This document shows positions 1 to 54,640 of a DNA stretch of 54,640 nucleotides, piece by piece. A program made the translations under genes and the position numbers. Source of the DNA: Cryomorphaceae bacterium. Its GTDB lineage: Bacteria; Bacteroidota; Bacteroidia; Flavobacteriales; Schleiferiaceae. The notes under the pieces are model-generated. The model made no database searches. It was not told where the DNA came from and saw nothing but the letters and a program-made list of their open reading frames with translations. The stretch is from assembly GCA_024638285.1 (NCBI GenBank), contig JAHEKP010000007.1, positions 1-54,640 of the forward strand, written 5' to 3'. Every line of letters starts with the position of its first letter. The first letter of the stretch is position 1.

Positions 1-59
1 ACTGGTGCAGGCTTTTTGATAATATTCAAAAAATCACTTTCCTATTTCATTAGGCGCAT

Positions 60-67
60 TATATTTG
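60..67 (+). promoter_or_regulatory. -7 promoter box of the tRNA gene
   Basis: TATATTTG fits the Bacteroidota -7 consensus TAnnTTTG exactly and ends 13 nt before the mature tRNA, so transcription should begin around position 73. A TTTC near 38 could serve as a weak -33 element. The remaining 1-59 stretch shows no gene. Confidence 0.65.
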
Positions 68-80
68 CACCCCATTCAAT

Positions 81-154
81 GGCGAGGTAGCTCAGCTGGT
101 TAGAGCGTCGGATTCATAACCCGGAGGTCGAGGGATCGTGCCCCTCTCTCGCTA
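81..154 (+). tRNA. tRNA with anticodon CAT (elongator Met, or Ile2)
   Basis: The sequence folds as a cloverleaf: acceptor GGCGAGG pairs with TCTCGCT (two G-U pairs), the D arm is GCTC/GAGC, the anticodon CAT lies at 115-117 in loop TTCATAA, and the T stem is GAGGG/CCCTC. The CCA tail is not encoded. The anticodon stem lacks the three G-C pairs of an initiator, so this is elongator tRNA-Met or a tRNA-Ile2 whose C34 would become lysidine; sequence alone does not separate these. The T loop reads ATCGTGC instead of the usual TTCRANY, and position 31-39 is an A-C mismatch. A terminator follows at once, so it is a single-gene unit. Confidence 0.93.
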
Positions 155-160
155 CAAGAG

Positions 161-195
161 ACCCTTTGAAGTGCAAACTTCAAAGGGTTTTTTTT
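161..195 (+). terminator. Rho-independent terminator of the tRNA
   Basis: ACCCTTTGAAG (161-171) and CTTCAAAGGGT (178-188) form an 11-bp perfect stem with a 6-nt loop, followed by a run of T. The U-tract runs up to the stop codon of the minus-strand MFS gene. Confidence 0.93.
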
Positions 196-1405
196 ATTCC
201 TCATAGAAATCTAAATCCCGCCCGAAGGTTTCTTGTAAGCCTGAAATTGCCCAATACGTAATAAGCATTACTACAACTGCTGTTACTATGCCAGCGTTGA
301 CATAGCTGAATTTCGCGTTAAGAGCTAAGAAGAGGGCCGTAATACCATTAAGTGAACCTCGTACCATGTTTGGGATAGAGGTAGCGGCGGTTGCTCTTAG
401 ATTGGTTCCAAAGTTCTCCGCACCTATGGTCACAAATACCGCCCAGAATCCTGTTCCAAAGCCCATGATGCCGGTGGATATGTACAACTGTAAAGCCGTT
501 GAAGCGGTGAAAAACACCAGCATTCCAATCATGGTTATGGCATAAAAAACGTGCATGGCTTGCTTTCGCGATCTGAGCCTTTGTGATAATAGACCAATGG
601 CAACATCGCCAACAGCAATAGCGCTGTAACTAACCATAATGCCAATGCCGGGATCTATAGATTCAGTAATCCCAAGTTGGCGCGCGAATTCTGGGGAAAA
701 AGAGATGAGGATACCCACAACAAACCACGTAGGCAAACCTATTAAGATGCTTCTGAGATAACGCATAAATCGCTCTTTCGTAGCAAACAGCATGAGAAAA
801 TTACCTTTAGAAATCTTAGAATTAGTAGCCAAGGATTTATACAGACCACTCTCAAATACGCTTAAACGAACGAAAAGAAGCAGCAATCCCAATCCTCCGC
901 CTATGAAATAGCACGTTCTCCAATCGAACCATTGCGCAATAAAGAACGCAAGTACGGCACCTGTGAGTCCTACGCCCGCAACCAGTGAAGTACCAATGCC
1001 TCGTTTTTCTTTAGGAAGAAGTTCGGAGACCAAAGTGATTCCTGCGCCCAATTCTCCTGCGAGACCGATGCCGGCAAAGAATCGGATCCAAGCATATTGC
1101 GTACCGTCCGTAACAAAGCCATTGGTAATATTACCAATGGAGTAGAGGGCAATAGAATAAAACAAGACCTTCGTACGGCCCAATTTATCACCTAATACTC
1201 CCCAAAGTATTCCGCCTAGGAGCAACCCGAACATTTGCGTATTCAAAATAAGCATACCTACTTCTCCTAGATCATCAACACCTAAATCCGTTAAAGAGGG
1301 GATTCGAATGATGCTGAAAAGTAACAAGTCATAGATATCAACGAAGTATCCCAGGGCGGCTACCCAAATGATAGGTTGACGAAAGATTGAAATTGAAGCC
1401 TGCAT
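194..1405 (-). CDS. MFS transporter, sugar/metabolite-proton symporter type
   Basis: This 403-residue inner-membrane protein has about twelve hydrophobic segments. The loop between helices 2 and 3 carries the MFS signature GDKLGRTKVLF (about 72-82), and a second conserved stretch, RFFAGIGLAGELGAG followed by ELLPKEKRG, resembles the metabolite:H+ symporter and sugar-porter branches. The substrate cannot be read from sequence. It is transcribed divergently from the START-domain gene across a 132-bp gap in which I see no other gene. Its 3' end abuts the tRNA terminator. The start is the first in-frame ATG and gives a plausible short cytoplasmic N-terminus before helix 1. Confidence 0.85.
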   Translation of the reverse strand: MQASISIFRQPIIWVAALGYFVDIYDLLLFSIIRIPSLTDLGVDDLGEVGMLILNTQMFGLLLGGILWGVLGDKLGRTKVLFYSIALYSIGNITNGFVTDGTQYAWIRFFAGIGLAGELGAGITLVSELLPKEKRGIGTSLVAGVGLTGAVLAFFIAQWFDWRTCYFIGGGLGLLLLFVRLSVFESGLYKSLATNSKISKGNFLMLFATKERFMRYLRSILIGLPTWFVVGILISFSPEFARQLGITESIDPGIGIMVSYSAIAVGDVAIGLLSQRLRSRKQAMHVFYAITMIGMLVFFTASTALQLYISTGIMGFGTGFWAVFVTIGAENFGTNLRATAATSIPNMVRGSLNGITALFLALNAKFSYVNAGIVTAVVVMLITYWAISGLQETFGRDLDFYEE

Positions 1406-1537
1406 GGTGTTCTTTAATTAGTGTAATGAATATAAAGAATATGTCAGAACTGCAGTTTTTTCAAGGGTTTTTGCACAAAGTGTTGCTTATTTGGTTTGAC
1501 TTATTATATTGCATGAATTAGATAGACAGATAGATCC

Positions 1538-1924
1538 ATGGATAAAATAAAATTTGAGTTAGAGTTTCCACTTCGTGCGTCCCCAAAGATGTTGTTCCCA
1601 TTTTTGAGCACCCCTTCAGGATTGAGTGAATGGTTTTGTGACGATGTTAATTCAAGAACAGAACTCTTTACCTTTTTCTGGGACGGTTCAGAGGAACAAG
1701 CTCGACTTTTAAAAAAACAAACGGACAAAATGGTTCGTTTTCGTTGGCTGAATGACGAAGAAGATGGGCTAGATACGTATTTCGAATTTAGAATTGAAGT
1801 GGATGCCTTGACCAATGATACTTCTATTATTGTGACGGATTTTGCTGAAGACGATGAAGTGGAGGAAGCAAAGCAGCTTTGGGAAAGTCAGATACATGAA
1901 TTACAGCACATCATAGGCGCTTAA
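1538..1924 (+). CDS. START-like / SRPBCC-fold protein
   Basis: This 128-residue soluble protein begins with a beta strand, contains the pattern LSEWFCDDV typical of AHSA1/START-like helix-grip proteins, then alternating strands (WDGSEEQARLL, MVRFRWL, YFEFRIEV, TSIIVTDFAE), and ends in a long helix. Such proteins bind small hydrophobic ligands; the ligand here is unknown. It closely resembles the Bacteroidota family annotated as START-like domain protein. Its TAA stop overlaps the next ATG (TAATG), so it is translationally coupled to the PAP2 phosphatase. It is acidic, with several DEE/DDE clusters. Confidence 0.8.
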   Translation: MDKIKFELEFPLRASPKMLFPFLSTPSGLSEWFCDDVNSRTELFTFFWDGSEEQARLLKKQTDKMVRFRWLNDEEDGLDTYFEFRIEVDALTNDTSIIVTDFAEDDEVEEAKQLWESQIHELQHIIGA

Positions 1925-2544
1925 TGAAGCACATTCCTTACTACAGTATACCCGCAGTCCTATTCATTATGTGCTGCGGGCTTTTTTTATCCTTTTTTCC
2001 GGATAAGGTCGAGGCTCAATTAGCCTTGCACAACCATTGGTATTCCCCCCGAGGCTATACTTGGATGGGATTTATCACAGGATGGGGCGAAGGTCCGATG
2101 TTCGTGCTGGTGATCATAGCCTATGCCTTTCAGAAGGCGTGGTGGCGTGCCGGCGAATTTGTGGCTGCTGGAATCTTATCAAGTTTGTTAGTCCAATTAT
2201 TAAAGAAGCTCGTTTTCGCACCATCACCGCGACCTATGGGGGTTATTGAGTGGGGCCAAACACAATTGGCCACAGATCTAGAACTTCCGCTACAATTTGC
2301 TTTTCCGAGCGGACATACAACCACAGCCTTTGTGTTTTTCACCCTCTTTGCCTTGCATTGGCGTCGTCCTGCCATTCAGGTTTTTGCTGCCTTTTGCGCC
2401 AGTGCCGTCGCGGTTTCCAGGGTGTACCTGATGGTGCATTGGATAACAGATGTAATGGCCGGAGCAGTATTGGGTATCAGTATTGCATTGGTGGTTTTTG
2501 CCGTTTCTCAACGGGTACAAAAAAAGCCGCTCACCCAAGGGTAA
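1924..2544 (+). CDS. PAP2-family membrane phosphatase
   Basis: This 206-residue integral membrane protein belongs to the phosphatidic acid phosphatase type 2 / undecaprenyl-diphosphatase-like family. The three catalytic motifs are visible: K95 to R103-P104 (a KX7RP variant of the usual KX6RP), PSGH at 128-131, and SR-x5-H-x3-D at 165-176, which supplies the nucleophilic His172 and Asp176. The likely substrate is a lipid phosphate or diphosphate in the inner membrane; I cannot say which. It overlaps the upstream START-like gene by one base. Its last codons form half of a hairpin that appears to terminate the convergent peptidase gene. Confidence 0.87.
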   Translation: MKHIPYYSIPAVLFIMCCGLFLSFFPDKVEAQLALHNHWYSPRGYTWMGFITGWGEGPMFVLVIIAYAFQKAWWRAGEFVAAGILSSLLVQLLKKLVFAPSPRPMGVIEWGQTQLATDLELPLQFAFPSGHTTTAFVFFTLFALHWRRPAIQVFAAFCASAVAVSRVYLMVHWITDVMAGAVLGISIALVVFAVSQRVQKKPLTQG

Positions 2545-2550
2545 GCGGCT
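2520..2550 (-). terminator. Terminator of the minus-strand operon, inside the PAP2 3' end
   Basis: AGCCGCTCACCC (2525-2536) and GGGTAAGCGGCT (2539-2550) form a near-perfect 12-bp stem with one mismatch. Read on the minus strand the hairpin is followed by TTTTTTTG, so it is a proper intrinsic terminator for the peptidase gene ending at 2572. On the plus strand no U-tract follows. The PAP2 stop codon (2542-2544) lies within the stem. Confidence 0.8.
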
Positions 2551-2571
2551 CATTATTAGAGTGAAACGGGT

Positions 2572-3753
2572 TTATAAATCCAATTTCTTTTTTGTTGATT
2601 TCTCCAAAGAATCGCGATGCATCATAACACTGATGGTCTTTAAACGAACATAACTTTCTGATGCATAAAGATATCCTGGACGGAAGTCATTAGGAATATC
2701 GCCCCATGAGTTTTTGACTATGTAGAAGACGTTTCCTTCTTGATCCTTAACCATACCTTGGATGACCATACCGTGATCGTCCTGCGTGAGGTAGTTGTCA
2801 TACTGCTCTTGGCGGTCTACTTGATTTACGAGCGCTTCTTCGTGAGGTCCGGCGTAGATTGCTTGAGCTTCTTCTGTACTCATATCGCTCCAGCTCTGAT
2901 TAGGCATTACAGCAATACCATTTTTAATAGAGAACCCTTTATCACTAACATCACAAGCCCATGCTACTGGGAATCCTGCATTTAGAGATGCATTAATGGC
3001 ATCCATCATTTCGTCGATGGGAAGATTGTAAGAAGTACCCCAAGTCCAGTTATCAGGTACCTGAATTTGACAAGCTTCGTAGAAGGGGTGGTGTGTCCAA
3101 GAAGTGAGTTGCACATAGTCGTCTGGATTGATACCAATAACCTCATCAGCGAAACTCTTTGGTGTGTACGTTTTACCATTGTAACCAAATTGCGCTGGTT
3201 CCTCACCTAAATACGCATCTAGAGTGGCATCAAATGCCTTTTTCCAAGAGGTAGATAACTTCCCGTTTTTATTATCTTTTACTGCATCTAGAATGCCTTT
3301 TAGAGCACCTTCCATTTCGCCGTGACGGTTGATTTCAGTCCCGTAGTTTAAGCCATTGTAAACTTCTTGTGGAACGGCGCCGTACTTTTTAATGACGTAA
3401 AGTACATCAGGTAATGCGCCACCTTGAGCAAAATTTAAGTACCCATGAAGGCGAATGTATTTTTCACCTTTGTCTTGATAGACTTTACGAACCGTGTACA
3501 TCTCTGAAAGATCTACAGGTGTTTTTCCCATGCGAATCATTTCACTTTCAACGAAAGAAGTAGAGGCGTAGGACCAGCACGTACCTGAAGCACCTTGATT
3601 TTTAACAGGTGTTGCCTCAATGTCAACAATGGTCTCCCATTCATAGCCTAAGGGAGCGTCTGCGCCGTTGTCTTTGACTTTATTAATGAGATCGACTTGC
3701 GCAAAAGCTGGAGAACTGAGCAGCGCCCCTGCGAGTAGTAAACGTAATTTCAT
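2572..3753 (-). CDS. Secreted papain-like cysteine peptidase (C1B / bleomycin hydrolase-like)
   Basis: Counting from the chosen ATG the protein has 393 residues. It begins with a signal peptide (MKLRLLLAGALLSSPAFAQ), which is why this start is preferred over an in-frame ATG 60 nt upstream that would bury the signal and overlap the neighbouring gene. Papain-fold residues are visible: Gln53 in KNQG, catalytic Cys59 in SGTCWSYA, His in DDHGMV and Asn in VKNSWGD. The arrangement matches the C1-type peptidases annotated as aminopeptidase C/bleomycin hydrolase in Bacteroidota. It probably acts in the periplasm or outside the cell. It is the last gene of a minus-strand run, 7 bp after the dehydrogenase. 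Confidence 0.87.
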   Translation of the reverse strand: MKLRLLLAGALLSSPAFAQVDLINKVKDNGADAPLGYEWETIVDIEATPVKNQGASGTCWSYASTSFVESEMIRMGKTPVDLSEMYTVRKVYQDKGEKYIRLHGYLNFAQGGALPDVLYVIKKYGAVPQEVYNGLNYGTEINRHGEMEGALKGILDAVKDNKNGKLSTSWKKAFDATLDAYLGEEPAQFGYNGKTYTPKSFADEVIGINPDDYVQLTSWTHHPFYEACQIQVPDNWTWGTSYNLPIDEMMDAINASLNAGFPVAWACDVSDKGFSIKNGIAVMPNQSWSDMSTEEAQAIYAGPHEEALVNQVDRQEQYDNYLTQDDHGMVIQGMVKDQEGNVFYIVKNSWGDIPNDFRPGYLYASESYVRLKTISVMMHRDSLEKSTKKKLDL

Positions 3754-3760
3754 AGTGTGA

Positions 3761-4648
3761 TTATTTGAATTGTGAACTAACTGTAGCTTCTTTAATTCCG
3801 GCGGAATAATCATAGAAGCCTTCTTTTGATTTAACCCCTAATTTTCCTGCTGTAACCATATTTACTAGGAGGGGACACGGTGCGTATTTAGGATTTCCTA
3901 ATCCGTCGTAAAGTACATTGAGAATAGAGAGGCACACGTCAAGCCCAATAAAATCGGCCAGTTGTAAAGGACCCATTGGATGTGCCATCCCTAATTTCAT
4001 TATTGAATCAATCGCCCCCACATCGGCTACGCCTTCATGCAAAGAAATGATTGCTTCATTAATCATTGGCATAAGAATACGGTTTGCTACGAAGCCAGGA
4101 TAGTCATTACATGCCACGGGAACTTTACCAAGTGCTCTACTCATCTCAATAACGGCATCACAAACGGCATCAGAAGTGCTGTAACCGCGAATAATCTCAA
4201 CAAGGCGCATCACAGGAACAGGATTCATGAAATGCATGCCGATGACTTTATCCGGACGTGAAGTTTGAGCGGCAATTTTTGTTATGCTTATCGAAGAGGT
4301 ATTTGAAGCAAGGATACAATGCGCTGGTGCATGTGCATCAATGTCTTTGAAAAGCTGAAACTTAATCGCTGTGTTTTCTGTTGCTGCTTCTACTACTAAA
4401 TCTGCTTTCGATACGGCGTTTTTAAGATCTGTACCTGTAGCTAATAGCGCCAAAGCCGAATCTTTTTGTGATTCCGTCAATTTCTCTTTTGAGATTTGAC
4501 GGTCCATGTTTTTTGTGATCGTACTTAAGGCGCTTTTGAGAGCTGCCTCGCTGATATCAAAGAGGTGGACGTTGAATCCGCTCTGCGCGAATACGTGGGC
4601 AATGCCGTTACCCATAGTTCCAGCACCGATTACGGTAATGTTTTTCAT
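3761..4648 (-). CDS. hbd: 3-hydroxybutyryl-CoA / 3-hydroxyacyl-CoA dehydrogenase
   Basis: This 295-residue NAD-dependent enzyme of the HAD family interconverts 3-hydroxyacyl-CoA and 3-oxoacyl-CoA. The N-terminal Rossmann motif is GAGTMGNGIA (7-16); the central ASNTSSIS and the catalytic His/Glu region GMHFMNPVPVMRLVEII are intact, and the C-terminal dimerisation domain carries NDYPGFVANRI and HPMGPLQLADF. The length is normal for the short, single-function form rather than a FadB fusion. It sits between the sugar transferase (20 bp upstream) and the secreted peptidase (7 bp downstream), with no obvious metabolic link to either. Whether the pathway is beta-oxidation, butyrate metabolism or PHB cannot be told. 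Confidence 0.92.
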   Translation of the reverse strand: MKNITVIGAGTMGNGIAHVFAQSGFNVHLFDISEAALKSALSTITKNMDRQISKEKLTESQKDSALALLATGTDLKNAVSKADLVVEAATENTAIKFQLFKDIDAHAPAHCILASNTSSISITKIAAQTSRPDKVIGMHFMNPVPVMRLVEIIRGYSTSDAVCDAVIEMSRALGKVPVACNDYPGFVANRILMPMINEAIISLHEGVADVGAIDSIMKLGMAHPMGPLQLADFIGLDVCLSILNVLYDGLGNPKYAPCPLLVNMVTAGKLGVKSKEGFYDYSAGIKEATVSSQFK

Positions 4649-4668
4649 GTGTGATGATTTGTGGTTCT

Positions 4669-6093
4669 TTATTTGCCTCGCCCTTGCAAGACAGTGACTA
4701 AGGTATAGAACAGGATTTTGATATCGTTTACCAAGGTGATATTTTCTGTGTAGATTAGGTCGAAGCGTGCACGTTCAATCATTTCTTCGACATTCTCAGC
4801 ATAGCCAAACTTAACCATGCCCCATGAAGTAATGCCCGGCTTCACCTTAAGTAAGTATCTGTATTGTGGCGCTGCAGCGATGATTTGGTCAAAAAAGAAT
4901 CTACGTTCGGGACGAGGACCAACAATGGCCATATCTCCTTTTATGACATTCAGAAATTGCGGTAATTCATCTAAACGAAACTTTCGCATCGTTCTGCCCC
5001 AAGGCGTGATACGCGGATCTTCCTCGCTACTGAGTTGCGGACCTTGTGCTTCCGCATCTTGATACATGCTGCGTAGTTTGATGATTTTGAAGGTACCCCC
5101 GTTTTTACCTAAGCGCTCTTGAGTATAGAAAATGGGACCTGGCGAGCCCACAGCAATCATTGCAATTGAGAATAAAATGAAAGGTGCAGCAACCAATAGA
5201 AGGAGCGTAGCTACAACGACATCAAAGAGTCGCTTGATAAAAGCGACATGCGGCTTTACCAATTCTCGTTTTACCTCAATCAGTGAACGCCCTAAACTCT
5301 CCATTTTCACCTGACCGGATAGAATACTGAAGACATTCGGTAGTACGTGAATACGCACATCGTTCTGCTCAATAGCGCTTACCATAGCTGCGATTCGATC
5401 TGAATTCCCAGAGGGCAGAGCGATGATCACATCTTCAACAGTATTGTCGTTGATGATATCTGCCAATTGGTCAATATTTCCTAGAAAAGGAATTGCATTC
5501 ATACGCTCATCTACAACTCCATCGGAAGTATTTAAATAGCCCAAAAAAGAATACCCCTTACTACGGTCTTTTTGAAAGGCAATTAAAAGATCAGCGGCAT
5601 CTTTTTCACTACCTATGAGTACTGTAGGAAACTGAATAGTCCCTTTGTCAATTTTATGCCTTACGCTCGTACTTTGAATAAATCTAAAAAATCCACTGAG
5701 CAATAAGAGGCTGCCGGAATAGGCACCTAATGTCAAATAGTAGTCGCTGTATTCTTTTATATAATCATCGAGCAATACCAGGAAAAAGAGTGTTACCGCA
5801 GTAATTAATGTGCCTCCAAAGGTGTTGAAAGCCTGTGCTAAGCGACTTTTTCGTGTAAGATCTCTGTATATTCCACTAAGGGCACTAATGCCAATAAAAA
5901 GTGCTGTCGTTGCCACCGCTGCTAAAACAAATGTTTGGTCAAACTTTATTGGAACTGCCGCACCAAATTTTTCTGGCTCTACATATATTTTTCGCACTAG
6001 ATGGAGTGACGTGTAAGCGCCAATTCCAGCGATCACATCTAACACGATATAATAGAAGAACAGTTTGCGTTCTAACTTCTTAGATGAGCTCAA
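4669..6093 (-). CDS. Polyprenyl glycosylphosphotransferase (exopolysaccharide initiating sugar transferase)
   Basis: This 474-residue membrane protein is of the WcaJ/PssY type. It has four N-terminal membrane segments, a CoA-binding-like domain (TVLIGSEKDAADLL onward), a fifth segment near 290-315, and the bacterial sugar-transferase catalytic domain with KLRSMYQDAE, DELPQFLNVIKGDMAIVGPRPE and the C-terminal KPGITSWGMV. It would transfer a sugar 1-phosphate to undecaprenyl phosphate. No other polysaccharide genes are adjacent, so the polymer is unknown. The start must be TTG, because an in-frame stop lies 9 bp upstream and no ATG occurs before the first membrane segment. The TTG overlaps the preceding gene's stop (TTGA), suggesting coupled translation. 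Confidence 0.9.
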   Translation of the reverse strand: MSSSKKLERKLFFYYIVLDVIAGIGAYTSLHLVRKIYVEPEKFGAAVPIKFDQTFVLAAVATTALFIGISALSGIYRDLTRKSRLAQAFNTFGGTLITAVTLFFLVLLDDYIKEYSDYYLTLGAYSGSLLLLSGFFRFIQSTSVRHKIDKGTIQFPTVLIGSEKDAADLLIAFQKDRSKGYSFLGYLNTSDGVVDERMNAIPFLGNIDQLADIINDNTVEDVIIALPSGNSDRIAAMVSAIEQNDVRIHVLPNVFSILSGQVKMESLGRSLIEVKRELVKPHVAFIKRLFDVVVATLLLLVAAPFILFSIAMIAVGSPGPIFYTQERLGKNGGTFKIIKLRSMYQDAEAQGPQLSSEEDPRITPWGRTMRKFRLDELPQFLNVIKGDMAIVGPRPERRFFFDQIIAAAPQYRYLLKVKPGITSWGMVKFGYAENVEEMIERARFDLIYTENITLVNDIKILFYTLVTVLQGRGK

Positions 6094-6959
6094 TACAATA
6101 GTTTTATGTTGTCAATCAGTACCGTGGCGGTATCGTCGGTGGTGTTGATACTTCCAAAAAACAAATTATAATCTAAGGCATTGGGGTAGCCACTTACTTC
6201 AGTAACGAGATTGATATATACTTTATTCCATTCTTCATTTGGGAAAAGCGTTACCACTGGGGTCTTAGCGCTTTGCAGCACTTCATTAGCAGTCACACCA
6301 AAGGTGAGGGCGACGTCCGTTTTATAGTTCACTTCGAGCCATACATTTGCACCGTATTTCGGTAATTCGAACGCTTGAATCGTTTTGAATTCTCCCAATG
6401 TTACAGGGGGTAAAACGAATTTTCCACTTTTATTAGGTACTTCGCCCGGATGATAAAACACCTCACTGGTATCTGAAGTAATGAGCAAATTTGTGTCGCT
6501 TTGAATGGTTTTGTTAAAGTTCAAGCCAATACCATCAAAATCTTCGATTACGATTAATGAATAGGTAGGATTGTATTCGAATGTTAAGACTTCCGGAGAA
6601 AGGACCCGAGTCGTCCCTGCGTTTAAAGTCCAATTTTTCTCTATTGGAGCGAGCATCTCGTACTGGTTTCGTTGAGCATATACACCGTTGAGCGAGATTC
6701 CGGGAATAAATCGCAGCGCTTGATTTTCACCGGCATAGACTGGAATGCGACATGGAGGAGAAAACGCACCAATTTGTTGACCGTTTTGTTCCACCCAAAT
6801 GGTGTTCAACTTTGCGGAAGATGTTCCTTCATTGGATTTAGCCGCTACTAAAAGCTCAGTGACTTCTAAATAGGCCACAGCAGGTGCTGTTTCGTCCTCA
6901 CAGGAGGAGAGAAGTAAAATGCTCCCAATAAGTGCGCTGAAAAAGGACGTTTTATACAT
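6090..6959 (-). CDS. Uncharacterised surface/periplasmic lipoprotein
   Basis: Counting from the chosen ATG this is a 289-residue protein with a lipoprotein signal: KTSFFSALIGSILLLSSCED places the lipidated Cys in the lipobox LSSC. The rest is beta-rich (alternating strands, LWVEVNYKTDVALTFGV-like patterns near the end). I recognise no catalytic motif; it may be a jelly-roll or Ig-like domain protein. An in-frame ATG 18 nt upstream was rejected because the -7 box TACATTTG lies between the two, only 5 nt before the chosen start. It heads the minus-strand run that continues into the sugar transferase, with a 4-bp overlap. Confidence 0.72.
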   Translation of the reverse strand: MYKTSFFSALIGSILLLSSCEDETAPAVAYLEVTELLVAAKSNEGTSSAKLNTIWVEQNGQQIGAFSPPCRIPVYAGENQALRFIPGISLNGVYAQRNQYEMLAPIEKNWTLNAGTTRVLSPEVLTFEYNPTYSLIVIEDFDGIGLNFNKTIQSDTNLLITSDTSEVFYHPGEVPNKSGKFVLPPVTLGEFKTIQAFELPKYGANVWLEVNYKTDVALTFGVTANEVLQSAKTPVVTLFPNEEWNKVYINLVTEVSGYPNALDYNLFFGSINTTDDTATVLIDNIKLLY

Positions 6960-6964
6960 GAAGA

Positions 6965-6972
6965 CAAATGTA
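6965..6972 (-). promoter_or_regulatory. -7 promoter box, 5 nt before the lipoprotein start
   Basis: On the minus strand TACATTTG matches TAnnTTTG exactly and is separated from the ATG at 6959 by only TCTTC. The expected transcription start therefore falls on or next to the start codon, predicting a leaderless mRNA. No clear -33 TTTG is seen at the usual distance. Confidence 0.6.
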
Positions 6973-7010
6973 ATCATCCTAGTCTTTTAAATTGTTAAAA
7001 AGTAGCCTAC

Positions 7011-7697
7011 ATGAAGGAAGTGTTCCGCCTGTTCCCGATGTACTTTCAATTCATGCAAAACGAGGACAGTCCATATTACCAAGGCCAACGGGCTATAATG
7101 TGTAGTGAATTAAAAGCTAAGGGATTGGCAGGTGATGCAGTGCTCAACGCAATGAATCGCATACCGCGTCATCTCTTTCTCGAAAGCAGTTTTCATCAGC
7201 ATGCCTATCAAGACAAAGCGTTTCCGATTGCTGCAGGTCAAACGATATCTCATCCATCTACCGTGGCATGGCAGTCGGAGCTACTGGAATTAAGGCCTGG
7301 AATGAAAGTTCTTGAGATCGGCACAGGCAGCGGTTATCAAGCCGCTGTTCTCTGCGAGCTGGGTATAAAATTATTCAGTATCGAACGTCAAAAGGCTTTG
7401 TTCGATTTCTCGAAAAAGATGTTGACCGCCCTAGGTTACCGTGCAGAATTAAAGTTTGGCGATGGATTTAAAGGAATGCCTGTATTTGCGCCATTTGATC
7501 GGGTGATTGTTACGTGCGGTGCACCGTTTGTTCCTAAAGCCCTATTAGCTCAGCTCATCGAAGGCGGGATTATGATTATTCCGGTTGGAGAAGGGACTCA
7601 AAAAATGGTGAAGATTACCAAGCAAGCGGATGGGAGCTTTGTTCAAAAGGTGTTAGGAGATGCGGCATTTGTTCCTATGCTCAAAGACCGCGAGTAG
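7011..7697 (+). CDS. pcm: Protein-L-isoaspartate O-methyltransferase
   Basis: This cytosolic repair enzyme methylates L-isoaspartyl residues with S-adenosylmethionine. Family features are visible: IPRHLFLE (51-58), AFPIAAGQTISHPSTVA (70-86) with the conserved Pcm-type substrate loop, the SAM motif VLEIGTGSGYQAA (100-112), and the C-terminal GGIMIIPVGEG. As listed it has 228 residues, slightly longer than usual. In-frame ATG codons at 7038 and 7053 are reasonable alternative starts, since the first 10-15 residues are not conserved family sequence. It is transcribed divergently from the lipoprotein gene and runs into the smpB region 14 bp later. Confidence 0.92.
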   Translation: MKEVFRLFPMYFQFMQNEDSPYYQGQRAIMCSELKAKGLAGDAVLNAMNRIPRHLFLESSFHQHAYQDKAFPIAAGQTISHPSTVAWQSELLELRPGMKVLEIGTGSGYQAAVLCELGIKLFSIERQKALFDFSKKMLTALGYRAELKFGDGFKGMPVFAPFDRVIVTCGAPFVPKALLAQLIEGGIMIIPVGEGTQKMVKITKQADGSFVQKVLGDAAFVPMLKDRE

Positions 7698-7699
7698 CG

Positions 7700-7707
7700 T
7701 ACCTTTG
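7700..7707 (+). promoter_or_regulatory. -7 promoter box, 4 nt before smpB
   Basis: TACCTTTG matches TAnnTTTG and ends 4 nt before the GTG start of smpB, just after the pcm stop codon. It predicts an independent, essentially leaderless smpB transcript. The nearest upstream TTTG (7668-7671) is too far away (28 nt) for a standard -33 element. Confidence 0.5.
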
Positions 7708-7711
7708 CAAG

Positions 7712-8158
7712 GTGAAAACAATCGAAATAAAAAATCGCAAGGCGAAATTTGATTATGAATGGCTTGAGACCTTCACGGCTGGTATGCAGTTGCATGGGAC
7801 GGAAGTTAAATCCATCCGTATGGGTAAAGCTTCTATAGCAGAAGCCTATTGCTATTTCGCAGGCGAAGAATTATTTGTAAAAAACATGACCATATCTGAA
7901 TGGTCGCACGGTAACATATTTAATCACGAACCGCTTCGTGAACGCAAATTACTGCTAGCGAAAAGAGAATTAGAAAAAATTCTCAAAGCCACGAAAGATG
8001 CCGGTATTACAGTAATTCCAACGAAAGTATTTATCAGCGAAAAAGGCTGGATTAAAATGAATATCGCTGTAGCTCGCGGGAAAAAGAACTACGATAAACG
8101 TCAGTCATTAAAAGAGAAAGATGCCAAGCGCGATCTAGCGCGACTAAAGAATCTATAG
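7712..8158 (+). CDS. smpB: SsrA-binding protein SmpB
   Basis: This 148-residue protein binds tmRNA and delivers it to stalled ribosomes for trans-translation. It has the normal SmpB length and signatures: NRKAKFDYEWLETFTAGMQL, the GTEVKSIR turn, the AEAYC strand, and the basic C-terminal tail GKKNYDKRQSLKEKDAKRD that inserts into the mRNA channel. The start codon is GTG. No tmRNA gene is seen nearby. The stop codon directly abuts the ATG of pyrD (TAGATG), so the two are probably cotranscribed. Confidence 0.97.
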   Translation: MKTIEIKNRKAKFDYEWLETFTAGMQLHGTEVKSIRMGKASIAEAYCYFAGEELFVKNMTISEWSHGNIFNHEPLRERKLLLAKRELEKILKATKDAGITVIPTKVFISEKGWIKMNIAVARGKKNYDKRQSLKEKDAKRDLARLKNL

Positions 8159-9175
8159 ATGTACAAATCCATTATTCGTCCATTACTTTTTACGTTGAAT
8201 GCAGAACAGGCGCACCATTTTACGTTTAAAACGTTGAAAGTTGCTTTTAGGGTTCCAGGAGTAAGCTATCTAATGAAGGCGCTCTTTGGTCCATTGAAGG
8301 GCTATGAGAAAGAAGTGATGGGTTTGCGTTTCAAAAACCCTATTGGTTTAGCTGCTGGATTTGATAAGGATGCAAAACTTTACAATGAGCTAAGTGCGTT
8401 TGGCTTTGGATTCATTGAGATAGGAACGCTGACTCCAAAGCCTCAAGCAGGGAACCCTAAACCTCGTTTATTTCGTCTGGTGGAGGATGAGTCCGTGATT
8501 AATAGAATGGGCTTTAATAATGGAGGCCTTGATGAAGCTGTGCTGCGTCTAGCGAAGAAGAAAACAGATATTATCATTGGGGGCAATATTGGGAAAAATA
8601 AAGTCACTCCCAATGAAGAGGCAATTTCGGATTATTTAGAAGGGGTAAAAGCGTTGCATGGAGTGGTAGATTACTTTGTGGTGAATGTTAGTTCACCCAA
8701 TACACCTAATTTACGCGAACTGCAAGAGAAAGAGCCCTTAATGGCCCTTCTTACAGAAGTTAAAGTTCTGAATGATAGTTTAGGTCGTAAACCGTTGATG
8801 CTCAAGATAGCACCCGATTTAACAGAGGGGCAATTGAACGATATTATATCCATTATTAATACGTTGAAGCTAGATGGAATCGTAGCGACCAATACGACAA
8901 TTTCTAGAGCGGGACTCAAAACCTCTGCTAAAACGGTAGAGGCGATGGGAGCCGGCGGATTAAGCGGTAAAGTGCTGAAAACTCGCAGCACCGAAGTGGT
9001 GAGATATCTACGTGAAAAATTAGACGACAACATAGCAATCATTGCCGTTGGCGGTGTTTTTACGGGTGAAGATGCTCGCGAAAAGCTTAATGCTGGTGCA
9101 GATTTAGTCCAAGTTTGGTCAGGCTTCTTATATGAAGGGCCTGCAATGGTGCGTCGAATGCTCCGTAATTTGTAA
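8159..9175 (+). CDS. pyrD: Dihydroorotate dehydrogenase (quinone), class 2
   Basis: This 338-residue FMN enzyme of pyrimidine biosynthesis oxidises dihydroorotate to orotate with membrane quinone as acceptor. Class 2 features are present: an N-terminal helical membrane-association extension (residues 1-45), [26 protein letters not shown], the catalytic serine in [27 protein letters not shown] and the FMN phosphate-binding GGVFTGEDA near the C-terminus. The length is normal. It begins directly after smpB and is followed 30 bp later by the HMG-CoA-lyase-like gene. A dihydroorotase-like gene lies about 30 kb away at 38916. Confidence 0.97.
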
Positions 9176-9205
9176 ATTAGGGCGGAACCTATCTAATCCA
9201 TCCTA

Positions 9206-10072
9206 ATGACCCCCATTTCTATCGTTGAATGTCCTAGAGACGCTTGGCAAGGATTTCAAGATTTTATTCCCACGGCGGAGAAAGTCAAACACATTAAAAA
9301 CCTTATGCAATGTGGTTTTCATACCATAGATGCTGGGAGTTTTGTAAGTCCTAGAGCAATGCCCCAAATGGCAGATGCACAAGAGTTGTTTGCTGCTTTG
9401 GAAGAAGCCCGAGAACAATCGGGAACTAAGCTTTTAAGTATTGTGGCTAGTGAAGGAGGCGCGCGGCGTGCAGCTGAATTTAATCACATAGATGCCTGGG
9501 GTTATCCCTTTAGTGTCAGCGAAGTTTTTCAAGAACGTAACAGCAGGAAGAACATTGAAAAAGCCATAGATGATCTTAAGCTTGTAAAGGATTTAGCGTT
9601 ACAGTCGAATGTTGAATTGGTAGTTTACCTCAGTATGGCCTTTGGAAACCCCTATGGAGAAGCGTATCATACAGATTTAGTTTTGGAGCGCTTAGAACAA
9701 GCGCTGCTCTGCGGGGCAGATATTATCTCATTGAGCGATACCACTGGACAGGGAAGCACTAAGAGGGTAGTTGAGCTGTGCGATTTGATGAAAATTCATA
9801 GTCCGGTGCCCTGGGGTGCGCATATGCACAGTACTTATGAGGAGGCTGCTGAGAAAGCGCTTGCCGCTGTTAGTGCTGGATGTAAACGAATCGATACGGC
9901 GCTGAAAGGTTACGGGGGTTGTCCTTTTGCTTCGAATCAGTTGATAGGAAATATGCCAACGGAAAAGGTGTTAAGTGCATTGACCTACGCCAACCTTCCA
10001 CATAACTTAGATCCATTGCAGGTAGAAGGTGCATATAATAGTGCACTCCAGGTTTTGGGGCGATATTCTTAA
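9206..10072 (+). CDS. Hydroxymethylglutaryl-CoA lyase-like protein (HMGL family)
   Basis: This 288-residue TIM-barrel protein belongs to the pyruvate carboxyltransferase / HMG-CoA lyase family. HMG-CoA lyase splits HMG-CoA into acetyl-CoA and acetoacetate in leucine and ketone metabolism. Visible family positions include the N-terminal ECPRDAWQGF, SLSDTTGQGS, WGAHMHST with the metal-binding HMH, and the flexible-loop cysteine motif GYGGCPFASNQLIGNM. The first motif differs from the typical GPRDGLQNE, although the Arg-Asp pair is retained, so the exact substrate is uncertain. It probably belongs to the pyrD transcript. The promoter of the downstream cobalamin riboswitch begins within its last codons. 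Confidence 0.8.
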   Translation: MTPISIVECPRDAWQGFQDFIPTAEKVKHIKNLMQCGFHTIDAGSFVSPRAMPQMADAQELFAALEEAREQSGTKLLSIVASEGGARRAAEFNHIDAWGYPFSVSEVFQERNSRKNIEKAIDDLKLVKDLALQSNVELVVYLSMAFGNPYGEAYHTDLVLERLEQALLCGADIISLSDTTGQGSTKRVVELCDLMKIHSPVPWGAHMHSTYEEAAEKALAAVSAGCKRIDTALKGYGGCPFASNQLIGNMPTEKVLSALTYANLPHNLDPLQVEGAYNSALQVLGRYS

Positions 10073-10082
10073 TGTATCTTTG
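10054..10082 (+). promoter_or_regulatory. Promoter of the cobalamin-riboswitch operon
   Basis: TTTG at 10054-10057 and TATCTTTG at 10075-10082 are separated by 17 nt, a textbook Bacteroidota promoter (-33 TTTG, -7 TAnnTTTG). The predicted transcription start (about 10087) coincides with the 5' edge of the aptamer. The -33 element lies inside the end of the upstream coding region. Confidence 0.82.
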
Positions 10083-10084
10083 GG

Positions 10085-10240
10085 ATGTAGGTTGTACGCG
10101 GGAACGCATACTTAAAAAGGAACTCGGTTGAAGTCCGGGGCTTTGCCAGAAGCTGTAATTTGTGTTGAAGCTTTTCAAAACCACTGCTGTTGCGGGAAGG
10201 AGAAAAAGTGGAGCGAAGAGCCAGAAGACTTGGCCTACAT
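10085..10240 (+). promoter_or_regulatory. Cobalamin (adenosylcobalamin) riboswitch
   Basis: The aptamer is closed by P1 ATGTAGG (10085-10091) pairing with CCTACAT (10234-10240). The B12 box AGCCAGAAGACTTGGCC lies at 10219-10235 and matches the consensus AGYCAGRAGACCTGCC closely. The conserved core GGAACTCGGTTGAAGTCCGGGGC lies at about 10119-10141 in two adjoining parts, GGAACTCGGTTGAAG and TCCGGGGC. Between aptamer and start codon there are only about 40 nt and no intrinsic terminator, so control is more likely translational than by termination. It controls the BtuB-like receptor and the overlapping lipoprotein gene. Confidence 0.95.
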
Positions 10241-10279
10241 TAACCTTAAATGGTGCTCTGGGTCAAGCGCTGGTATAGA

Positions 10280-12055
10280 ATGAAGAACCTGTTCGTTTCA
10301 GTTTTGGTGCTGCTAACGCCTGTGCTACTCCATGGTCAGGTGGATACACTTTGGACTGCAAATGTCTTAAGTGGTACGTTCCGTTCAAAAGAAATCAAAA
10401 CAATCGCAGATTCATTGGTTGCAGATCTTAGCAACGCATCCGCCTACTTAACGAAGGACAGTCGTTTTATACTTAAGCAGTATTCACCTGGGAGTGTAGT
10501 AGCCTCTTCTTTTGGAGGCGCTTCGTCAGAGCAAAGTCGTGTTTTATGGGACGGGATAGACATCAGTAGTATGGCTTCGGGTGTGCTTGATTTAAGCTTG
10601 GTGCCGGCATCAATGCTTAGTAATACAGTGTTATACGACGGGATTAATGGTGGCGCGCTTGCCCCAATGGGATCTGTGGGTGCGTTAAACCTCGTGTCAA
10701 AAATTCCTCAAGGGCGCGGAACAAGTACCGTGTTATCAGCATCCAGTATTGGTGACCATGGTTTATTCGCACATTCTTGGGGAAACATCGGAACTGTGCG
10801 GTATCAAAGCGCTCTTAGAAGTACGGGTGGAACAAACAGTTATCCGTATTCGATAGGAAATTTAAATGGTGTGCTTAGCGGAAATGGCTATAACGACTTG
10901 ATATACCTTCAATCCTTTCAGGGTAAAGTATCTCGATGGAATTGGCAATCGACCCTATGGTATACGCAAAGCGAGAAAGACAATAGTGGTTCTGTTCTAA
11001 CGCCTGGATATATTAATCATCTAGAAGACGATATGCTTCGCTTTAAGTATTCGATTCGAAATAGGTTGAATCAATGGCAAGTCTATCTAGGGAGGGAATG
11101 GCAGGCATATACGGATACAAATTCTCCCTGGACCGTTAAGGACACGAACAGGTATTCACAAGCCACAGTGCAGTATTCGCGCCGAACGGAGCGACAAGAG
11201 TTTTTCTTTACAGCGAATTACTTTAAAGCCGACGGATCGAATCGGAACGCAGTTGCCTTCCTGCCGCATATTCTGTACAACGTCAGCCTTTCAAAAAAGG
11301 ATAGAGTGGTCTTGAAAGCTGCTGGTTATTTGAACAATGTGCATATGGGAGCGCATTATAGCCGTATTGCTGTGCAAGGAGATATTCAAAGCCAATTCGC
11401 TTTAGGCACCTATTACAGGCTGCCCACACTCAATGAATTGTTTTGGAGTCCAGGAGGTAATCCCGATCTGGCTGCGGAGCGTTCTTATGGAATGAAGTAC
11501 ACGCTAAAGGGTAAAGGAAAATGGAATTGGAATTTTAGTACGGACCAATTGTACTACGGCAAAATGATTCAATGGGCGCCTGGCGCATCTGGGAATTGGT
11601 CGCCGCAGAATTACTTTGCGGTCTACACGAGTAGTACCACTGCTACGGTTGCTCGTTCTTGGGAAAAATATACGACCAATGTGAACCTGACCCACCAGTA
11701 CTCGAGAGTTCTCGCTACAATCAGCAATGATCCTGCAATAGTAGGGAAATCACTCATCTACAGGCCAGACCTTCAAGCGGTATATACTTCTGAATTTCAT
11801 TTGCCAAAAGGCACGCTTCAGGTTAGAGGTTTTTATACGGGCTTGCGTCATACGCTTCGTGATAATAGCGCAATAGGTGAAATTCCGGCACAGTATTGGT
11901 GTGCTATAGCTTATACTGTATCTGGAGCAAACGATCGATGGAATCTTTTGCTGCAAATTGATAATGTATTTAATAACGAAAGGCAATATTATCAGTACTT
12001 CCCAATGCCTGGGCGGTCATTTCAAGTCAATTTAAAACTCAATTCAAAACGATGA
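10280..12055 (+). CDS. btuB: TonB-dependent outer-membrane receptor for cobalamin (BtuB-like)
   Basis: This 591-residue outer-membrane beta barrel starts with a signal peptide (MKNLFVSVLVLLTPVLLHGQ). An ATG 30 nt upstream is in frame but would hide the signal. After a short N-terminus comes a plug domain (QYSPGSVVASSFGGASSEQ, then VLWDGIDIS and NTVLYDGINGGALAPMGSVGALNLVSK), then a long barrel of alternating aromatic strands. The C-terminal strand ends RSFQVNLKLNSKR. The riboswitch upstream identifies the ligand class as corrinoids. It is short for a TonB receptor, like other BtuB homologues, and lacks the carboxypeptidase-like extension of SusC types. It overlaps the next gene by 4 bp (ATGA). 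Confidence 0.9.
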   Translation: MKNLFVSVLVLLTPVLLHGQVDTLWTANVLSGTFRSKEIKTIADSLVADLSNASAYLTKDSRFILKQYSPGSVVASSFGGASSEQSRVLWDGIDISSMASGVLDLSLVPASMLSNTVLYDGINGGALAPMGSVGALNLVSKIPQGRGTSTVLSASSIGDHGLFAHSWGNIGTVRYQSALRSTGGTNSYPYSIGNLNGVLSGNGYNDLIYLQSFQGKVSRWNWQSTLWYTQSEKDNSGSVLTPGYINHLEDDMLRFKYSIRNRLNQWQVYLGREWQAYTDTNSPWTVKDTNRYSQATVQYSRRTERQEFFFTANYFKADGSNRNAVAFLPHILYNVSLSKKDRVVLKAAGYLNNVHMGAHYSRIAVQGDIQSQFALGTYYRLPTLNELFWSPGGNPDLAAERSYGMKYTLKGKGKWNWNFSTDQLYYGKMIQWAPGASGNWSPQNYFAVYTSSTTATVARSWEKYTTNVNLTHQYSRVLATISNDPAIVGKSLIYRPDLQAVYTSEFHLPKGTLQVRGFYTGLRHTLRDNSAIGEIPAQYWCAIAYTVSGANDRWNLLLQIDNVFNNERQYYQYFPMPGRSFQVNLKLNSKR

Positions 12056-13068
12056 AAAAATCATCTTTATTAGTAGCTCTAGGTGCAATTGCAGGTCTAT
12101 TCACAGCATGCACTCCGAAATCTCCTTCTGGCTCTTCCGGTGTCTACACGGATTTACATTTAATCTTAAATGAAGGTCCCTTTGGCTCAGGGTCAGGTTC
12201 TATTACGGCCTACAGTGCAGATACACTTATTCAATCTGCATTTGCTTTAGAAAATGGATTCCCTTTAGGAAATGTTGCTCAACACATGATTGAATCCGAT
12301 TCCATGCTGTACGTCGCAATGAACAACAGCAATGCAATTCACGGTGTAAATAGGAATACGCTAAAGCACAGTTGGTCTGCCACGGTAGAGCAGCCTCGTT
12401 ACTTAGCAGTGGATGGTAATAGATTGTTCGTTTCAAATTGGAAGGATTCCTCCATTTATGTGCTTGATAAAACGAACGGTAGTTTATTAGATAGCATTGA
12501 CATGGGGCACTATACCGAGCAGTTGATTGTTTACAGCAATAAACTCTTCGCTGGAGTAGGAACCTATGAAGGACCGTGGTCACTTGCTGAGATTGATTTA
12601 GGAACTTTCGATGTAAAGCATCATTCAGTAGGCGATGTGCCTAATTCCTTTGCTGTTATTGGAAATGATCTTTATCTCTTATGTTCTGGCGACGAAAACT
12701 GGGGTATAGGCGATGATACACCAGCGAGTATTTGGAAGTATCAAGGAAGTTCAGCTGGAGCAACGGAGGTTGTTTCCCCAAACAATATTGGAACACATGC
12801 CATAGGATTATCAACGGATGGAACAGACGCCTACTTTCTTAATGCTACGTACGACGGTGCTATTGTGAAATGGACGCCAGGACAAAATTGGCCCAATTCA
12901 ACTCTAACCCTTCCTGGAGGCTACAACTTGAATGTGCACAACGGTAATTTGTATTTCTTTGATGCTAAAGACTATGCTAGCAGTGGTGAAGTACGTATAT
13001 ACAACACAACGGGAATGCTAATAGAAACTGTGCCCGCAGGTGTGATCCCAAGGCAAATTATTTATTAA
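12052..13068 (+). CDS. Surface beta-propeller lipoprotein, BtuG-like cobalamin-binding candidate
   Basis: This 338-residue lipoprotein has its lipobox FTAC ending at Cys20. The mature part consists of repeating propeller blades of the YncE/DUF5074 type, for example LYVAMNNSNAIHGVNRNT, LFVSNWKDSSIYVLDK, LYLLCSGDENWG and AYFLNATYDGAIVKW. In Bacteroides the surface lipoprotein BtuG is a beta propeller that captures vitamin B12 and sits on BtuB. The overlap with the riboswitch-controlled btuB gene, the lipid anchor and the fold make an equivalent role likely here, but this is inference. The stop codon overlaps that of the convergent gene (TTAA). Confidence 0.78.
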   Translation: MKKSSLLVALGAIAGLFTACTPKSPSGSSGVYTDLHLILNEGPFGSGSGSITAYSADTLIQSAFALENGFPLGNVAQHMIESDSMLYVAMNNSNAIHGVNRNTLKHSWSATVEQPRYLAVDGNRLFVSNWKDSSIYVLDKTNGSLLDSIDMGHYTEQLIVYSNKLFAGVGTYEGPWSLAEIDLGTFDVKHHSVGDVPNSFAVIGNDLYLLCSGDENWGIGDDTPASIWKYQGSSAGATEVVSPNNIGTHAIGLSTDGTDAYFLNATYDGAIVKWTPGQNWPNSTLTLPGGYNLNVHNGNLYFFDAKDYASSGEVRIYNTTGMLIETVPAGVIPRQIIY

Positions 13069-13589
13069 GCCTTTGCGGTATCGACAAGTTTGATCTCTGC
13101 AGCATAAGCGATTGCGCTAAACAATGCTGTGGAGATCAATTCTGGTGCATAAAAAGGGATGGCAGCTGCATAAGTAGCAGCTAAACCCGAAATAGTCCTG
13201 GGAAAAAGACTGAATTCACTCAGAAAGACTCCAAGATTGCTCATTAAGAAAAATCCAATAGATCCGGCGATCAGCGCTGTGATGCCCTTAGCACCTGTTT
13301 TGGCGTAGCGACCAGCCACAGCATAGATGGTGAATCCTGCATAAGTAAAAAGAGAGCCTTTGTACATCATTACGAAAGATCCAGAAGGATAAACGATATT
13401 ATTGATGAATAGGTCACTGACCATGAGGACGCCAAAGGTCAACGCAATACTTTTAAAAAGACCTTTATTTTGATTTGCGCCCATGAACGCAAGCGCGCCC
13501 ATTGCCGTAAAATTTGGGTAGTGTGGAGCGACGCGTGAAATGAACGCTGCTATTACGAGACCAATTAAAACCTTATTCTGTGCTGTCAT
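13065..13589 (-). CDS. DUF6580-like membrane protein, possible ECF-type substrate-binding component
   Basis: This 174-residue protein has about five hydrophobic segments and begins with a short polar N-terminus. The pattern RVAPHYPNFTAMGALAFMGA and the evenly spaced helices resemble the DUF6580 family, which has been compared to ECF transporter S components. No ATPase or T component is adjacent. It is convergent with the cobalamin-uptake operon, overlapping its stop codon by 4 bp, so a role in corrinoid uptake is possible but not shown, and no riboswitch precedes it. A -7 box TATATTTG lies 18 nt upstream of the start. Confidence 0.65.
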   Translation of the reverse strand: MTAQNKVLIGLVIAAFISRVAPHYPNFTAMGALAFMGANQNKGLFKSIALTFGVLMVSDLFINNIVYPSGSFVMMYKGSLFTYAGFTIYAVAGRYAKTGAKGITALIAGSIGFFLMSNLGVFLSEFSLFPRTISGLAATYAAAIPFYAPELISTALFSAIAYAAEIKLVDTAKA

Positions 13590-13607
13590 ATCTCTGTGAA
13601 TTCTTCA

Positions 13608-13615
13608 CAAATATA
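13608..13615 (-). promoter_or_regulatory. -7 promoter box of the DUF6580-like gene
   Basis: On the minus strand TATATTTG matches TAnnTTTG exactly, with its last base 18 nt before the ATG. The expected leader is about 12 nt. It lies directly after the stop codon of the upstream XRE gene. Confidence 0.6.
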
Positions 13616-13621
13616 CGTTGA

Positions 13622-13978
13622 TTACGCTTCTTTGGTATAGGTTTCCCATGTTCCATTTGGATTTAATACCAACAATTTTTGTTTCGCTGCCGATGAAAGA
13701 GTGGGGGTTGGCGGCGGCGCTTTAATAGATTGAGGAGGACTCACTACTTTAGGTACCGCTGCCGTTTTTCTCGAACGCTCACCAGTGAGGATAAAACGAA
13801 TATCTAAATCGTCGTCAAAAGCGCAAAGCTTCTGAATAAGTTGAAGGTTGGGTTTGTTTCTCCCGTTTAAGATATGCACTAGAGTAGGTCGGTTCATGCC
13901 AAGTGCATTGGCCATGCTCGAAGGTGAATGTCCCTCCAGTTCCATGTAGGCTTTTAAACGCTGTACAATCTCTTCCAT
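13622..13978 (-). CDS. Small XRE-family transcriptional regulator
   Basis: This 118-residue protein has an N-terminal helix-turn-helix of the Cro/CI type (about 5-60: YMELEGHSPSSMANALGMN followed by RPTLVHILNGRNKPNLQLI), a FDDDLDIRFILTGE segment typical of this family, a proline-rich linker (PPQSIKAPPPTPT), and a short C-terminal tail ending NPNGTWETYTKEA. It probably regulates itself: an inverted repeat TTACAAATGTAA overlaps its -7 box immediately before the start codon. Its other targets are unknown. Confidence 0.8.
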   Translation of the reverse strand: MEEIVQRLKAYMELEGHSPSSMANALGMNRPTLVHILNGRNKPNLQLIQKLCAFDDDLDIRFILTGERSRKTAAVPKVVSPPQSIKAPPPTPTLSSAAKQKLLVLNPNGTWETYTKEA

Positions 13979-13980
13979 TG

Positions 13981-13992
13981 TTACAAATGTAA
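13981..13992 (-). promoter_or_regulatory. -7 box overlapped by an inverted repeat before the XRE gene
   Basis: TTACAAATGTAA has perfect 5-bp arms (TTACA/TGTAA). The minus-strand -7 box TACATTTG occupies 13984-13991 and ends 5 nt before the ATG. A dimeric XRE protein bound here would block the promoter, so I read it as a candidate autoregulatory operator with a leaderless transcript. Confidence 0.45.
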
Positions 13993-14129
13993 TGATATCT
14001 GAGCATATGAAACAGGGTGTTTCAGTTGTATTTAATCCAATTTAGGATCAGCTACATTCCATGAACCTAAGGAGAAAGTTATGGTTTATATGAAATATAT
14101 TAAATATATGATATACAGAGTTTTAACAT

Positions 14130-15110
14130 CTATTTGTATATTGTTTCACGATGTGAGAATATGGCTGTTCCGTTTGAATCATACAGGCCAACTTTGATTT
14201 CGCTGTCCTTTGCATCGAATAGTTTCAATTGTAACAATCCGTAATGTTGTGTATCCGTTGTCATTTGGTGGATTCGTGTATTGTTGTTTTCATCATGATG
14301 AGGATATGCATTTGCTGTTAGAGGTGATGCACAGACTTCAATTATAGATTTGCCATCAATCACGATTTTATTTATTTCACCGCTGTGGCGATCGCCCGTG
14401 AGTACCACAGGCCTTCCAGGCGCTTTGGAGAGCCATTGTAGGAGCATGTCTCGTTCTTTAGGGTAATTACTGATATTCTCAAATACCTTCGCAGTGTTTA
14501 ATAGCTGTCCACCCATACAAATGATATGAACTTCTGCTGTGGATTGGTTTAAAGCGTCTTGGAACCAATTCAATTGTTCCACGCCGAAAACGGTGGCATT
14601 TGCTGAATCTTTATGCGTTCTGAAACTGCGATTGTCCAGTAGGTATAGATCTACCTCGCCTTCAGCAATCACTTTTCGCCCGTAGTAACTGTCGGGGTTA
14701 GGTTGCGGATAATCAGGTTTCCAAAAATCTTTAAACGCTCGCATAGTGGTAGGAAATCCATCAAAAGTAGATCGATCGCAGTCGTTTGGGCCTGCATCAT
14801 GATCGTCCCATATCGCTAAATGATTGCTTTTACTTAGAAGCTCTTGAAAGACGGGCTGATCAAAAACTTCATTATAGCGTGCAATCGTGCTGTCGTAGTT
14901 GTTCCATTCCCCATTATTGAGGTAAATATTATCTCCAAGCCAAATGAAATGATCTAGACTATCCAAGGCTTTATTGAGGTTGGGAAGGATGTGTTGGGTT
15001 TGATTGGGTTCATTGCAGCTTCCAAAACCAATGGTAAGCACCTTTTCTTCGTTAGTGCATGCTGTGTTAAGTACTAATGCAGCGAGGCAGGTGATCGTAG
15101 TTTTTTTCAT
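14130..15110 (-). CDS. PhoD-like phosphatase/phosphodiesterase lipoprotein
   Basis: This 326-residue metallophosphoesterase has a lipoprotein signal with lipobox NTAC (Cys18). Metal and active-site motifs of the PhoD family are visible: IGFGSCNEPNQ, IWLGDNIYLNNGEW, AIWDDHDAGPNDCD, LYLLDNRSFR and VVLTGDRHSGEI. It would hydrolyse phosphomono- or diesters in the periplasm or at the cell surface. The 151-bp gap between its stop and the XRE gene start contains no gene I can support. It is divergent from the M14 peptidase gene, with the two promoters sharing about 60 bp. Confidence 0.87.
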   Translation of the reverse strand: MKKTTITCLAALVLNTACTNEEKVLTIGFGSCNEPNQTQHILPNLNKALDSLDHFIWLGDNIYLNNGEWNNYDSTIARYNEVFDQPVFQELLSKSNHLAIWDDHDAGPNDCDRSTFDGFPTTMRAFKDFWKPDYPQPNPDSYYGRKVIAEGEVDLYLLDNRSFRTHKDSANATVFGVEQLNWFQDALNQSTAEVHIICMGGQLLNTAKVFENISNYPKERDMLLQWLSKAPGRPVVLTGDRHSGEINKIVIDGKSIIEVCASPLTANAYPHHDENNNTRIHQMTTDTQHYGLLQLKLFDAKDSEIKVGLYDSNGTAIFSHRETIYK

Positions 15111-15160
15111 AGCGTTTAGTATGTGATGGGCAATTCGCGATTGTGCGTTAACTTCACCTT

Positions 15161-15168
15161 TAAATTTA
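15161..15168 (+). promoter_or_regulatory. -7-like box, 5 nt before the M14 peptidase start
   Basis: TAAATTTA is a one-base variant of TAnnTTTG and ends 5 nt before the ATG at 15174. It supports that ATG over the in-frame ATG at 15123 and suggests a leaderless transcript. Confidence 0.4.
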
Positions 15169-15173
15169 CGGCA

Positions 15174-16232
15174 ATGTTCACAGCCTCTGATTCTAAATAT
15201 TTATCTGATAACCAGTGGTATATGCCATACAACGAATTGTTGGCGGCATTTAATTGGGAAATTATTGGTTATTCATCTGAGGAACGGCCCATATTGAATA
15301 CCACTTTGGGATCGGGGTCGCGTAGCATTTGCATGTGGGCAGGTATGCACGGCAATGAGACTACGGGCGTATTCCTGTTACTTTCGCTCATAGATCTCTA
15401 CACGCGAAATAAAATTGATTTAAGTGCCTTTTCTATACACATCATACCGGTCATTAATCCGGATGCATATGTTCGATTTACACGCCGAAATGGTCTTTCG
15501 ATTGATTTGAATCGAGACTTTAGAGCCTTTCAAACCATTGAGAGCGCAAAGCTCGTTGGATGGATAAAAATGAAATCACCGGAGTTGTGTTTTAATCTTC
15601 ACGATCAGCGTTCAATATTCCACGTAAATAATGAGCCTGCCTACACGTCATTTCTAGTGCCTTCTTCTGACGAATCAAGGGCAATTACTCCACTGCGCCG
15701 ATCGCTGATGAATCGTGTTGGAAATGCGCTTAGCTCATTGGAGATGTCGTTAAATGGAATTGGGCGTTATAGCGATGAATTTTATCCCACGGCAGTAGGT
15801 GATTACCTTATGGCACATGGAATTCCAAATGTGCTTTTCGAAAGCGGGGTTAGTAATGACGATTTTGAGCGCATGAAAGCGCGTTTGTTTGGATTAAATG
15901 CCATGGTTGCATTGTTGAATGCGGGCGTAGAACCCTCAGCGGTTTATGATGAATTGCCTCAGAATAAAGAAGGTTTATTAGAATGGGTATTTACGGATGT
16001 TTTGTATGCTCGAATGCGCGTAGACATTGCTGTTAAAAGAGTATATTATGTAAACGGGCATGCACAAGGCATGTATTACATGGTAGATGAATTAGGCGAT
16101 TTAGCATCGCGGCCACGCATGAAAGAGACGCATGGTGAGGCAATGGCCTTATCTGCTCCATTGAATATAGGACAGCCCATTACTGCGGTATTGGGACCTG
16201 TGGTTTTTGAAAACGGATTAATTGTAGGTTAA
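15174..16232 (+). CDS. M14-family zinc carboxypeptidase-like protein
   Basis: From the preferred ATG this is a 352-residue protein with no signal peptide, so probably cytoplasmic. M14 features are in order: MHGNET provides the HxxE zinc ligands, INPDAYVRFTRRNG and IDLNRDF form the substrate pocket, LHDQ provides the third zinc ligand, and VLFESG the general-base glutamate. The C-terminal 80 residues resemble no domain I recognise. An upstream in-frame ATG (15123) would add 17 residues that look unstructured and would overlap the putative promoter. The substrate could be a peptide or a peptidoglycan fragment. Confidence 0.82.
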   Translation: MFTASDSKYLSDNQWYMPYNELLAAFNWEIIGYSSEERPILNTTLGSGSRSICMWAGMHGNETTGVFLLLSLIDLYTRNKIDLSAFSIHIIPVINPDAYVRFTRRNGLSIDLNRDFRAFQTIESAKLVGWIKMKSPELCFNLHDQRSIFHVNNEPAYTSFLVPSSDESRAITPLRRSLMNRVGNALSSLEMSLNGIGRYSDEFYPTAVGDYLMAHGIPNVLFESGVSNDDFERMKARLFGLNAMVALLNAGVEPSAVYDELPQNKEGLLEWVFTDVLYARMRVDIAVKRVYYVNGHAQGMYYMVDELGDLASRPRMKETHGEAMALSAPLNIGQPITAVLGPVVFENGLIVG

Positions 16233-16259
16233 ACTCCCCAACACCTATGCTGGGGAGTT
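16232..16259. terminator. Hairpin between convergent M14 and ssb genes
   Basis: AACTCCCCA (16232-16240) and TGGGGAGTT (16251-16259) form a perfect 9-bp stem with a 10-nt loop. Neither strand has a proper U-tract afterwards (only TTT on the minus strand), so it may be a weak bidirectional terminator or an RNA-stabilising hairpin. Confidence 0.55.
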
Positions 16260-16267
16260 CTGCAGAG

Positions 16268-16603
16268 TTAAGCGTCTGAAGGCTTTTTACTAAGTAAAAG
16301 TAGGTCCTTAGCCACAACTTCTGTAAAGTACTTCTTTTGTCCTTCCGTGTCTTCATAGCTGCGCGTAACCAATCTGCCAGCGACCCCCACTTTATCACCT
16401 TTTTTTAGGTATTCATTCATGGTTTGCGCAAGTTTGCCCCAGGCCACTACGTTGTGCCAGTCGGTCATCGTCTTTTTTGTGCCTTCTGCATCTTTGTACA
16501 CCGTGTTCGTTGCCAGACTGAAAGTGGTACGGAGTGTGTTGTTGATTTGTTTAGATTCTGGAGCCATTCCTAGATTCCCAATTAATTGAACATGATTTTC
16601 CAT
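16268..16603 (-). CDS. ssb: Single-stranded DNA-binding protein (short form)
   Basis: From the chosen ATG (MENHVQLIGNLGMAPE) this is a 111-residue OB-fold protein. An in-frame ATG 57 nt upstream adds sequence with no family similarity. SSB hallmarks are LIGNLG, TTFSLATN, DWHNVVAWGKLAQ, YLKKGDKVGVAGRL and YEDTEGQKKYFTEVVA. It ends LLSKKPSDA, so it lacks the long linker and the acidic DDIPF-type tip that most SSBs use to recruit partner proteins. It may be a secondary SSB or the short type common in this phylum. An inverted repeat, AGATTA/TAATCT, lies in its leader. Confidence 0.9.
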   Translation of the reverse strand: MENHVQLIGNLGMAPESKQINNTLRTTFSLATNTVYKDAEGTKKTMTDWHNVVAWGKLAQTMNEYLKKGDKVGVAGRLVTRSYEDTEGQKKYFTEVVAKDLLLLSKKPSDA

Positions 16604-16617
16604 AACAATGGTTTTAA

Positions 16618-16636
16618 AGATTAGTCCAATTAATCT
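16618..16636. repeat. Inverted repeat upstream of ssb
   Basis: AGATTA (16618-16623) and TAATCT (16631-16636) are perfect inverted arms with a 7-nt spacer, lying about 15 bp upstream of the ssb start codon. It could be an operator; no other copy was noticed in the window. Confidence 0.35.
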
Positions 16637-16684
16637 GGTAACTGTACTCTGGAATCGCAAATAATGTGAAGAACTAAAGGTTAT

Positions 16685-17344
16685 CTACAACGGCTTTTTA
16701 ATGGTGTTTATAGTCGCGAATGCCGCGTTCACGTCTTTGTTGTGTACGATGAAGGTAGCTTCATTAGTGGTAGAGATAATTTCTTTGATGGGAACACCCG
16801 CTGATGCGATGTGCTTAAAGAAAAAATAATAGAGACCAATAACCTCTGAACTACTATCGGGTAAACGCAGTGTGATGGAGCTTAAATCCGTGGTTTGATC
16901 CAGTAATTTCTCACCGATCATGGCTCTTTCAAGCGCAAGCGAGTAATCCTCACTAACCACTACGGTGGTTTCTTCCATACCTCCAGTGAAGCTGTGAAAA
17001 CCACTTGGTAAATCTGTAGTATAGGTGATGAATTTCGCTTGTTTTGAAGGCAATGCAGGGGTTTTCTTATAGGTATAGGCTACAAGATTAGAACGAACAA
17101 TAATGTCGCCTAAAGTACCGATGAACTGTTGTAGTTTATGCTGCATTTTTAGCTGTAGACGTGGCTCACGTCTACGAATAGCCATCACCACAGCACTTTC
17201 ATTGATCTCTTTACCGGTAAGGTGTTCTATATCGTGCTTAATCAATCGGGCAAGCGAGCTAAGATTGATCAGGTCTTCTCCTAAAGCTTCTTCTATAAAG
17301 GGGCGTTTACGGAGGCATTCTTCCAGTGCTTCTCTTAAGTTCAT
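16685..17344 (-). CDS. Uncharacterised protein with C-terminal ACT-like region
   Basis: This 219-residue soluble protein is one I do not recognise as a named family. The first 70 residues are helical and basic (LREALEECLRKRPFIEEAL, AVVMAIRRREPRL), reminiscent of a DNA-binding or regulatory helical domain. The last 65 residues follow a beta-alpha-beta-beta-alpha-beta pattern (SSITLRLP, GLYYFFFKHIASAGVPIKEIIS, TNEATFIVHNKDVNAAFATI) typical of ACT domains, which bind amino acids and are found at the end of aspartate kinases. No kinase domain is present. It lies 81 bp upstream of ssb on the same strand. Confidence 0.6.
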   Translation of the reverse strand: MNLREALEECLRKRPFIEEALGEDLINLSSLARLIKHDIEHLTGKEINESAVVMAIRRREPRLQLKMQHKLQQFIGTLGDIIVRSNLVAYTYKKTPALPSKQAKFITYTTDLPSGFHSFTGGMEETTVVVSEDYSLALERAMIGEKLLDQTTDLSSITLRLPDSSSEVIGLYYFFFKHIASAGVPIKEIISTTNEATFIVHNKDVNAAFATINTIKKPL

Positions 17345-17417
17345 CTTTTGGTAGATTTGTTTACAAACATACGCTAATGTTATTTTTCAAACATATCTTT
17401 TGTGCATCACTTTATCG

Positions 17418-17425
17418 TAATTTTG
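17418..17425 (+). promoter_or_regulatory. -7 promoter box, 4 nt before the flavoprotein start
   Basis: TAATTTTG matches TAnnTTTG and ends 4 nt before the GTG at 17430. A TTG at 17400-17402, 15 nt upstream, could act as a -33 element. This predicts transcription starting at or beside the GTG. Confidence 0.55.
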
Positions 17426-17429
17426 GCTT

Positions 17430-18656
17430 GTGTCAGAACAGGTAATAATTATAGGAGGCGGTGCTGCGGGTTATTTCGCGGCCATAGCATGTGCAGAGGC
17501 GCAACCGGAAGCAAACATTGTTATTCTTGAAAAGGGAAAAGATGTTTTAGGGAAGGTGTTGATCTCTGGCGGCGGTCGTTGCAATGTGACCAACGCTTGT
17601 TTTGATCCGCGTGAATTGGTCACGCATTACCCGAGGGGTGAAAAAGAATTATTGGGGCCGTTTCATAAATTTCAACCGGGCGATACCATGGAGTGGTTCG
17701 CTGATCGAGGCGTAGAATTGAAAATTGAACCCGATAACCGCGTTTTTCCAGTTACAGATTCTTCTGCGACTATCGCTGATTGCCTCAAGGAGATAGCAGA
17801 TGCCACTGGAATTAAGGTACATACGAGTTCCGGTGTGAAGTCCTTTACTCAGCGTGAAGACGAGCGTTGGGAAGTACTTACCACGCACGGGCAAAGCTAT
17901 ATCGCGGACCAATTAATGATCGGAGCAGGATCCTCAAAAGCGGTTTGGGATAATCTTAAAAAATTGGGTCATAAAATAGTTGCGCCGGTTCCTTCGTTGT
18001 TCACTTTCAATAGTAAAGACGAGCGAATTAAAGGGTTGAGTGGTATTAGTTTGCCTAATGCAACCGTTCAAGTTGCCGCTTCTGATCTTGAGGCTTCAGG
18101 TCCTTTGCTGATCACTCATTGGGGGTTTTCTGGACCTGCCATCCTGCGTCTTAGCGCTTGGGGCGCCAGAGAGCTTAATGATCGTTTCTATCGTTTTCCT
18201 ATTATGATTAATTGGATAGGACGTGATGAAGAGGAGGTGCTTGCAGACTTCAATGATGAAAAGAAGCACAGTGGTAAAAAAAGAATTGGCAACCATGCAC
18301 ATTATGGCATTCCACTTCGTCTTTGGAAATCAATGGTAGCAGGGGCTGGTATAAAGAGTACAGCAACTTGGGGCGATCTCTCTGGAAAAGACCTGAAACA
18401 GTTAGCTTCTGAACTCTGTAGTGCCATATTCCAAATCTCTGGGAAGAGCACTTTTAAGGATGAATTTGTAACGGCAGGTGGGGTAGATCTTCGCGATGTA
18501 GACTTTAAGTCATTCAGTTCACGGGTTTGTTCGAACCTCTATTTTGCCGGCGAAATTCTAGACATCGATGGGATCACAGGGGGATTCAATTTTCAAGCTG
18601 CTTGGACCGGTGGTTTTCTCGCTGGAAATGCTATGGCGGGTTATCCGTTAGAGTAA
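17430..18656 (+). CDS. NAD(P)/FAD-dependent oxidoreductase, BaiN/HI0933 family
   Basis: This 408-residue flavoprotein starts at GTG, which places the dinucleotide-binding motif VIIIGGGAAGYFAAIACAE at the very N-terminus. LEKGKDVLGKVLISGGGRCNVTNAC (read as LEKGKDVLGK plus SGGGRCNVTNAC) is the family signature, and the C-terminal EILDIDGITGGFNFQAAW plus TGGFLAG is the second FAD-contact region. The physiological substrate of most members is unknown; BaiN itself acts on bile-acid intermediates, and I would not transfer that function. The gene overlaps the convergent HEAT-like gene by 9 bp. Confidence 0.9.
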   Translation: MSEQVIIIGGGAAGYFAAIACAEAQPEANIVILEKGKDVLGKVLISGGGRCNVTNACFDPRELVTHYPRGEKELLGPFHKFQPGDTMEWFADRGVELKIEPDNRVFPVTDSSATIADCLKEIADATGIKVHTSSGVKSFTQREDERWEVLTTHGQSYIADQLMIGAGSSKAVWDNLKKLGHKIVAPVPSLFTFNSKDERIKGLSGISLPNATVQVAASDLEASGPLLITHWGFSGPAILRLSAWGARELNDRFYRFPIMINWIGRDEEEVLADFNDEKKHSGKKRIGNHAHYGIPLRLWKSMVAGAGIKSTATWGDLSGKDLKQLASELCSAIFQISGKSTFKDEFVTAGGVDLRDVDFKSFSSRVCSNLYFAGEILDIDGITGGFNFQAAWTGGFLAGNAMAGYPLE

Positions 18657-19190
18657 GCCTTTTTTCATTAGGTCTTTTAGAATTTTACCACCACGGTTTT
18701 TCATGCCGGGTGTACCGTGTTCACATGCCATTTCTATGCTTTGCGCCAATTCTGATGCAAGTTCCGGGTACTTTTTTACCATTCTATGCACAATACTCAT
18801 TGCATATACTTTTGGGGCCGCGGCTTGATTGGGAGCGATAATGGTATTGAAACTAAAATCGAGCAATACGCCTTCGCGCTCATCGTGTCTAGGCAGTTGG
18901 TATTTTGAATAGTAGCGTAGAATGAATCGTGCCTCGGCGTCAGTCTTCATTTGGTCCAATTGGGCAATCATTTCCTGCTCCTTCTTGTAAAACAGTTCAG
19001 GTCTACGGTCGCTGATATGGTGCAGGATCCAACAGCCACGCATTCGTTCTTTTTTTGTGCCGTTAAATGCCTTTTTAATAATCGCATCTAGCGCTTGAGA
19101 ATTCTTTATTCCTGTCGCCACAAGAGGGGCGTAATGCCATTCTTTAGCGCTATCGATTTCATTTAAGGCATATTCTAAATCCACGTGCAA
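18648..19190 (-). CDS. HEAT-like helical repeat protein, function unknown
   Basis: This 180-residue, almost entirely helical protein consists of successive helix pairs (SQALDAIIKKAFNGTKKER, RGCWILHHISDRRPELF, PKVYAMSIVHRMVKKYPEL, PGMKNRGGKILKDLM) with the look of HEAT or ARM repeats. Similar small proteins in this phylum have been carried in databases under the name adenylosuccinate lyase, but none of that enzyme's catalytic motifs is present. The start is TTG at 19190 or, equally likely, GTG two codons inside (19184). Function unknown. It is divergent from the XRE-S24 repressor gene, and a perfect palindrome lies between them. Confidence 0.65.
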   Translation of the reverse strand: MHVDLEYALNEIDSAKEWHYAPLVATGIKNSQALDAIIKKAFNGTKKERMRGCWILHHISDRRPELFYKKEQEMIAQLDQMKTDAEARFILRYYSKYQLPRHDEREGVLLDFSFNTIIAPNQAAAPKVYAMSIVHRMVKKYPELASELAQSIEMACEHGTPGMKNRGGKILKDLMKKGLL

Positions 19191-19220
19191 AAAAAATTAG
19201 CAACAGTAATGATGAAAATA

Positions 19221-19232
19221 TTAGAATTCTAA
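19221..19232. promoter_or_regulatory. Perfect palindrome TTAGAATTCTAA, candidate repressor operator
   Basis: This 12-bp perfect palindrome lies in the 108-bp divergent region between the HEAT-like gene and the XRE-S24 repressor, 66 bp before the repressor start. Its position fits an autoregulatory operator of a dimeric XRE-type repressor. It is the only perfect palindrome of this length that I saw in this gap. Confidence 0.45.
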
Positions 19233-19298
19233 CTAAATTAGCATAGTCAAATAAGAAACGCTCCTTTGCTTTTCTTGACGTACTAAAGATACGGCCTT

Positions 19299-20081
19299 AT
19301 GAATTACGTAAAAAACAACCTTAAGTTCCTTCGCAAAAAGGAGGCGCTCACACAAGAGCAACTGGCTACTAAAATTGGTGTAAAACGCGCCATGATAGGT
19401 GCGTATGAAGAAGGTAGGGCAGAGCCTCGTCTACATACACTGCAGCATTTAGCTGCTTATTTCCAGGTACGCTTGGATGATTTTGTAAATAAGGATCTTT
19501 CCGGTTCGAGCAGTATTCCTAAAGCGGACATCAGTGGTGCTCAGTTACGCATCTTGCCTGTTGTAGTTGATGGTACAGACGAGAGAGAGCTGGGAACGCT
19601 GGTCCCTGTAAAAGCTTCAGCTGGATACCTCAGTGGCTATGGCGATGCTGATTATATTGGTGCATTACCTCGTTTTTCTATGCCGTTTCCTGAACTTCCT
19701 CAGGATCGTACCTACAGAGTTTTTCAAATTAGAGGGGAGAGCATGCTTCCTATCAAACCTGGATCTTACGTGATTACAGAATATATTCAAGATTGGAAAT
19801 CCATTCGTAATGACGAATGTCATGTTTTGATTACGAAAGACGAAGGTGTTGTTTACAAGCGTGTCATTAATAACCTCCACATCGGTGAATTAATGCTGAA
19901 ATCGGATAACCCACAGTTTGCACCTTACACTGTTCCTGTAGACCGCTTGGTAGAGGTTTGGAAAGCGGTTGGTTATACCAGCTTTGAACTTCCTGCAGCA
20001 GGTACAGGTCAGGAAATGTCGCAGCTCATGCACATGATGGCAGATCTCAAGAAAGAGATGAATCACCTGAAGGACAACTAA
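19299..20081 (+). CDS. XRE-S24 (CI/LexA-like) self-cleaving repressor
   Basis: This 260-residue protein has an N-terminal Cro/CI helix-turn-helix (residues 5-60, LRKKEALTQEQLATKIGVKR) and a C-terminal S24 peptidase domain. A candidate Ala108-Gly109 cleavage bond sits in KASAGYLSG, the nucleophile Ser148 in RGESMLP and the catalytic Lys187 in VVYKRV, so all parts of the LexA/CI self-cleavage machinery are present. The N-terminal domain is not the winged helix of classical LexA. It is followed, 102 bp later, by dinB, SRAP and dnaE genes, so it very probably controls this DNA-damage cassette. The C-terminal 20 residues are Met- and Lys-rich. Confidence 0.88.
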   Translation: MNYVKNNLKFLRKKEALTQEQLATKIGVKRAMIGAYEEGRAEPRLHTLQHLAAYFQVRLDDFVNKDLSGSSSIPKADISGAQLRILPVVVDGTDERELGTLVPVKASAGYLSGYGDADYIGALPRFSMPFPELPQDRTYRVFQIRGESMLPIKPGSYVITEYIQDWKSIRNDECHVLITKDEGVVYKRVINNLHIGELMLKSDNPQFAPYTVPVDRLVEVWKAVGYTSFELPAAGTGQEMSQLMHMMADLKKEMNHLKDN

Positions 20082-20114
20082 TTAACACGTAAAAATAATG
20101 TCATCCATTGTGTT

Positions 20115-20140
20115 TTTGAGCGGCCTTAGAGCCGCTCGAA
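20115..20140. repeat. Strong hairpin between repressor and dinB
   Basis: GAGCGGC (20118-20124) and GCCGCTC (20131-20137) form a 7-bp G/C-rich stem with a 6-nt loop, extendable to 10 bp by TTT/GAA. No U-tract follows, so it is not a standard terminator. It could separate or attenuate transcription between the repressor and the polymerase genes. Confidence 0.5.
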
Positions 20141-20156
20141 GTGCCTGTGTTGGGTC

Positions 20157-20170
20157 TTTACTTAACTAAA
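20157..20170. promoter_or_regulatory. Imperfect palindrome before dinB
   Basis: TTTACTTAACTAAA is palindromic at 12 of 14 positions and lies 13 bp before the dinB ATG, where a repressor would block transcription. It does not obviously match the TTAGAATTCTAA palindrome upstream of the repressor. Confidence 0.3.
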
Positions 20171-20183
20171 TACCGCTGAATTC

Positions 20184-21395
20184 ATGGATCGCTCCATCTT
20201 ACATATGGACCTTGATACGTTCTTCGTTTCCGTTGAACGCTTGATGGATAGCCGCTTAAACGGTAAGCCTATACTCATTGGTGGTACTGGTGATCGTGGA
20301 GTAGTTGCGGCTTGTAGTTATGAGACTAGGAAGTTTGGAGTTCATTCTGCCATGCCCATGCGCATGGCTCGTTCCCTATGTCCTGAAGCCATTATCATTA
20401 GGGGGAATTCAGCAAACTATAGTAAATTCTCCAACTTAGTTACGGATGTTATTAAAGAGGACGTACCGGTTTATGAGAAAACATCGGTAGACGAGTTTTA
20501 TGTTGATCTCACAGGTATGGATCGCTTCTTTGGGAACTTCAAATTTGCCAGTGAACTAAGAGACCGTGTCATTCAGGAAACAGGATTGCCCATTAGTTTT
20601 GGTTTATCCTTAAATAAGACGGTTAGTAAGGTCGCTACAGGTGAAGCGAAGCCTAACAATAAGATTTTCGTTCAAAAAGGGTTGGAGCGTCCATTTCTAG
20701 CACCTTTATCAGTTCGTAAGATTCCCATGGTGGGAGAGAAGACCTACCAGACTCTTCGAAATTTAGGGGTACGGCGTATTCAAACGTTGCAAGAAATGCC
20801 ATTGGAGATGATGCAAAGTGTCATGGGTAAGCACGGTGCCGTGATTTGGCATAAGGCTCAGGGCGTTGATCAAAGCCCGGTTGTCCCATACCAAGAGCGT
20901 AAGAGTATTTCAACAGAGCGCACTTTTGCTAAGGACACTATAGATGTGGTCAAACTTGAAGGAATTATCGTTGCTATGACGGAAAATCTAGCCTATCAGT
21001 TACGTAGAGGCGATAAGTTAACTTCTTGCATTACCGTTAAAATTAGATACTCAGATTTCAATACGCATACGCTTCAGGCACGTATACCGTATACTGCAGC
21101 AGACCATCTTCTTATTCCTAAAGTCAAGGAGCTGTTCCAAAAACTCTTTGAGCGTAGATTACTAGTTCGTTTGGTAGGTGTTCGCTTCTCTCATCTAGTA
21201 GGTGGGGGGTATCAGATGAATTTGTTTGAAGAGCGTGAGGAGCTCAGTAAACTCTACAGCGCTATGGATCATATACGACAACGATTTGGTGACCGTTCTG
21301 TATTACGCGCCGTTTCTCTAGGAGCCAAAACCATAGGAAGAACAAATCCATTTAATGGTGAGCCACCGCCACTTTTAGCAAACAGACATCAGTAA
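20184..21395 (+). CDS. dinB: Y-family translesion DNA polymerase (Pol IV type)
   Basis: This 403-residue polymerase has metal-binding Asp9 and Asp11 in HMDLDTFF, the SVDEFYVD acidic motif near 100, the ETRKFGVHSAMP segment and the GLSLNKTVSKVATGEAKP palm/thumb region, followed by the helix-hairpin-helix and little-finger domains. A clamp-binding motif, QMNLFEE, is present near 353. It would bypass DNA lesions with low fidelity. The active site is intact, unlike the inactive ImuB proteins of comparable cassettes in other phyla. It lies between the XRE-S24 repressor and the SRAP gene, 24 bp from the latter. Confidence 0.94.
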   Translation: MDRSILHMDLDTFFVSVERLMDSRLNGKPILIGGTGDRGVVAACSYETRKFGVHSAMPMRMARSLCPEAIIIRGNSANYSKFSNLVTDVIKEDVPVYEKTSVDEFYVDLTGMDRFFGNFKFASELRDRVIQETGLPISFGLSLNKTVSKVATGEAKPNNKIFVQKGLERPFLAPLSVRKIPMVGEKTYQTLRNLGVRRIQTLQEMPLEMMQSVMGKHGAVIWHKAQGVDQSPVVPYQERKSISTERTFAKDTIDVVKLEGIIVAMTENLAYQLRRGDKLTSCITVKIRYSDFNTHTLQARIPYTAADHLLIPKVKELFQKLFERRLLVRLVGVRFSHLVGGGYQMNLFEEREELSKLYSAMDHIRQRFGDRSVLRAVSLGAKTIGRTNPFNGEPPPLLANRHQ

Positions 21396-21419
21396 ACGTA
21401 GACAAGCAAAGAGGAGAAT

Positions 21420-22229
21420 ATGTGTGGTAGATATGTAGCTATTAGTAAAGTAAAGGCCGTGGAGAAGCGGTTCAGTGCGCTCGTAGAGCGTCCAGAACTC
21501 TTTACGCCGAATACTAATATTGGTATAGGAACATTAGCACCTGTGATTACACAGGAACATTCAGACCGTATAAAGCATTACCAGTTTGGGTTTACTCCGT
21601 ATTGGGCAAAGAAACCATTTTACCTTTTTAATGCCCGTTCAGAAGGAGATCACAACAAGGAAAACAACCCTACTTATCGTGGTGCAAAAGGCATTACAGT
21701 AAAGCCTGCCTTCCGACAAAGTATTCGTTCTAAACGTTGTCTTGTGCTGGCAGATGGATTTATAGAAGGGCCACAAAAGGAGCGTTTGTCAAAACCTTAT
21801 GTCGTCTACAAAAGAGATGGAGCTCCTTTCGCTTTCGCGGGATTGTACGACACCTGGGTAAATCCAGATACAGGGGAGATGGTCGATAGTTTTGCTATTA
21901 TAACAACGGTGAGCAATAAGATCACAGCTGCCATAGATCACCATCGGTCACCAGTCATTCTTAATGAAGAAGATGAGTCTATCTGGTTAGACCCTACGAC
22001 ACCATTAGCAGAGGTAACGGATTTGCTATTTCCATATCCTGCTGAAGAACTTAATGCGTACCCAATATCAGCTGCAATCAAAAATCCTAGGAGTAATGGA
22101 CCGGAATTACTCAAGCCCATGGGGCAACGTTTGGTTACGGAATACGACTATGAAATTCATACTCACCTTGGCCTGCAAGGAATGGGGATGACTCAAGCAC
22201 GTCAGCGCAAGCTGGATCTAGGTTTCTAG
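21420..22229 (+). CDS. SRAP/HMCES-family protein (YedK-like abasic-site crosslinker)
   Basis: This 269-residue protein has a catalytic Cys2 directly after the initiator Met (MCGRYVA). Also visible are FNARSEGD, RCLVLADGFIEGP, the strand FAFAGLYDTW and the conserved His in DHHRSPVIL. Proteins of this family form a covalent thiazolidine link to abasic sites in single-stranded DNA, shielding them during replication. The start is fixed by the need for Cys at position 2 and is preceded by an unusually good Shine-Dalgarno-like GAGGAG. It sits in the dinB-dnaE cassette, as expected for a damage-tolerance factor. Confidence 0.93.
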   Translation: MCGRYVAISKVKAVEKRFSALVERPELFTPNTNIGIGTLAPVITQEHSDRIKHYQFGFTPYWAKKPFYLFNARSEGDHNKENNPTYRGAKGITVKPAFRQSIRSKRCLVLADGFIEGPQKERLSKPYVVYKRDGAPFAFAGLYDTWVNPDTGEMVDSFAIITTVSNKITAAIDHHRSPVILNEEDESIWLDPTTPLAEVTDLLFPYPAEELNAYPISAAIKNPRSNGPELLKPMGQRLVTEYDYEIHTHLGLQGMGMTQARQRKLDLGF

Positions 22230-22250
22230 AAACTATAAAAAACAGAAGAG

Positions 22251-25200
22251 ATGCTAGTGAACTCGCACAGTTATTACAGCTTGCGTTACGGGGTACTTTC
22301 GCCCAAAGAGTGGCTGGCTTTCTTCGAAAGCCAGCCATGGCCCGCGATGGCCATCACTGATATTAATAACACTTCGGCATGCATGACCGTGCTCTATCTT
22401 TTGCGCAATCACGCTAAAAAGCGTGCGGTCATCGGAGTAGATTTCAGAAATGGAATAAAGCCCTGTTATGTGGCATTGGCTAAAAATTGGGAAGGTTTTT
22501 GTCAAATCAATGATCACCTATCAGAACACCTTCATCGAAAGCAGCGTTTTTCATCGCGCGCGCCGGTCGCAGCACTTAAAGACGCCTGGATCATTTACCC
22601 CTTAGAAAGTCTTCCACCTGACGCACCACTAGCATCAAACGAACTTATAGGAGTAGGAGCTGAGCAGTTGCGCTTCTTACACCTTTCACCGCATGCTCAT
22701 CGTCAGCACAAACTCATTGCGATGCCTACGGCAACTTTTAGGGGAAAACGAGACCACAATGCACATCGCTTACTGCGTGCTATTGATGAAAACAGCTTAC
22801 TGAGTAAACTCTCAAAGGACAAACAAGCGAAAGAAGACGATCGGTATCTATCTAACGATGAATTACGGAGTGCCTATGTTGAAGTACCGTACTTACTACG
22901 CCAGGCGCAGCAGGTGCTGGAGGATTGTAATGTCGTGTTGCCTGGCGAAGCCTCACTGAATTTACAGACCTACACCGGCTCAAAACAGAAAGATTTACGA
23001 CTGCTTAAGAAATTGGCTTACGACGGTATACTTTACCGCTATCCAACGGTAGACTTTAAAGTAAAAGAGCGTATTGAGAAGGAATTGGAACTGATTGAAA
23101 AGAAGAATTTTGTATCCTACTTTCTGATCAATTGGGATATTGTCAATTATGCTCAAAAGCGCGGCTATTTCTATGTTGGACGTGGGAGTGGAGCCAATAG
23201 TATTGTCGCTTATTTGTTGAAAATCACCGATGTAGATCCCATTGAATTGGACTTATATTTTGAACGTTTCATCAATCTGTACCGGACATCTCCTCCAGAT
23301 TTTGATCTCGATTTTTCGTGGCGCGATCGAGACGATATCACCCAATACATCTTTAAACGTTTTCCGCACACTGCGCTATTAGCTACCTACAATACGTTTC
23401 AATACCGTGCGGTAGTTCGTGAACTAGGAAAGGTGTTTGGTTTGCCTAAACATGAGATTGATAAACTGAGTAGGGGGAAATTTAACAGTAATGAATTGGA
23501 CCAACTGGGACATCTGGTGTTGCGCTATAGCACTTACATTCAGGGATTTCCAAGTCATTTAAGCATCCATGCTGGAGGAATTTTGATTGCTGAGAAGAGC
23601 ATTCATTATCAAACGGGTACTTTTTTACCGCCTAAGGGGTTTCCTACTACTCAGTTTGATATGGTTGTGGCGGAAGATATAGGACTTCATAAATTCGATA
23701 TTCTTAGTCAGCGCGGACTTTCGAAGATTCAAGATGCACTGCACATTGTCCGTAAGAATAAGCCAGAGGATACACTCTTAGACATCCGGAACCTACAAGC
23801 TTTCAAGCAGGATGAGAAAATCAAATCTATTTTGCGCGACGGTAGGGCCATGGGCTGTTTTTATGTAGAATCGCCTGCGATGCGCATGTTGCTTAAGAAA
23901 TTAAAGGTGGATACGTACCTTGGTTTGGTTGCCGCAAGCTCCATTATCCGGCCAGGGGTTAGCAACAGCGGGATGATGCGTGAATACATATTGCGCTTTA
24001 CAGACCCGGAACGTCGCCAAGACGCACATCCAGTATTGCTCGATATCATGCCAGATACGTTCGGGGTAATGGTGTATCAAGAGGATGTGATTAAAGTGGC
24101 TCATTATTTCGCCGGTTTGTCTTTGGGTGAAGCCGATGTATTACGCCGCGGTATGTCTGGGAAATTTCGTTCAAGGGATGAGTTTAAACGTGTTGAAAAC
24201 CAATACTTTGAAAACTGTAAAGACCGTGGGTATAGTTTAGAATTAGCACAAGATATTTGGCGTCAAATAGAAAGTTTTGCAGGCTATGCTTTTGCTAAGG
24301 GACACAGTGCTTCGTATGCTGTAGAGAGTTATCAAAGTCTCTATTTAAAGGCACATTACCCATTAGAGTATATGGTGGCTGTCATTAATAACTTCGGCGG
24401 TTTTTACAGTACGGAGTTTTATGTACACGAGGCCAGAAAGCTTGGCGGTACAGTAGCAGCTCCTTGTGTACAGCAGGGCGATTACCCCACGGTCATTCAC
24501 GGAACAACAATCTATCTGGGTTTTGTTTTGTTGCACGGCTTAGATGAAACCGTAGGAGTGACCATAGGTCGTGAAAGACAGGAGGGAGGCCCCTTTAGTA
24601 ATCTTACAGACTTTATAGATCGCGTGCCCATCGGTATTGAACAATTATCACTGCTGATCAGAATAGATGCCTTTAGGTTTACAGGCATAGCCAAACAAAC
24701 ATTATTGTGGGAAGCGCATCACATGTTAAAGGGCTATAAACATTCGGTTGCAGCCGCCTCAGTACCCAGTTTATTTAAGGGAACGGTCAGTTCGCACGAT
24801 TATAAAGTGCCACTGCTGGAGCAGTCTGCGTTAGAACAGGCTTTTGATGAAATAGAATTATTAGGATTTTCATTAGCAGATCCGTTTTTATTAGCAGATG
24901 AACCTATGGATCAGGGAACGACAGCTGCAGAGCTACCTGATAAACTGGGACATTTCGTCATCGCGTACGGTTATCTAGTTACGGTAAAGGATACGAAGAC
25001 GCAAAAAGGGGACCGTATGAATTTTGCTACGTATGTAGATCAGAATGGAGATTTCCTGGATAGTGTTCATTTTCCAAACATTGCCGCTCAATTTCCATTC
25101 CGTGGTAAAGGACTCTATAAAGTTCAAGGTCGTGTTGTTGAGGAATTTGGTTTTTACAGCATTGAAGCTTCAGCTTTGTATAAGCTGGCTGTTATTCCGG

Positions 25201-25295
25201 ATCCGCGTTATGAAGACCAGATGGCGCGATCAAAGGATAATTACAGTAAAACTAAGGACACTATGAAACTCAGCTCAAAACGCACAACAGGGTAG
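22251..25295 (+). CDS. dnaE: DNA polymerase III alpha subunit homologue (error-prone-type DnaE)
   Basis: This 1014-residue C-family polymerase is shorter than the usual 1150-1200 residues of replicative DnaE. Its N-terminal PHP domain has lost metal ligands: the usual HxH is NSH (residues 4-6) and the next TDH is TDI. The catalytic palm is intact, with PPDFDLDF (about 347-354) and AFAKGHSASYAVESYQSLYL. A helix-hairpin-helix (LTDFIDRVPIGIEQL) and a C-terminal OB fold follow. Its place behind repressor, dinB and SRAP genes indicates an accessory, damage-induced polymerase comparable in role to DnaE2, with the replicative copy presumably elsewhere. The gene follows SRAP by 21 bp, and an atypical insertion or loss was not seen. 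Confidence 0.9.
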   Translation: MLVNSHSYYSLRYGVLSPKEWLAFFESQPWPAMAITDINNTSACMTVLYLLRNHAKKRAVIGVDFRNGIKPCYVALAKNWEGFCQINDHLSEHLHRKQRFSSRAPVAALKDAWIIYPLESLPPDAPLASNELIGVGAEQLRFLHLSPHAHRQHKLIAMPTATFRGKRDHNAHRLLRAIDENSLLSKLSKDKQAKEDDRYLSNDELRSAYVEVPYLLRQAQQVLEDCNVVLPGEASLNLQTYTGSKQKDLRLLKKLAYDGILYRYPTVDFKVKERIEKELELIEKKNFVSYFLINWDIVNYAQKRGYFYVGRGSGANSIVAYLLKITDVDPIELDLYFERFINLYRTSPPDFDLDFSWRDRDDITQYIFKRFPHTALLATYNTFQYRAVVRELGKVFGLPKHEIDKLSRGKFNSNELDQLGHLVLRYSTYIQGFPSHLSIHAGGILIAEKSIHYQTGTFLPPKGFPTTQFDMVVAEDIGLHKFDILSQRGLSKIQDALHIVRKNKPEDTLLDIRNLQAFKQDEKIKSILRDGRAMGCFYVESPAMRMLLKKLKVDTYLGLVAASSIIRPGVSNSGMMREYILRFTDPERRQDAHPVLLDIMPDTFGVMVYQEDVIKVAHYFAGLSLGEADVLRRGMSGKFRSRDEFKRVENQYFENCKDRGYSLELAQDIWRQIESFAGYAFAKGHSASYAVESYQSLYLKAHYPLEYMVAVINNFGGFYSTEFYVHEARKLGGTVAAPCVQQGDYPTVIHGTTIYLGFVLLHGLDETVGVTIGRERQEGGPFSNLTDFIDRVPIGIEQLSLLIRIDAFRFTGIAKQTLLWEAHHMLKGYKHSVAAASVPSLFKGTVSSHDYKVPLLEQSALEQAFDEIELLGFSLADPFLLADEPMDQGTTAAELPDKLGHFVIAYGYLVTVKDTKTQKGDRMNFATYVDQNGDFLDSVHFPNIAAQFPFRGKGLYKVQGRVVEEFGFYSIEASALYKLAVIPDPRYEDQMARSKDNYSKTKDTMKLSSKRTTG

Positions 25296-25360
25296 TTATT
25301 GGTGTTCTATTAAAACACTATTTAACATAATATATATTATAACCTTATTATGTGGGAAGC

Positions 25361-25391
25361 AAAAGAAAACCCCAGTAGCTTATACTGAGGT
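25361..25391 (-). terminator. Terminator of the TPR gene
   Basis: On the minus strand ACCTCAGTA, a 5-nt loop and TACTGGGGT form a 9-bp stem with one G-U pair, followed by TTTTCTTTTG. It lies 24 bp beyond the TPR gene stop. The remainder of the 119-bp gap is AT-rich with no gene. Confidence 0.82.
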
Positions 25392-25414
25392 CTTCATATG
25401 TATCTAAGCTCGTC

Positions 25415-26734
25415 TTATTCGCCTGCAGCCTCTATGACTGCTTTCATATCCATAGACTTCTGGTAATCACCTACTTTACGGTACACTTCCATTAAGGCGC
25501 GAACAATATCCATATCGCCAGGATTCATTTCATACGACTTTTCGAAGTACTGCAAGCTTTCTTCGAAAACGCCTTTTTGCTTATCCTTTAGCGAATTGTA
25601 TTTACGCGTTTCATTCAAACCAAGGTTATTCATCTGCTCAGTTATCTCATTTGCACGATCAATATAAACTAAGCCACACATGTACATTGCATCACTCAAC
25701 GTCGAATCCAATTCAACAGCACGCTTGTATTCCGTTAGCGCTGCATCTAGATCTTTCAACTCAGTCTGAAGAATGTTTCCTTTCACAAAGTGATAAATTC
25801 CTTTAGTAGGATTCTTTTCAATGGCCTCGTCAAGATTGGCTAAAGCACCATCGTAATCTTTATTATCAAGGAAAGATTGTAGCTGGATGTCCAGTAAATC
25901 CTTGTTCTCAGGATACATTGTTCTAGCTTCGGTCAAGGTTTGACTATACTTGGCTTCATCTTCTAACTTTTTATATGCATTGATTAAGCTGATGTACACA
26001 CTAGGACGAACATCTTCACCTACTACCGGATCCGTAGCCAAACCGGCACTGATATCTTTCTCCATAGCTGCCTTGTTCGGATACTGCTTTTGATTTCCTA
26101 AAACATCAGTAGCCGTAAACGTCACACCTGTATATCCTAAGTCTAAACAGCTGCGGAACGCTTCAACACTAGCCTCTACGTTACCAGATTGACCTGCAAT
26201 AATACCAGCATTGAACAACAATCCTGTGTCGAGGCTGGCAAATTCACCTAAAAGCTCATTTTTCTTAAGCTCAAAAGCGCTTATATAACCATTGTAGGCA
26301 CCTTCATAATCCCCTACTTCATATGCCGCACTTGCCTCTATCAGGTAGTTGTAGGCAATGTTTGGAATGTTTTGAATAGCATCGTTGGTGTAAGGTTGTT
26401 TTTTCGCCGCAGATTCAAATTTGATTAAATCTAAAATACTTTGCGCAGCTACATCATTTGCATTATCGTCTAGCGCTTTAATTGCCGCATCTGGAGAAGC
26501 AGCAATCTTAGAGTAGATTAACGATTTGTTGTAGTAAAACTTTGATAAGATTTTTTCTTTAATCTCCGCTTGGTTTTTACCAGCGATGATGCCAGTTGCT
26601 TCATCGATAAAGCCTTTAGCCTCTACCAATTCATTGCCTCTTAATGCGATAATGGCACTAGTAACTTTAGGAGCTTCCTGTGCAGCAAGACCTAAAGTAA
26701 AAGCCATTGACAAGGCGACGAGTACTTTTTTCAT
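25415..26734 (-). CDS. Periplasmic tetratricopeptide-repeat protein
   Basis: From the chosen ATG this is a 439-residue protein with a signal peptide (MKKVLVALSMAFTLGLAAQ); an in-frame ATG 15 nt upstream is less likely. The mature part contains a series of TPR-like helix pairs, for example YNYLIEASAAYEVGDYEGAY, GNVEASVEAFRSCLDLGYTG, DYDGALANLDEAIEKNPTKG, LDAALTEYKRAVELDSTLSD and SLQYFEKSYEMNPGDMDIV. It probably acts as a scaffold or assembly factor in the periplasm; the partner is unknown. It has its own promoter and terminator and is adjacent to, but separate from, gyrA. Confidence 0.85.
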   Translation of the reverse strand: MKKVLVALSMAFTLGLAAQEAPKVTSAIIALRGNELVEAKGFIDEATGIIAGKNQAEIKEKILSKFYYNKSLIYSKIAASPDAAIKALDDNANDVAAQSILDLIKFESAAKKQPYTNDAIQNIPNIAYNYLIEASAAYEVGDYEGAYNGYISAFELKKNELLGEFASLDTGLLFNAGIIAGQSGNVEASVEAFRSCLDLGYTGVTFTATDVLGNQKQYPNKAAMEKDISAGLATDPVVGEDVRPSVYISLINAYKKLEDEAKYSQTLTEARTMYPENKDLLDIQLQSFLDNKDYDGALANLDEAIEKNPTKGIYHFVKGNILQTELKDLDAALTEYKRAVELDSTLSDAMYMCGLVYIDRANEITEQMNNLGLNETRKYNSLKDKQKGVFEESLQYFEKSYEMNPGDMDIVRALMEVYRKVGDYQKSMDMKAVIEAAGE

Positions 26735-26765
26735 TGTTTTTAGTTTCAATTTTTAATTAAGGACA

Positions 26766-26793
26766 AAAATGTAAGTGTCTCTAAAAGAACAAA
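26766..26793 (-). promoter_or_regulatory. Promoter of the TPR gene
   Basis: On the minus strand TTTG (26790-26793) is followed after 16 nt by TACATTTT (26766-26773), close to the TTTG / TAnnTTTG consensus. The predicted leader is about 25 nt. Confidence 0.6.
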
Positions 26794-26821
26794 CACCGCG
26801 CCATTGTTCAAAATACCGGTA

Positions 26822-29365
26822 TTAATCTTCGCTTTCCGTTGGAGCTTCTGATGTTGATGCACCCTCCTCTCCTTCTGCTGCGATGATTGTGTTTCCTTCC
26901 GCATCAAGCAATTCCTCCTCTTCTTCAGAAGCCGGTACCTTAGCTATAGATGCTATTTCGTCACCATTACGAAGGTTGATTAATCGGACACCTTGTGTGG
27001 CACGACCCATTACTCTTAAGGTATCTACTCCCATTCTAATCATGGTACCTTTCTTCGTAATGATCATCAAATCATCTTCATCTGTGACTGCTTTAAGAGA
27101 AACCAATTCGCCTGTCTTTTCAGTCACAGTAATGGTCTTAACACCTTTGCCACCGCGGTTGGTAATGCGATAATCTTCTAAAGAGGAACGCTTACCGTAG
27201 CCGGCTTCGCTCACTACCATCACATCAAATCCATCACCTTCTTTTACAACGATCATCCCGACTACTTCATCATTTTCGTGATCAACTGTAATGGCACGAA
27301 CACCAGATGCACTGCGGCCCATAGTACGAACCTTAGCCTCAGGGAAGCGGATTGCTTTTCCGCTGCGTACTGCAAGCATGATGTCCTGTTCGCCATTAGT
27401 AAGTTTGGCTTCTAAAAGGGTATCGTCTTCGCGAATAGTAATAGCGTTGATTCCGTTGACACGAGGACGACTGTATGCCTCTAAAGAAGTTTTCTTGATG
27501 ATTCCCTTCTTTGTACACATCACAATATTGTGACTATTGATGTAGTCCTCATCTTTTAGATTGAGGACATTTATAAAGGCCAATACTTTATCGTCCTGTG
27601 GAAGGTTGATCAAATTTTGTATAGCTCTACCCTTGCTTTGACGGCTGCCTTCAGGAATTTCGTAAACGCGCATCCAGAAACACCTTCCCTGCTCTGTAAA
27701 GAAGAGCATGTATTGGTGGTTCGTTGCTACATATACGTGTTCAATAAAGTCTTTATCTCGCGTGCTCGCAGCTTTGGTTCCAACACCTCCTCTATTCTGC
27801 TTCTTATATTCCGTGAGCGGTGTACGTTTAATGTAACCCGCATGCGAAATGGTGATAACCACTTCAGAATCAGGAATCATATCTTCGATACTTACATCGC
27901 CACCAGCGAATTCAATATCCGTTCTACGCTCATCACCGTACTTATCTTTAATCTCGAGAAGCTCCTCCTTGATGATTTCCATTCTCAAGGCCTTATCGCC
28001 TAGAATACTTTTTAGATACTCAATGGTTTTCATCAATTCTTCATACTCTGCCTTGATCTTATCTCGCTCAAGACCAGTAAGCTTTTGAAGACGCATTTCA
28101 AGAATCGCCTTCGCTTGGACGTCTGACAGCTTAAACTCCGTCATTAAACCAGACTTAGCTTCGTCCACTGTGGCTGAAGCACGTATGAGCTTAATCACTG
28201 CGTCAAGGTTGTCTATTGCGATAAGTAAGCCCTCGAGGACGTGAGCGCGTTTCTCTGCTTGACGAAGTTCATATTCAGTGCGACGAACCACTACATCGTG
28301 ACGGTGCGCTACAAAATGTTTCACCATGTCCTTCAGGTTTAACATTTCTGGACGTCCATTGACTAATGCAATGTTATTTACAGAGAATGAACTTTGAAGC
28401 TGTGTGTATTTGTAGAGTTTATTAAGTACAACGTTTGGTACAGCATCCCTTTTCAGTACATAGACCACGCGCATCCCCTTACGGTCACTCTCGTCACGTA
28501 TATCAGAAATGCCCTCGATCTTTTTATCGTTGACCAATTCTGCGGTCTTCTTGATCATTTCGGCCTTATTGACCTGGTATGGGATTTCTGTTACAATAAT
28601 ACATTCACGCCCACGTACTTCTTCAATAGTGGCTTTTCCGCGAAGAACGATACGTCCCCTTCCGGTATGAAATGCGTCTTTAACCCCTTCGTAACCGTAA
28701 ATGGTACCTCCCGTTGGGAAATCTGGTGCGCTGATGTACTTCATCAATCCATCGATCTCGATAGTATCGTCTTCGATATATGCATTGATTGCGTTGATAC
28801 TTTCCGTGAGGTTATGCGGAGGCATGTTTGTAGCCATACCTACGGCAATTCCGGAAGCACCGTTTACAAGTAGGCCAGGTATGCGTGTAGGAAGTACGGT
28901 AGGCTCTTTTAACGAATCGTCAAAGTTTAATTGCCAATCTACAGTGTCTTTATCGATGTCAGCGAGCATTTCTTCTGCGATCTTGCGCATACGAACCTCC
29001 GTGTAACGCATTGCAGCAGGGCTATCGCCATCAACAGAGCCAAAGTTTCCTTGACCATCAACTAGGGTATAACGTAAGGACCAGTCCTGTGCCATACGCA
29101 CCATAGTGTCGTACACAGAGCTATCGCCGTGCGGGTGGTACTTACCCAATACATCCCCTACAATCCTTGCAGATTTTTTATAAGCCTTCGAGCTGGTAAC
29201 ACCCATATCATGCATTCCATATAAAACACGACGGTGAACGGGTTTTAAACCATCACGCACGTCTGGAAGTGCACGAGAAACGATGACCGACATCGAATAA
29301 TCGATGTAGGAGCTTTTCATCTGCTCCTCAATATTTACGGGAATAATGCGTTCTCCCTGCGCCAT
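26822..29365 (-). CDS. gyrA: DNA gyrase subunit A
   Basis: This 847-residue protein is the breakage-reunion subunit of gyrase. The active-site tyrosine is Tyr121 in MRYTEVRM. The quinolone-resistance region is [13 protein letters not shown], with Ser82 and Asp86 equivalent to E. coli Ser83 and Asp87, so the sequence looks quinolone-sensitive. The C-terminal DNA-wrapping domain shows a GyrA-box-like RGGKGVKT, which distinguishes it from ParC. The end is an acidic, Glu-rich tail. A TAnnTTTG promoter lies about 47 nt upstream. It is divergent from clpC. Confidence 0.97.
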
Positions 29366-29411
29366 ATTGTCAGTATTTAGTGCGGCCTAAGCCGGGTTTT
29401 TTCGTAATTTT

Positions 29412-29419
29412 CAAATATA
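29412..29419 (-). promoter_or_regulatory. -7 promoter box of gyrA
   Basis: On the minus strand TATATTTG matches the consensus exactly, 46 nt before the gyrA ATG. The 234-bp gyrA-clpC gap also contains a small inverted repeat CCCAT/ATGGG near 29442-29456 and no gene. Confidence 0.6.
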
Positions 29420-29599
29420 GCTTTTTGAAGGGCTGAAAGTCCCATGAGCTATGGGATTACTTAGAGCATTTATCCACATTCGAATGTTAACAAACCATTG
29501 AATTGGACCCCGGGAACTGCCGAAAAGAGCCTTTAGATTTGAATAGAACCCTTTGGCACATATTGTGTTCTAAGAGTAAGACACCACAAAACGAGAATT

Positions 29600-32233
29600 A
29601 TGGAAGAGAACTTTAGCCCCAGAGTGAGAGATGTGATCACCTTTAGTAAGGAAGAAGCCCTCCGTCTTGGCCATGATTACATAGGCACGGAGCATTTATT
29701 GCTCGGAATTTTAAGAGACGGTGATGGAACGGCGATTCAAATCTTGAAAGATTTGGGTTTAGATCTCAAGCAAGTACGCAGTAAAATCGAGCAAGTAGCT
29801 GCGCCTTATGCTACAAATACTCAGGTTAGTGGTAAAAATCTACCCTTAACGCGTCAGGCGGAGAAAGCCTTAAAAACGACATTCCTCGAGGCTAAATTAT
29901 TTCAGAGCCCAGTAATAAGAACGCCACATTTGTTGTTGTGTATTTTGCGTAATGACAATGACCCAATCAGTGGTATCATGAGCCAGTTAGGTGCAAGCTA
30001 TGATGCGGTCAAAAGTGAATACCAAAGCAACTACATAGAATCAGATAGCAACAGCGATTCAGATGATGCGGATTTACCTGCTCCTTCTATGAGTTACGAA
30101 GATGACGATACAGACGATGCGGGTCGTGCAGGAGGAACGCGCAGATCGCCGCAACGCGATCGAGGGAAAGACAAAAGTAAAACGCCGGTACTCGATAACT
30201 TTGGAAAGGATTTAACGAAGGCTGCGGCCCAAGGTAAATTGGACCCCGTAGTTGGTCGTGAAAAAGAAATAGAGCGTGTTTCCCAGATTTTAAGTAGACG
30301 CAAGAAGAACAATCCATTGTTGATTGGCGAGCCAGGTGTGGGTAAAAGTGCTATAGCTGAGGGCTTAGCATTACGCATTGTACACAAGCAAGTGAGTCGC
30401 GTTCTATTTGATAAACGCGTGGTCAGTTTAGATTTAGCCAGTTTGGTTGCTGGTACTAAATATCGTGGTCAGTTCGAAGAGCGCATGAAGGCGCTGATGA
30501 ATGAATTGGAAAAGAATGACGATATCATTCTATTTATTGATGAATTACATACCATAGTCGGTGCTGGTGGTGCGACTGGAAGTTTAGACGCTTCAAATAT
30601 GTTTAAACCTGCCCTGGCCCGTGGTGAGATACAATGTATTGGAGCGACTACATTAGATGAATACCGCCAATTCATTGAGAAAGATGGTGCCCTAGAGCGT
30701 AGATTCCAAAAGGTAACAGTAGATCCTACATCGCCTGAGGAGACTGTTCAAATTTTAAACAACATCAAGGATAAATACGAAGAACACCACAACGTCATAT
30801 ATACGCCAGCCGCGATTGAAGCGTGCGTGCGTTTGACACAACGTTACATTAGCGATCGCCATCTTCCAGATAAAGCAATCGATGCTTTGGATGAAGCGGG
30901 TTCGCGGGTGCATATCACGAATATTGAGGTTCCAGAAAACATCACCCTGCTGGAAACGCAACTGGAAGCGATCAAGGCACAAAAAATTGCCGTTGTTAAG
31001 AGCCAGCGCTACGAAGAGGCTGCGCGTCTTCGTGATGATGAAAAGAAGATGGAAGCCCAGTTAGAAAGCGCTCGTGAAGCTTGGGAAGCCAGTATTAAGC
31101 TGAATAAGAAGACTGTAGATGAACCTGAGGTTGCTGAAGTGGTCGCGATGATGACTGGCGTGCCGGTACAACGAGTGGCGCAGCAGGAATTAGAAAAACT
31201 CTCGCAGATGGAGGATCAATTGCGTTCAAACGTAATTGGTCAAGATGAAGCTGTCAAAAAGATTGTGCGCGCTATTCAACGCAACAGAGCGGGTCTTAAA
31301 GATCCAAATAAACCTATAGGATCCTTCATATTTCTAGGCCCCACGGGTGTTGGAAAAACGCAATTAGCAAAGGAATTGACAAAGCTACTTTTTGATAGTG
31401 AGGACAACATGATTCGCATCGATATGAGTGAATACATGGAGAAGTTTGCAATCAGCAGGCTAGTAGGTGCGCCTCCGGGATACGTAGGTTATGAAGAAGG
31501 CGGTCAATTGACTGAGCGCGTTCGCCGTAAACCGTATTCTGTTATTCTTCTAGATGAAATAGAAAAAGCGCATCCGGATGTATTTAATCTTTTATTGCAA
31601 GCCTTAGATGATGGTCAAATCACTGATAGTCTAGGCCGACGCGTAGATTTTAAGAATACCATCATTATCATGACTTCAAATTTAGGTAGCCGTCAACTGA
31701 AAGACTTTGGCACTGGGGTTGGATTTGGCACCTCTGCACGTGAACAGCGTAAATCGGATCTTGAAAACAGTGTGATTCAAGGGGCTCTTAAAAAGGCTTT
31801 TGCCCCAGAATTCTTAAATAGAATTGATGATGTAGTACTATTTAACTCGCTGTCGCGTGAAAACATTCACAGCATTATTGATATTGAATTGCGAAGCCTA
31901 TTTGGTCGAATCCAAGATTTGGGCTATCATATCAATCTAAGCGATGAAGCGAAAGATTTTGTAGCTGATGAAGGTTTTGATGAAGCTTTCGGCGCAAGAC
32001 CTTTGGCGCGAGCTTTACAGAAACTCATTGAAGACCCGCTTGCAGAGAAGATTATTTCCAAAGAAATTGCTGAAGGTGATACTATTCATATTGACCTAGA
32101 CGATAAAACGCTTGTGTTTAAAGTAGATAAAGCACCTCAAATTGAGTCTAAAAATGCAGTTGAAGAACTTCCTGAGGCTAGCACAGACCATGAGTCTGCG
32201 GTTGAGGAAGAATCAAAAGATTTAAAAGAGTAG
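29600..32233 (+). CDS. clpC: ATP-dependent Clp protease ATP-binding subunit ClpC
   Basis: This 877-residue Hsp100 unfoldase feeds substrates to ClpP. In order: a double Clp N-domain (1-145), a charged linker rich in Ser/Asp, AAA-1 with Walker [10 protein letters not shown], a UVR-type middle segment ([20 protein letters not shown]), AAA-2 with Walker [10 protein letters not shown], and the ClpP-docking loop containing VGF in GTGVGFGTS. These features separate ClpC from ClpB. The C-terminus is an acidic extension. It is divergent from gyrA; a TTTG near 29540 followed 19 nt later by TATTGTGT could be the promoter. It ends 2 bp from the convergent nuclease gene. Confidence 0.95.
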
Positions 32234-32235
32234 TA

Positions 32236-33492
32236 TTAAAGTAGGTATACTTGATCGGGATGTTGTTCAAGCAGCTTCATACCGATAGCATTGATAGTGG
32301 GCGAAGGACTTACAGGTAGAAAGTGAGTTCTCGCCCACTCTTCATTTGTGAGGTAATCATCAGCGGTATAAATACCGGTTATACTTCCTCGCTCTATGAA
32401 CAAAGCCCCTTTTTGGTCGTAGGGTAACGCTAAGATGAGGCGTTGGCTATTGCTTTGAATCAACTGATCTAGCGCATCTCTTTGAGTCCATTCCATTTTA
32501 CGCGCCAATTGTAAGTAATCGGCCAACCATTGCTGCCCGGTTACATAAGAGCCAAATTTTCGTAGTGCCCCGCTCCCAATAGCTTTTTGAACTACCCATT
32601 TCACCTCTCCTCTCCCATTTTCATAGCTGTATAAGCCGAACTTCAGCGACTGCTTCTTTTGCGCTTTATTTAAAGGTGGCCAGTGTTGCCTTATCAAATG
32701 GTCCTCATAGATAAGACTCAACGTTTCGTTCGGGAAAAGTTCGTAGTTAATACTGTGGCATTCCTTCATTAAACGCTGGTACTTCGTCGATCCCTGATCG
32801 GTACTAAAATGTTGGGTAATTCGGCTTTTAATATTCTTTGCTTTACCAATGTATAGAGGCATTCCAAATGCATCCAAGAATTGATAAACGCCCGCTTCCT
32901 TAGGTAGATCGTCGTAGTAATGAGCGGGCAAAAGGTCAGGTAGCTGAATGCGTTTCAACAAACCTAATTTTGGGTCGTTTAAGCGCTGGTCGTCGTAATC
33001 GGCTGTGCAGCAGTGTATGAGTACTTCTGCCGCACAGAGTGCGTCACTAAGTGCGCGGTGTGGGTTGTCATTTGCAACTGCTAAAGCCTGTGTTAAATGC
33101 GCTAATGAATACCGACCAAAGTCGGGAAACATGGCCTTGGCATATTTCACTGTGCACAGTTTCGGCATACGCCATTGAATTCCCGCCTCTTTAAATGCAC
33201 GTTCGATAAAACTATAATCGAAATTTACGGAATGCGCTACGAATACATCGCCTTTTAATTCTTCAAGTAATTCATGCGCTAAGGAAGCAAACGAAGGGGC
33301 ATTCGCCACCATATCGTCCGTTATACCGGTTAGCATTTGAATGTTATAAGGAATACTACGGTCCGGTCTTACAAAGGACGACCAACTCCGTACAATTTTA
33401 TTGTGTTTAACATGGACAATACCTATTTCAGTAATGTCATTTCCATTAGGCTTGCCACCCGTGGTTTCAATATCTACAACTACATAATGCAC
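32236..33492 (-). CDS. DnaQ-type 3'-5' exonuclease fused to a GIY-YIG nuclease domain
   Basis: This 418-residue protein carries an N-terminal DEDDh exonuclease domain (DIETTG with Asp7/Glu9, HSVNFDYSF, HRALSDALCA), resembling the epsilon proofreading subunit. From about 200 comes a UvrC-like GIY-YIG domain (GVYQFLDAFGMPLYIGKAKN), then a C-terminal region with no recognised motif. It resembles the Cho/UvrC-like epsilon fusions described in several bacteria. It probably acts in DNA repair. The start is GTG (33490-33492), supported by a -7-like TAGATTTA 4 nt upstream. It is convergent with clpC, with a 2-bp gap. Confidence 0.9.
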   Translation of the reverse strand: MHYVVVDIETTGGKPNGNDITEIGIVHVKHNKIVRSWSSFVRPDRSIPYNIQMLTGITDDMVANAPSFASLAHELLEELKGDVFVAHSVNFDYSFIERAFKEAGIQWRMPKLCTVKYAKAMFPDFGRYSLAHLTQALAVANDNPHRALSDALCAAEVLIHCCTADYDDQRLNDPKLGLLKRIQLPDLLPAHYYDDLPKEAGVYQFLDAFGMPLYIGKAKNIKSRITQHFSTDQGSTKYQRLMKECHSINYELFPNETLSLIYEDHLIRQHWPPLNKAQKKQSLKFGLYSYENGRGEVKWVVQKAIGSGALRKFGSYVTGQQWLADYLQLARKMEWTQRDALDQLIQSNSQRLILALPYDQKGALFIERGSITGIYTADDYLTNEEWARTHFLPVSPSPTINAIGMKLLEQHPDQVYLL

Positions 33493-33496
33493 CTTG

Positions 33497-33504
33497 TAAA
33501 TCTA
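33497..33504 (-). promoter_or_regulatory. -7-like box, 4 nt before the DnaQ/GIY-YIG start
   Basis: On the minus strand TAGATTTA differs from TAnnTTTG only in the last base and ends 4 nt before the GTG start, again predicting a leaderless transcript. Confidence 0.4.
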
Positions 33505-33538
33505 GGCATACCGCTTCTATTCCTTGGAGTGCAGTTCG

Positions 33539-33546
33539 TATATTTA
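33539..33546 (+). promoter_or_regulatory. -7-like box, 4 nt before the DUF456 start
   Basis: TATATTTA differs from TAnnTTTG only in its last base and ends 4 nt before the ATG at 33551, supporting that start over an in-frame ATG at 33524. It would drive the long plus-strand operon that follows. Confidence 0.4.
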
Positions 33547-33550
33547 TACA

Positions 33551-34015
33551 ATGGAATTCCTTGCTTGGATTTTATTGTTTTCAGGTGTTATTGGAGCGGT
33601 ACTCCCTTTATTACCTGGTCCTCTGTTGTCTAGTGTGGGATTATTTCTGCTAGCACAGTCTAGTGCGCTACCGCCAGATTGCATGTTTTGGGTTTACCTG
33701 TGGGCATGTATGGGTATTTTGTTCTTCCTGGCCGATTATCTTTTACCAGGTTTCATCGCCAAACGAGGTGGTGGGTCTAAGGCCGCTTCCCGTGGTGCAA
33801 CAATCGGCTTGCTATTGGGATTGATTACGGGTCCTGGTATGTTTATAGGTGCGTTTATAGGTGCTTTTGTTGGTCAGTACAGTTCTAATAGTACTTTAAA
33901 CGAGAGTTTGCGTAGTGCATTGCTAGCTACATTAGGCATTATCCTTGGTATCATGGGGAAATTAATTTATACCCTAAGCGCCATTGCTTTGGTATTGTTA
34001 CTAGCTTCGATTTAA
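33551..34015 (+). CDS. DUF456-family membrane protein
   Basis: This 154-residue inner-membrane protein has several hydrophobic helices and glycine-rich repeats. The pattern LPGPLLSSVGLFLLA followed by DYLLPGFIAKRGGGSKAASRGA and GLLLGLITGPGMFIGAFIGA is characteristic of DUF456 proteins, whose function is unknown. It is the first gene of the operon and is followed 5 bp later by the ABC ATPase gene. Confidence 0.82.
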   Translation: MEFLAWILLFSGVIGAVLPLLPGPLLSSVGLFLLAQSSALPPDCMFWVYLWACMGILFFLADYLLPGFIAKRGGGSKAASRGATIGLLLGLITGPGMFIGAFIGAFVGQYSSNSTLNESLRSALLATLGIILGIMGKLIYTLSAIALVLLLASI

Positions 34016-34020
34016 TTGTC

Positions 34021-34560
34021 ATGGAAATACAACTCACACCATCCTTCACACTTACTTATCCTGAATTGAACTTTCCCGATGGAATAACCTTAATCACAGG
34101 TCCTTCTGGGGTGGGAAAAACAACATTGTTACGTGCGCTGCATGGTGAATTAGAGACAGCACTCGCTGGTATCGTAGAACAGCAAAAAACTGCCTTAATG
34201 CCCCAGCAACAGCAATGGATTAGCTACATGACCCTGCGAGAACAACTTTCAATGACTGCGCTTAATACTTGGGAATCCATAGCGATAATGCTCGGCCTAA
34301 AAGATCATTTTGATAAGCTCCCTTCAGAATTAAGCATTGGTCAACAACAGCGCTTTTGGCTTTCTTGGGTTTTAGCAGAAGATGCAGAATGGATGTTATT
34401 TGACGAACCAACCAGCGCCTTAGATGATGATTGGGCGGCGGCGGCCATTCAACTATTTGTTCAATATCGTAGCGATTATCCAAACAAGAAACTAGTCATA
34501 GTAACACACGATGTCCGTTTACTACAAGGTGCTATTCAAAACCACCACATTGCGTTATGA
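34021..34560 (+). CDS. ABC transporter ATP-binding protein (LolD/MacB-like, short)
   Basis: This 179-residue ATPase is short for its class. It has Walker A GPSGVGKTT (27-35), the signature LSIGQQQRF, Walker B WMLFDEPTSALD, and the H-loop histidine in VIVTHD. The Q-loop region (LMPQQQQWISYMTLREQL) is intact. Its stop overlaps the ATG of the FtsX-like permease (ATGA), so the two form one transporter of the type VII (MacB/LolCDE/FtsEX) class. Such systems move or extract substrates using periplasmic conformational changes instead of importing them. Confidence 0.92.
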   Translation: MEIQLTPSFTLTYPELNFPDGITLITGPSGVGKTTLLRALHGELETALAGIVEQQKTALMPQQQQWISYMTLREQLSMTALNTWESIAIMLGLKDHFDKLPSELSIGQQQRFWLSWVLAEDAEWMLFDEPTSALDDDWAAAAIQLFVQYRSDYPNKKLVIVTHDVRLLQGAIQNHHIAL

Positions 34561-35636
34561 AGCTAGTCTTTAAGATTTGGTGGTCGCAGATTCGAAAACG
34601 ATGGGTTGTATTGGGCGTTGCGTTGGTACTCTCTCTACTTACCTCCATACTGTTACATTTGCCAGGTGCCGCGCAACAGTATATTTACTTGCGATGGCAA
34701 GAAAGTGCTGCGCTAGTTGATGTTGTTATTGGGTATAAAGGTGCTCCTACCCAGATTGTGGCGAGTGCACTTTATCGGATGGAAAATCCTACGGGTAACC
34801 TCTCTAATGAGACTGCAGAATATTGGGGGAAACACCCTTTAGTTCAGGAAACGTGTGCTATCTCACTAGGAGATAATATAGGCGGTATACCCGTCGTAGG
34901 AGCCGATTCAAATTACTACCATTGGTTTGGTGTACGCTTTGTAGAAGGTACTCGACCTAAGAATGCAAACGAAATCGCTGTAAGTGAAGTACTCGCTACC
35001 CAATATAATTACACCCTTGGTGCAACCGTTCATACCGCACACGGCAGTGATTCAAGAGGTGAGGCACATGCGCACCATGATTTAGTGATCACAGGAATAT
35101 TTTCTGCCGAACGAACCGCCGATCAACAGTCGTACTTTGTTACAAACAAGGCTTATATGGGTATGCATAATACTGATAATAATGAGTTTACATCCTTGTT
35201 GGTGAAGTTGAAGTCTAAGTCAGGGCTTCTAATGCTCCCCGGAGTCATTTCAAAGCGCATAAATGAGCAAGGAGCCTTTCCAGTATTCATCTTTGCGCAA
35301 CTACAAAAACAATGGCAACCCATTTTTGACCGGGCAGCGTTTTATGGTAGGTGGATATCTACTTTTGTAGCCCTACTTTTTATTGCGTTTCTCTATTTTA
35401 TTGGGATGACCGAACGTTCTACAGTGGAGCTTCTTCGTATTAAAGGTATTCAGAAGGCGCGCATTTTTACAGCGACCTATGGTCTGTACTTATTTGCAGG
35501 ATTCGTGGGTTTATTAATGGGTATTCTAGTATTCAATATTTTCAGCTTACCGCTGCCTGTTTTACGAGCGGCCATAGGTTTAGTACCACTGGTATTAGCT
35601 GCAGGTTTACTGTTTATAAAACTCCAAAAGAAATGA
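34557..35636 (+). CDS. FtsX/MacB-like ABC permease with a His-rich periplasmic loop
   Basis: This 359-residue protein has an N-terminal transmembrane helix (about 17-37), a large periplasmic domain, and three C-terminal helices, the FtsX layout with four membrane segments. The periplasmic domain contains HTAHGSDSRGEAHAHHDL (about 161-178), a His-rich stretch that could bind a metal ion. Related permeases in DUF3299-linked transporters carry His residues at a similar place. It is coupled by ATGA overlaps to the ATPase before it and the secreted CFFCG protein after it. Confidence 0.87.
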   Translation: MKLVFKIWWSQIRKRWVVLGVALVLSLLTSILLHLPGAAQQYIYLRWQESAALVDVVIGYKGAPTQIVASALYRMENPTGNLSNETAEYWGKHPLVQETCAISLGDNIGGIPVVGADSNYYHWFGVRFVEGTRPKNANEIAVSEVLATQYNYTLGATVHTAHGSDSRGEAHAHHDLVITGIFSAERTADQQSYFVTNKAYMGMHNTDNNEFTSLLVKLKSKSGLLMLPGVISKRINEQGAFPVFIFAQLQKQWQPIFDRAAFYGRWISTFVALLFIAFLYFIGMTERSTVELLRIKGIQKARIFTATYGLYLFAGFVGLLMGILVFNIFSLPLPVLRAAIGLVPLVLAAGLLFIKLQKK

Positions 35637-36049
35637 AAAATTTGCTGCTTACACTGGTACTAAGCTCATTCACGCTGCCCGTATTGGCGCAGAAGGTCGT
35701 TCCATGGGAACTCTTAGCCGTCCCTTACAGTACAACACCAGACGGTCTTTACTCCCCTCAATTTCCTTCGTATTTAGATCCTTATGAATTACACGAAGTG
35801 GTCCTACAAGGGTATCTTGTGCCTGTTGATGTAGAAGGAAGTCAATATGCGCTGAGTCGCTATGCCTTTTCAAGCTGCTTTTTTTGCGGTAATGCTGAAC
35901 CCAATACAGTCGTTGAATTGGTCTTTAAAGAGCGTCCTGATGCACTGATCACCGACCAATTCGTTGTCGTCAAAGGCCTTCTTGTTTTCAATAAGAAAGA
36001 TCCTTACCGATTGTTCTTTATTCTTAAAAACGTTGAATTTGCGGGATGA
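35633..36049 (+). CDS. Secreted CFFCG-motif protein, first of two paralogues (DUF3299-like)
   Basis: This 138-residue protein has a signal peptide (MKNLLLTLVLSSFTLPVLAQ), then a small beta-rich domain with QGYLVPVD, QYALS, FSSCFFCG and VVVKGLLVF. The CxxC pair (CFFC) is well placed to bind a metal or take part in thiol chemistry. The pattern resembles DUF3299 proteins, which accompany FtsX-type ABC transporters in other bacteria; this assignment is by pattern, not search. It overlaps both neighbours by 4 bp and is paralogous to the next gene. Confidence 0.72.
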   Translation: MKNLLLTLVLSSFTLPVLAQKVVPWELLAVPYSTTPDGLYSPQFPSYLDPYELHEVVLQGYLVPVDVEGSQYALSRYAFSSCFFCGNAEPNTVVELVFKERPDALITDQFVVVKGLLVFNKKDPYRLFFILKNVEFAG

Positions 36050-36465
36050 AAAGTCTAACCCTACTCTTATCCATTTGCCTATGGGCTCCAAGCTTCGCTC
36101 AAGAGCGTTTGACCTGGAATACCTTTGAGCGATTAACCTTTGAGGAAGTTTTTGAACCCACCACCGCTAGTTGGGTTCAAGTGCCTGTTTGGACTGAAGA
36201 GCTAATGAAATGGGACGGGAAATATGTGAAAATCACAGGGTATGTAATAGCGCTAGATGCCGTGAATGCTCAATACGCATTAAGTGCTTTTCCTTTCTCT
36301 AGCTGCTTCTTTTGTGGAGCTGCAGGTCCCGAGAGTGTGTTAGAAGTGGATTTAAAAAAGGAAGTACAATACCTAACGGATGATGTCATTACATTTAAAG
36401 GGATTCTACAGTTAAATGCGGATCCGTTAAAATTCCCGCTCACCCTTCAAAAAGCTGAGGAATGA
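36046..36465 (+). CDS. Secreted CFFCG-motif protein, second paralogue (DUF3299-like)
   Basis: This 139-residue protein has a signal peptide (MKSLTLLLSICLWAPSFAQ) and shares with the preceding protein the landmarks ITGYVIALD, QYALS, PFSSCFFCG, a Glu-Val strand and TFKGILQL in the same order and spacing. Outside these landmarks the two have diverged strongly, so the duplication is old, and both copies keep the two cysteines. It overlaps the hydrolase gene by 4 bp (ATGA). Confidence 0.72.
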   Translation: MKSLTLLLSICLWAPSFAQERLTWNTFERLTFEEVFEPTTASWVQVPVWTEELMKWDGKYVKITGYVIALDAVNAQYALSAFPFSSCFFCGAAGPESVLEVDLKKEVQYLTDDVITFKGILQLNADPLKFPLTLQKAEE

Positions 36466-37463
36466 ATGTATTAAAACGAATACTATTGAGCGTCATAAGC
36501 TTGCTTTTGCTATGTATGGCATTTTATTTTTCTGGCCCCACCTCGACTCCACCACACTACGATTTGTCATTCCCTGCGGTGCACACACCTTTGGAGGAAA
36601 TCAACGACAGTTTAGTTCATTTTGACCGCCAATTGAATGTAGAACCGTGTGCTTTGAGTTCTGTTGTTTGGCACGACAGTGTAATCGAAACTGAATACGT
36701 CTTATTGTATTTACACGGATTTAGCGCAACCCAACACGAAGGCGATTCGGTTCGCTTTTGGATTGCTGAAAAACTTAAGGCCAATGCCTATTACCCTAGA
36801 ATTGCAGGTCACGGTTTACAAGAGGAGGATTCAGTTAGATACGCAACCTACACCGCAACCGCTGCTTGGGAGAAAGCGAAGAAAGACTTCGCATTAGCTA
36901 CTGCGTTAGGAAAGAATGTCATTATCATGTCTTGTAGTACAGGTGCCCCTTTAGCCCTCAAATTGGCTGCAACATATCCAGATAAAGTGCACGCATTGGT
37001 GAATTACAGTCCCAACATTAGACTGCACGATCCTCTAGCAGCCTTGGTGAATGGTCCATGGGGTTTGGAGTTACTTAAAAGTTCCTCAGGTCAAGAGTAT
37101 CGTGAACTAGCCCCGCGTGAAGACGGTGTACTTGAGGATTGTAAACACCGCTCTTACTGCTGGGAAAGTGTTGTTCAAATGCAGTGGCTATTGGAATCGA
37201 CCATGTTAGAATCCACATTTAAGGCCGTCACAGCGCCTTCATTGACGATGATGTGGAATGAATCGGTTGACGTTAGAGATAACGTAGTAAGCGTAGAACA
37301 TGCGCAGTGGATGCATGAAAATTTGAGCTCGCCAATCAAAGAATGGACCAATTGCGCATGCAAGGACCACGTAATCCATAACCATCAAACGAGCGCGGCA
37401 GCGGAGTACGTCTTTGAGACAACCTGGACCTTTTTAACGAATCTTTCTTCTCATGGTATTTGA
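36462..37463 (+). CDS. Membrane-anchored alpha/beta hydrolase
   Basis: This 333-residue protein has one N-terminal hydrophobic segment (KRILLSVISLLLLCMAFYF) that should anchor it in the inner membrane with the enzyme facing the periplasm. The alpha/beta-hydrolase core shows LLYLHGFSATQHEGDS (oxyanion region), the nucleophile elbow MSCSTGAP with the second Ser of SCS as the nucleophile, and a C-terminal HVIHNHQTS that likely contains the catalytic His. It resembles monoglyceride-lipase-like and carboxylesterase enzymes; the substrate is unknown. It overlaps the next gene by 11 bp. Confidence 0.82.
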   Translation: MNVLKRILLSVISLLLLCMAFYFSGPTSTPPHYDLSFPAVHTPLEEINDSLVHFDRQLNVEPCALSSVVWHDSVIETEYVLLYLHGFSATQHEGDSVRFWIAEKLKANAYYPRIAGHGLQEEDSVRYATYTATAAWEKAKKDFALATALGKNVIIMSCSTGAPLALKLAATYPDKVHALVNYSPNIRLHDPLAALVNGPWGLELLKSSSGQEYRELAPREDGVLEDCKHRSYCWESVVQMQWLLESTMLESTFKAVTAPSLTMMWNESVDVRDNVVSVEHAQWMHENLSSPIKEWTNCACKDHVIHNHQTSAAAEYVFETTWTFLTNLSSHGI

Positions 37464-38910
37464 GACGCCGCAATGGTTATGGGGTACTGCTTTTGCACTA
37501 TTCGTCCCCGTTATTCACTTACTAGGACGTAGAGCTGTCAAGCCCATCCTTATTCCTTCCTTAATGTGGCTGGAACAATTCAAAACACAGGATCGTAGGC
37601 GCAATACATTGAAGGAATGGTTGTTGGTTTTACTGCGCATGCTAGTGATAGCGTTGTTCTTCTTATCATTATCGGGGCCTAGAATCGCTCGTGCCATAAC
37701 GCCACTTCTTATTGATAATTCACCTGCTCTTTGGTCTCAAAGATCCTATTGGTTGCCTGAGGCAATTGAAGAATTGCCAAAAGGTACCTATGCGGTCCAT
37801 GTAAGGGGTGGAATTTCAATAGGAATACTGCGCTCGGATGAATTGGAAGATGCGCTCAAAGATTGGCCCGCCTCCACCGCTCCACTCCAACATCTTGATG
37901 AAGCCATTTTACTATCAACGGGATTTACTTCTATTCCAGAGGGAGCCGGCACGTACTATCTACCCGATCGAGCACTCCTATTTAATGGGACTATTGCCTT
38001 AATTAACGAGAACTCACGAGAACAATCTTTTACCATCACAAATGGACCTTATAATGGAGTTTGGGAAGTTCGGGATTCAAACCATCTCATTGTTCAGGAG
38101 TTTGATAGTATTGTGCATATTCCTTGGGGGACCATTGCAGCTGATGAATTGTTTCTGACTCATTCAGCAGATTCTATTCTAGAGGATAATCAGCAAAAAC
38201 TTCATAGGCCAAAGCGATTGCCTATCATTGTATTAAACGCCTCCGCTGTTCCAAGGCTTACTGTACTGCCTTTCGATGAACAGTTGACCTACACGAATTC
38301 TATAGAACTTCAACAATTGCCATCCTCGGCCATTATTCTTTTGAATGGATTTTCATTTATTCCAGAAGACCTTAAAAGGAACGGTGCTGTTCTTCTACGC
38401 ATCGCTGATGGAGAAAAAGAACGGCTGAAAGATATAACCTATCCAAATCTAGAAGACCCGTTTTTTAATGATTTCTTCATTGGCGCTTCAGAGCGAAACC
38501 GTTGGCCCAATCCAAATAAGTGGTCTGGAGTGAACTTAACGCATGTGCAACCCCTCTTACAGACAACGTCAGGTAAGGTATTAGCAGGCTATCAGAAGTT
38601 GGAAAATGGCACTATCATTTATGAACAAACATTTCCCATAGCTGATGAGGGGCATCCATACTACAAGGCACTATTGCAATGGGCGTCAAGCCTGCAATTG
38701 AATAAAGATTATACCGAACTTCTAAATTATGGTGATGACCAATATTTTGAAAATATAATGAGATTGGATTCCGCTAAGGTCCACTATTTTAATTGGTCTA
38801 ATACCACTTTGAAAGTGCGTAAATCGGTCCAATTTTGGACTGAAAGTAAAATAGCTTTGGCACTTGCATTGTTTTGCGCGCTAATTGCGCTTATTTTTGC
38901 TAAAATTTAA
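37453..38910 (+). CDS. BatA/aerotolerance-type N-terminal domain protein
   Basis: This 485-residue protein begins with the conserved BatA-domain pattern: FETPQWLWGTAFALFVPVIHL, RRAVKPILIPSLMWLE and RRNTLKEWLLVLLRMLVIAL, which form two membrane segments. A long extracytoplasmic region follows with no von Willebrand or other domain that I recognise, and the protein ends in a single transmembrane helix (ALALALFCALIALIFA). Similar proteins are common in Bacteroidota, often next to MoxR ATPases, but none is present here. Function unknown. It is followed 5 bp later by the dihydroorotase-like gene. Confidence 0.8.
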   Translation: MVFETPQWLWGTAFALFVPVIHLLGRRAVKPILIPSLMWLEQFKTQDRRRNTLKEWLLVLLRMLVIALFFLSLSGPRIARAITPLLIDNSPALWSQRSYWLPEAIEELPKGTYAVHVRGGISIGILRSDELEDALKDWPASTAPLQHLDEAILLSTGFTSIPEGAGTYYLPDRALLFNGTIALINENSREQSFTITNGPYNGVWEVRDSNHLIVQEFDSIVHIPWGTIAADELFLTHSADSILEDNQQKLHRPKRLPIIVLNASAVPRLTVLPFDEQLTYTNSIELQQLPSSAIILLNGFSFIPEDLKRNGAVLLRIADGEKERLKDITYPNLEDPFFNDFFIGASERNRWPNPNKWSGVNLTHVQPLLQTTSGKVLAGYQKLENGTIIYEQTFPIADEGHPYYKALLQWASSLQLNKDYTELLNYGDDQYFENIMRLDSAKVHYFNWSNTTLKVRKSVQFWTESKIALALALFCALIALIFAKI

Positions 38911-38915
38911 TCGAG

Positions 38916-40160
38916 ATGCAACTCCTCTTCAAAAATGCCTACGTAGTTGACGTTCAAAGTCCTTACCATTTACAAACCGTAGATATTTTAGTTGAAGGCA
39001 CTCAAATCACATCTATAGGAGACCTCACTTCGATCGACTGTCCTAGCATAGATTTAGCTGGCGCAACATTAACCACTGGCTTTGCAGAACTACACAGTGA
39101 TATGGGCGAGCCTGGCAACGAAGAATGTGAAACGTTACAGACAGGTGCAGCCGCTGCGGCATCGGGTGGTTTTACTGCTGTAGGTGTGGTGAGCAACGGA
39201 AGCCCAGGTATTGAAAATAAGACGGGCGTCGAATTCATTTTGAGTAAAGGCGAAAGTACTGCAGTAAACTTGGTCCCAATAGGCTCCGTAAGTAAGAGCA
39301 GCGCTGGTAAGGAAATGAGCGACATGTTCGACATGTACCAGCACGGTACCCCCTTGTTTTGCGATTATAAACACGGCATGCACAACGCTAATCTTTTAAA
39401 ATTGGCCCTCTTGTACACTAAACCATTTGGGCGAATCATGGTGCACCCGGAAGACTTAAATCTTGCAGCTAATGGTCAAGTCAACGAAGGTGTGACTTCA
39501 ACGTATGTTGGTTTAAAGGGAATTCCAGATATAGCAGAATCCGTTCAAATAGGCCGTGATTTGAAGTTATTAGAATATACAGAAGGCAGTATGCACATAG
39601 CAAGTGTTAGCACAGCCGAAGGTATAGATGCCATTCGAGAGGCTAAATCTAAAGGCTTGAATCTGACTTGCAGTGTGAACATACATCACTTGCTCTTTGA
39701 TGAAACTGCCGTTAGTACCTACGATACTAATTTCAAGGTAACTCCACCGCTTCGTACCGCTAAAGATCAACAAGCCCTATGGTCCGCAATCGAGGACGGC
39801 ACAATAGATTGTTTAGCCGTAGATCACTTACCTAAAGATATTGAGCAGAAAGCTTGTGAATTTGATAATGCCTCCTTTGGAATGGCTGGATTGGAAGGGG
39901 CTTTAGTACACCTATTAGATGCCGGAAAATTAGATTGGATAGTTTTGCAGCAAGTTTGCTCTACGAACCCGCGAGCATTACTAGGCCTTCCTGAATTAAA
40001 GATTATTGAAGGGGGAATAGCGGAATTTACCATCATCGATGAAAACGAATCTGACGTAACTGGTTTTGCATCGAAAGCATACAACAACCCGTTTAAAGGG
40101 ACAACAACGGAACATCGTGTTGTTGGAGTTTACGTTAACGGTCAATACCTAGGGAATTAA
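38916..40160 (+). CDS. pyrC: Dihydroorotase-like amidohydrolase with altered metal site
   Basis: This 414-residue protein has the overall dihydroorotase/AllB layout: N-terminal beta sandwich, TIM barrel with TGAAAAASGGFTAVGVV, VHPEDL, MHIASVSTAEG, and C-terminal NNPFKG. Metal-site residues are partly changed: the usual HVHxREPG is HSDMGEPG, so the second His is Asp and the substrate Arg is missing, and DHAPH near the C-terminus is DHLPK. One His, the later HPED and HIAS histidines and the final Asp remain. It may be an active variant typical of this phylum, or a non-catalytic partner for aspartate transcarbamoylase. It is the last gene of the operon, and its stop overlaps that of the convergent MBL gene (TTAA). 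Confidence 0.75.
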   Translation: MQLLFKNAYVVDVQSPYHLQTVDILVEGTQITSIGDLTSIDCPSIDLAGATLTTGFAELHSDMGEPGNEECETLQTGAAAAASGGFTAVGVVSNGSPGIENKTGVEFILSKGESTAVNLVPIGSVSKSSAGKEMSDMFDMYQHGTPLFCDYKHGMHNANLLKLALLYTKPFGRIMVHPEDLNLAANGQVNEGVTSTYVGLKGIPDIAESVQIGRDLKLLEYTEGSMHIASVSTAEGIDAIREAKSKGLNLTCSVNIHHLLFDETAVSTYDTNFKVTPPLRTAKDQQALWSAIEDGTIDCLAVDHLPKDIEQKACEFDNASFGMAGLEGALVHLLDAGKLDWIVLQQVCSTNPRALLGLPELKIIEGGIAEFTIIDENESDVTGFASKAYNNPFKGTTTEHRVVGVYVNGQYLGN

Positions 40161-40939
40161 TACTCCACCGATAGTCTGAGGCCATCGTAGCTCAGTTGCA
40201 TACTTTCCGGTAATTCACGCTCAACCTCTTCGTGTCTTCCCATGTAATGACTCATGTGAATGAAGTACGTTTGTGCTGCGTTTATTCGTTTGGCCCATGA
40301 AATTGCTTGTTCTAGATTAAAGTGACTGTGGTGCATTTTTCTATGCAAGGCATCCAGAATTAAATGTTTACATCCTTTTAAATGCTTCATAGCGTCTTCG
40401 GGTATATCATTAACATCCGTTATATACGCCATATCCCCTATTCTATATCCTAAGATGGGTAAGTTTCCATGGTTCACACCAATAGGCATGATTTCTATTC
40501 CGTTCACCTTAAAGGCTATTCCAGGTACAATCGTAGTTGTAGCAAAACGAGGCGCACCTGGATACGGCTGCGATTCAAAAGCATAATGAAATGCTTTTTT
40601 AATCCTATTCAAAACGCGTTCCTGCCCGTAGAGCGCCATTTCCTTATTTAGACGGAATATGATAGGACGAACATCATCTAATCCTGCAATGTGGTCCTGA
40701 TGTTCGTGAGTAAAGAGCACGGCATCTATATGGCTTAACTGCTCACGGAGCATTTGAGTGCGGAAATCAGGCCCCGTATCTATTTGTAATGAGACTTCAG
40801 GGAAATGTACGTGGATAGAGCTTCTTGTTCTTGTATCACGAGGATCTGGACTTGTGCAGACGCTGCATTCGCAACCTATGACAGGCACACCTTGCGACGT
40901 TCCGGACCCTAAAACTATCAATTCCCCTGTTTGGCTCAT
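40157..40939 (-). CDS. MBL-fold metallo-hydrolase (PhnP-like phosphodiesterase)
   Basis: From the chosen ATG this is a 260-residue protein; upstream in-frame starts would add 38 residues without family similarity. It begins GELIVLGSGTSQGVPVIGC with a CECSVC cysteine pair typical of PhnP-like proteins, followed by the metal motif THEHQDHIAGLDD (HxHxDH), VNHGNLPILGYRI, YITDVN, and ILDALHRKMHHSHF plus IHMSHYM. It probably hydrolyses a cyclic phosphodiester or similar substrate. It is convergent with the dihydroorotase-like gene and divergent from the 470-residue protein gene. Confidence 0.9.
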   Translation of the reverse strand: MSQTGELIVLGSGTSQGVPVIGCECSVCTSPDPRDTRTRSSIHVHFPEVSLQIDTGPDFRTQMLREQLSHIDAVLFTHEHQDHIAGLDDVRPIIFRLNKEMALYGQERVLNRIKKAFHYAFESQPYPGAPRFATTTIVPGIAFKVNGIEIMPIGVNHGNLPILGYRIGDMAYITDVNDIPEDAMKHLKGCKHLILDALHRKMHHSHFNLEQAISWAKRINAAQTYFIHMSHYMGRHEEVERELPESMQLSYDGLRLSVEY

Positions 40940-40990
40940 TCTTTGTAGGTTTTTAGCTCCATTTGATTCCGAGGGATGGAGACTAAATGT

Positions 40991-40998
40991 TACTTTTG
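40991..40998 (+). promoter_or_regulatory. -7 promoter box of the 470-residue protein gene
   Basis: TACTTTTG matches TAnnTTTG exactly and lies 29 nt before the ATG at 41028. A TTTG at 40962-40965 is 25 nt upstream, slightly too far for an ideal -33 element. Confidence 0.5.
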
Positions 40999-41027
40999 TT
41001 ACAGTGATTAACCTATCAGCTCTTCGC

Positions 41028-42440
41028 ATGAACGACCGCGTCATCTTAACCACCGCCCAAAAGGCCCTTAAAATTAATCTAAACTCAGAGATTTACGGCA
41101 CCTTCGCTGAAATTGGAGCCGGTCAAGAAACGGTACGAGAGTTTTTCAGAGCGGGTGCAGCTTCCGGTACAATTGCCAAAGCAATGAGTGCCTACGACAA
41201 GGCATTTTCAGACGATATTTACGGAATCGAAGAAGATAATAGGTACGTTACTGAAAGTAGATTGCGCAAGATGCTCAAGCATGAGTATAATCTCATCGAG
41301 AAACGCTTGGATCGAAATCTTCATCCAAACAAGACTTACTTTGCCTATGCAAATACGGTTGCAACCATAAACTTCACCAAGACGTTCAAAGGACACGGCT
41401 GGATGGGGATTCGTTTTCAAACAGATGCTTCCAAAGACACTAATGACATTAGTATTCACTTTAGACTTGGTGAAAATGAGGCGAAGCATCAGCAAGAAAC
41501 TGTGGGTCGCCTGGGAACAAACCTGATTTTTGGTGCATACAACTACTACGAAGACCCGAAGTTCTTCTTGTCGACCTTGTACGATAATATCGATAAAGAT
41601 GCTATCGAGATTGACTTAATCAATTTTTCAGGTCCAGATTTTGAATTGGTAGATAATCGATTGATGTCCCTTCAATTGATTAAAAATGGCTACACTGAGG
41701 CTGTGATTTTTGGTCCCGAAGGAAATAATCTTTTGCCCGCAGAATTGCTCTATAAGAAAAATATACTCGCTATGCGAGGTTCTTTCCGTCCAGTGACCCG
41801 AGTTAATATGGACATGATTAAACGCGGTTATGATTTATTCGCAAACGACAAGAAAGTCAATTCGGATCGGACGGTAGTTTTGTGGGAAATCACATTGAAC
41901 AACCTGCTGGCGGATGGCGAGCTGGATGAACAAGATTTTTTAGACCGTGCTGAAATACTTTGTAGTCTTGGCCAGACCGTTCTAATATCTAACTATCAGG
42001 AATACTATAAGCTGGTAGATTACTTTGGTCGTTTTTCTAAAAAGCGTCAAGGGTTAGTTATGGGCGTTAACAACCTAAGCGAATTGTTTGATGAAAAATA
42101 CTACCGTGACCTGCAAGGGGGGATTCTTGAAGCATTTGGAAGAATATTCTCTAAGGACCTGAAGATTCTAGTTTACCCTTTTCAGGAGAATGAAAACGCT
42201 AAAATCTTGAGAAAAGCGGATGCAGAAGTCCACCCGAGATTTAAACCAATCATTGACTATTTAAATTTCCACAATAGAATCATTGATATTGAGGATTTTG
42301 ATGAAGAAGTTAAAAATATCTTTTCGCGCGAAGTGTTGCGTAAAATACGTTGTGGTGAAGAAGGCTGGGAAAGTTGTTTACCGCAATACGTAGACCGTGT
42401 CATTAAGGAAAAACAACTCTTTGGTTACACACCGGAGTAA
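41028..42440 (+). CDS. Conserved protein of unknown function (470 residues)
   Basis: From ATG 41028 the protein starts MNDRVILTTAQKALKINLN. Longer in-frame translation back to 40758 is rejected because it is antisense to the MBL gene, crosses the promoter, and has no protein-like conservation. I recognise no catalytic motif. It has no signal peptide and one moderately hydrophobic stretch. Landmarks are FGAYNYYEDP, FFLSTLYDNIDKDAIEID, EGNNLLPAELLYKKNILA and VKNIFSREVLRKIRCGEEGWE. Homologues in this phylum are often given the names nicotinamide-nucleotide adenylyltransferase or TonB receptor, neither of which the sequence supports. It ends 1 bp from the convergent photolyase gene. Confidence 0.8.
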   Translation: MNDRVILTTAQKALKINLNSEIYGTFAEIGAGQETVREFFRAGAASGTIAKAMSAYDKAFSDDIYGIEEDNRYVTESRLRKMLKHEYNLIEKRLDRNLHPNKTYFAYANTVATINFTKTFKGHGWMGIRFQTDASKDTNDISIHFRLGENEAKHQQETVGRLGTNLIFGAYNYYEDPKFFLSTLYDNIDKDAIEIDLINFSGPDFELVDNRLMSLQLIKNGYTEAVIFGPEGNNLLPAELLYKKNILAMRGSFRPVTRVNMDMIKRGYDLFANDKKVNSDRTVVLWEITLNNLLADGELDEQDFLDRAEILCSLGQTVLISNYQEYYKLVDYFGRFSKKRQGLVMGVNNLSELFDEKYYRDLQGGILEAFGRIFSKDLKILVYPFQENENAKILRKADAEVHPRFKPIIDYLNFHNRIIDIEDFDEEVKNIFSREVLRKIRCGEEGWESCLPQYVDRVIKEKQLFGYTPE

Positions 42441-42441
42441 A

Positions 42442-43755
42442 CTAGGAAGTGGATAAAGCCTCCTTGTAAGTTGCTAGACATCGCTCTCTTGCCCATTTGT
42501 GTTCCACTATAGGCTCTGGATATAGGTGTGTATTTAATTCAGGAACCCATTTATTCACATACGTAAGGTCTTTATCGAATTTAGCCATTTGAGAAGTTGG
42601 ATTAAACACGCGGAAATATGGTGCTGCATCTAATCCACTGCCACTAGCCCACTGCCACCCACCAATATTGCTGGCTAAATCAAAATCGAGCAGCTTTGCT
42701 GCGAAATAGGCCTCTCCCCAGCGCCAATCAATTAATAGATGCTTAGTTAAAAAGCTGGCAACTATCATTCGAACTCTATTGTGCATGAAACCAGTTGCAT
42801 TTAACTCTCGCATTCCTGCATCGACAATAGGATACCCCGTTTTTCCCTTGCACCAAGCGTTAAAATGATTCTCATTGTTAGACCACGGTATGAGGTCATA
42901 TTTTGGTTTTATTGCCTTAGTACGACTTTCAGGGAAATAATAAAGTGCCATTTGAAAGAAATCGCGCCAGATCAACTCATTCAAAAACGTTTCGTTCGTT
43001 TGTTCACTGATTCTCGCAAGATTCCTTACACTGACTGTACCAAACCTGAGATGAATACCTAGTTTGGTTGTTCCTCTTTTTAGACCAGGGAAATTTCTAG
43101 TACTGTCATAGTCTGCGATGATATTCTTTGAAATAAGAGCAGAGGGTATTTCAATATCAGTTCGCTCGAATCCCATCGTTCCTAACGAAATCAAAGGTTT
43201 TACTTCAACTGCTGTAAAAAATGCGTCAAAATATGCTTCGTTGTTATACGCTTTAAAGTGATACGGCGTACAGTGTTTTTTCCAAGCTTTCGCGTATGGA
43301 CTGTAGACTAAGTAAGGTGTGCCGTCTGCTTTTACTACTTCGTTCTTTTCAAATAAGACGTGGTCTTTCGCTCCAATACATGGAACATCTATAGCATCTA
43401 AATATTCGTAAACAAATTTGTCTCTTTCCCTAGCGTAGGGCTCGTAATCTCTGTTGAAGTAAAGACCAGTTACTTCGTAATGGTTACAAAGCTTCTTTAT
43501 AACTTCTAAAGGTTCGTCATAAAAAACCAATAAATCCGAGCCTAAGTTCTGGAGTTGCGATTTTAAATCTTGAATACGTTCGTGTAAAAAAGATACACGA
43601 CCATCCTGACGATCCTCTAGTTTTGAAAGAATGGTTGGATCGAATATAAATATAGGTACAACAGGTGTTCCACTCTTGAGTGCTTTCCAAAGCCCAGCGT
43701 TATCTTCTAACCTTAAATCGCGCCTAAACCAAAAAAGGGAAACCTTTTGAGCCAT
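42442..43755 (-). CDS. phr: Class I deoxyribodipyrimidine (CPD) photolyase
   Basis: This 437-residue flavoprotein repairs cyclobutane pyrimidine dimers with blue light. The N-terminal antenna-binding alpha/beta domain starts LFWFRRDLRLEDN. The FAD domain shows ELIWRDFFQM, GKTGYPIVDAGMRELNATG, MHNRVRMIVASFLTKHLL and DFDLASNIGGWQWASGSGLD, matching E. coli PhrB including the active-site Asn of the SNIGGW segment. It is the last gene of the carotenoid/pterin operon and directly abuts folE (TAAATG). Its antenna chromophore could be a folate or another pterin, which is of interest given folE and PTPS immediately upstream. A cryptochrome role is possible but less likely. Confidence 0.94.
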   Translation of the reverse strand: MAQKVSLFWFRRDLRLEDNAGLWKALKSGTPVVPIFIFDPTILSKLEDRQDGRVSFLHERIQDLKSQLQNLGSDLLVFYDEPLEVIKKLCNHYEVTGLYFNRDYEPYARERDKFVYEYLDAIDVPCIGAKDHVLFEKNEVVKADGTPYLVYSPYAKAWKKHCTPYHFKAYNNEAYFDAFFTAVEVKPLISLGTMGFERTDIEIPSALISKNIIADYDSTRNFPGLKRGTTKLGIHLRFGTVSVRNLARISEQTNETFLNELIWRDFFQMALYYFPESRTKAIKPKYDLIPWSNNENHFNAWCKGKTGYPIVDAGMRELNATGFMHNRVRMIVASFLTKHLLIDWRWGEAYFAAKLLDFDLASNIGGWQWASGSGLDAAPYFRVFNPTSQMAKFDKDLTYVNKWVPELNTHLYPEPIVEHKWARERCLATYKEALSTS

Positions 43756-44427
43756 TTATTGCACTGCGTTTAGGAAATACTGACGCTGTAATTCATCTTC
43801 AAAAGCACCGTGAAAAGCCATCGTAATGGTCGAACTTCCGGCATCTTCTATTCCTCTTGTTTTTACACACATGTGATCGGCTTCAAGGTAAACGGCCACA
43901 CTGGGGGTTCCTAGCCCCTCCATGAGCGCCTCCGCAATCTGTCGGGTAAGGCGTTCTTGTACCTGTGGTCGCTTGGAGTAGTGACGAACAATTCTATTCA
44001 ACTTAGATAGCCCAACTACTTGTCCATTAGGAATGTATGCTATGTGACAATTTCCTAAAATCGGCACAAAATGATGCTCACAATGTGAATGTACGGTAAT
44101 GTTCTTTTCAATAAGCATATCCTTATACTGATACTTATTATCGAACAGTTTCATCTCCGGCTTATTCTTTGGATTAAGACCTGCGAAGGCTTCTGAAACG
44201 TACATCTTTGCAACTCTTAATGGTGTGCCGCTCAAGCTGTCATCCGTAAGGTCTAAGCCCAAAATCTCCATGATATTTTTGAACTTTTCAGCGATAAGAG
44301 CAATCTTCTGGTCATCGCTTAATTTAAAAGCATCTGTTCTTAGGGGCGTATCAATTGAACTACCCATGTGATTGTCGAATAATTCGGCAAGCTCTTCTGT
44401 GGAATATTTTTGGTCGTGCTTTGTCAT
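43756..44427 (-). CDS. folE: GTP cyclohydrolase I
   Basis: From the chosen ATG (MTKHDQKYS) this is a 223-residue enzyme that converts GTP to 7,8-dihydroneopterin triphosphate. An ATG 48 nt upstream would overlap the PTPS gene and adds no family sequence. Zinc and active-site residues are in VHSHCEHHFVPILGNCHIAYIPNG, written here as VHSHCEHHFVPI and IAYIPNG; the second zinc cysteine is in HMCVKTRGIED, and the substrate motif is VQERLTRQIAEAL. The first 40 residues are an extension typical of many bacterial forms. It lies between PTPS (7 bp) and photolyase (0 bp), inside a carotenoid operon. Confidence 0.96.
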   Translation of the reverse strand: MTKHDQKYSTEELAELFDNHMGSSIDTPLRTDAFKLSDDQKIALIAEKFKNIMEILGLDLTDDSLSGTPLRVAKMYVSEAFAGLNPKNKPEMKLFDNKYQYKDMLIEKNITVHSHCEHHFVPILGNCHIAYIPNGQVVGLSKLNRIVRHYSKRPQVQERLTRQIAEALMEGLGTPSVAVYLEADHMCVKTRGIEDAGSSTITMAFHGAFEDELQRQYFLNAVQ

Positions 44428-44434
44428 AATTAGT

Positions 44435-44845
44435 TTATTCTCCGCAGTACTCAACAAAGTTTCTGGGGGTTTCATATAAGGTAACCTTCAAATCGAATGA
44501 TGTGTTCAGCTTAACTCTTAGTCTATTCCAGATTACATAAGCAATATGCTCTGCTGTAGGGTTTAAAGTTTTGAACTCCGGCACTTGAACGTTCAAGTTC
44601 TTGTGGTCCATATACTCCTCAACCTCAGATTTAATGAGGTCTGCAAGCACTTTCATATCGATAAGATATCCGGTTTTGGGATCTACTTTACCCGTAACAC
44701 CTACAATCAATTCATAGTTGTGTCCGTGGTAATACGGGTTATTACATTTACCAAAAAGTTCTTCGTTTTCTTCTGAAGTTAGGTTGGGTTCATGTAAACG
44801 GTGTGCCGCATTAAAGTGTGCTTTTCTATAAACCGTGATCTTCAT
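44435..44845 (-). CDS. 6-pyruvoyl-tetrahydropterin synthase (PTPS, eukaryote-like motif)
   Basis: This 136-residue enzyme has zinc ligands His15, His40 and His42 (FNAAHRL, YYHGHNY). The catalytic Cys34 lies in KCNNPYYHGHNY, giving the spacing Cys-x5-HGH found in animal PTPS, whereas QueD enzymes of queuosine synthesis have Cys-x3-HGH. This points to 6-pyruvoyl-tetrahydropterin, on the route to tetrahydrobiopterin-like cofactors, instead of 7-deazaguanine synthesis. The gene overlaps idi by 20 bp and precedes folE, the enzyme for the previous step. No sepiapterin reductase is adjacent. Confidence 0.9.
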   Translation of the reverse strand: MKITVYRKAHFNAAHRLHEPNLTSEENEELFGKCNNPYYHGHNYELIVGVTGKVDPKTGYLIDMKVLADLIKSEVEEYMDHKNLNVQVPEFKTLNPTAEHIAYVIWNRLRVKLNTSFDLKVTLYETPRNFVEYCGE

Positions 44846-45356
44846 TGTTCCAGTAGTTTAAGAATCGATTGTAGATGATTTTAAACCACTCTGTATATCG
44901 TTCAGGATTTTTTTCCATATCATTCGCTACCCACTCTACTGATTTCCAGTCAAATGAATCTACTTCATCTGGGTTAACCACTGGGTCTTCATTCCAACGT
45001 GCGATGAGCACGTGATCCAGTTCGTGTTCCGTTAAATCATTGTCTAATTCTGCTCTATAGATAAAACTAAAGACACGTTTTACATCACAAGTAAAGCCCA
45101 TTTCTTCCATGAGTCTTCTTCTTGCTGCCTCCTCAATACTTTCGCCATCTCTAGGGTGAGAGCAACAGGTATTTGTCCAGAGACCACCACTGTGGTATTT
45201 ATGGAGAGCCCTGCGTTGCAATAATATTTCGTTTTGATCATTCATGGCGAAAACAGAGAATGCACGGTGCAATTTCGCCAATCGGTGCGCTTCCATTTTC
45301 TCCATCAGTCCTAGAGCATTGTCTTGCTCATCGACCAGGATAACTTGTTCAGCCAT
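44826..45356 (-). CDS. idi: Isopentenyl-diphosphate delta-isomerase, type I
   Basis: This 176-residue Nudix-fold enzyme interconverts IPP and DMAPP. The catalytic Cys lies in NTCCSHPR and the catalytic Glu in EHELDHVL; the metal-binding histidines are in LHRAFSVF and CSHPR. The length matches the short bacterial form. It supplies DMAPP for carotenoid synthesis. It starts 3 bp after crtB and overlaps the PTPS gene by 20 bp, so it is certainly in the same transcript. Confidence 0.96.
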   Translation of the reverse strand: MAEQVILVDEQDNALGLMEKMEAHRLAKLHRAFSVFAMNDQNEILLQRRALHKYHSGGLWTNTCCSHPRDGESIEEAARRRLMEEMGFTCDVKRVFSFIYRAELDNDLTEHELDHVLIARWNEDPVVNPDEVDSFDWKSVEWVANDMEKNPERYTEWFKIIYNRFLNYWNNEDHGL

Positions 45357-45359
45357 AGT

Positions 45360-46196
45360 TTAAATCCAGTTTATGGTATGTCTAACGTAACTACTTAAGA
45401 ATAGTCCGTATTTTCTTTTATTTGAAATTCTAACACGTTGACTTAAAATAATGTCGCAATGTGTCTTTTTAATCTTTTTGAATAAGCTATAGTAGTACAC
45501 ATAGGCAATGTAAACACCAAAACGAGCTCCTTTAGGTAGTTGTTTAATACCCTCATATCCAGCCATGAAGTCGACATCTATATCTGCTTCAATTTCAGTT
45601 TTTACCGATTCATTGAAGTTGTTTAAATCAACCCCAGGGAAGTAAGTCCGGCCTAGTTTTTTATAATCGGCGTGTAAATCGCGCAAGAAATTAATCTTCT
45701 GAAAAGCACTTCCTAACTGCATTGCAGGGGTTTTCAAATTTTGATAACGTACTTCACTTCCATCTACAAAAACCTTCAAACACATGAGTCCAACGACTTC
45801 TGCAGAACCTAAAATGTACGCCTTGTATCCCGCTTCATCATAGTCATTCTTATATAGATCCATTTCCATAGACTTCAAGAAGGTCTCTATCAAGTCACGA
45901 TCTATTTCGAAGGTGTTTACGACTTGTTGAAAGCTGTTTAGAATAGGATTTAGACTTATTTTTTCGTCTAACGCTAAATGCGTGTCTTTCCAAAACCGTT
46001 CAAGAAGCTCTTTCTGAGGATATCCTTCAAAGGAATCCACAATCTCATCTGCAAAACGCACAAAACCATAAATCGCATAGATAGGATCGTGATACTTCTT
46101 GTCTAATCCCAGAATACCTAGGGAAAAAGAGGTAGAATACGCCTTAGTGGTCATTCTACTGGCTCTAATACTTACACTGTCGAATAATGCTTTCAT
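45360..46196 (-). CDS. crtB: Phytoene synthase
   Basis: This 278-residue trans-prenyltransferase condenses two geranylgeranyl diphosphates to phytoene. The two Asp-rich metal motifs are ADEIVDS (about 68-74) and FLRDLHADYKKLGR (about 168-181), and the YSTSFSLGI start is typical of the squalene/phytoene synthase family. Its ATG overlaps the crtI stop by 4 bp. The membrane-peripheral enzyme acts directly before CrtI in the pathway. Confidence 0.95.
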   Translation of the reverse strand: MKALFDSVSIRASRMTTKAYSTSFSLGILGLDKKYHDPIYAIYGFVRFADEIVDSFEGYPQKELLERFWKDTHLALDEKISLNPILNSFQQVVNTFEIDRDLIETFLKSMEMDLYKNDYDEAGYKAYILGSAEVVGLMCLKVFVDGSEVRYQNLKTPAMQLGSAFQKINFLRDLHADYKKLGRTYFPGVDLNNFNESVKTEIEADIDVDFMAGYEGIKQLPKGARFGVYIAYVYYYSLFKKIKKTHCDIILSQRVRISNKRKYGLFLSSYVRHTINWI

Positions 46197-47680
46197 ACTG
46201 CTTTCTTTAAAGAATAATCCTTTACGATTTCACCGCAAACTACTTCTCCACTAATCAATGAAGGAGGTACACCAGGACCTGGTGTGGTCAATTGGCCTGC
46301 GAAATAAAGATTAGCTACTTTTTTACTCTTAAGCCGAGGTTTAAATAGGGCTGTTTGGTCTAATGTATTAGCAAGGCCATAGGCATTGCCCTTGAAGCTA
46401 TTGTATTCGCTTTTAAAATCACTATATGCAAAACTGCGCTTCACCACCACACGATCACGGATAGACTCACCTGAATAAGCCTCAAGTCGATCCATCATCA
46501 AGTGATAATATTTTTCTCGTACCTCTTCACTATCACCGGATAATCCAGGAGCAGTAGGCATTAATAAAAACATGTTCTCGCACCCTTCCGGTGCAATAGA
46601 AGCATCTGTTTTCGTAGGTGCACTTGCATAGAACAGCGGCTTCGTAGGCCACATTGGTTCTGTGTAGATCTCGTGGGCATGCTGATCTAATTCATAGTCA
46701 AAGAATAAATTATGATGCAACACATTGGATACCTTCCCTTTAATTCCTAGATAAAATAAAAGTGATGAAGGTGCCATTTTGCGCTTTTCCCAATATTCAG
46801 GAGTGTATTCCCGATATTCTGGACTGCTTATATTTTGATCAATGTGGTGGTAATCGGCTCCTCCTACTACGATATCAGCCGTAAAGCTTCCACCTTTAGT
46901 TAAAACACTAATGATTTTTCCATCAGCATATTTAAAACCCGTCACTTCTGTACTGGTTCTAAATTTAACGCCTTGTTCCTTTGCTACGCGCACCATTCCT
47001 TCAATGATCTTATTCATACCACCCATAGGGTACCAAGTCCCAAGGGACATGTCAGCATAATTCATTAGGCTGTAGAGTGCAGGAGTATTTTGAGGTAATG
47101 CACCAAGGAACAAAACAGGGAATTCAAGTATTGCTTTTAATTTAGGATGTGTACTGACTTCCGCAACGTGTTTACGAATGTCTTTGAGCATATCCAGTTG
47201 AAACAGCCCCTTAACAATTCTAAAATCCATGAATTCAGTTAGGGATCTACCCGGCTTAAACACCAAGTCTTGAATACCTACATTGTATTTATATTCTGCC
47301 TGTTTTAGGAATTTACGTAGACGCAAACCAGACCCCGGGTCTAATCTATCAAACATCGCCTCGAGTGTTTGCATGTTTGGGCTTTGATCTTCGTGATCAT
47401 CAGCACCAAAGACCACTCTATACGAGGGATCAAGTCTTACAAGGTTGTACAGATCGGAAATTTCTTTATCGAAAGAAGCGAAATATCGCTCAAAAACATC
47501 TGGCATCCAGTACCAGCTGGGGCCCATATCGAAGGTAAAACCATCTTTTTCCCAAACCCGAGCTCTACCTCCAAGTTGGTCGTTTTTTTCAAGAAGGGTG
47601 ACATCGTATCCTTCTTTGGCAAGGAAGGACGCGGCACTAAGTCCGGCAAAGCCAGACCCTATGACTATTACTGATTTCAT
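46193..47680 (-). CDS. crtI: Phytoene desaturase
   Basis: This 495-residue FAD-dependent desaturase converts phytoene to lycopene or a related product. The N-terminal dinucleotide fold is VIGSGFAGLSAASFLAKEG, followed by ARVWEKDGFTFDMGPSWYWMP in two parts (ARVWEKDGF, FDMGPSWYW). The C-terminal bacterial desaturase signature is YFAGQLTTPGPGVP with SGEVVCGEIV. It lies 24 bp downstream of the sigma-factor gene. No cyclase or hydroxylase gene is in the window, so the final carotenoid is unknown. Confidence 0.96.
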   Translation of the reverse strand: MKSVIVIGSGFAGLSAASFLAKEGYDVTLLEKNDQLGGRARVWEKDGFTFDMGPSWYWMPDVFERYFASFDKEISDLYNLVRLDPSYRVVFGADDHEDQSPNMQTLEAMFDRLDPGSGLRLRKFLKQAEYKYNVGIQDLVFKPGRSLTEFMDFRIVKGLFQLDMLKDIRKHVAEVSTHPKLKAILEFPVLFLGALPQNTPALYSLMNYADMSLGTWYPMGGMNKIIEGMVRVAKEQGVKFRTSTEVTGFKYADGKIISVLTKGGSFTADIVVGGADYHHIDQNISSPEYREYTPEYWEKRKMAPSSLLFYLGIKGKVSNVLHHNLFFDYELDQHAHEIYTEPMWPTKPLFYASAPTKTDASIAPEGCENMFLLMPTAPGLSGDSEEVREKYYHLMMDRLEAYSGESIRDRVVVKRSFAYSDFKSEYNSFKGNAYGLANTLDQTALFKPRLKSKKVANLYFAGQLTTPGPGVPPSLISGEVVCGEIVKDYSLKKAV

Positions 47681-47704
47681 TAGAACGATTTAGGCGGTTG
47701 TAGG

Positions 47705-48211
47705 TTAATGACGTTGGTCAGCAAGCTTTTCCATCATCTTTTTACGGGCTAAGAAGATACGCGATTTAACAGTGCCTAATGGAATATTAAAATGCTCTGC
47801 AATTTCTTCGTATTTAAAGCCTTCATAATGCATAAAAAACGCTTCAGTGTAGTGCTTTTCAATGGTGCCGATTTGGTCCATGATGTACTGATTATCAACA
47901 TTTGCATCAGTCAGAGTGGTCTTCCCAGCCTCACGAGAATTTAAAAAGAATTGCCCTTCTGTTTCGTCTACAAAAGTATTTTGTTGCTTTTTCCGACGGT
48001 AATTGTTGATGAAGGTATTCTTCATGATAGTATACAACCATCCTTTAAGATTTGTACCTGTGGCAAACTTGTCCTTATTCTTCAGTGCCTTGTAGTAGGT
48101 ATCCTGGAGTAAATCATCAGCATCATCGCGACGCTTGGTAAGCTTCATAGCGAGTTGACTTAAAAAGTCGTGCTCGCGATCAATGAGTTGTCCAAATTCA
48201 GCAGTTGACAT
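47705..48211 (-). CDS. ECF-family RNA polymerase sigma factor
   Basis: From ATG 48211 this is a 168-residue sigma factor. An in-frame start at 48280 would add 23 residues that lie across the promoter and the TTGTTTAAC repeats. Region 2 is DADDLLQDTYYKAL to LKGWLYTIMKNTFINNYRR, and region 4 is EEIAEHFNIPLGTVKSRIFLARKK. No anti-sigma gene is adjacent. It stands between the CarH-like regulator and crtI, so a chain from CarH to sigma factor to carotenoid genes is plausible, as in the light response of other bacteria. Confidence 0.92.
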   Translation of the reverse strand: MSTAEFGQLIDREHDFLSQLAMKLTKRRDDADDLLQDTYYKALKNKDKFATGTNLKGWLYTIMKNTFINNYRRKKQQNTFVDETEGQFFLNSREAGKTTLTDANVDNQYIMDQIGTIEKHYTEAFFMHYEGFKYEEIAEHFNIPLGTVKSRIFLARKKMMEKLADQRH

Positions 48212-48218
48212 GATACAA

Positions 48219-48250
48219 TTGTTTAACGTTTGTTCCGTAAAGTTAAACAA
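48219..48250. promoter_or_regulatory. 9-bp inverted repeat over the sigma-factor promoter, candidate CarH operator
   Basis: TTGTTTAAC (48219-48227) and GTTAAACAA (48242-48250) are perfect 9-bp inverted arms with a 14-nt spacer, lying 8 bp before the sigma-factor ATG. The second arm overlaps the putative -7 box at 48238-48245. A further TTAAACAA half-site occurs at 48289-48296. The spacing suits a dimeric or tetrameric MerR-type repressor covering the promoter. Confidence 0.62.
48238..48245 (-). promoter_or_regulatory. -7-like box of the sigma-factor/crt operon
   Basis: On the minus strand TAACTTTA is a one-base variant of TAnnTTTG. It predicts a start near 48233 and a leader of about 20 nt. 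It overlaps one arm of the TTGTTTAAC inverted repeat. Confidence 0.4.
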
Positions 48251-48305
48251 CGTGTTTGAACATTTTGTATAATCTTTCAAGAAATTTATTAAACAAAGTG
48301 TTTTT

Positions 48306-49193
48306 TTAAGATAAACCTTCGCTCAATTCCTTTAAAGTGCTGTAGATATTGATGTTGGTGAATTTACGATCTGGGGTAAATTCCGAAAAAACATACCCCG
48401 TAAGGTGTACTTGGATGCCTTTATGAACAATAAGCTCTTCCAATTCGTCCAAATAGTTGCCTAATTCAGGCAATTCTGGATGCGTAGTGAAACAACTAAT
48501 AAGATGATCAACAGGTTGGTTGTCTAAAAGGTCTGTCAAATATTCTTTTGGAAGACTCTGACCTAAATAATAGACCTGCTCCCCTCGCTCTTTCAGAATA
48601 TAGGCGAGATACAACACGCCTATTTCATGAAGTTCGTTAGCAGGCAAAAATATCGCGTACTTTCCGTTACGCTCATTAGCGATTGCCGGGAGCGCATCAA
48701 TGGCAGCAAAGATTTTCTGACGTATTAATGATGAAACGAAATGCTCTTGAGAAATGCCAACGCTTCCTGAAAGCCAAAGCTTGCCTAATTCTTGTATGTA
48801 GTCACCGATTACTTCTCTATACGTTGTATGAACTCCGTATTGCTCTATACAATGGTGCATGATTGATTCAAACCTCTTAATGTCGAAACCTAGGGTAGCT
48901 ATCTTCAGCTCATTTAACTCGTACGTATAGTTTCCTTCGTAAGGACTCGCTTCTAAGGCTAATTCCGCCAATTCAATTGGAGCGTGCTTTGATATCTTTC
49001 CGATTTTCCATCCAGCACCAAGCAGTACAGAAGTATTTAAAATGACGCGTAAATCATGGTCACCGTAGTAACGAATGTTAGTAGCTGTCCTTTTTGGTTC
49101 AATAAGCTTGTATCGCTGCTCCCACGCACGAATGGTATGGGCTTTAATACCACTTAATTGTTCCAGGTCTTTTATTGAATATTTACTCTCCAC
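48306..49193 (-). CDS. carH: CarH/LitR-type B12-dependent MerR-family photoreceptor regulator
   Basis: This 295-residue regulator has an N-terminal MerR helix-turn-helix (YSIKDLEQLSGIKAHTIRAW), a four-helix B12-capping domain with the motif Trp140-x9-Glu150-His151, and a Rossmann-like cobalamin-binding domain with Glu187-Leu-His189-Glu-Ile-Gly192, the ExHxxG motif that supplies the cobalt ligand. These are the diagnostic motifs of CarH, which represses carotenoid genes in the dark as an adenosylcobalamin-bound tetramer and falls apart in light. The start codon is GTG. The residue after Trp140 is Leu; in Thermus CarH it is the His that re-ligates cobalt after illumination. It is divergent from prfC and upstream of the sigma-factor and crt genes. 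Confidence 0.93.
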   Translation of the reverse strand: MESKYSIKDLEQLSGIKAHTIRAWEQRYKLIEPKRTATNIRYYGDHDLRVILNTSVLLGAGWKIGKISKHAPIELAELALEASPYEGNYTYELNELKIATLGFDIKRFESIMHHCIEQYGVHTTYREVIGDYIQELGKLWLSGSVGISQEHFVSSLIRQKIFAAIDALPAIANERNGKYAIFLPANELHEIGVLYLAYILKERGEQVYYLGQSLPKEYLTDLLDNQPVDHLISCFTTHPELPELGNYLDELEELIVHKGIQVHLTGYVFSEFTPDRKFTNINIYSTLKELSEGLS

Positions 49194-49221
49194 TATCTGC
49201 TAACCGCTAAAAGGTAATAAA

Positions 49222-49228
49222 GTTTAAC
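49222..49228. promoter_or_regulatory. GTTTAAC half-site beside the carH promoter
   Basis: GTTTAAC is identical to the arm of the inverted repeat at 48221-48227. It lies just upstream of a possible carH -7 box (TACCTTTT on the minus strand, 49209-49216). It may be an autoregulatory CarH site; only one half-site is obvious. Confidence 0.4.
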
Positions 49229-49280
49229 AAAACAGGGCGAGTATAATAAATAACCACTAAATCCCCGAAGAAACCTTTGG

Positions 49281-49288
49281 TATATTTG
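49281..49288 (+). promoter_or_regulatory. -7 promoter box of prfC
   Basis: TATATTTG matches the consensus exactly, 18 nt before the ATG at 49307. It lies inside any longer in-frame start, which fixes the ATG at 49307 as the likely start. Confidence 0.65.
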
Positions 49289-49306
49289 CCAATCAAAAAT
49301 CTGAAC

Positions 49307-50887
49307 ATGGCCTTCGAGAAAGAAATTAGAAAGCGTAGAACCTTCGGAATTATATCGCATCCAGATGCGGGAAAGACCACTCTTACTGAGAAATTACTGC
49401 TTTTTGGGGGTGCCATACAGGAGGCGGGTGCTGTAAAGAGTAATAAGGTTAAGAAAGCGGCAACATCAGATTTCATGGAAATTGAGAAGCAGCGTGGTAT
49501 ATCTGTCGCGACCTCCGTCATGGGATTTTATTATAAGGATAAGAAAATCAATATTCTCGATACACCCGGTCACCAAGATTTCGCAGAAGATACCTACCGG
49601 ACCCTAACAGCTTGTGATAGTGTTATAGTCGTGATCGATGTTGCTAAGGGAGTAGAAGCTCAGACTGAAAAATTAGTCAAAGTTTGTCGAATGCGCGATA
49701 CTCCAATTATTGTATTCATAAACAAGCTCGACCGTGAAGGTAAAGATGGATTTGACCTCATTGATGAAGTAGAACAGAAGCTTGGATTGTCCTTGTGTCC
49801 GCTCTCCTGGCCCGTGGGTATGGGACAACGTTTCCAAGGTGTTTACAATATGTGGGAGAAAAATCTTCATTTGTATTCTGCCGATAACAAGCAGAAAATA
49901 TCAGAGGGCACTTCTATCAAGGATATTAATGACCCGTTGTTAGAGCAGCGTGTAGGTGATGAAGCCGCTATGGAGCTTAGGAATGATCTTGAGCTATTAG
50001 AGGCTGTCTATCCGGAGTTTAACCGTGCTGATTATTTAAAAGGTGCGCAATGTCCTGTTTTTTTCGGCTCTGCATTAAATAATTTTGGTGTACGAGAACT
50101 TTTAGATTGCTTCCAAGAAATCGCTCCTGAGCCGCAAGCAAAGGAGGCTGAAGAGCGACTTGTCCAACCTAACGAAGACCAATTCTCTGGTTTTGTATTT
50201 AAAATACATGCTAACATTGACCCCAACCACCGAAATAGAATTGCCTTTTTAAAAGTAGTTAGCGGAAAATTTGAGCGAAACAAGACCTACGTTCATACAA
50301 GAACTAACAAGACCTTTAGGGTGAGCGCCCCCACTGCGTTTATGGCTTCAAAGAAAAGTACTATAGAAGAAGCCTTTCCTGGTGATATCATAGGTATTCC
50401 TGATAATGGTTCGTTTAGAATCGGTGATACAGTTTCTGAAAAAGAGTCGTTACACTACATGGGAATTCCGTCTTTCTCACCTGAGCATTTTAGGTTCATT
50501 AACAATGCCGATCCTTTAAAGGCAAAACAGTTAAATAAAGGAGTTGACCAATTAATGGACGAAGGTGTGGCGCAACTTTTTACGCTGAAGCAAAATAATC
50601 GGAGGATTATTGGGACTGTTGGTGCACTTCAATATGAGGTTATTCAATATCGACTAGAACACGAATACAATGCCAAGTGTACTTATGAAAATTTTCCTGC
50701 ATTTAAAGCATGTTGGATTGAAAGCCATGATGACGCACAACTTCAAGAATTTAGCATGCTCAAGCAACGCTACCTTGCTGAAGATAAATTTGGTCGACTT
50801 GTATTTTTAGCGGATTCTCAATTCTCGCTTCAAATGGCGCAGGATAAATTTGATAAAATCACTTTCCATTTAAAGAGTGAATTCTAA
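49307..50887 (+). CDS. prfC: Peptide chain release factor 3
   Basis: This 526-residue translational GTPase recycles release factors 1 and 2 from the ribosome. G motifs are HPDAGKTTLTEK (P loop), EKQRGISV (switch I), DTPGHQDFAEDTY (G3) and INKLDREG (G4), and the remaining length matches RF3 rather than EF-G. The start at 49307 (MAFEKEIRKRRT) is preferred over an in-frame codon at 49277 because the latter lies upstream of the promoter box. Its stop directly abuts the next ATG (TAAATG). Confidence 0.96.
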   Translation: MAFEKEIRKRRTFGIISHPDAGKTTLTEKLLLFGGAIQEAGAVKSNKVKKAATSDFMEIEKQRGISVATSVMGFYYKDKKINILDTPGHQDFAEDTYRTLTACDSVIVVIDVAKGVEAQTEKLVKVCRMRDTPIIVFINKLDREGKDGFDLIDEVEQKLGLSLCPLSWPVGMGQRFQGVYNMWEKNLHLYSADNKQKISEGTSIKDINDPLLEQRVGDEAAMELRNDLELLEAVYPEFNRADYLKGAQCPVFFGSALNNFGVRELLDCFQEIAPEPQAKEAEERLVQPNEDQFSGFVFKIHANIDPNHRNRIAFLKVVSGKFERNKTYVHTRTNKTFRVSAPTAFMASKKSTIEEAFPGDIIGIPDNGSFRIGDTVSEKESLHYMGIPSFSPEHFRFINNADPLKAKQLNKGVDQLMDEGVAQLFTLKQNNRRIIGTVGALQYEVIQYRLEHEYNAKCTYENFPAFKACWIESHDDAQLQEFSMLKQRYLAEDKFGRLVFLADSQFSLQMAQDKFDKITFHLKSEF

Positions 50888-52261
50888 ATGAGTCACATTA
50901 TTAATTACCGGTTGAACCAATTTTCCTGGGCCGTAGCAGCGGTACTTCTCCTACCCTTGCTTTTTACACAAGGAATGTTCTTCGATGGATTAACTTTTGC
51001 GGCGATTGCACGAAATCTAAATGAAGGTGTAGGACAGTTTTGGTCGCCTCAATACACGCCTTATGTCCATCCTGAATATTACGAGCATCCTCCTTTCTCG
51101 TTTGCCCTGCATTCTGTCTATTTCAGATTGTTTGGTGACCAGCCATGGGTAGATAGATTTTATGCTTACACACTTTACGGCCTAAGTATATTAATGATTC
51201 GTAGAATTTGGGCCCTACTCATTCCCTCTGGTCATAGAGGATGGATACCCCAATTACTTTGGACGCTCACTCCAACGGTATTATGGGTGCATCAAAACAA
51301 CTTATTAGAGGCTCCCTTAAACGCAGCCACACTTGCAGTCGTTTGGTTGCTTATAGAAGGTACATGGAAAAAGAATTACCTATGGAGTGCTTTGGCTGGA
51401 ATGTTATTCTTTTTTGCTTTGGGAATTAAAGGACCGGTGGCACTGTTTCCTCTAATGGTACTGCCTCTTGTTGCCGTTTTATTTAAAGAGTTTAGGGCAA
51501 ATGCATTGATATCTGTGGCTGTCATGGTATTGAGCAGTAGTATTCTTTTCAGCTCCTTTTATACCTATGAGCCTGACTTTGCAAAATTCTTTGAAGGTTA
51601 TTTAAACCAGCAGTTGCTGCCTTCTTTACGTGGACTTAGAGGTACTGAGAGTTCTGTGCTTTTGAGTTTAGGTGAATTGGTCAAACAATTGGCATTGCCC
51701 ATTGTGGTTTTAGCAGTACTCGCTTGGAGACGTGGAAGCAGTTATCCATTGCGCAGGGAGAGTATTTTAATGTTCTGTGTTGCTATTTGCGCCACACTCC
51801 CTTTTCTGTTTTTACACCGTCAGGAGCATTACTATTTTATGCCTTCTATGGCATTTTGGATGTTAGCTTTTGGTATGCTATACGAACAAGCGCCTTGGCC
51901 ATGGGGAATCAATCGTAAATGGTGGGTGAAGTATATTTCTTTGACAAATCTGGGATTATGGACTATTGCCATTATTCTTACCCTGTATTTCAGTAAGTCT
52001 CCATCGCGAGATAAGCACACCATTAAGGCCTATAGAAGTATGGCTAATGATTTAGACCTGCATGTAATTCAGGTATATGATTTGAATGACTTCTGGAAGG
52101 ATAATGCGATTGCCTCTAGATACCATAAGCTTTATCTGACTGAAAACGAGCAACCCTATCTCCTCACGCGCTCAACTGATCCTGTGCCAGAAGGGTTTAC
52201 TATAGAGACTGTCTTTGAAAAAGCTAAACTAGTGCTCTACAAAAAAGCCACCCCTAATTAG
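50888..52261 (+). CDS. GT-C family membrane glycosyltransferase (PMT/ArnT-like)
   Basis: This 457-residue polytopic membrane protein has about ten hydrophobic helices. The first periplasmic loop carries MFFDGLTFAAIARNLNEG and HPEYYEHPPFSFALHSVYFRLFG, the acidic and Tyr-Glu-His-Pro-Pro pattern of GT39/GT83-type enzymes that use polyprenyl-phosphate sugars. The acceptor, protein or lipid, is unknown. It is immediately downstream of prfC. Its last codons form one arm of the terminator of the convergent fabI gene. Confidence 0.85.
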   Translation: MSHIINYRLNQFSWAVAAVLLLPLLFTQGMFFDGLTFAAIARNLNEGVGQFWSPQYTPYVHPEYYEHPPFSFALHSVYFRLFGDQPWVDRFYAYTLYGLSILMIRRIWALLIPSGHRGWIPQLLWTLTPTVLWVHQNNLLEAPLNAATLAVVWLLIEGTWKKNYLWSALAGMLFFFALGIKGPVALFPLMVLPLVAVLFKEFRANALISVAVMVLSSSILFSSFYTYEPDFAKFFEGYLNQQLLPSLRGLRGTESSVLLSLGELVKQLALPIVVLAVLAWRRGSSYPLRRESILMFCVAICATLPFLFLHRQEHYYFMPSMAFWMLAFGMLYEQAPWPWGINRKWWVKYISLTNLGLWTIAIILTLYFSKSPSRDKHTIKAYRSMANDLDLHVIQVYDLNDFWKDNAIASRYHKLYLTENEQPYLLTRSTDPVPEGFTIETVFEKAKLVLYKKATPN

Positions 52262-52272
52262 GAGTGGCTTTA
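52241..52272 (-). terminator. Terminator of fabI, inside the glycosyltransferase 3' end
   Basis: AAAGCCACCCCTA (52244-52256) and TAGGAGTGGCTTT (52259-52271) form a 13-bp stem around a tiny AT loop, with one mismatch that becomes a G-U pair on the minus strand. Read on the minus strand it is followed by a T-run (TTTTTT). The glycosyltransferase stop codon 52254 onward is within the hairpin (TAA at 52255-52257 region in the other register; the annotated stop is 52259-52261). Confidence 0.72.
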
Positions 52273-52298
52273 TTGCAATAAAATAAGGAAGACTGAAG

Positions 52299-53126
52299 CT
52301 ATTCTTCTGCTTCTCCCTCCATGAATTGGGCCATCACTAGATCGCTAACACCCATGTTTGAGAAGCCTCCATCATTGTATAAGTTCTGCATGGTTACACG
52401 CTTCGTAAGATCAGAGAACATTGCAACAATGTAGTTTGCACAATCCTCAGCAGTAGCGTTGCCTAGTGGCGACATTTTCTCTGCATAGGCGATAAAACCA
52501 CCAAATCCCTTTACACCGGATCCCGCTGTAGTTGGCGTTGGGCTCTGAGATATGGTATTAACGCGTACATTATTACGAACTCCCCAATGGTAACCAAAGC
52601 TGCGTGCAATACTCTCCAAATAACTCTTGTTATCCGCCATATCATTGTAGTCCGGGAATGTACGTTGCGCTGCCATATAAGTTAATCCTAAAATAGAACC
52701 CCATTCGCTCATAGCATCGTGGTTCCAAGCGCTTTGCATCACTTTATGGAAACTAACAGCGCTTACATCCCAGCCTTTTTGTAGCCAGTCGTAGTTTAAT
52801 TCCGTGTAGTGCTTGCCTTTGCGAACGTTTACACTCATCCCTATACTATGGAGGATAAAATCAATTTTACCTCCGAAATGTTCCATAGCACCGGTGATTA
52901 ACTTATCCAAATCTTCCATACTGGTAGCATCGGCAGCTATTATAGGAGCGTCAATCGCCTCTGCTAGATTGTTTAACTCGCCCATGCGCATGGCTATAGG
53001 CGCATTAGTCAATACCACTTTGCCACCCTGCGCGTGGATTGATTCTGCTGCTTTCCAAGCAATAGAATCTGCGTTTAAAGCGCCAAATACAATACCGCAT
53101 TTGCCACTGAGTAATCCGTTTGACAT
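52299..53126 (-). CDS. fabI: Enoyl-[acyl-carrier-protein] reductase FabI
   Basis: This 275-residue short-chain dehydrogenase catalyses the last step of the fatty-acid elongation cycle with NAD(P)H. The FabI signature is Tyr160-x6-Lys167 (FPDYNDMADNK) with the additional Tyr150. The nucleotide-binding start is GIVFGALNADSIAW, and LHSIGM and NTISQSPTPTTAGSG are in place. It is somewhat longer than E. coli FabI and has an acidic C-terminus (MEGEAEE). It lies between the glycosyltransferase and recN genes. Its terminator overlaps the end of the convergent gene. Confidence 0.95.
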   Translation of the reverse strand: MSNGLLSGKCGIVFGALNADSIAWKAAESIHAQGGKVVLTNAPIAMRMGELNNLAEAIDAPIIAADATSMEDLDKLITGAMEHFGGKIDFILHSIGMSVNVRKGKHYTELNYDWLQKGWDVSAVSFHKVMQSAWNHDAMSEWGSILGLTYMAAQRTFPDYNDMADNKSYLESIARSFGYHWGVRNNVRVNTISQSPTPTTAGSGVKGFGGFIAYAEKMSPLGNATAEDCANYIVAMFSDLTKRVTMQNLYNDGGFSNMGVSDLVMAQFMEGEAEE

Positions 53127-53161
53127 ATTCTTGTGTTTGTTATAGTCTGCTAAAATAGGTT

Positions 53162-54640
53162 TTACCTAGCTTTCAACAAGGCTTCTGCCTGATTCTTCGC
53201 CGCTTGCGTGATTTTTGCCCCGCTGAGCATTCTAGCAAGCTCCTCCACGCGTGCCTCGTTCGTCAGTACATGCACGTTACTTTCAGTGCTTGTATCCGTT
53301 GATGACTTAGAAATCAGCCAATGTGTGGTACCTTTTGATGCTACTTGAGGCAAGTGAGTAATGGTAATAATTTGCTGTTTTTCAGCTAATTCAGACATGA
53401 GATTACCGACTTTTTCAGCGGTAGCACCACTTATACCTGTATCTATTTCATCAAAAATCTGACAACTTAAAGTGATGTGTTTACCTAAAGCTGCTTTCAG
53501 CGCCAATTTCACCCTACTTTGTTCTCCACCAGAAGCGACTTTGTTCAATGACTCAAGCGGGCTACCAGGATTTGCACTAAACATAAACTGGGGCTTATAC
53601 AATCCCACAGCTGTAGGGGAATGCTCTTGCCATATCAATTCAATTTTAGCTTTTGGTAAATCCACATCACTCAAATAACTGATGAGCGCATTTTGAATCA
53701 ACTGTGTTGATTCTAAACGTTTTGCATGCAGTTTCGTTCCAGTAGTTTTTAACGCAGCTTCAAGCTTAATTTGTTCGGACGTTAATTTCTTAAGTAAGAA
53801 ATCTTTATCCTTAATAGACTTTATTTGAGCACCCAGAGCATCAAATTTCATTACGAGCGCTTCCGCATCTAAAACGCGATGTTTGCGTATTAAACCATCT
53901 ATTTGATGTTTTCGATCAATTAATGCATCTACATCCACGGTGAGCTCAGCTGCTGCTATGCGGTCCAAAATTTCACGTTCTATGGATTGTGTCTGTGAGA
54001 TGATTTCGAGCAATTTCTCTAAGAGCGGCTCTGTGGATGGATCGCTAGTGGCGAGCTTAGCAAGCTTTGACTCAACTGTGAACAATTGATCTAAAAGCTG
54101 CGATTCACCGCCTATGAGTGTTCCTAATTCATTGAACTGCTCGTTGAAATCGCTTGCGTTTTTATTTAAACGGACCAATTCTTCGATTTCCTCGTATTCA
54201 CCGGATTTAACATTCGCTTTATCCAACTCGTGGTATAAAAACTCGAGGTAATCTAAGTCACTCGTATCTGCTTGTTCGATGAGTACCTTTTGCTCGTGAA
54301 GAACGGCCTTTAGAGCAGTGAAAATTCTACTATACTCCTCGCGCTCCACTTCTGCTGTAACAAAAGAATCTATCAATTCAATTTGTTTTGCAACATCGGT
54401 AAGTAAACCAGAATCACTTTGGCTGTTTATATCAATAAACTGGCCCGCGAAATAGGCTAAATCGCTACTCTTTACAGGCGTATCGTTAATAAATGCTCTC
54501 GATTTACCGTTAGGCAATAATTCACGGCGGAACACACTGTGTGTATCAAAGTCGATATCCTTTGATTGAAATTCAGCCTCTAAATACTTCGGTAAGACCA
54601 ATTCTAGTTCAATAATTGCCTTGACGCTTTTGTCTTTTAG
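53162..54640 (-). CDS. recN: DNA repair protein RecN (N-terminus cut by the window edge)
   Basis: The reading frame is open to the end of the window, and the upstream codons at 54602-54640 (KSVKAIIELEL) still fit RecN, so the true start and the Walker A motif lie outside. The visible 492 residues include two long coiled-coil stretches and the C-terminal ABC half: the signature LNKVASGGEQSRVKLALK, Walker B CQIFDEIDTGISG and the H-loop THLPQVAS. RecN is an SMC-like ATPase that acts early in double-strand-break repair. It is 35 bp upstream of fabI on the same strand. Confidence 0.95.
   Translation of the reverse strand, partial: LKDKSVKAIIELELVLPKYLEAEFQSKDIDFDTHSVFRRELLPNGKSRAFINDTPVKSSDLAYFAGQFIDINSQSDSGLLTDVAKQIELIDSFVTAEVEREEYSRIFTALKAVLHEQKVLIEQADTSDLDYLEFLYHELDKANVKSGEYEEIEELVRLNKNASDFNEQFNELGTLIGGESQLLDQLFTVESKLAKLATSDPSTEPLLEKLLEIISQTQSIEREILDRIAAAELTVDVDALIDRKHQIDGLIRKHRVLDAEALVMKFDALGAQIKSIKDKDFLLKKLTSEQIKLEAALKTTGTKLHAKRLESTQLIQNALISYLSDVDLPKAKIELIWQEHSPTAVGLYKPQFMFSANPGSPLESLNKVASGGEQSRVKLALKAALGKHITLSCQIFDEIDTGISGATAEKVGNLMSELAEKQQIITITHLPQVASKGTTHWLISKSSTDTSTESNVHVLTNEARVEELARMLSGAKITQAAKNQAEALLKAR

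Follow-up and report, generated by a model that had tools for sequence, protein, structure and literature searches.

CarH photoreceptors, also known as class I LitR, are described in Thermus thermophilus and Bacillus megaterium as repressors that act in the dark by promoter occlusion when bound to adenosylcobalamin and that are released by light, and the characterized operators consist of three to four tandem 11-bp direct repeats of nAnnTnnACAn (PMC8156234, PMC9304148). In Myxococcus and Cystobacter two dimers of CarA/CarH bind cooperatively at about 55 bp, and inverted repeats have been proposed for CarA (PMC9304148). The class II LitR proteins PplR1 and PmlR2 of Pseudomonas recognize inverted TRTACA-N12-TGTAYA sequences, with two sites per promoter and a regulon of photolyase and folE genes (PMC9758184). 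Proteins of this second class have no complete B12 domain and act together with LOV proteins. The ECF sigma factor CarQ of Myxococcus belongs to a separate, B12-independent pathway and is not under direct CarH control. In Streptomyces coelicolor, a member of an unrelated phylum, the B12 regulator of the LitR-LitS pair adjoins an ECF sigma factor that drives carotenoid genes. No earlier CarH operator or regulon from the Bacteroidota was found in the open-access literature searched. The regulator might already have been described as MliR of Bizionia, but that identification was set aside, as the text mentions neither CarH nor an operator (PMC9478572).

The locus considered here lies in a 54,640-nucleotide stretch of DNA (the window) from a Cryomorphaceae bacterium, placed by its named relatives in the family Schleiferiaceae, whose genome assembly is 1.71 Mb and about 91% complete. 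A carH gene (48306-49193, minus strand), proposed from Pfam matches, motifs and fold to encode both the operator binder and the photoreceptor, is followed on the same strand by a gene for an ECF-type sigma factor (47705-48211; 168 aa from the ATG at 48211), the first gene of the proposed operon. The minus-strand run continues through a crtI-like phytoene desaturase of the amine oxidoreductase family (46193-47680), a crtB-like phytoene synthase (45360-46196), a NUDIX protein that is probably isopentenyl-diphosphate isomerase (idi; 44826-45356), a 6-pyruvoyl tetrahydropterin synthase-like (PTPS-like) protein (44435-44845) and folE, encoding GTP cyclohydrolase I (43756-44475), and closes with a DNA photolyase/cryptochrome gene (42442-43755).

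The CarH protein of the window combines an N-terminal MerR-type domain (Pfam MerR_1, 5e-14) with a C-terminal cobalamin-binding domain (B12-binding_2, 5e-6), and its best match by sequence search is T. thermophilus CarH (5c8d, E 2e-16). The AlphaFold2 model (pLDDT 89.5) returned 5c8d as the top Foldseek match (E 1.4e-13), with 5c8d and 5c8e the best fold matches; full-chain superposition on these two structures gave a modest TM-score and a high rmsd, which probably reflect domain arrangement, since entries for the B12 domain align at about 3 A. The W-x9-EH motif that guards the adenosyl group is present as WLSGSVGISQEH, its W, E and H being invariant across 57 aligned homologues, and the E/D-x-H-x-x-G motif that carries the lower axial histidine reads ELHEIG, with the histidine kept in 55 of the 57. 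B12 photoreception is likely given this distribution of the two motifs. The two homologues that are missing the axial histidine both belong to family f14 (L217 in G049 and L248 in G112); they keep W-x9-EH and read EFNELL in place of ELHELG, and are possibly B12-independent, CarA-like regulators.

Two palindromes occupy the region between carH and the sigma gene. The proximal one pairs TTGTTTAAC (48219-48227) with GTTAAACAA (48242-48250), giving the perfect 9-bp inverted repeat with a 14-nt spacer that a preliminary description of this DNA had reported; its 8-bp core is TTGTTTAA-N16-TTAAACAA, and the sigma ATG lies 7 nt beyond its end. The third half-site of that description, ATTAAACAA at 48288-48296, is present beyond a gap of 37 nt from position 48250 but does not stand alone, being the outer arm of a distal inverted pair, TTGTATAAT-N14-ATTAAACAA (48265-48296), which has the same spacer as the proximal pair and one core mismatch. 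The two palindromes are 46 bp apart, start to start, and the four half-site centres (48223, 48246, 48269 and 48292) fall at exact 23-bp steps with alternating orientation. The consensus of the Bacteroidota -7 promoter box is TAnnTTTG. The stretch TAACTTTA (48238-48245, minus strand), of which TAACTTTG is the commonest form in relatives, is taken here to resemble this box, and because it is overlapped by the upstream arm of the proximal palindrome, the proposal that the repeat covers the sigma-factor promoter is plausible. No clear -33 element was found at this promoter. Given the overlap on one side and the ATG 7 nt away on the other, the presumed promoter as well as the start site would lie beneath a protein seated on the two palindromes. 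A further copy of the element had been placed at the carH promoter, and there the proposal fails: the GTTTAAC 7-mer (49223-49229, within the stretch 49222-49230) is in the opposite orientation (GTTTAACAA, not TTGTTTAAC or GTTAAACAA) and has no inverted partner, no inverted repeat was found around 49180-49320 near the carH start, and as a lone, degenerate 7-mer it is rejected as an operator by these tests.

In the window alone the evidence for an operator is only suggestive; what makes it significant is its conservation and the comparison across genomes. Single arms with up to one mismatch match 16 times in the window against 23 expected by chance, so that single half-sites carry no meaning, and the paired motif with up to three mismatches matches twice against 1.0 expected from shuffling. 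Across the genome of this bacterium the exact motif TTGTTTAAC-N14-GTTAAACAA occurs once; with up to three mismatches the next best matches are one unrelated site and the second palindrome of the same intergenic region, and the 8-bp core with up to two mismatches is found only at the two sites of the sigma promoter, as against three unrelated matches for a reversed-pattern control in the same relaxed search.

Conservation in related genomes, where the repeat might have proved peculiar to this one locus, is nearly complete. The gene order prfC/carH/sigma/crtI is retained in nearly all family loci examined, and when 58 distinct sigma upstream regions were scanned for palindromes at all spacings from 6 to 29, 57 of the 58 distinct carH-sigma loci had TTGTTTAA-N16/17-TTAAACAA, with no more than two core mismatches, ahead of the ECF sigma gene, the best spacing being 16 in 47 loci and 17 in 10. 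The arms in these regions are almost invariant, that beside the sigma start codon as well conserved as the other, and the gap is variable save for a TTTG after the left arm. A second palindrome is present in 32 of 58 loci, compared with 2.5 expected from shuffles, and in 34 of 57 when the scan was made slightly differently; its distance is 46 bp in the genus of the window and 52-56 bp elsewhere. In distant family members the palindrome also lies upstream of carH itself, which suggests autoregulation there. Other Bacteroidia outside the order (f18, f21, f22) carry carH-sigma-crtI loci with the same palindromes, often in tandem and 44-63 bp apart from start to start; the palindrome was not found at a few of the CarH loci searched outside the order (e.g. 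L350, L357, L363). Where carH directly precedes crtI with no sigma gene (L048, L218, L219, L220), the palindrome is still found between the two, and it thus tracks carH and not sigma. The sigma-containing arrangement is probably the older one, the sigma gene having been lost in the carH-crtI lineages.

The resemblance to the CarH/class I LitR systems of T. thermophilus and B. megaterium extends to protein family, domain order, W-x9-EH and axial histidine, predicted fold, promoter-overlapping operator, TnnACA-type half-site and carotenoid targets (PMC8156234, PMC9304148), the TnnACA core being contained as TAAACA in TTAAACAA and as TATACA in TTATACAA, the arm of a variant operator considered below. 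Whereas the operators of those systems are tandem 11-bp direct repeats, the half-sites here are inverted, 24-25 bp apart with a gap of 16-17 bp, and often form two palindromes separated by 44-63 bp. A search of the 58 sigma upstreams for three or more TnnACA cores in tandem at 11 bp gave a longest run of one in 55 and of two in 3, similar to shuffles, and the canonical direct-repeat operator is rejected as absent from all 58 promoters. The half-site and its spacing differ from those of CarA/CarH in Myxococcus and Cystobacter as well. The class II LitR sites, with their TGTACA half-site and N12 gap, are likewise distinct, as the gap here is 16 or 17 bp in all 57 matching loci (TGTTTA-N18-TAAACA when written with 6-bp arms). 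Judged on its sequence, the system is of the CarH family by its protein, falls outside the known CarH operator definition of tandem direct repeats, and presents the TnnACA core in an inverted layout.

The distribution of the sites links them to carH. The exact motif occurs in 47 of 88 family genomes, its reversed control matching once, and across the 146 genomes of the order TTGTWTAA-N16/17-TTAWACAA gives 129 sites against 13 for the reversed control, so that the pattern, which might have proved just as common at unrelated promoters, is nearly confined to carH-bearing genomes. With carH presence called at E<=1e-20 (73 of the 146), sites are found in 56 of 73 genomes with the gene and 4 of 73 without it (Fisher p=7e-20, for genome counts that are not phylogenetically independent). 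One carH-less family has no sites in 26 genomes, and a second, carH-bearing family has 69 sites in 27; the 17 carH-bearing genomes without an exact site would have degenerate sites or other operators. The intergenic DNA is AT-rich, and the two pair matches in the window against 1.0 expected are what chance or low-complexity repeats might produce, but these comparative counts, together with nearly invariant arms at fixed spacing in 57 of 58 loci, refute a chance origin, to which virtually no probability is assigned.

The recognition helix of CarH offers a further test of which protein is involved. In families f7, f8, f11 and f15 the helix has lost KAHT (residues 17-20) and reads instead xK and then F, I or L, and in these families all 23 of 23 sites are TTGTATAA-N16-TTATACAA, both arms changed symmetrically, compared with TTGTTTAA/TTAAACAA in 64 of the 67 listed sites of KAHT-type genomes. 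The operator letters thus change with the CarH helix, and CarH is therefore very probably the binder of these palindromes; the four variant families may be one clade, and the covariation may then be a single evolutionary event. Conceivably the palindromes are instead the target of some other dimeric regulator, or of a MerR paralogue, that happens to co-occur with carH: their inverted geometry is unlike that of characterized CarH operators (PMC8156234, PMC9304148), and one genome (G238) has three CarH-like genes. This is unlikely when the covariation is set beside the near-absence of sites from genomes without carH, the position of 14 of the 67 listed sites outside the family at less than 1 kb from carH, most of them 7-60 bp away, and the fit of the half-site TAAACA or TATACA to the TnnACA core of CarH (PMC9304148). 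Slightly less probable still is that the repeats are parts of an autoregulated ECF promoter, with TAAACAA as a -35-like and GTTTAA as a -10-like element, and not a repressor operator. A similar-looking T[AG]AACAA-N15-GTT[AT]A does occur at 30 of 52 rhodopsin promoters in the family, and the arms of the distal and proximal palindromes here follow a similar order, though one base farther apart; a sigma factor acting on its own promoter would leave unexplained the persistence of the palindrome at loci that have crtI directly after carH and no sigma gene, the equal conservation of the arm on the start-codon side, the variation of the distance between palindromes from 44 to 63 bp, which would not be expected of a promoter spacing, and the covariation with the CarH helix.

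Asymmetric sites, TTGTCTAA-N16-TTATACAA, are found at G126:C11:42664 and G126:C17:4919 (family f15; L342). In a different f15 genome (L221) the CarH helix reads PKIN in place of KAHT, and given these two observations there may be a third operator specificity.

It is highly probable, on the strength of the comparative sequence evidence, that the adjacent CarH-type B12 photoreceptor (48306-49193) uses the two tandem palindromes (48219-48250 and 48265-48296) as its operator and through them represses the sigma-to-photolyase run in the dark, with relief by light; the suggestion that the inverted pair is a candidate operator for the neighboring regulator is thus strengthened by its conservation and its carH-linked distribution. 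In the dark, adenosylcobalamin-loaded CarH, presumably as an oligomer, would bind the inverted TTGTTTAA/TTAAACAA half-sites and cover the -7 region and the start of the sigma promoter, so occluding it and repressing the same-strand sigma-crtI-crtB-idi-PTPS-folE-photolyase run, which we infer to be a single transcript. Light would break the cobalt-carbon bond and release CarH, allowing the run to be expressed, after which the ECF sigma factor would presumably amplify or relay the signal. By analogy with described CarH proteins, light-relieved dark repression of a sigma-carotenoid-photolyase operon is the most likely mode of action.

Beyond the cluster, Pfam domains were sought in the first genes behind off-cluster sites across the order, and the remaining genes of each stretch served as the control set. 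Fasciclin domains are found in 21 of 106 first genes and 2 of 141 neighbors, secreted lipoproteins with this domain being the commonest first gene behind the palindrome (e.g. L255, L260, L274, L281, L294). Bacteriorhodopsin-like proteins (5 of 106 versus 0 of 141), flavin reductases (5 of 106, and not among the top 25 domains of the 141 neighbors), beta-carotene dioxygenase (blh; 3 of 106 versus 2 of 141), TetR_C_23 (4 of 106) and lycopene cyclase (2 of 106) follow, and from reading of the sequences single sites face photolyase/cryptochrome (L282, L291), folE (L289), MsrA-like (L284) and SDR genes. The contrast between targets and neighbors is conservative, because photolyases of the control set belong to the same small clusters. 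Across the Bacteroidia, a CarH switch very probably keeps photoprotective genes silent in the dark: those for carotenoids and DNA repair and, in several marine lineages, also those for rhodopsin, the light-driven proton pump.

The genome paper on Dokdonia PRO95 described the regulation of proteorhodopsin expression in marine flavobacteria as an unresolved matter (PMC3587595). Upstream of family rhodopsin genes the palindrome, with up to two mismatches, is present in 16 of 52 distinct regions (0.4 in shuffles). In two genomes (L269 in G193, L301 in G141) it lies between divergent proteorhodopsin and blh genes, where a single operator could govern the making of both opsin and retinal. At the rhodopsin gene of the window's own genome a direct palindrome is rejected, the arms being degenerate, and only the ECF-like element T[AG]AACAA-N15-GTT[AT]A remains (G000:C13:19672-19698, minus strand; L188). 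This element, whose 30 occurrences in the family compare with 0.03 in shuffles, is seen only at spacing 15, lies 54-59 nt before proteorhodopsin start codons and, when defined strictly, hardly occurs outside rhodopsin promoters in five genomes of the genus; that it is read by the CarH-controlled ECF sigma factor is a guess. The broadest reading, held tentatively and at somewhat less than even probability, is of a class-wide B12-and-light regulon of the Bacteroidia whose CarH operator geometry, a single or double inverted palindrome, is previously undescribed and whose photoreceptor would also time proteorhodopsin and retinal production in marine members, either by acting on palindromes at the rhodopsin/blh promoters themselves (e.g. 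G193, G141, G073, G020) or, in the species of the window, possibly through the CarH-controlled sigma factor on T[AG]AACAA-N15-GTT[AT]A.

With a defined operator, both the Bacteroidota CarH regulon and the regulation of proteorhodopsin become directly testable, and a light regulon is predicted for one of the major bacterial groups of the ocean. The arrangement would imply that CarH can recognize DNA in an inverted layout, unlike that of the solved Thermus complex, and the natural pairs of helix and operator (KAHT with TTGTTTAA, non-KAHT with TTGTATAA) provide variants of differing specificity that could be taken directly into B12-based optogenetic switches. Within the window the pterin genes, PTPS-like and folE, stand just before the photolyase gene (42442-44845), neighbors in this stretch overlapping or abutting, and may provide the photolyase with a pterin, as antenna or otherwise.
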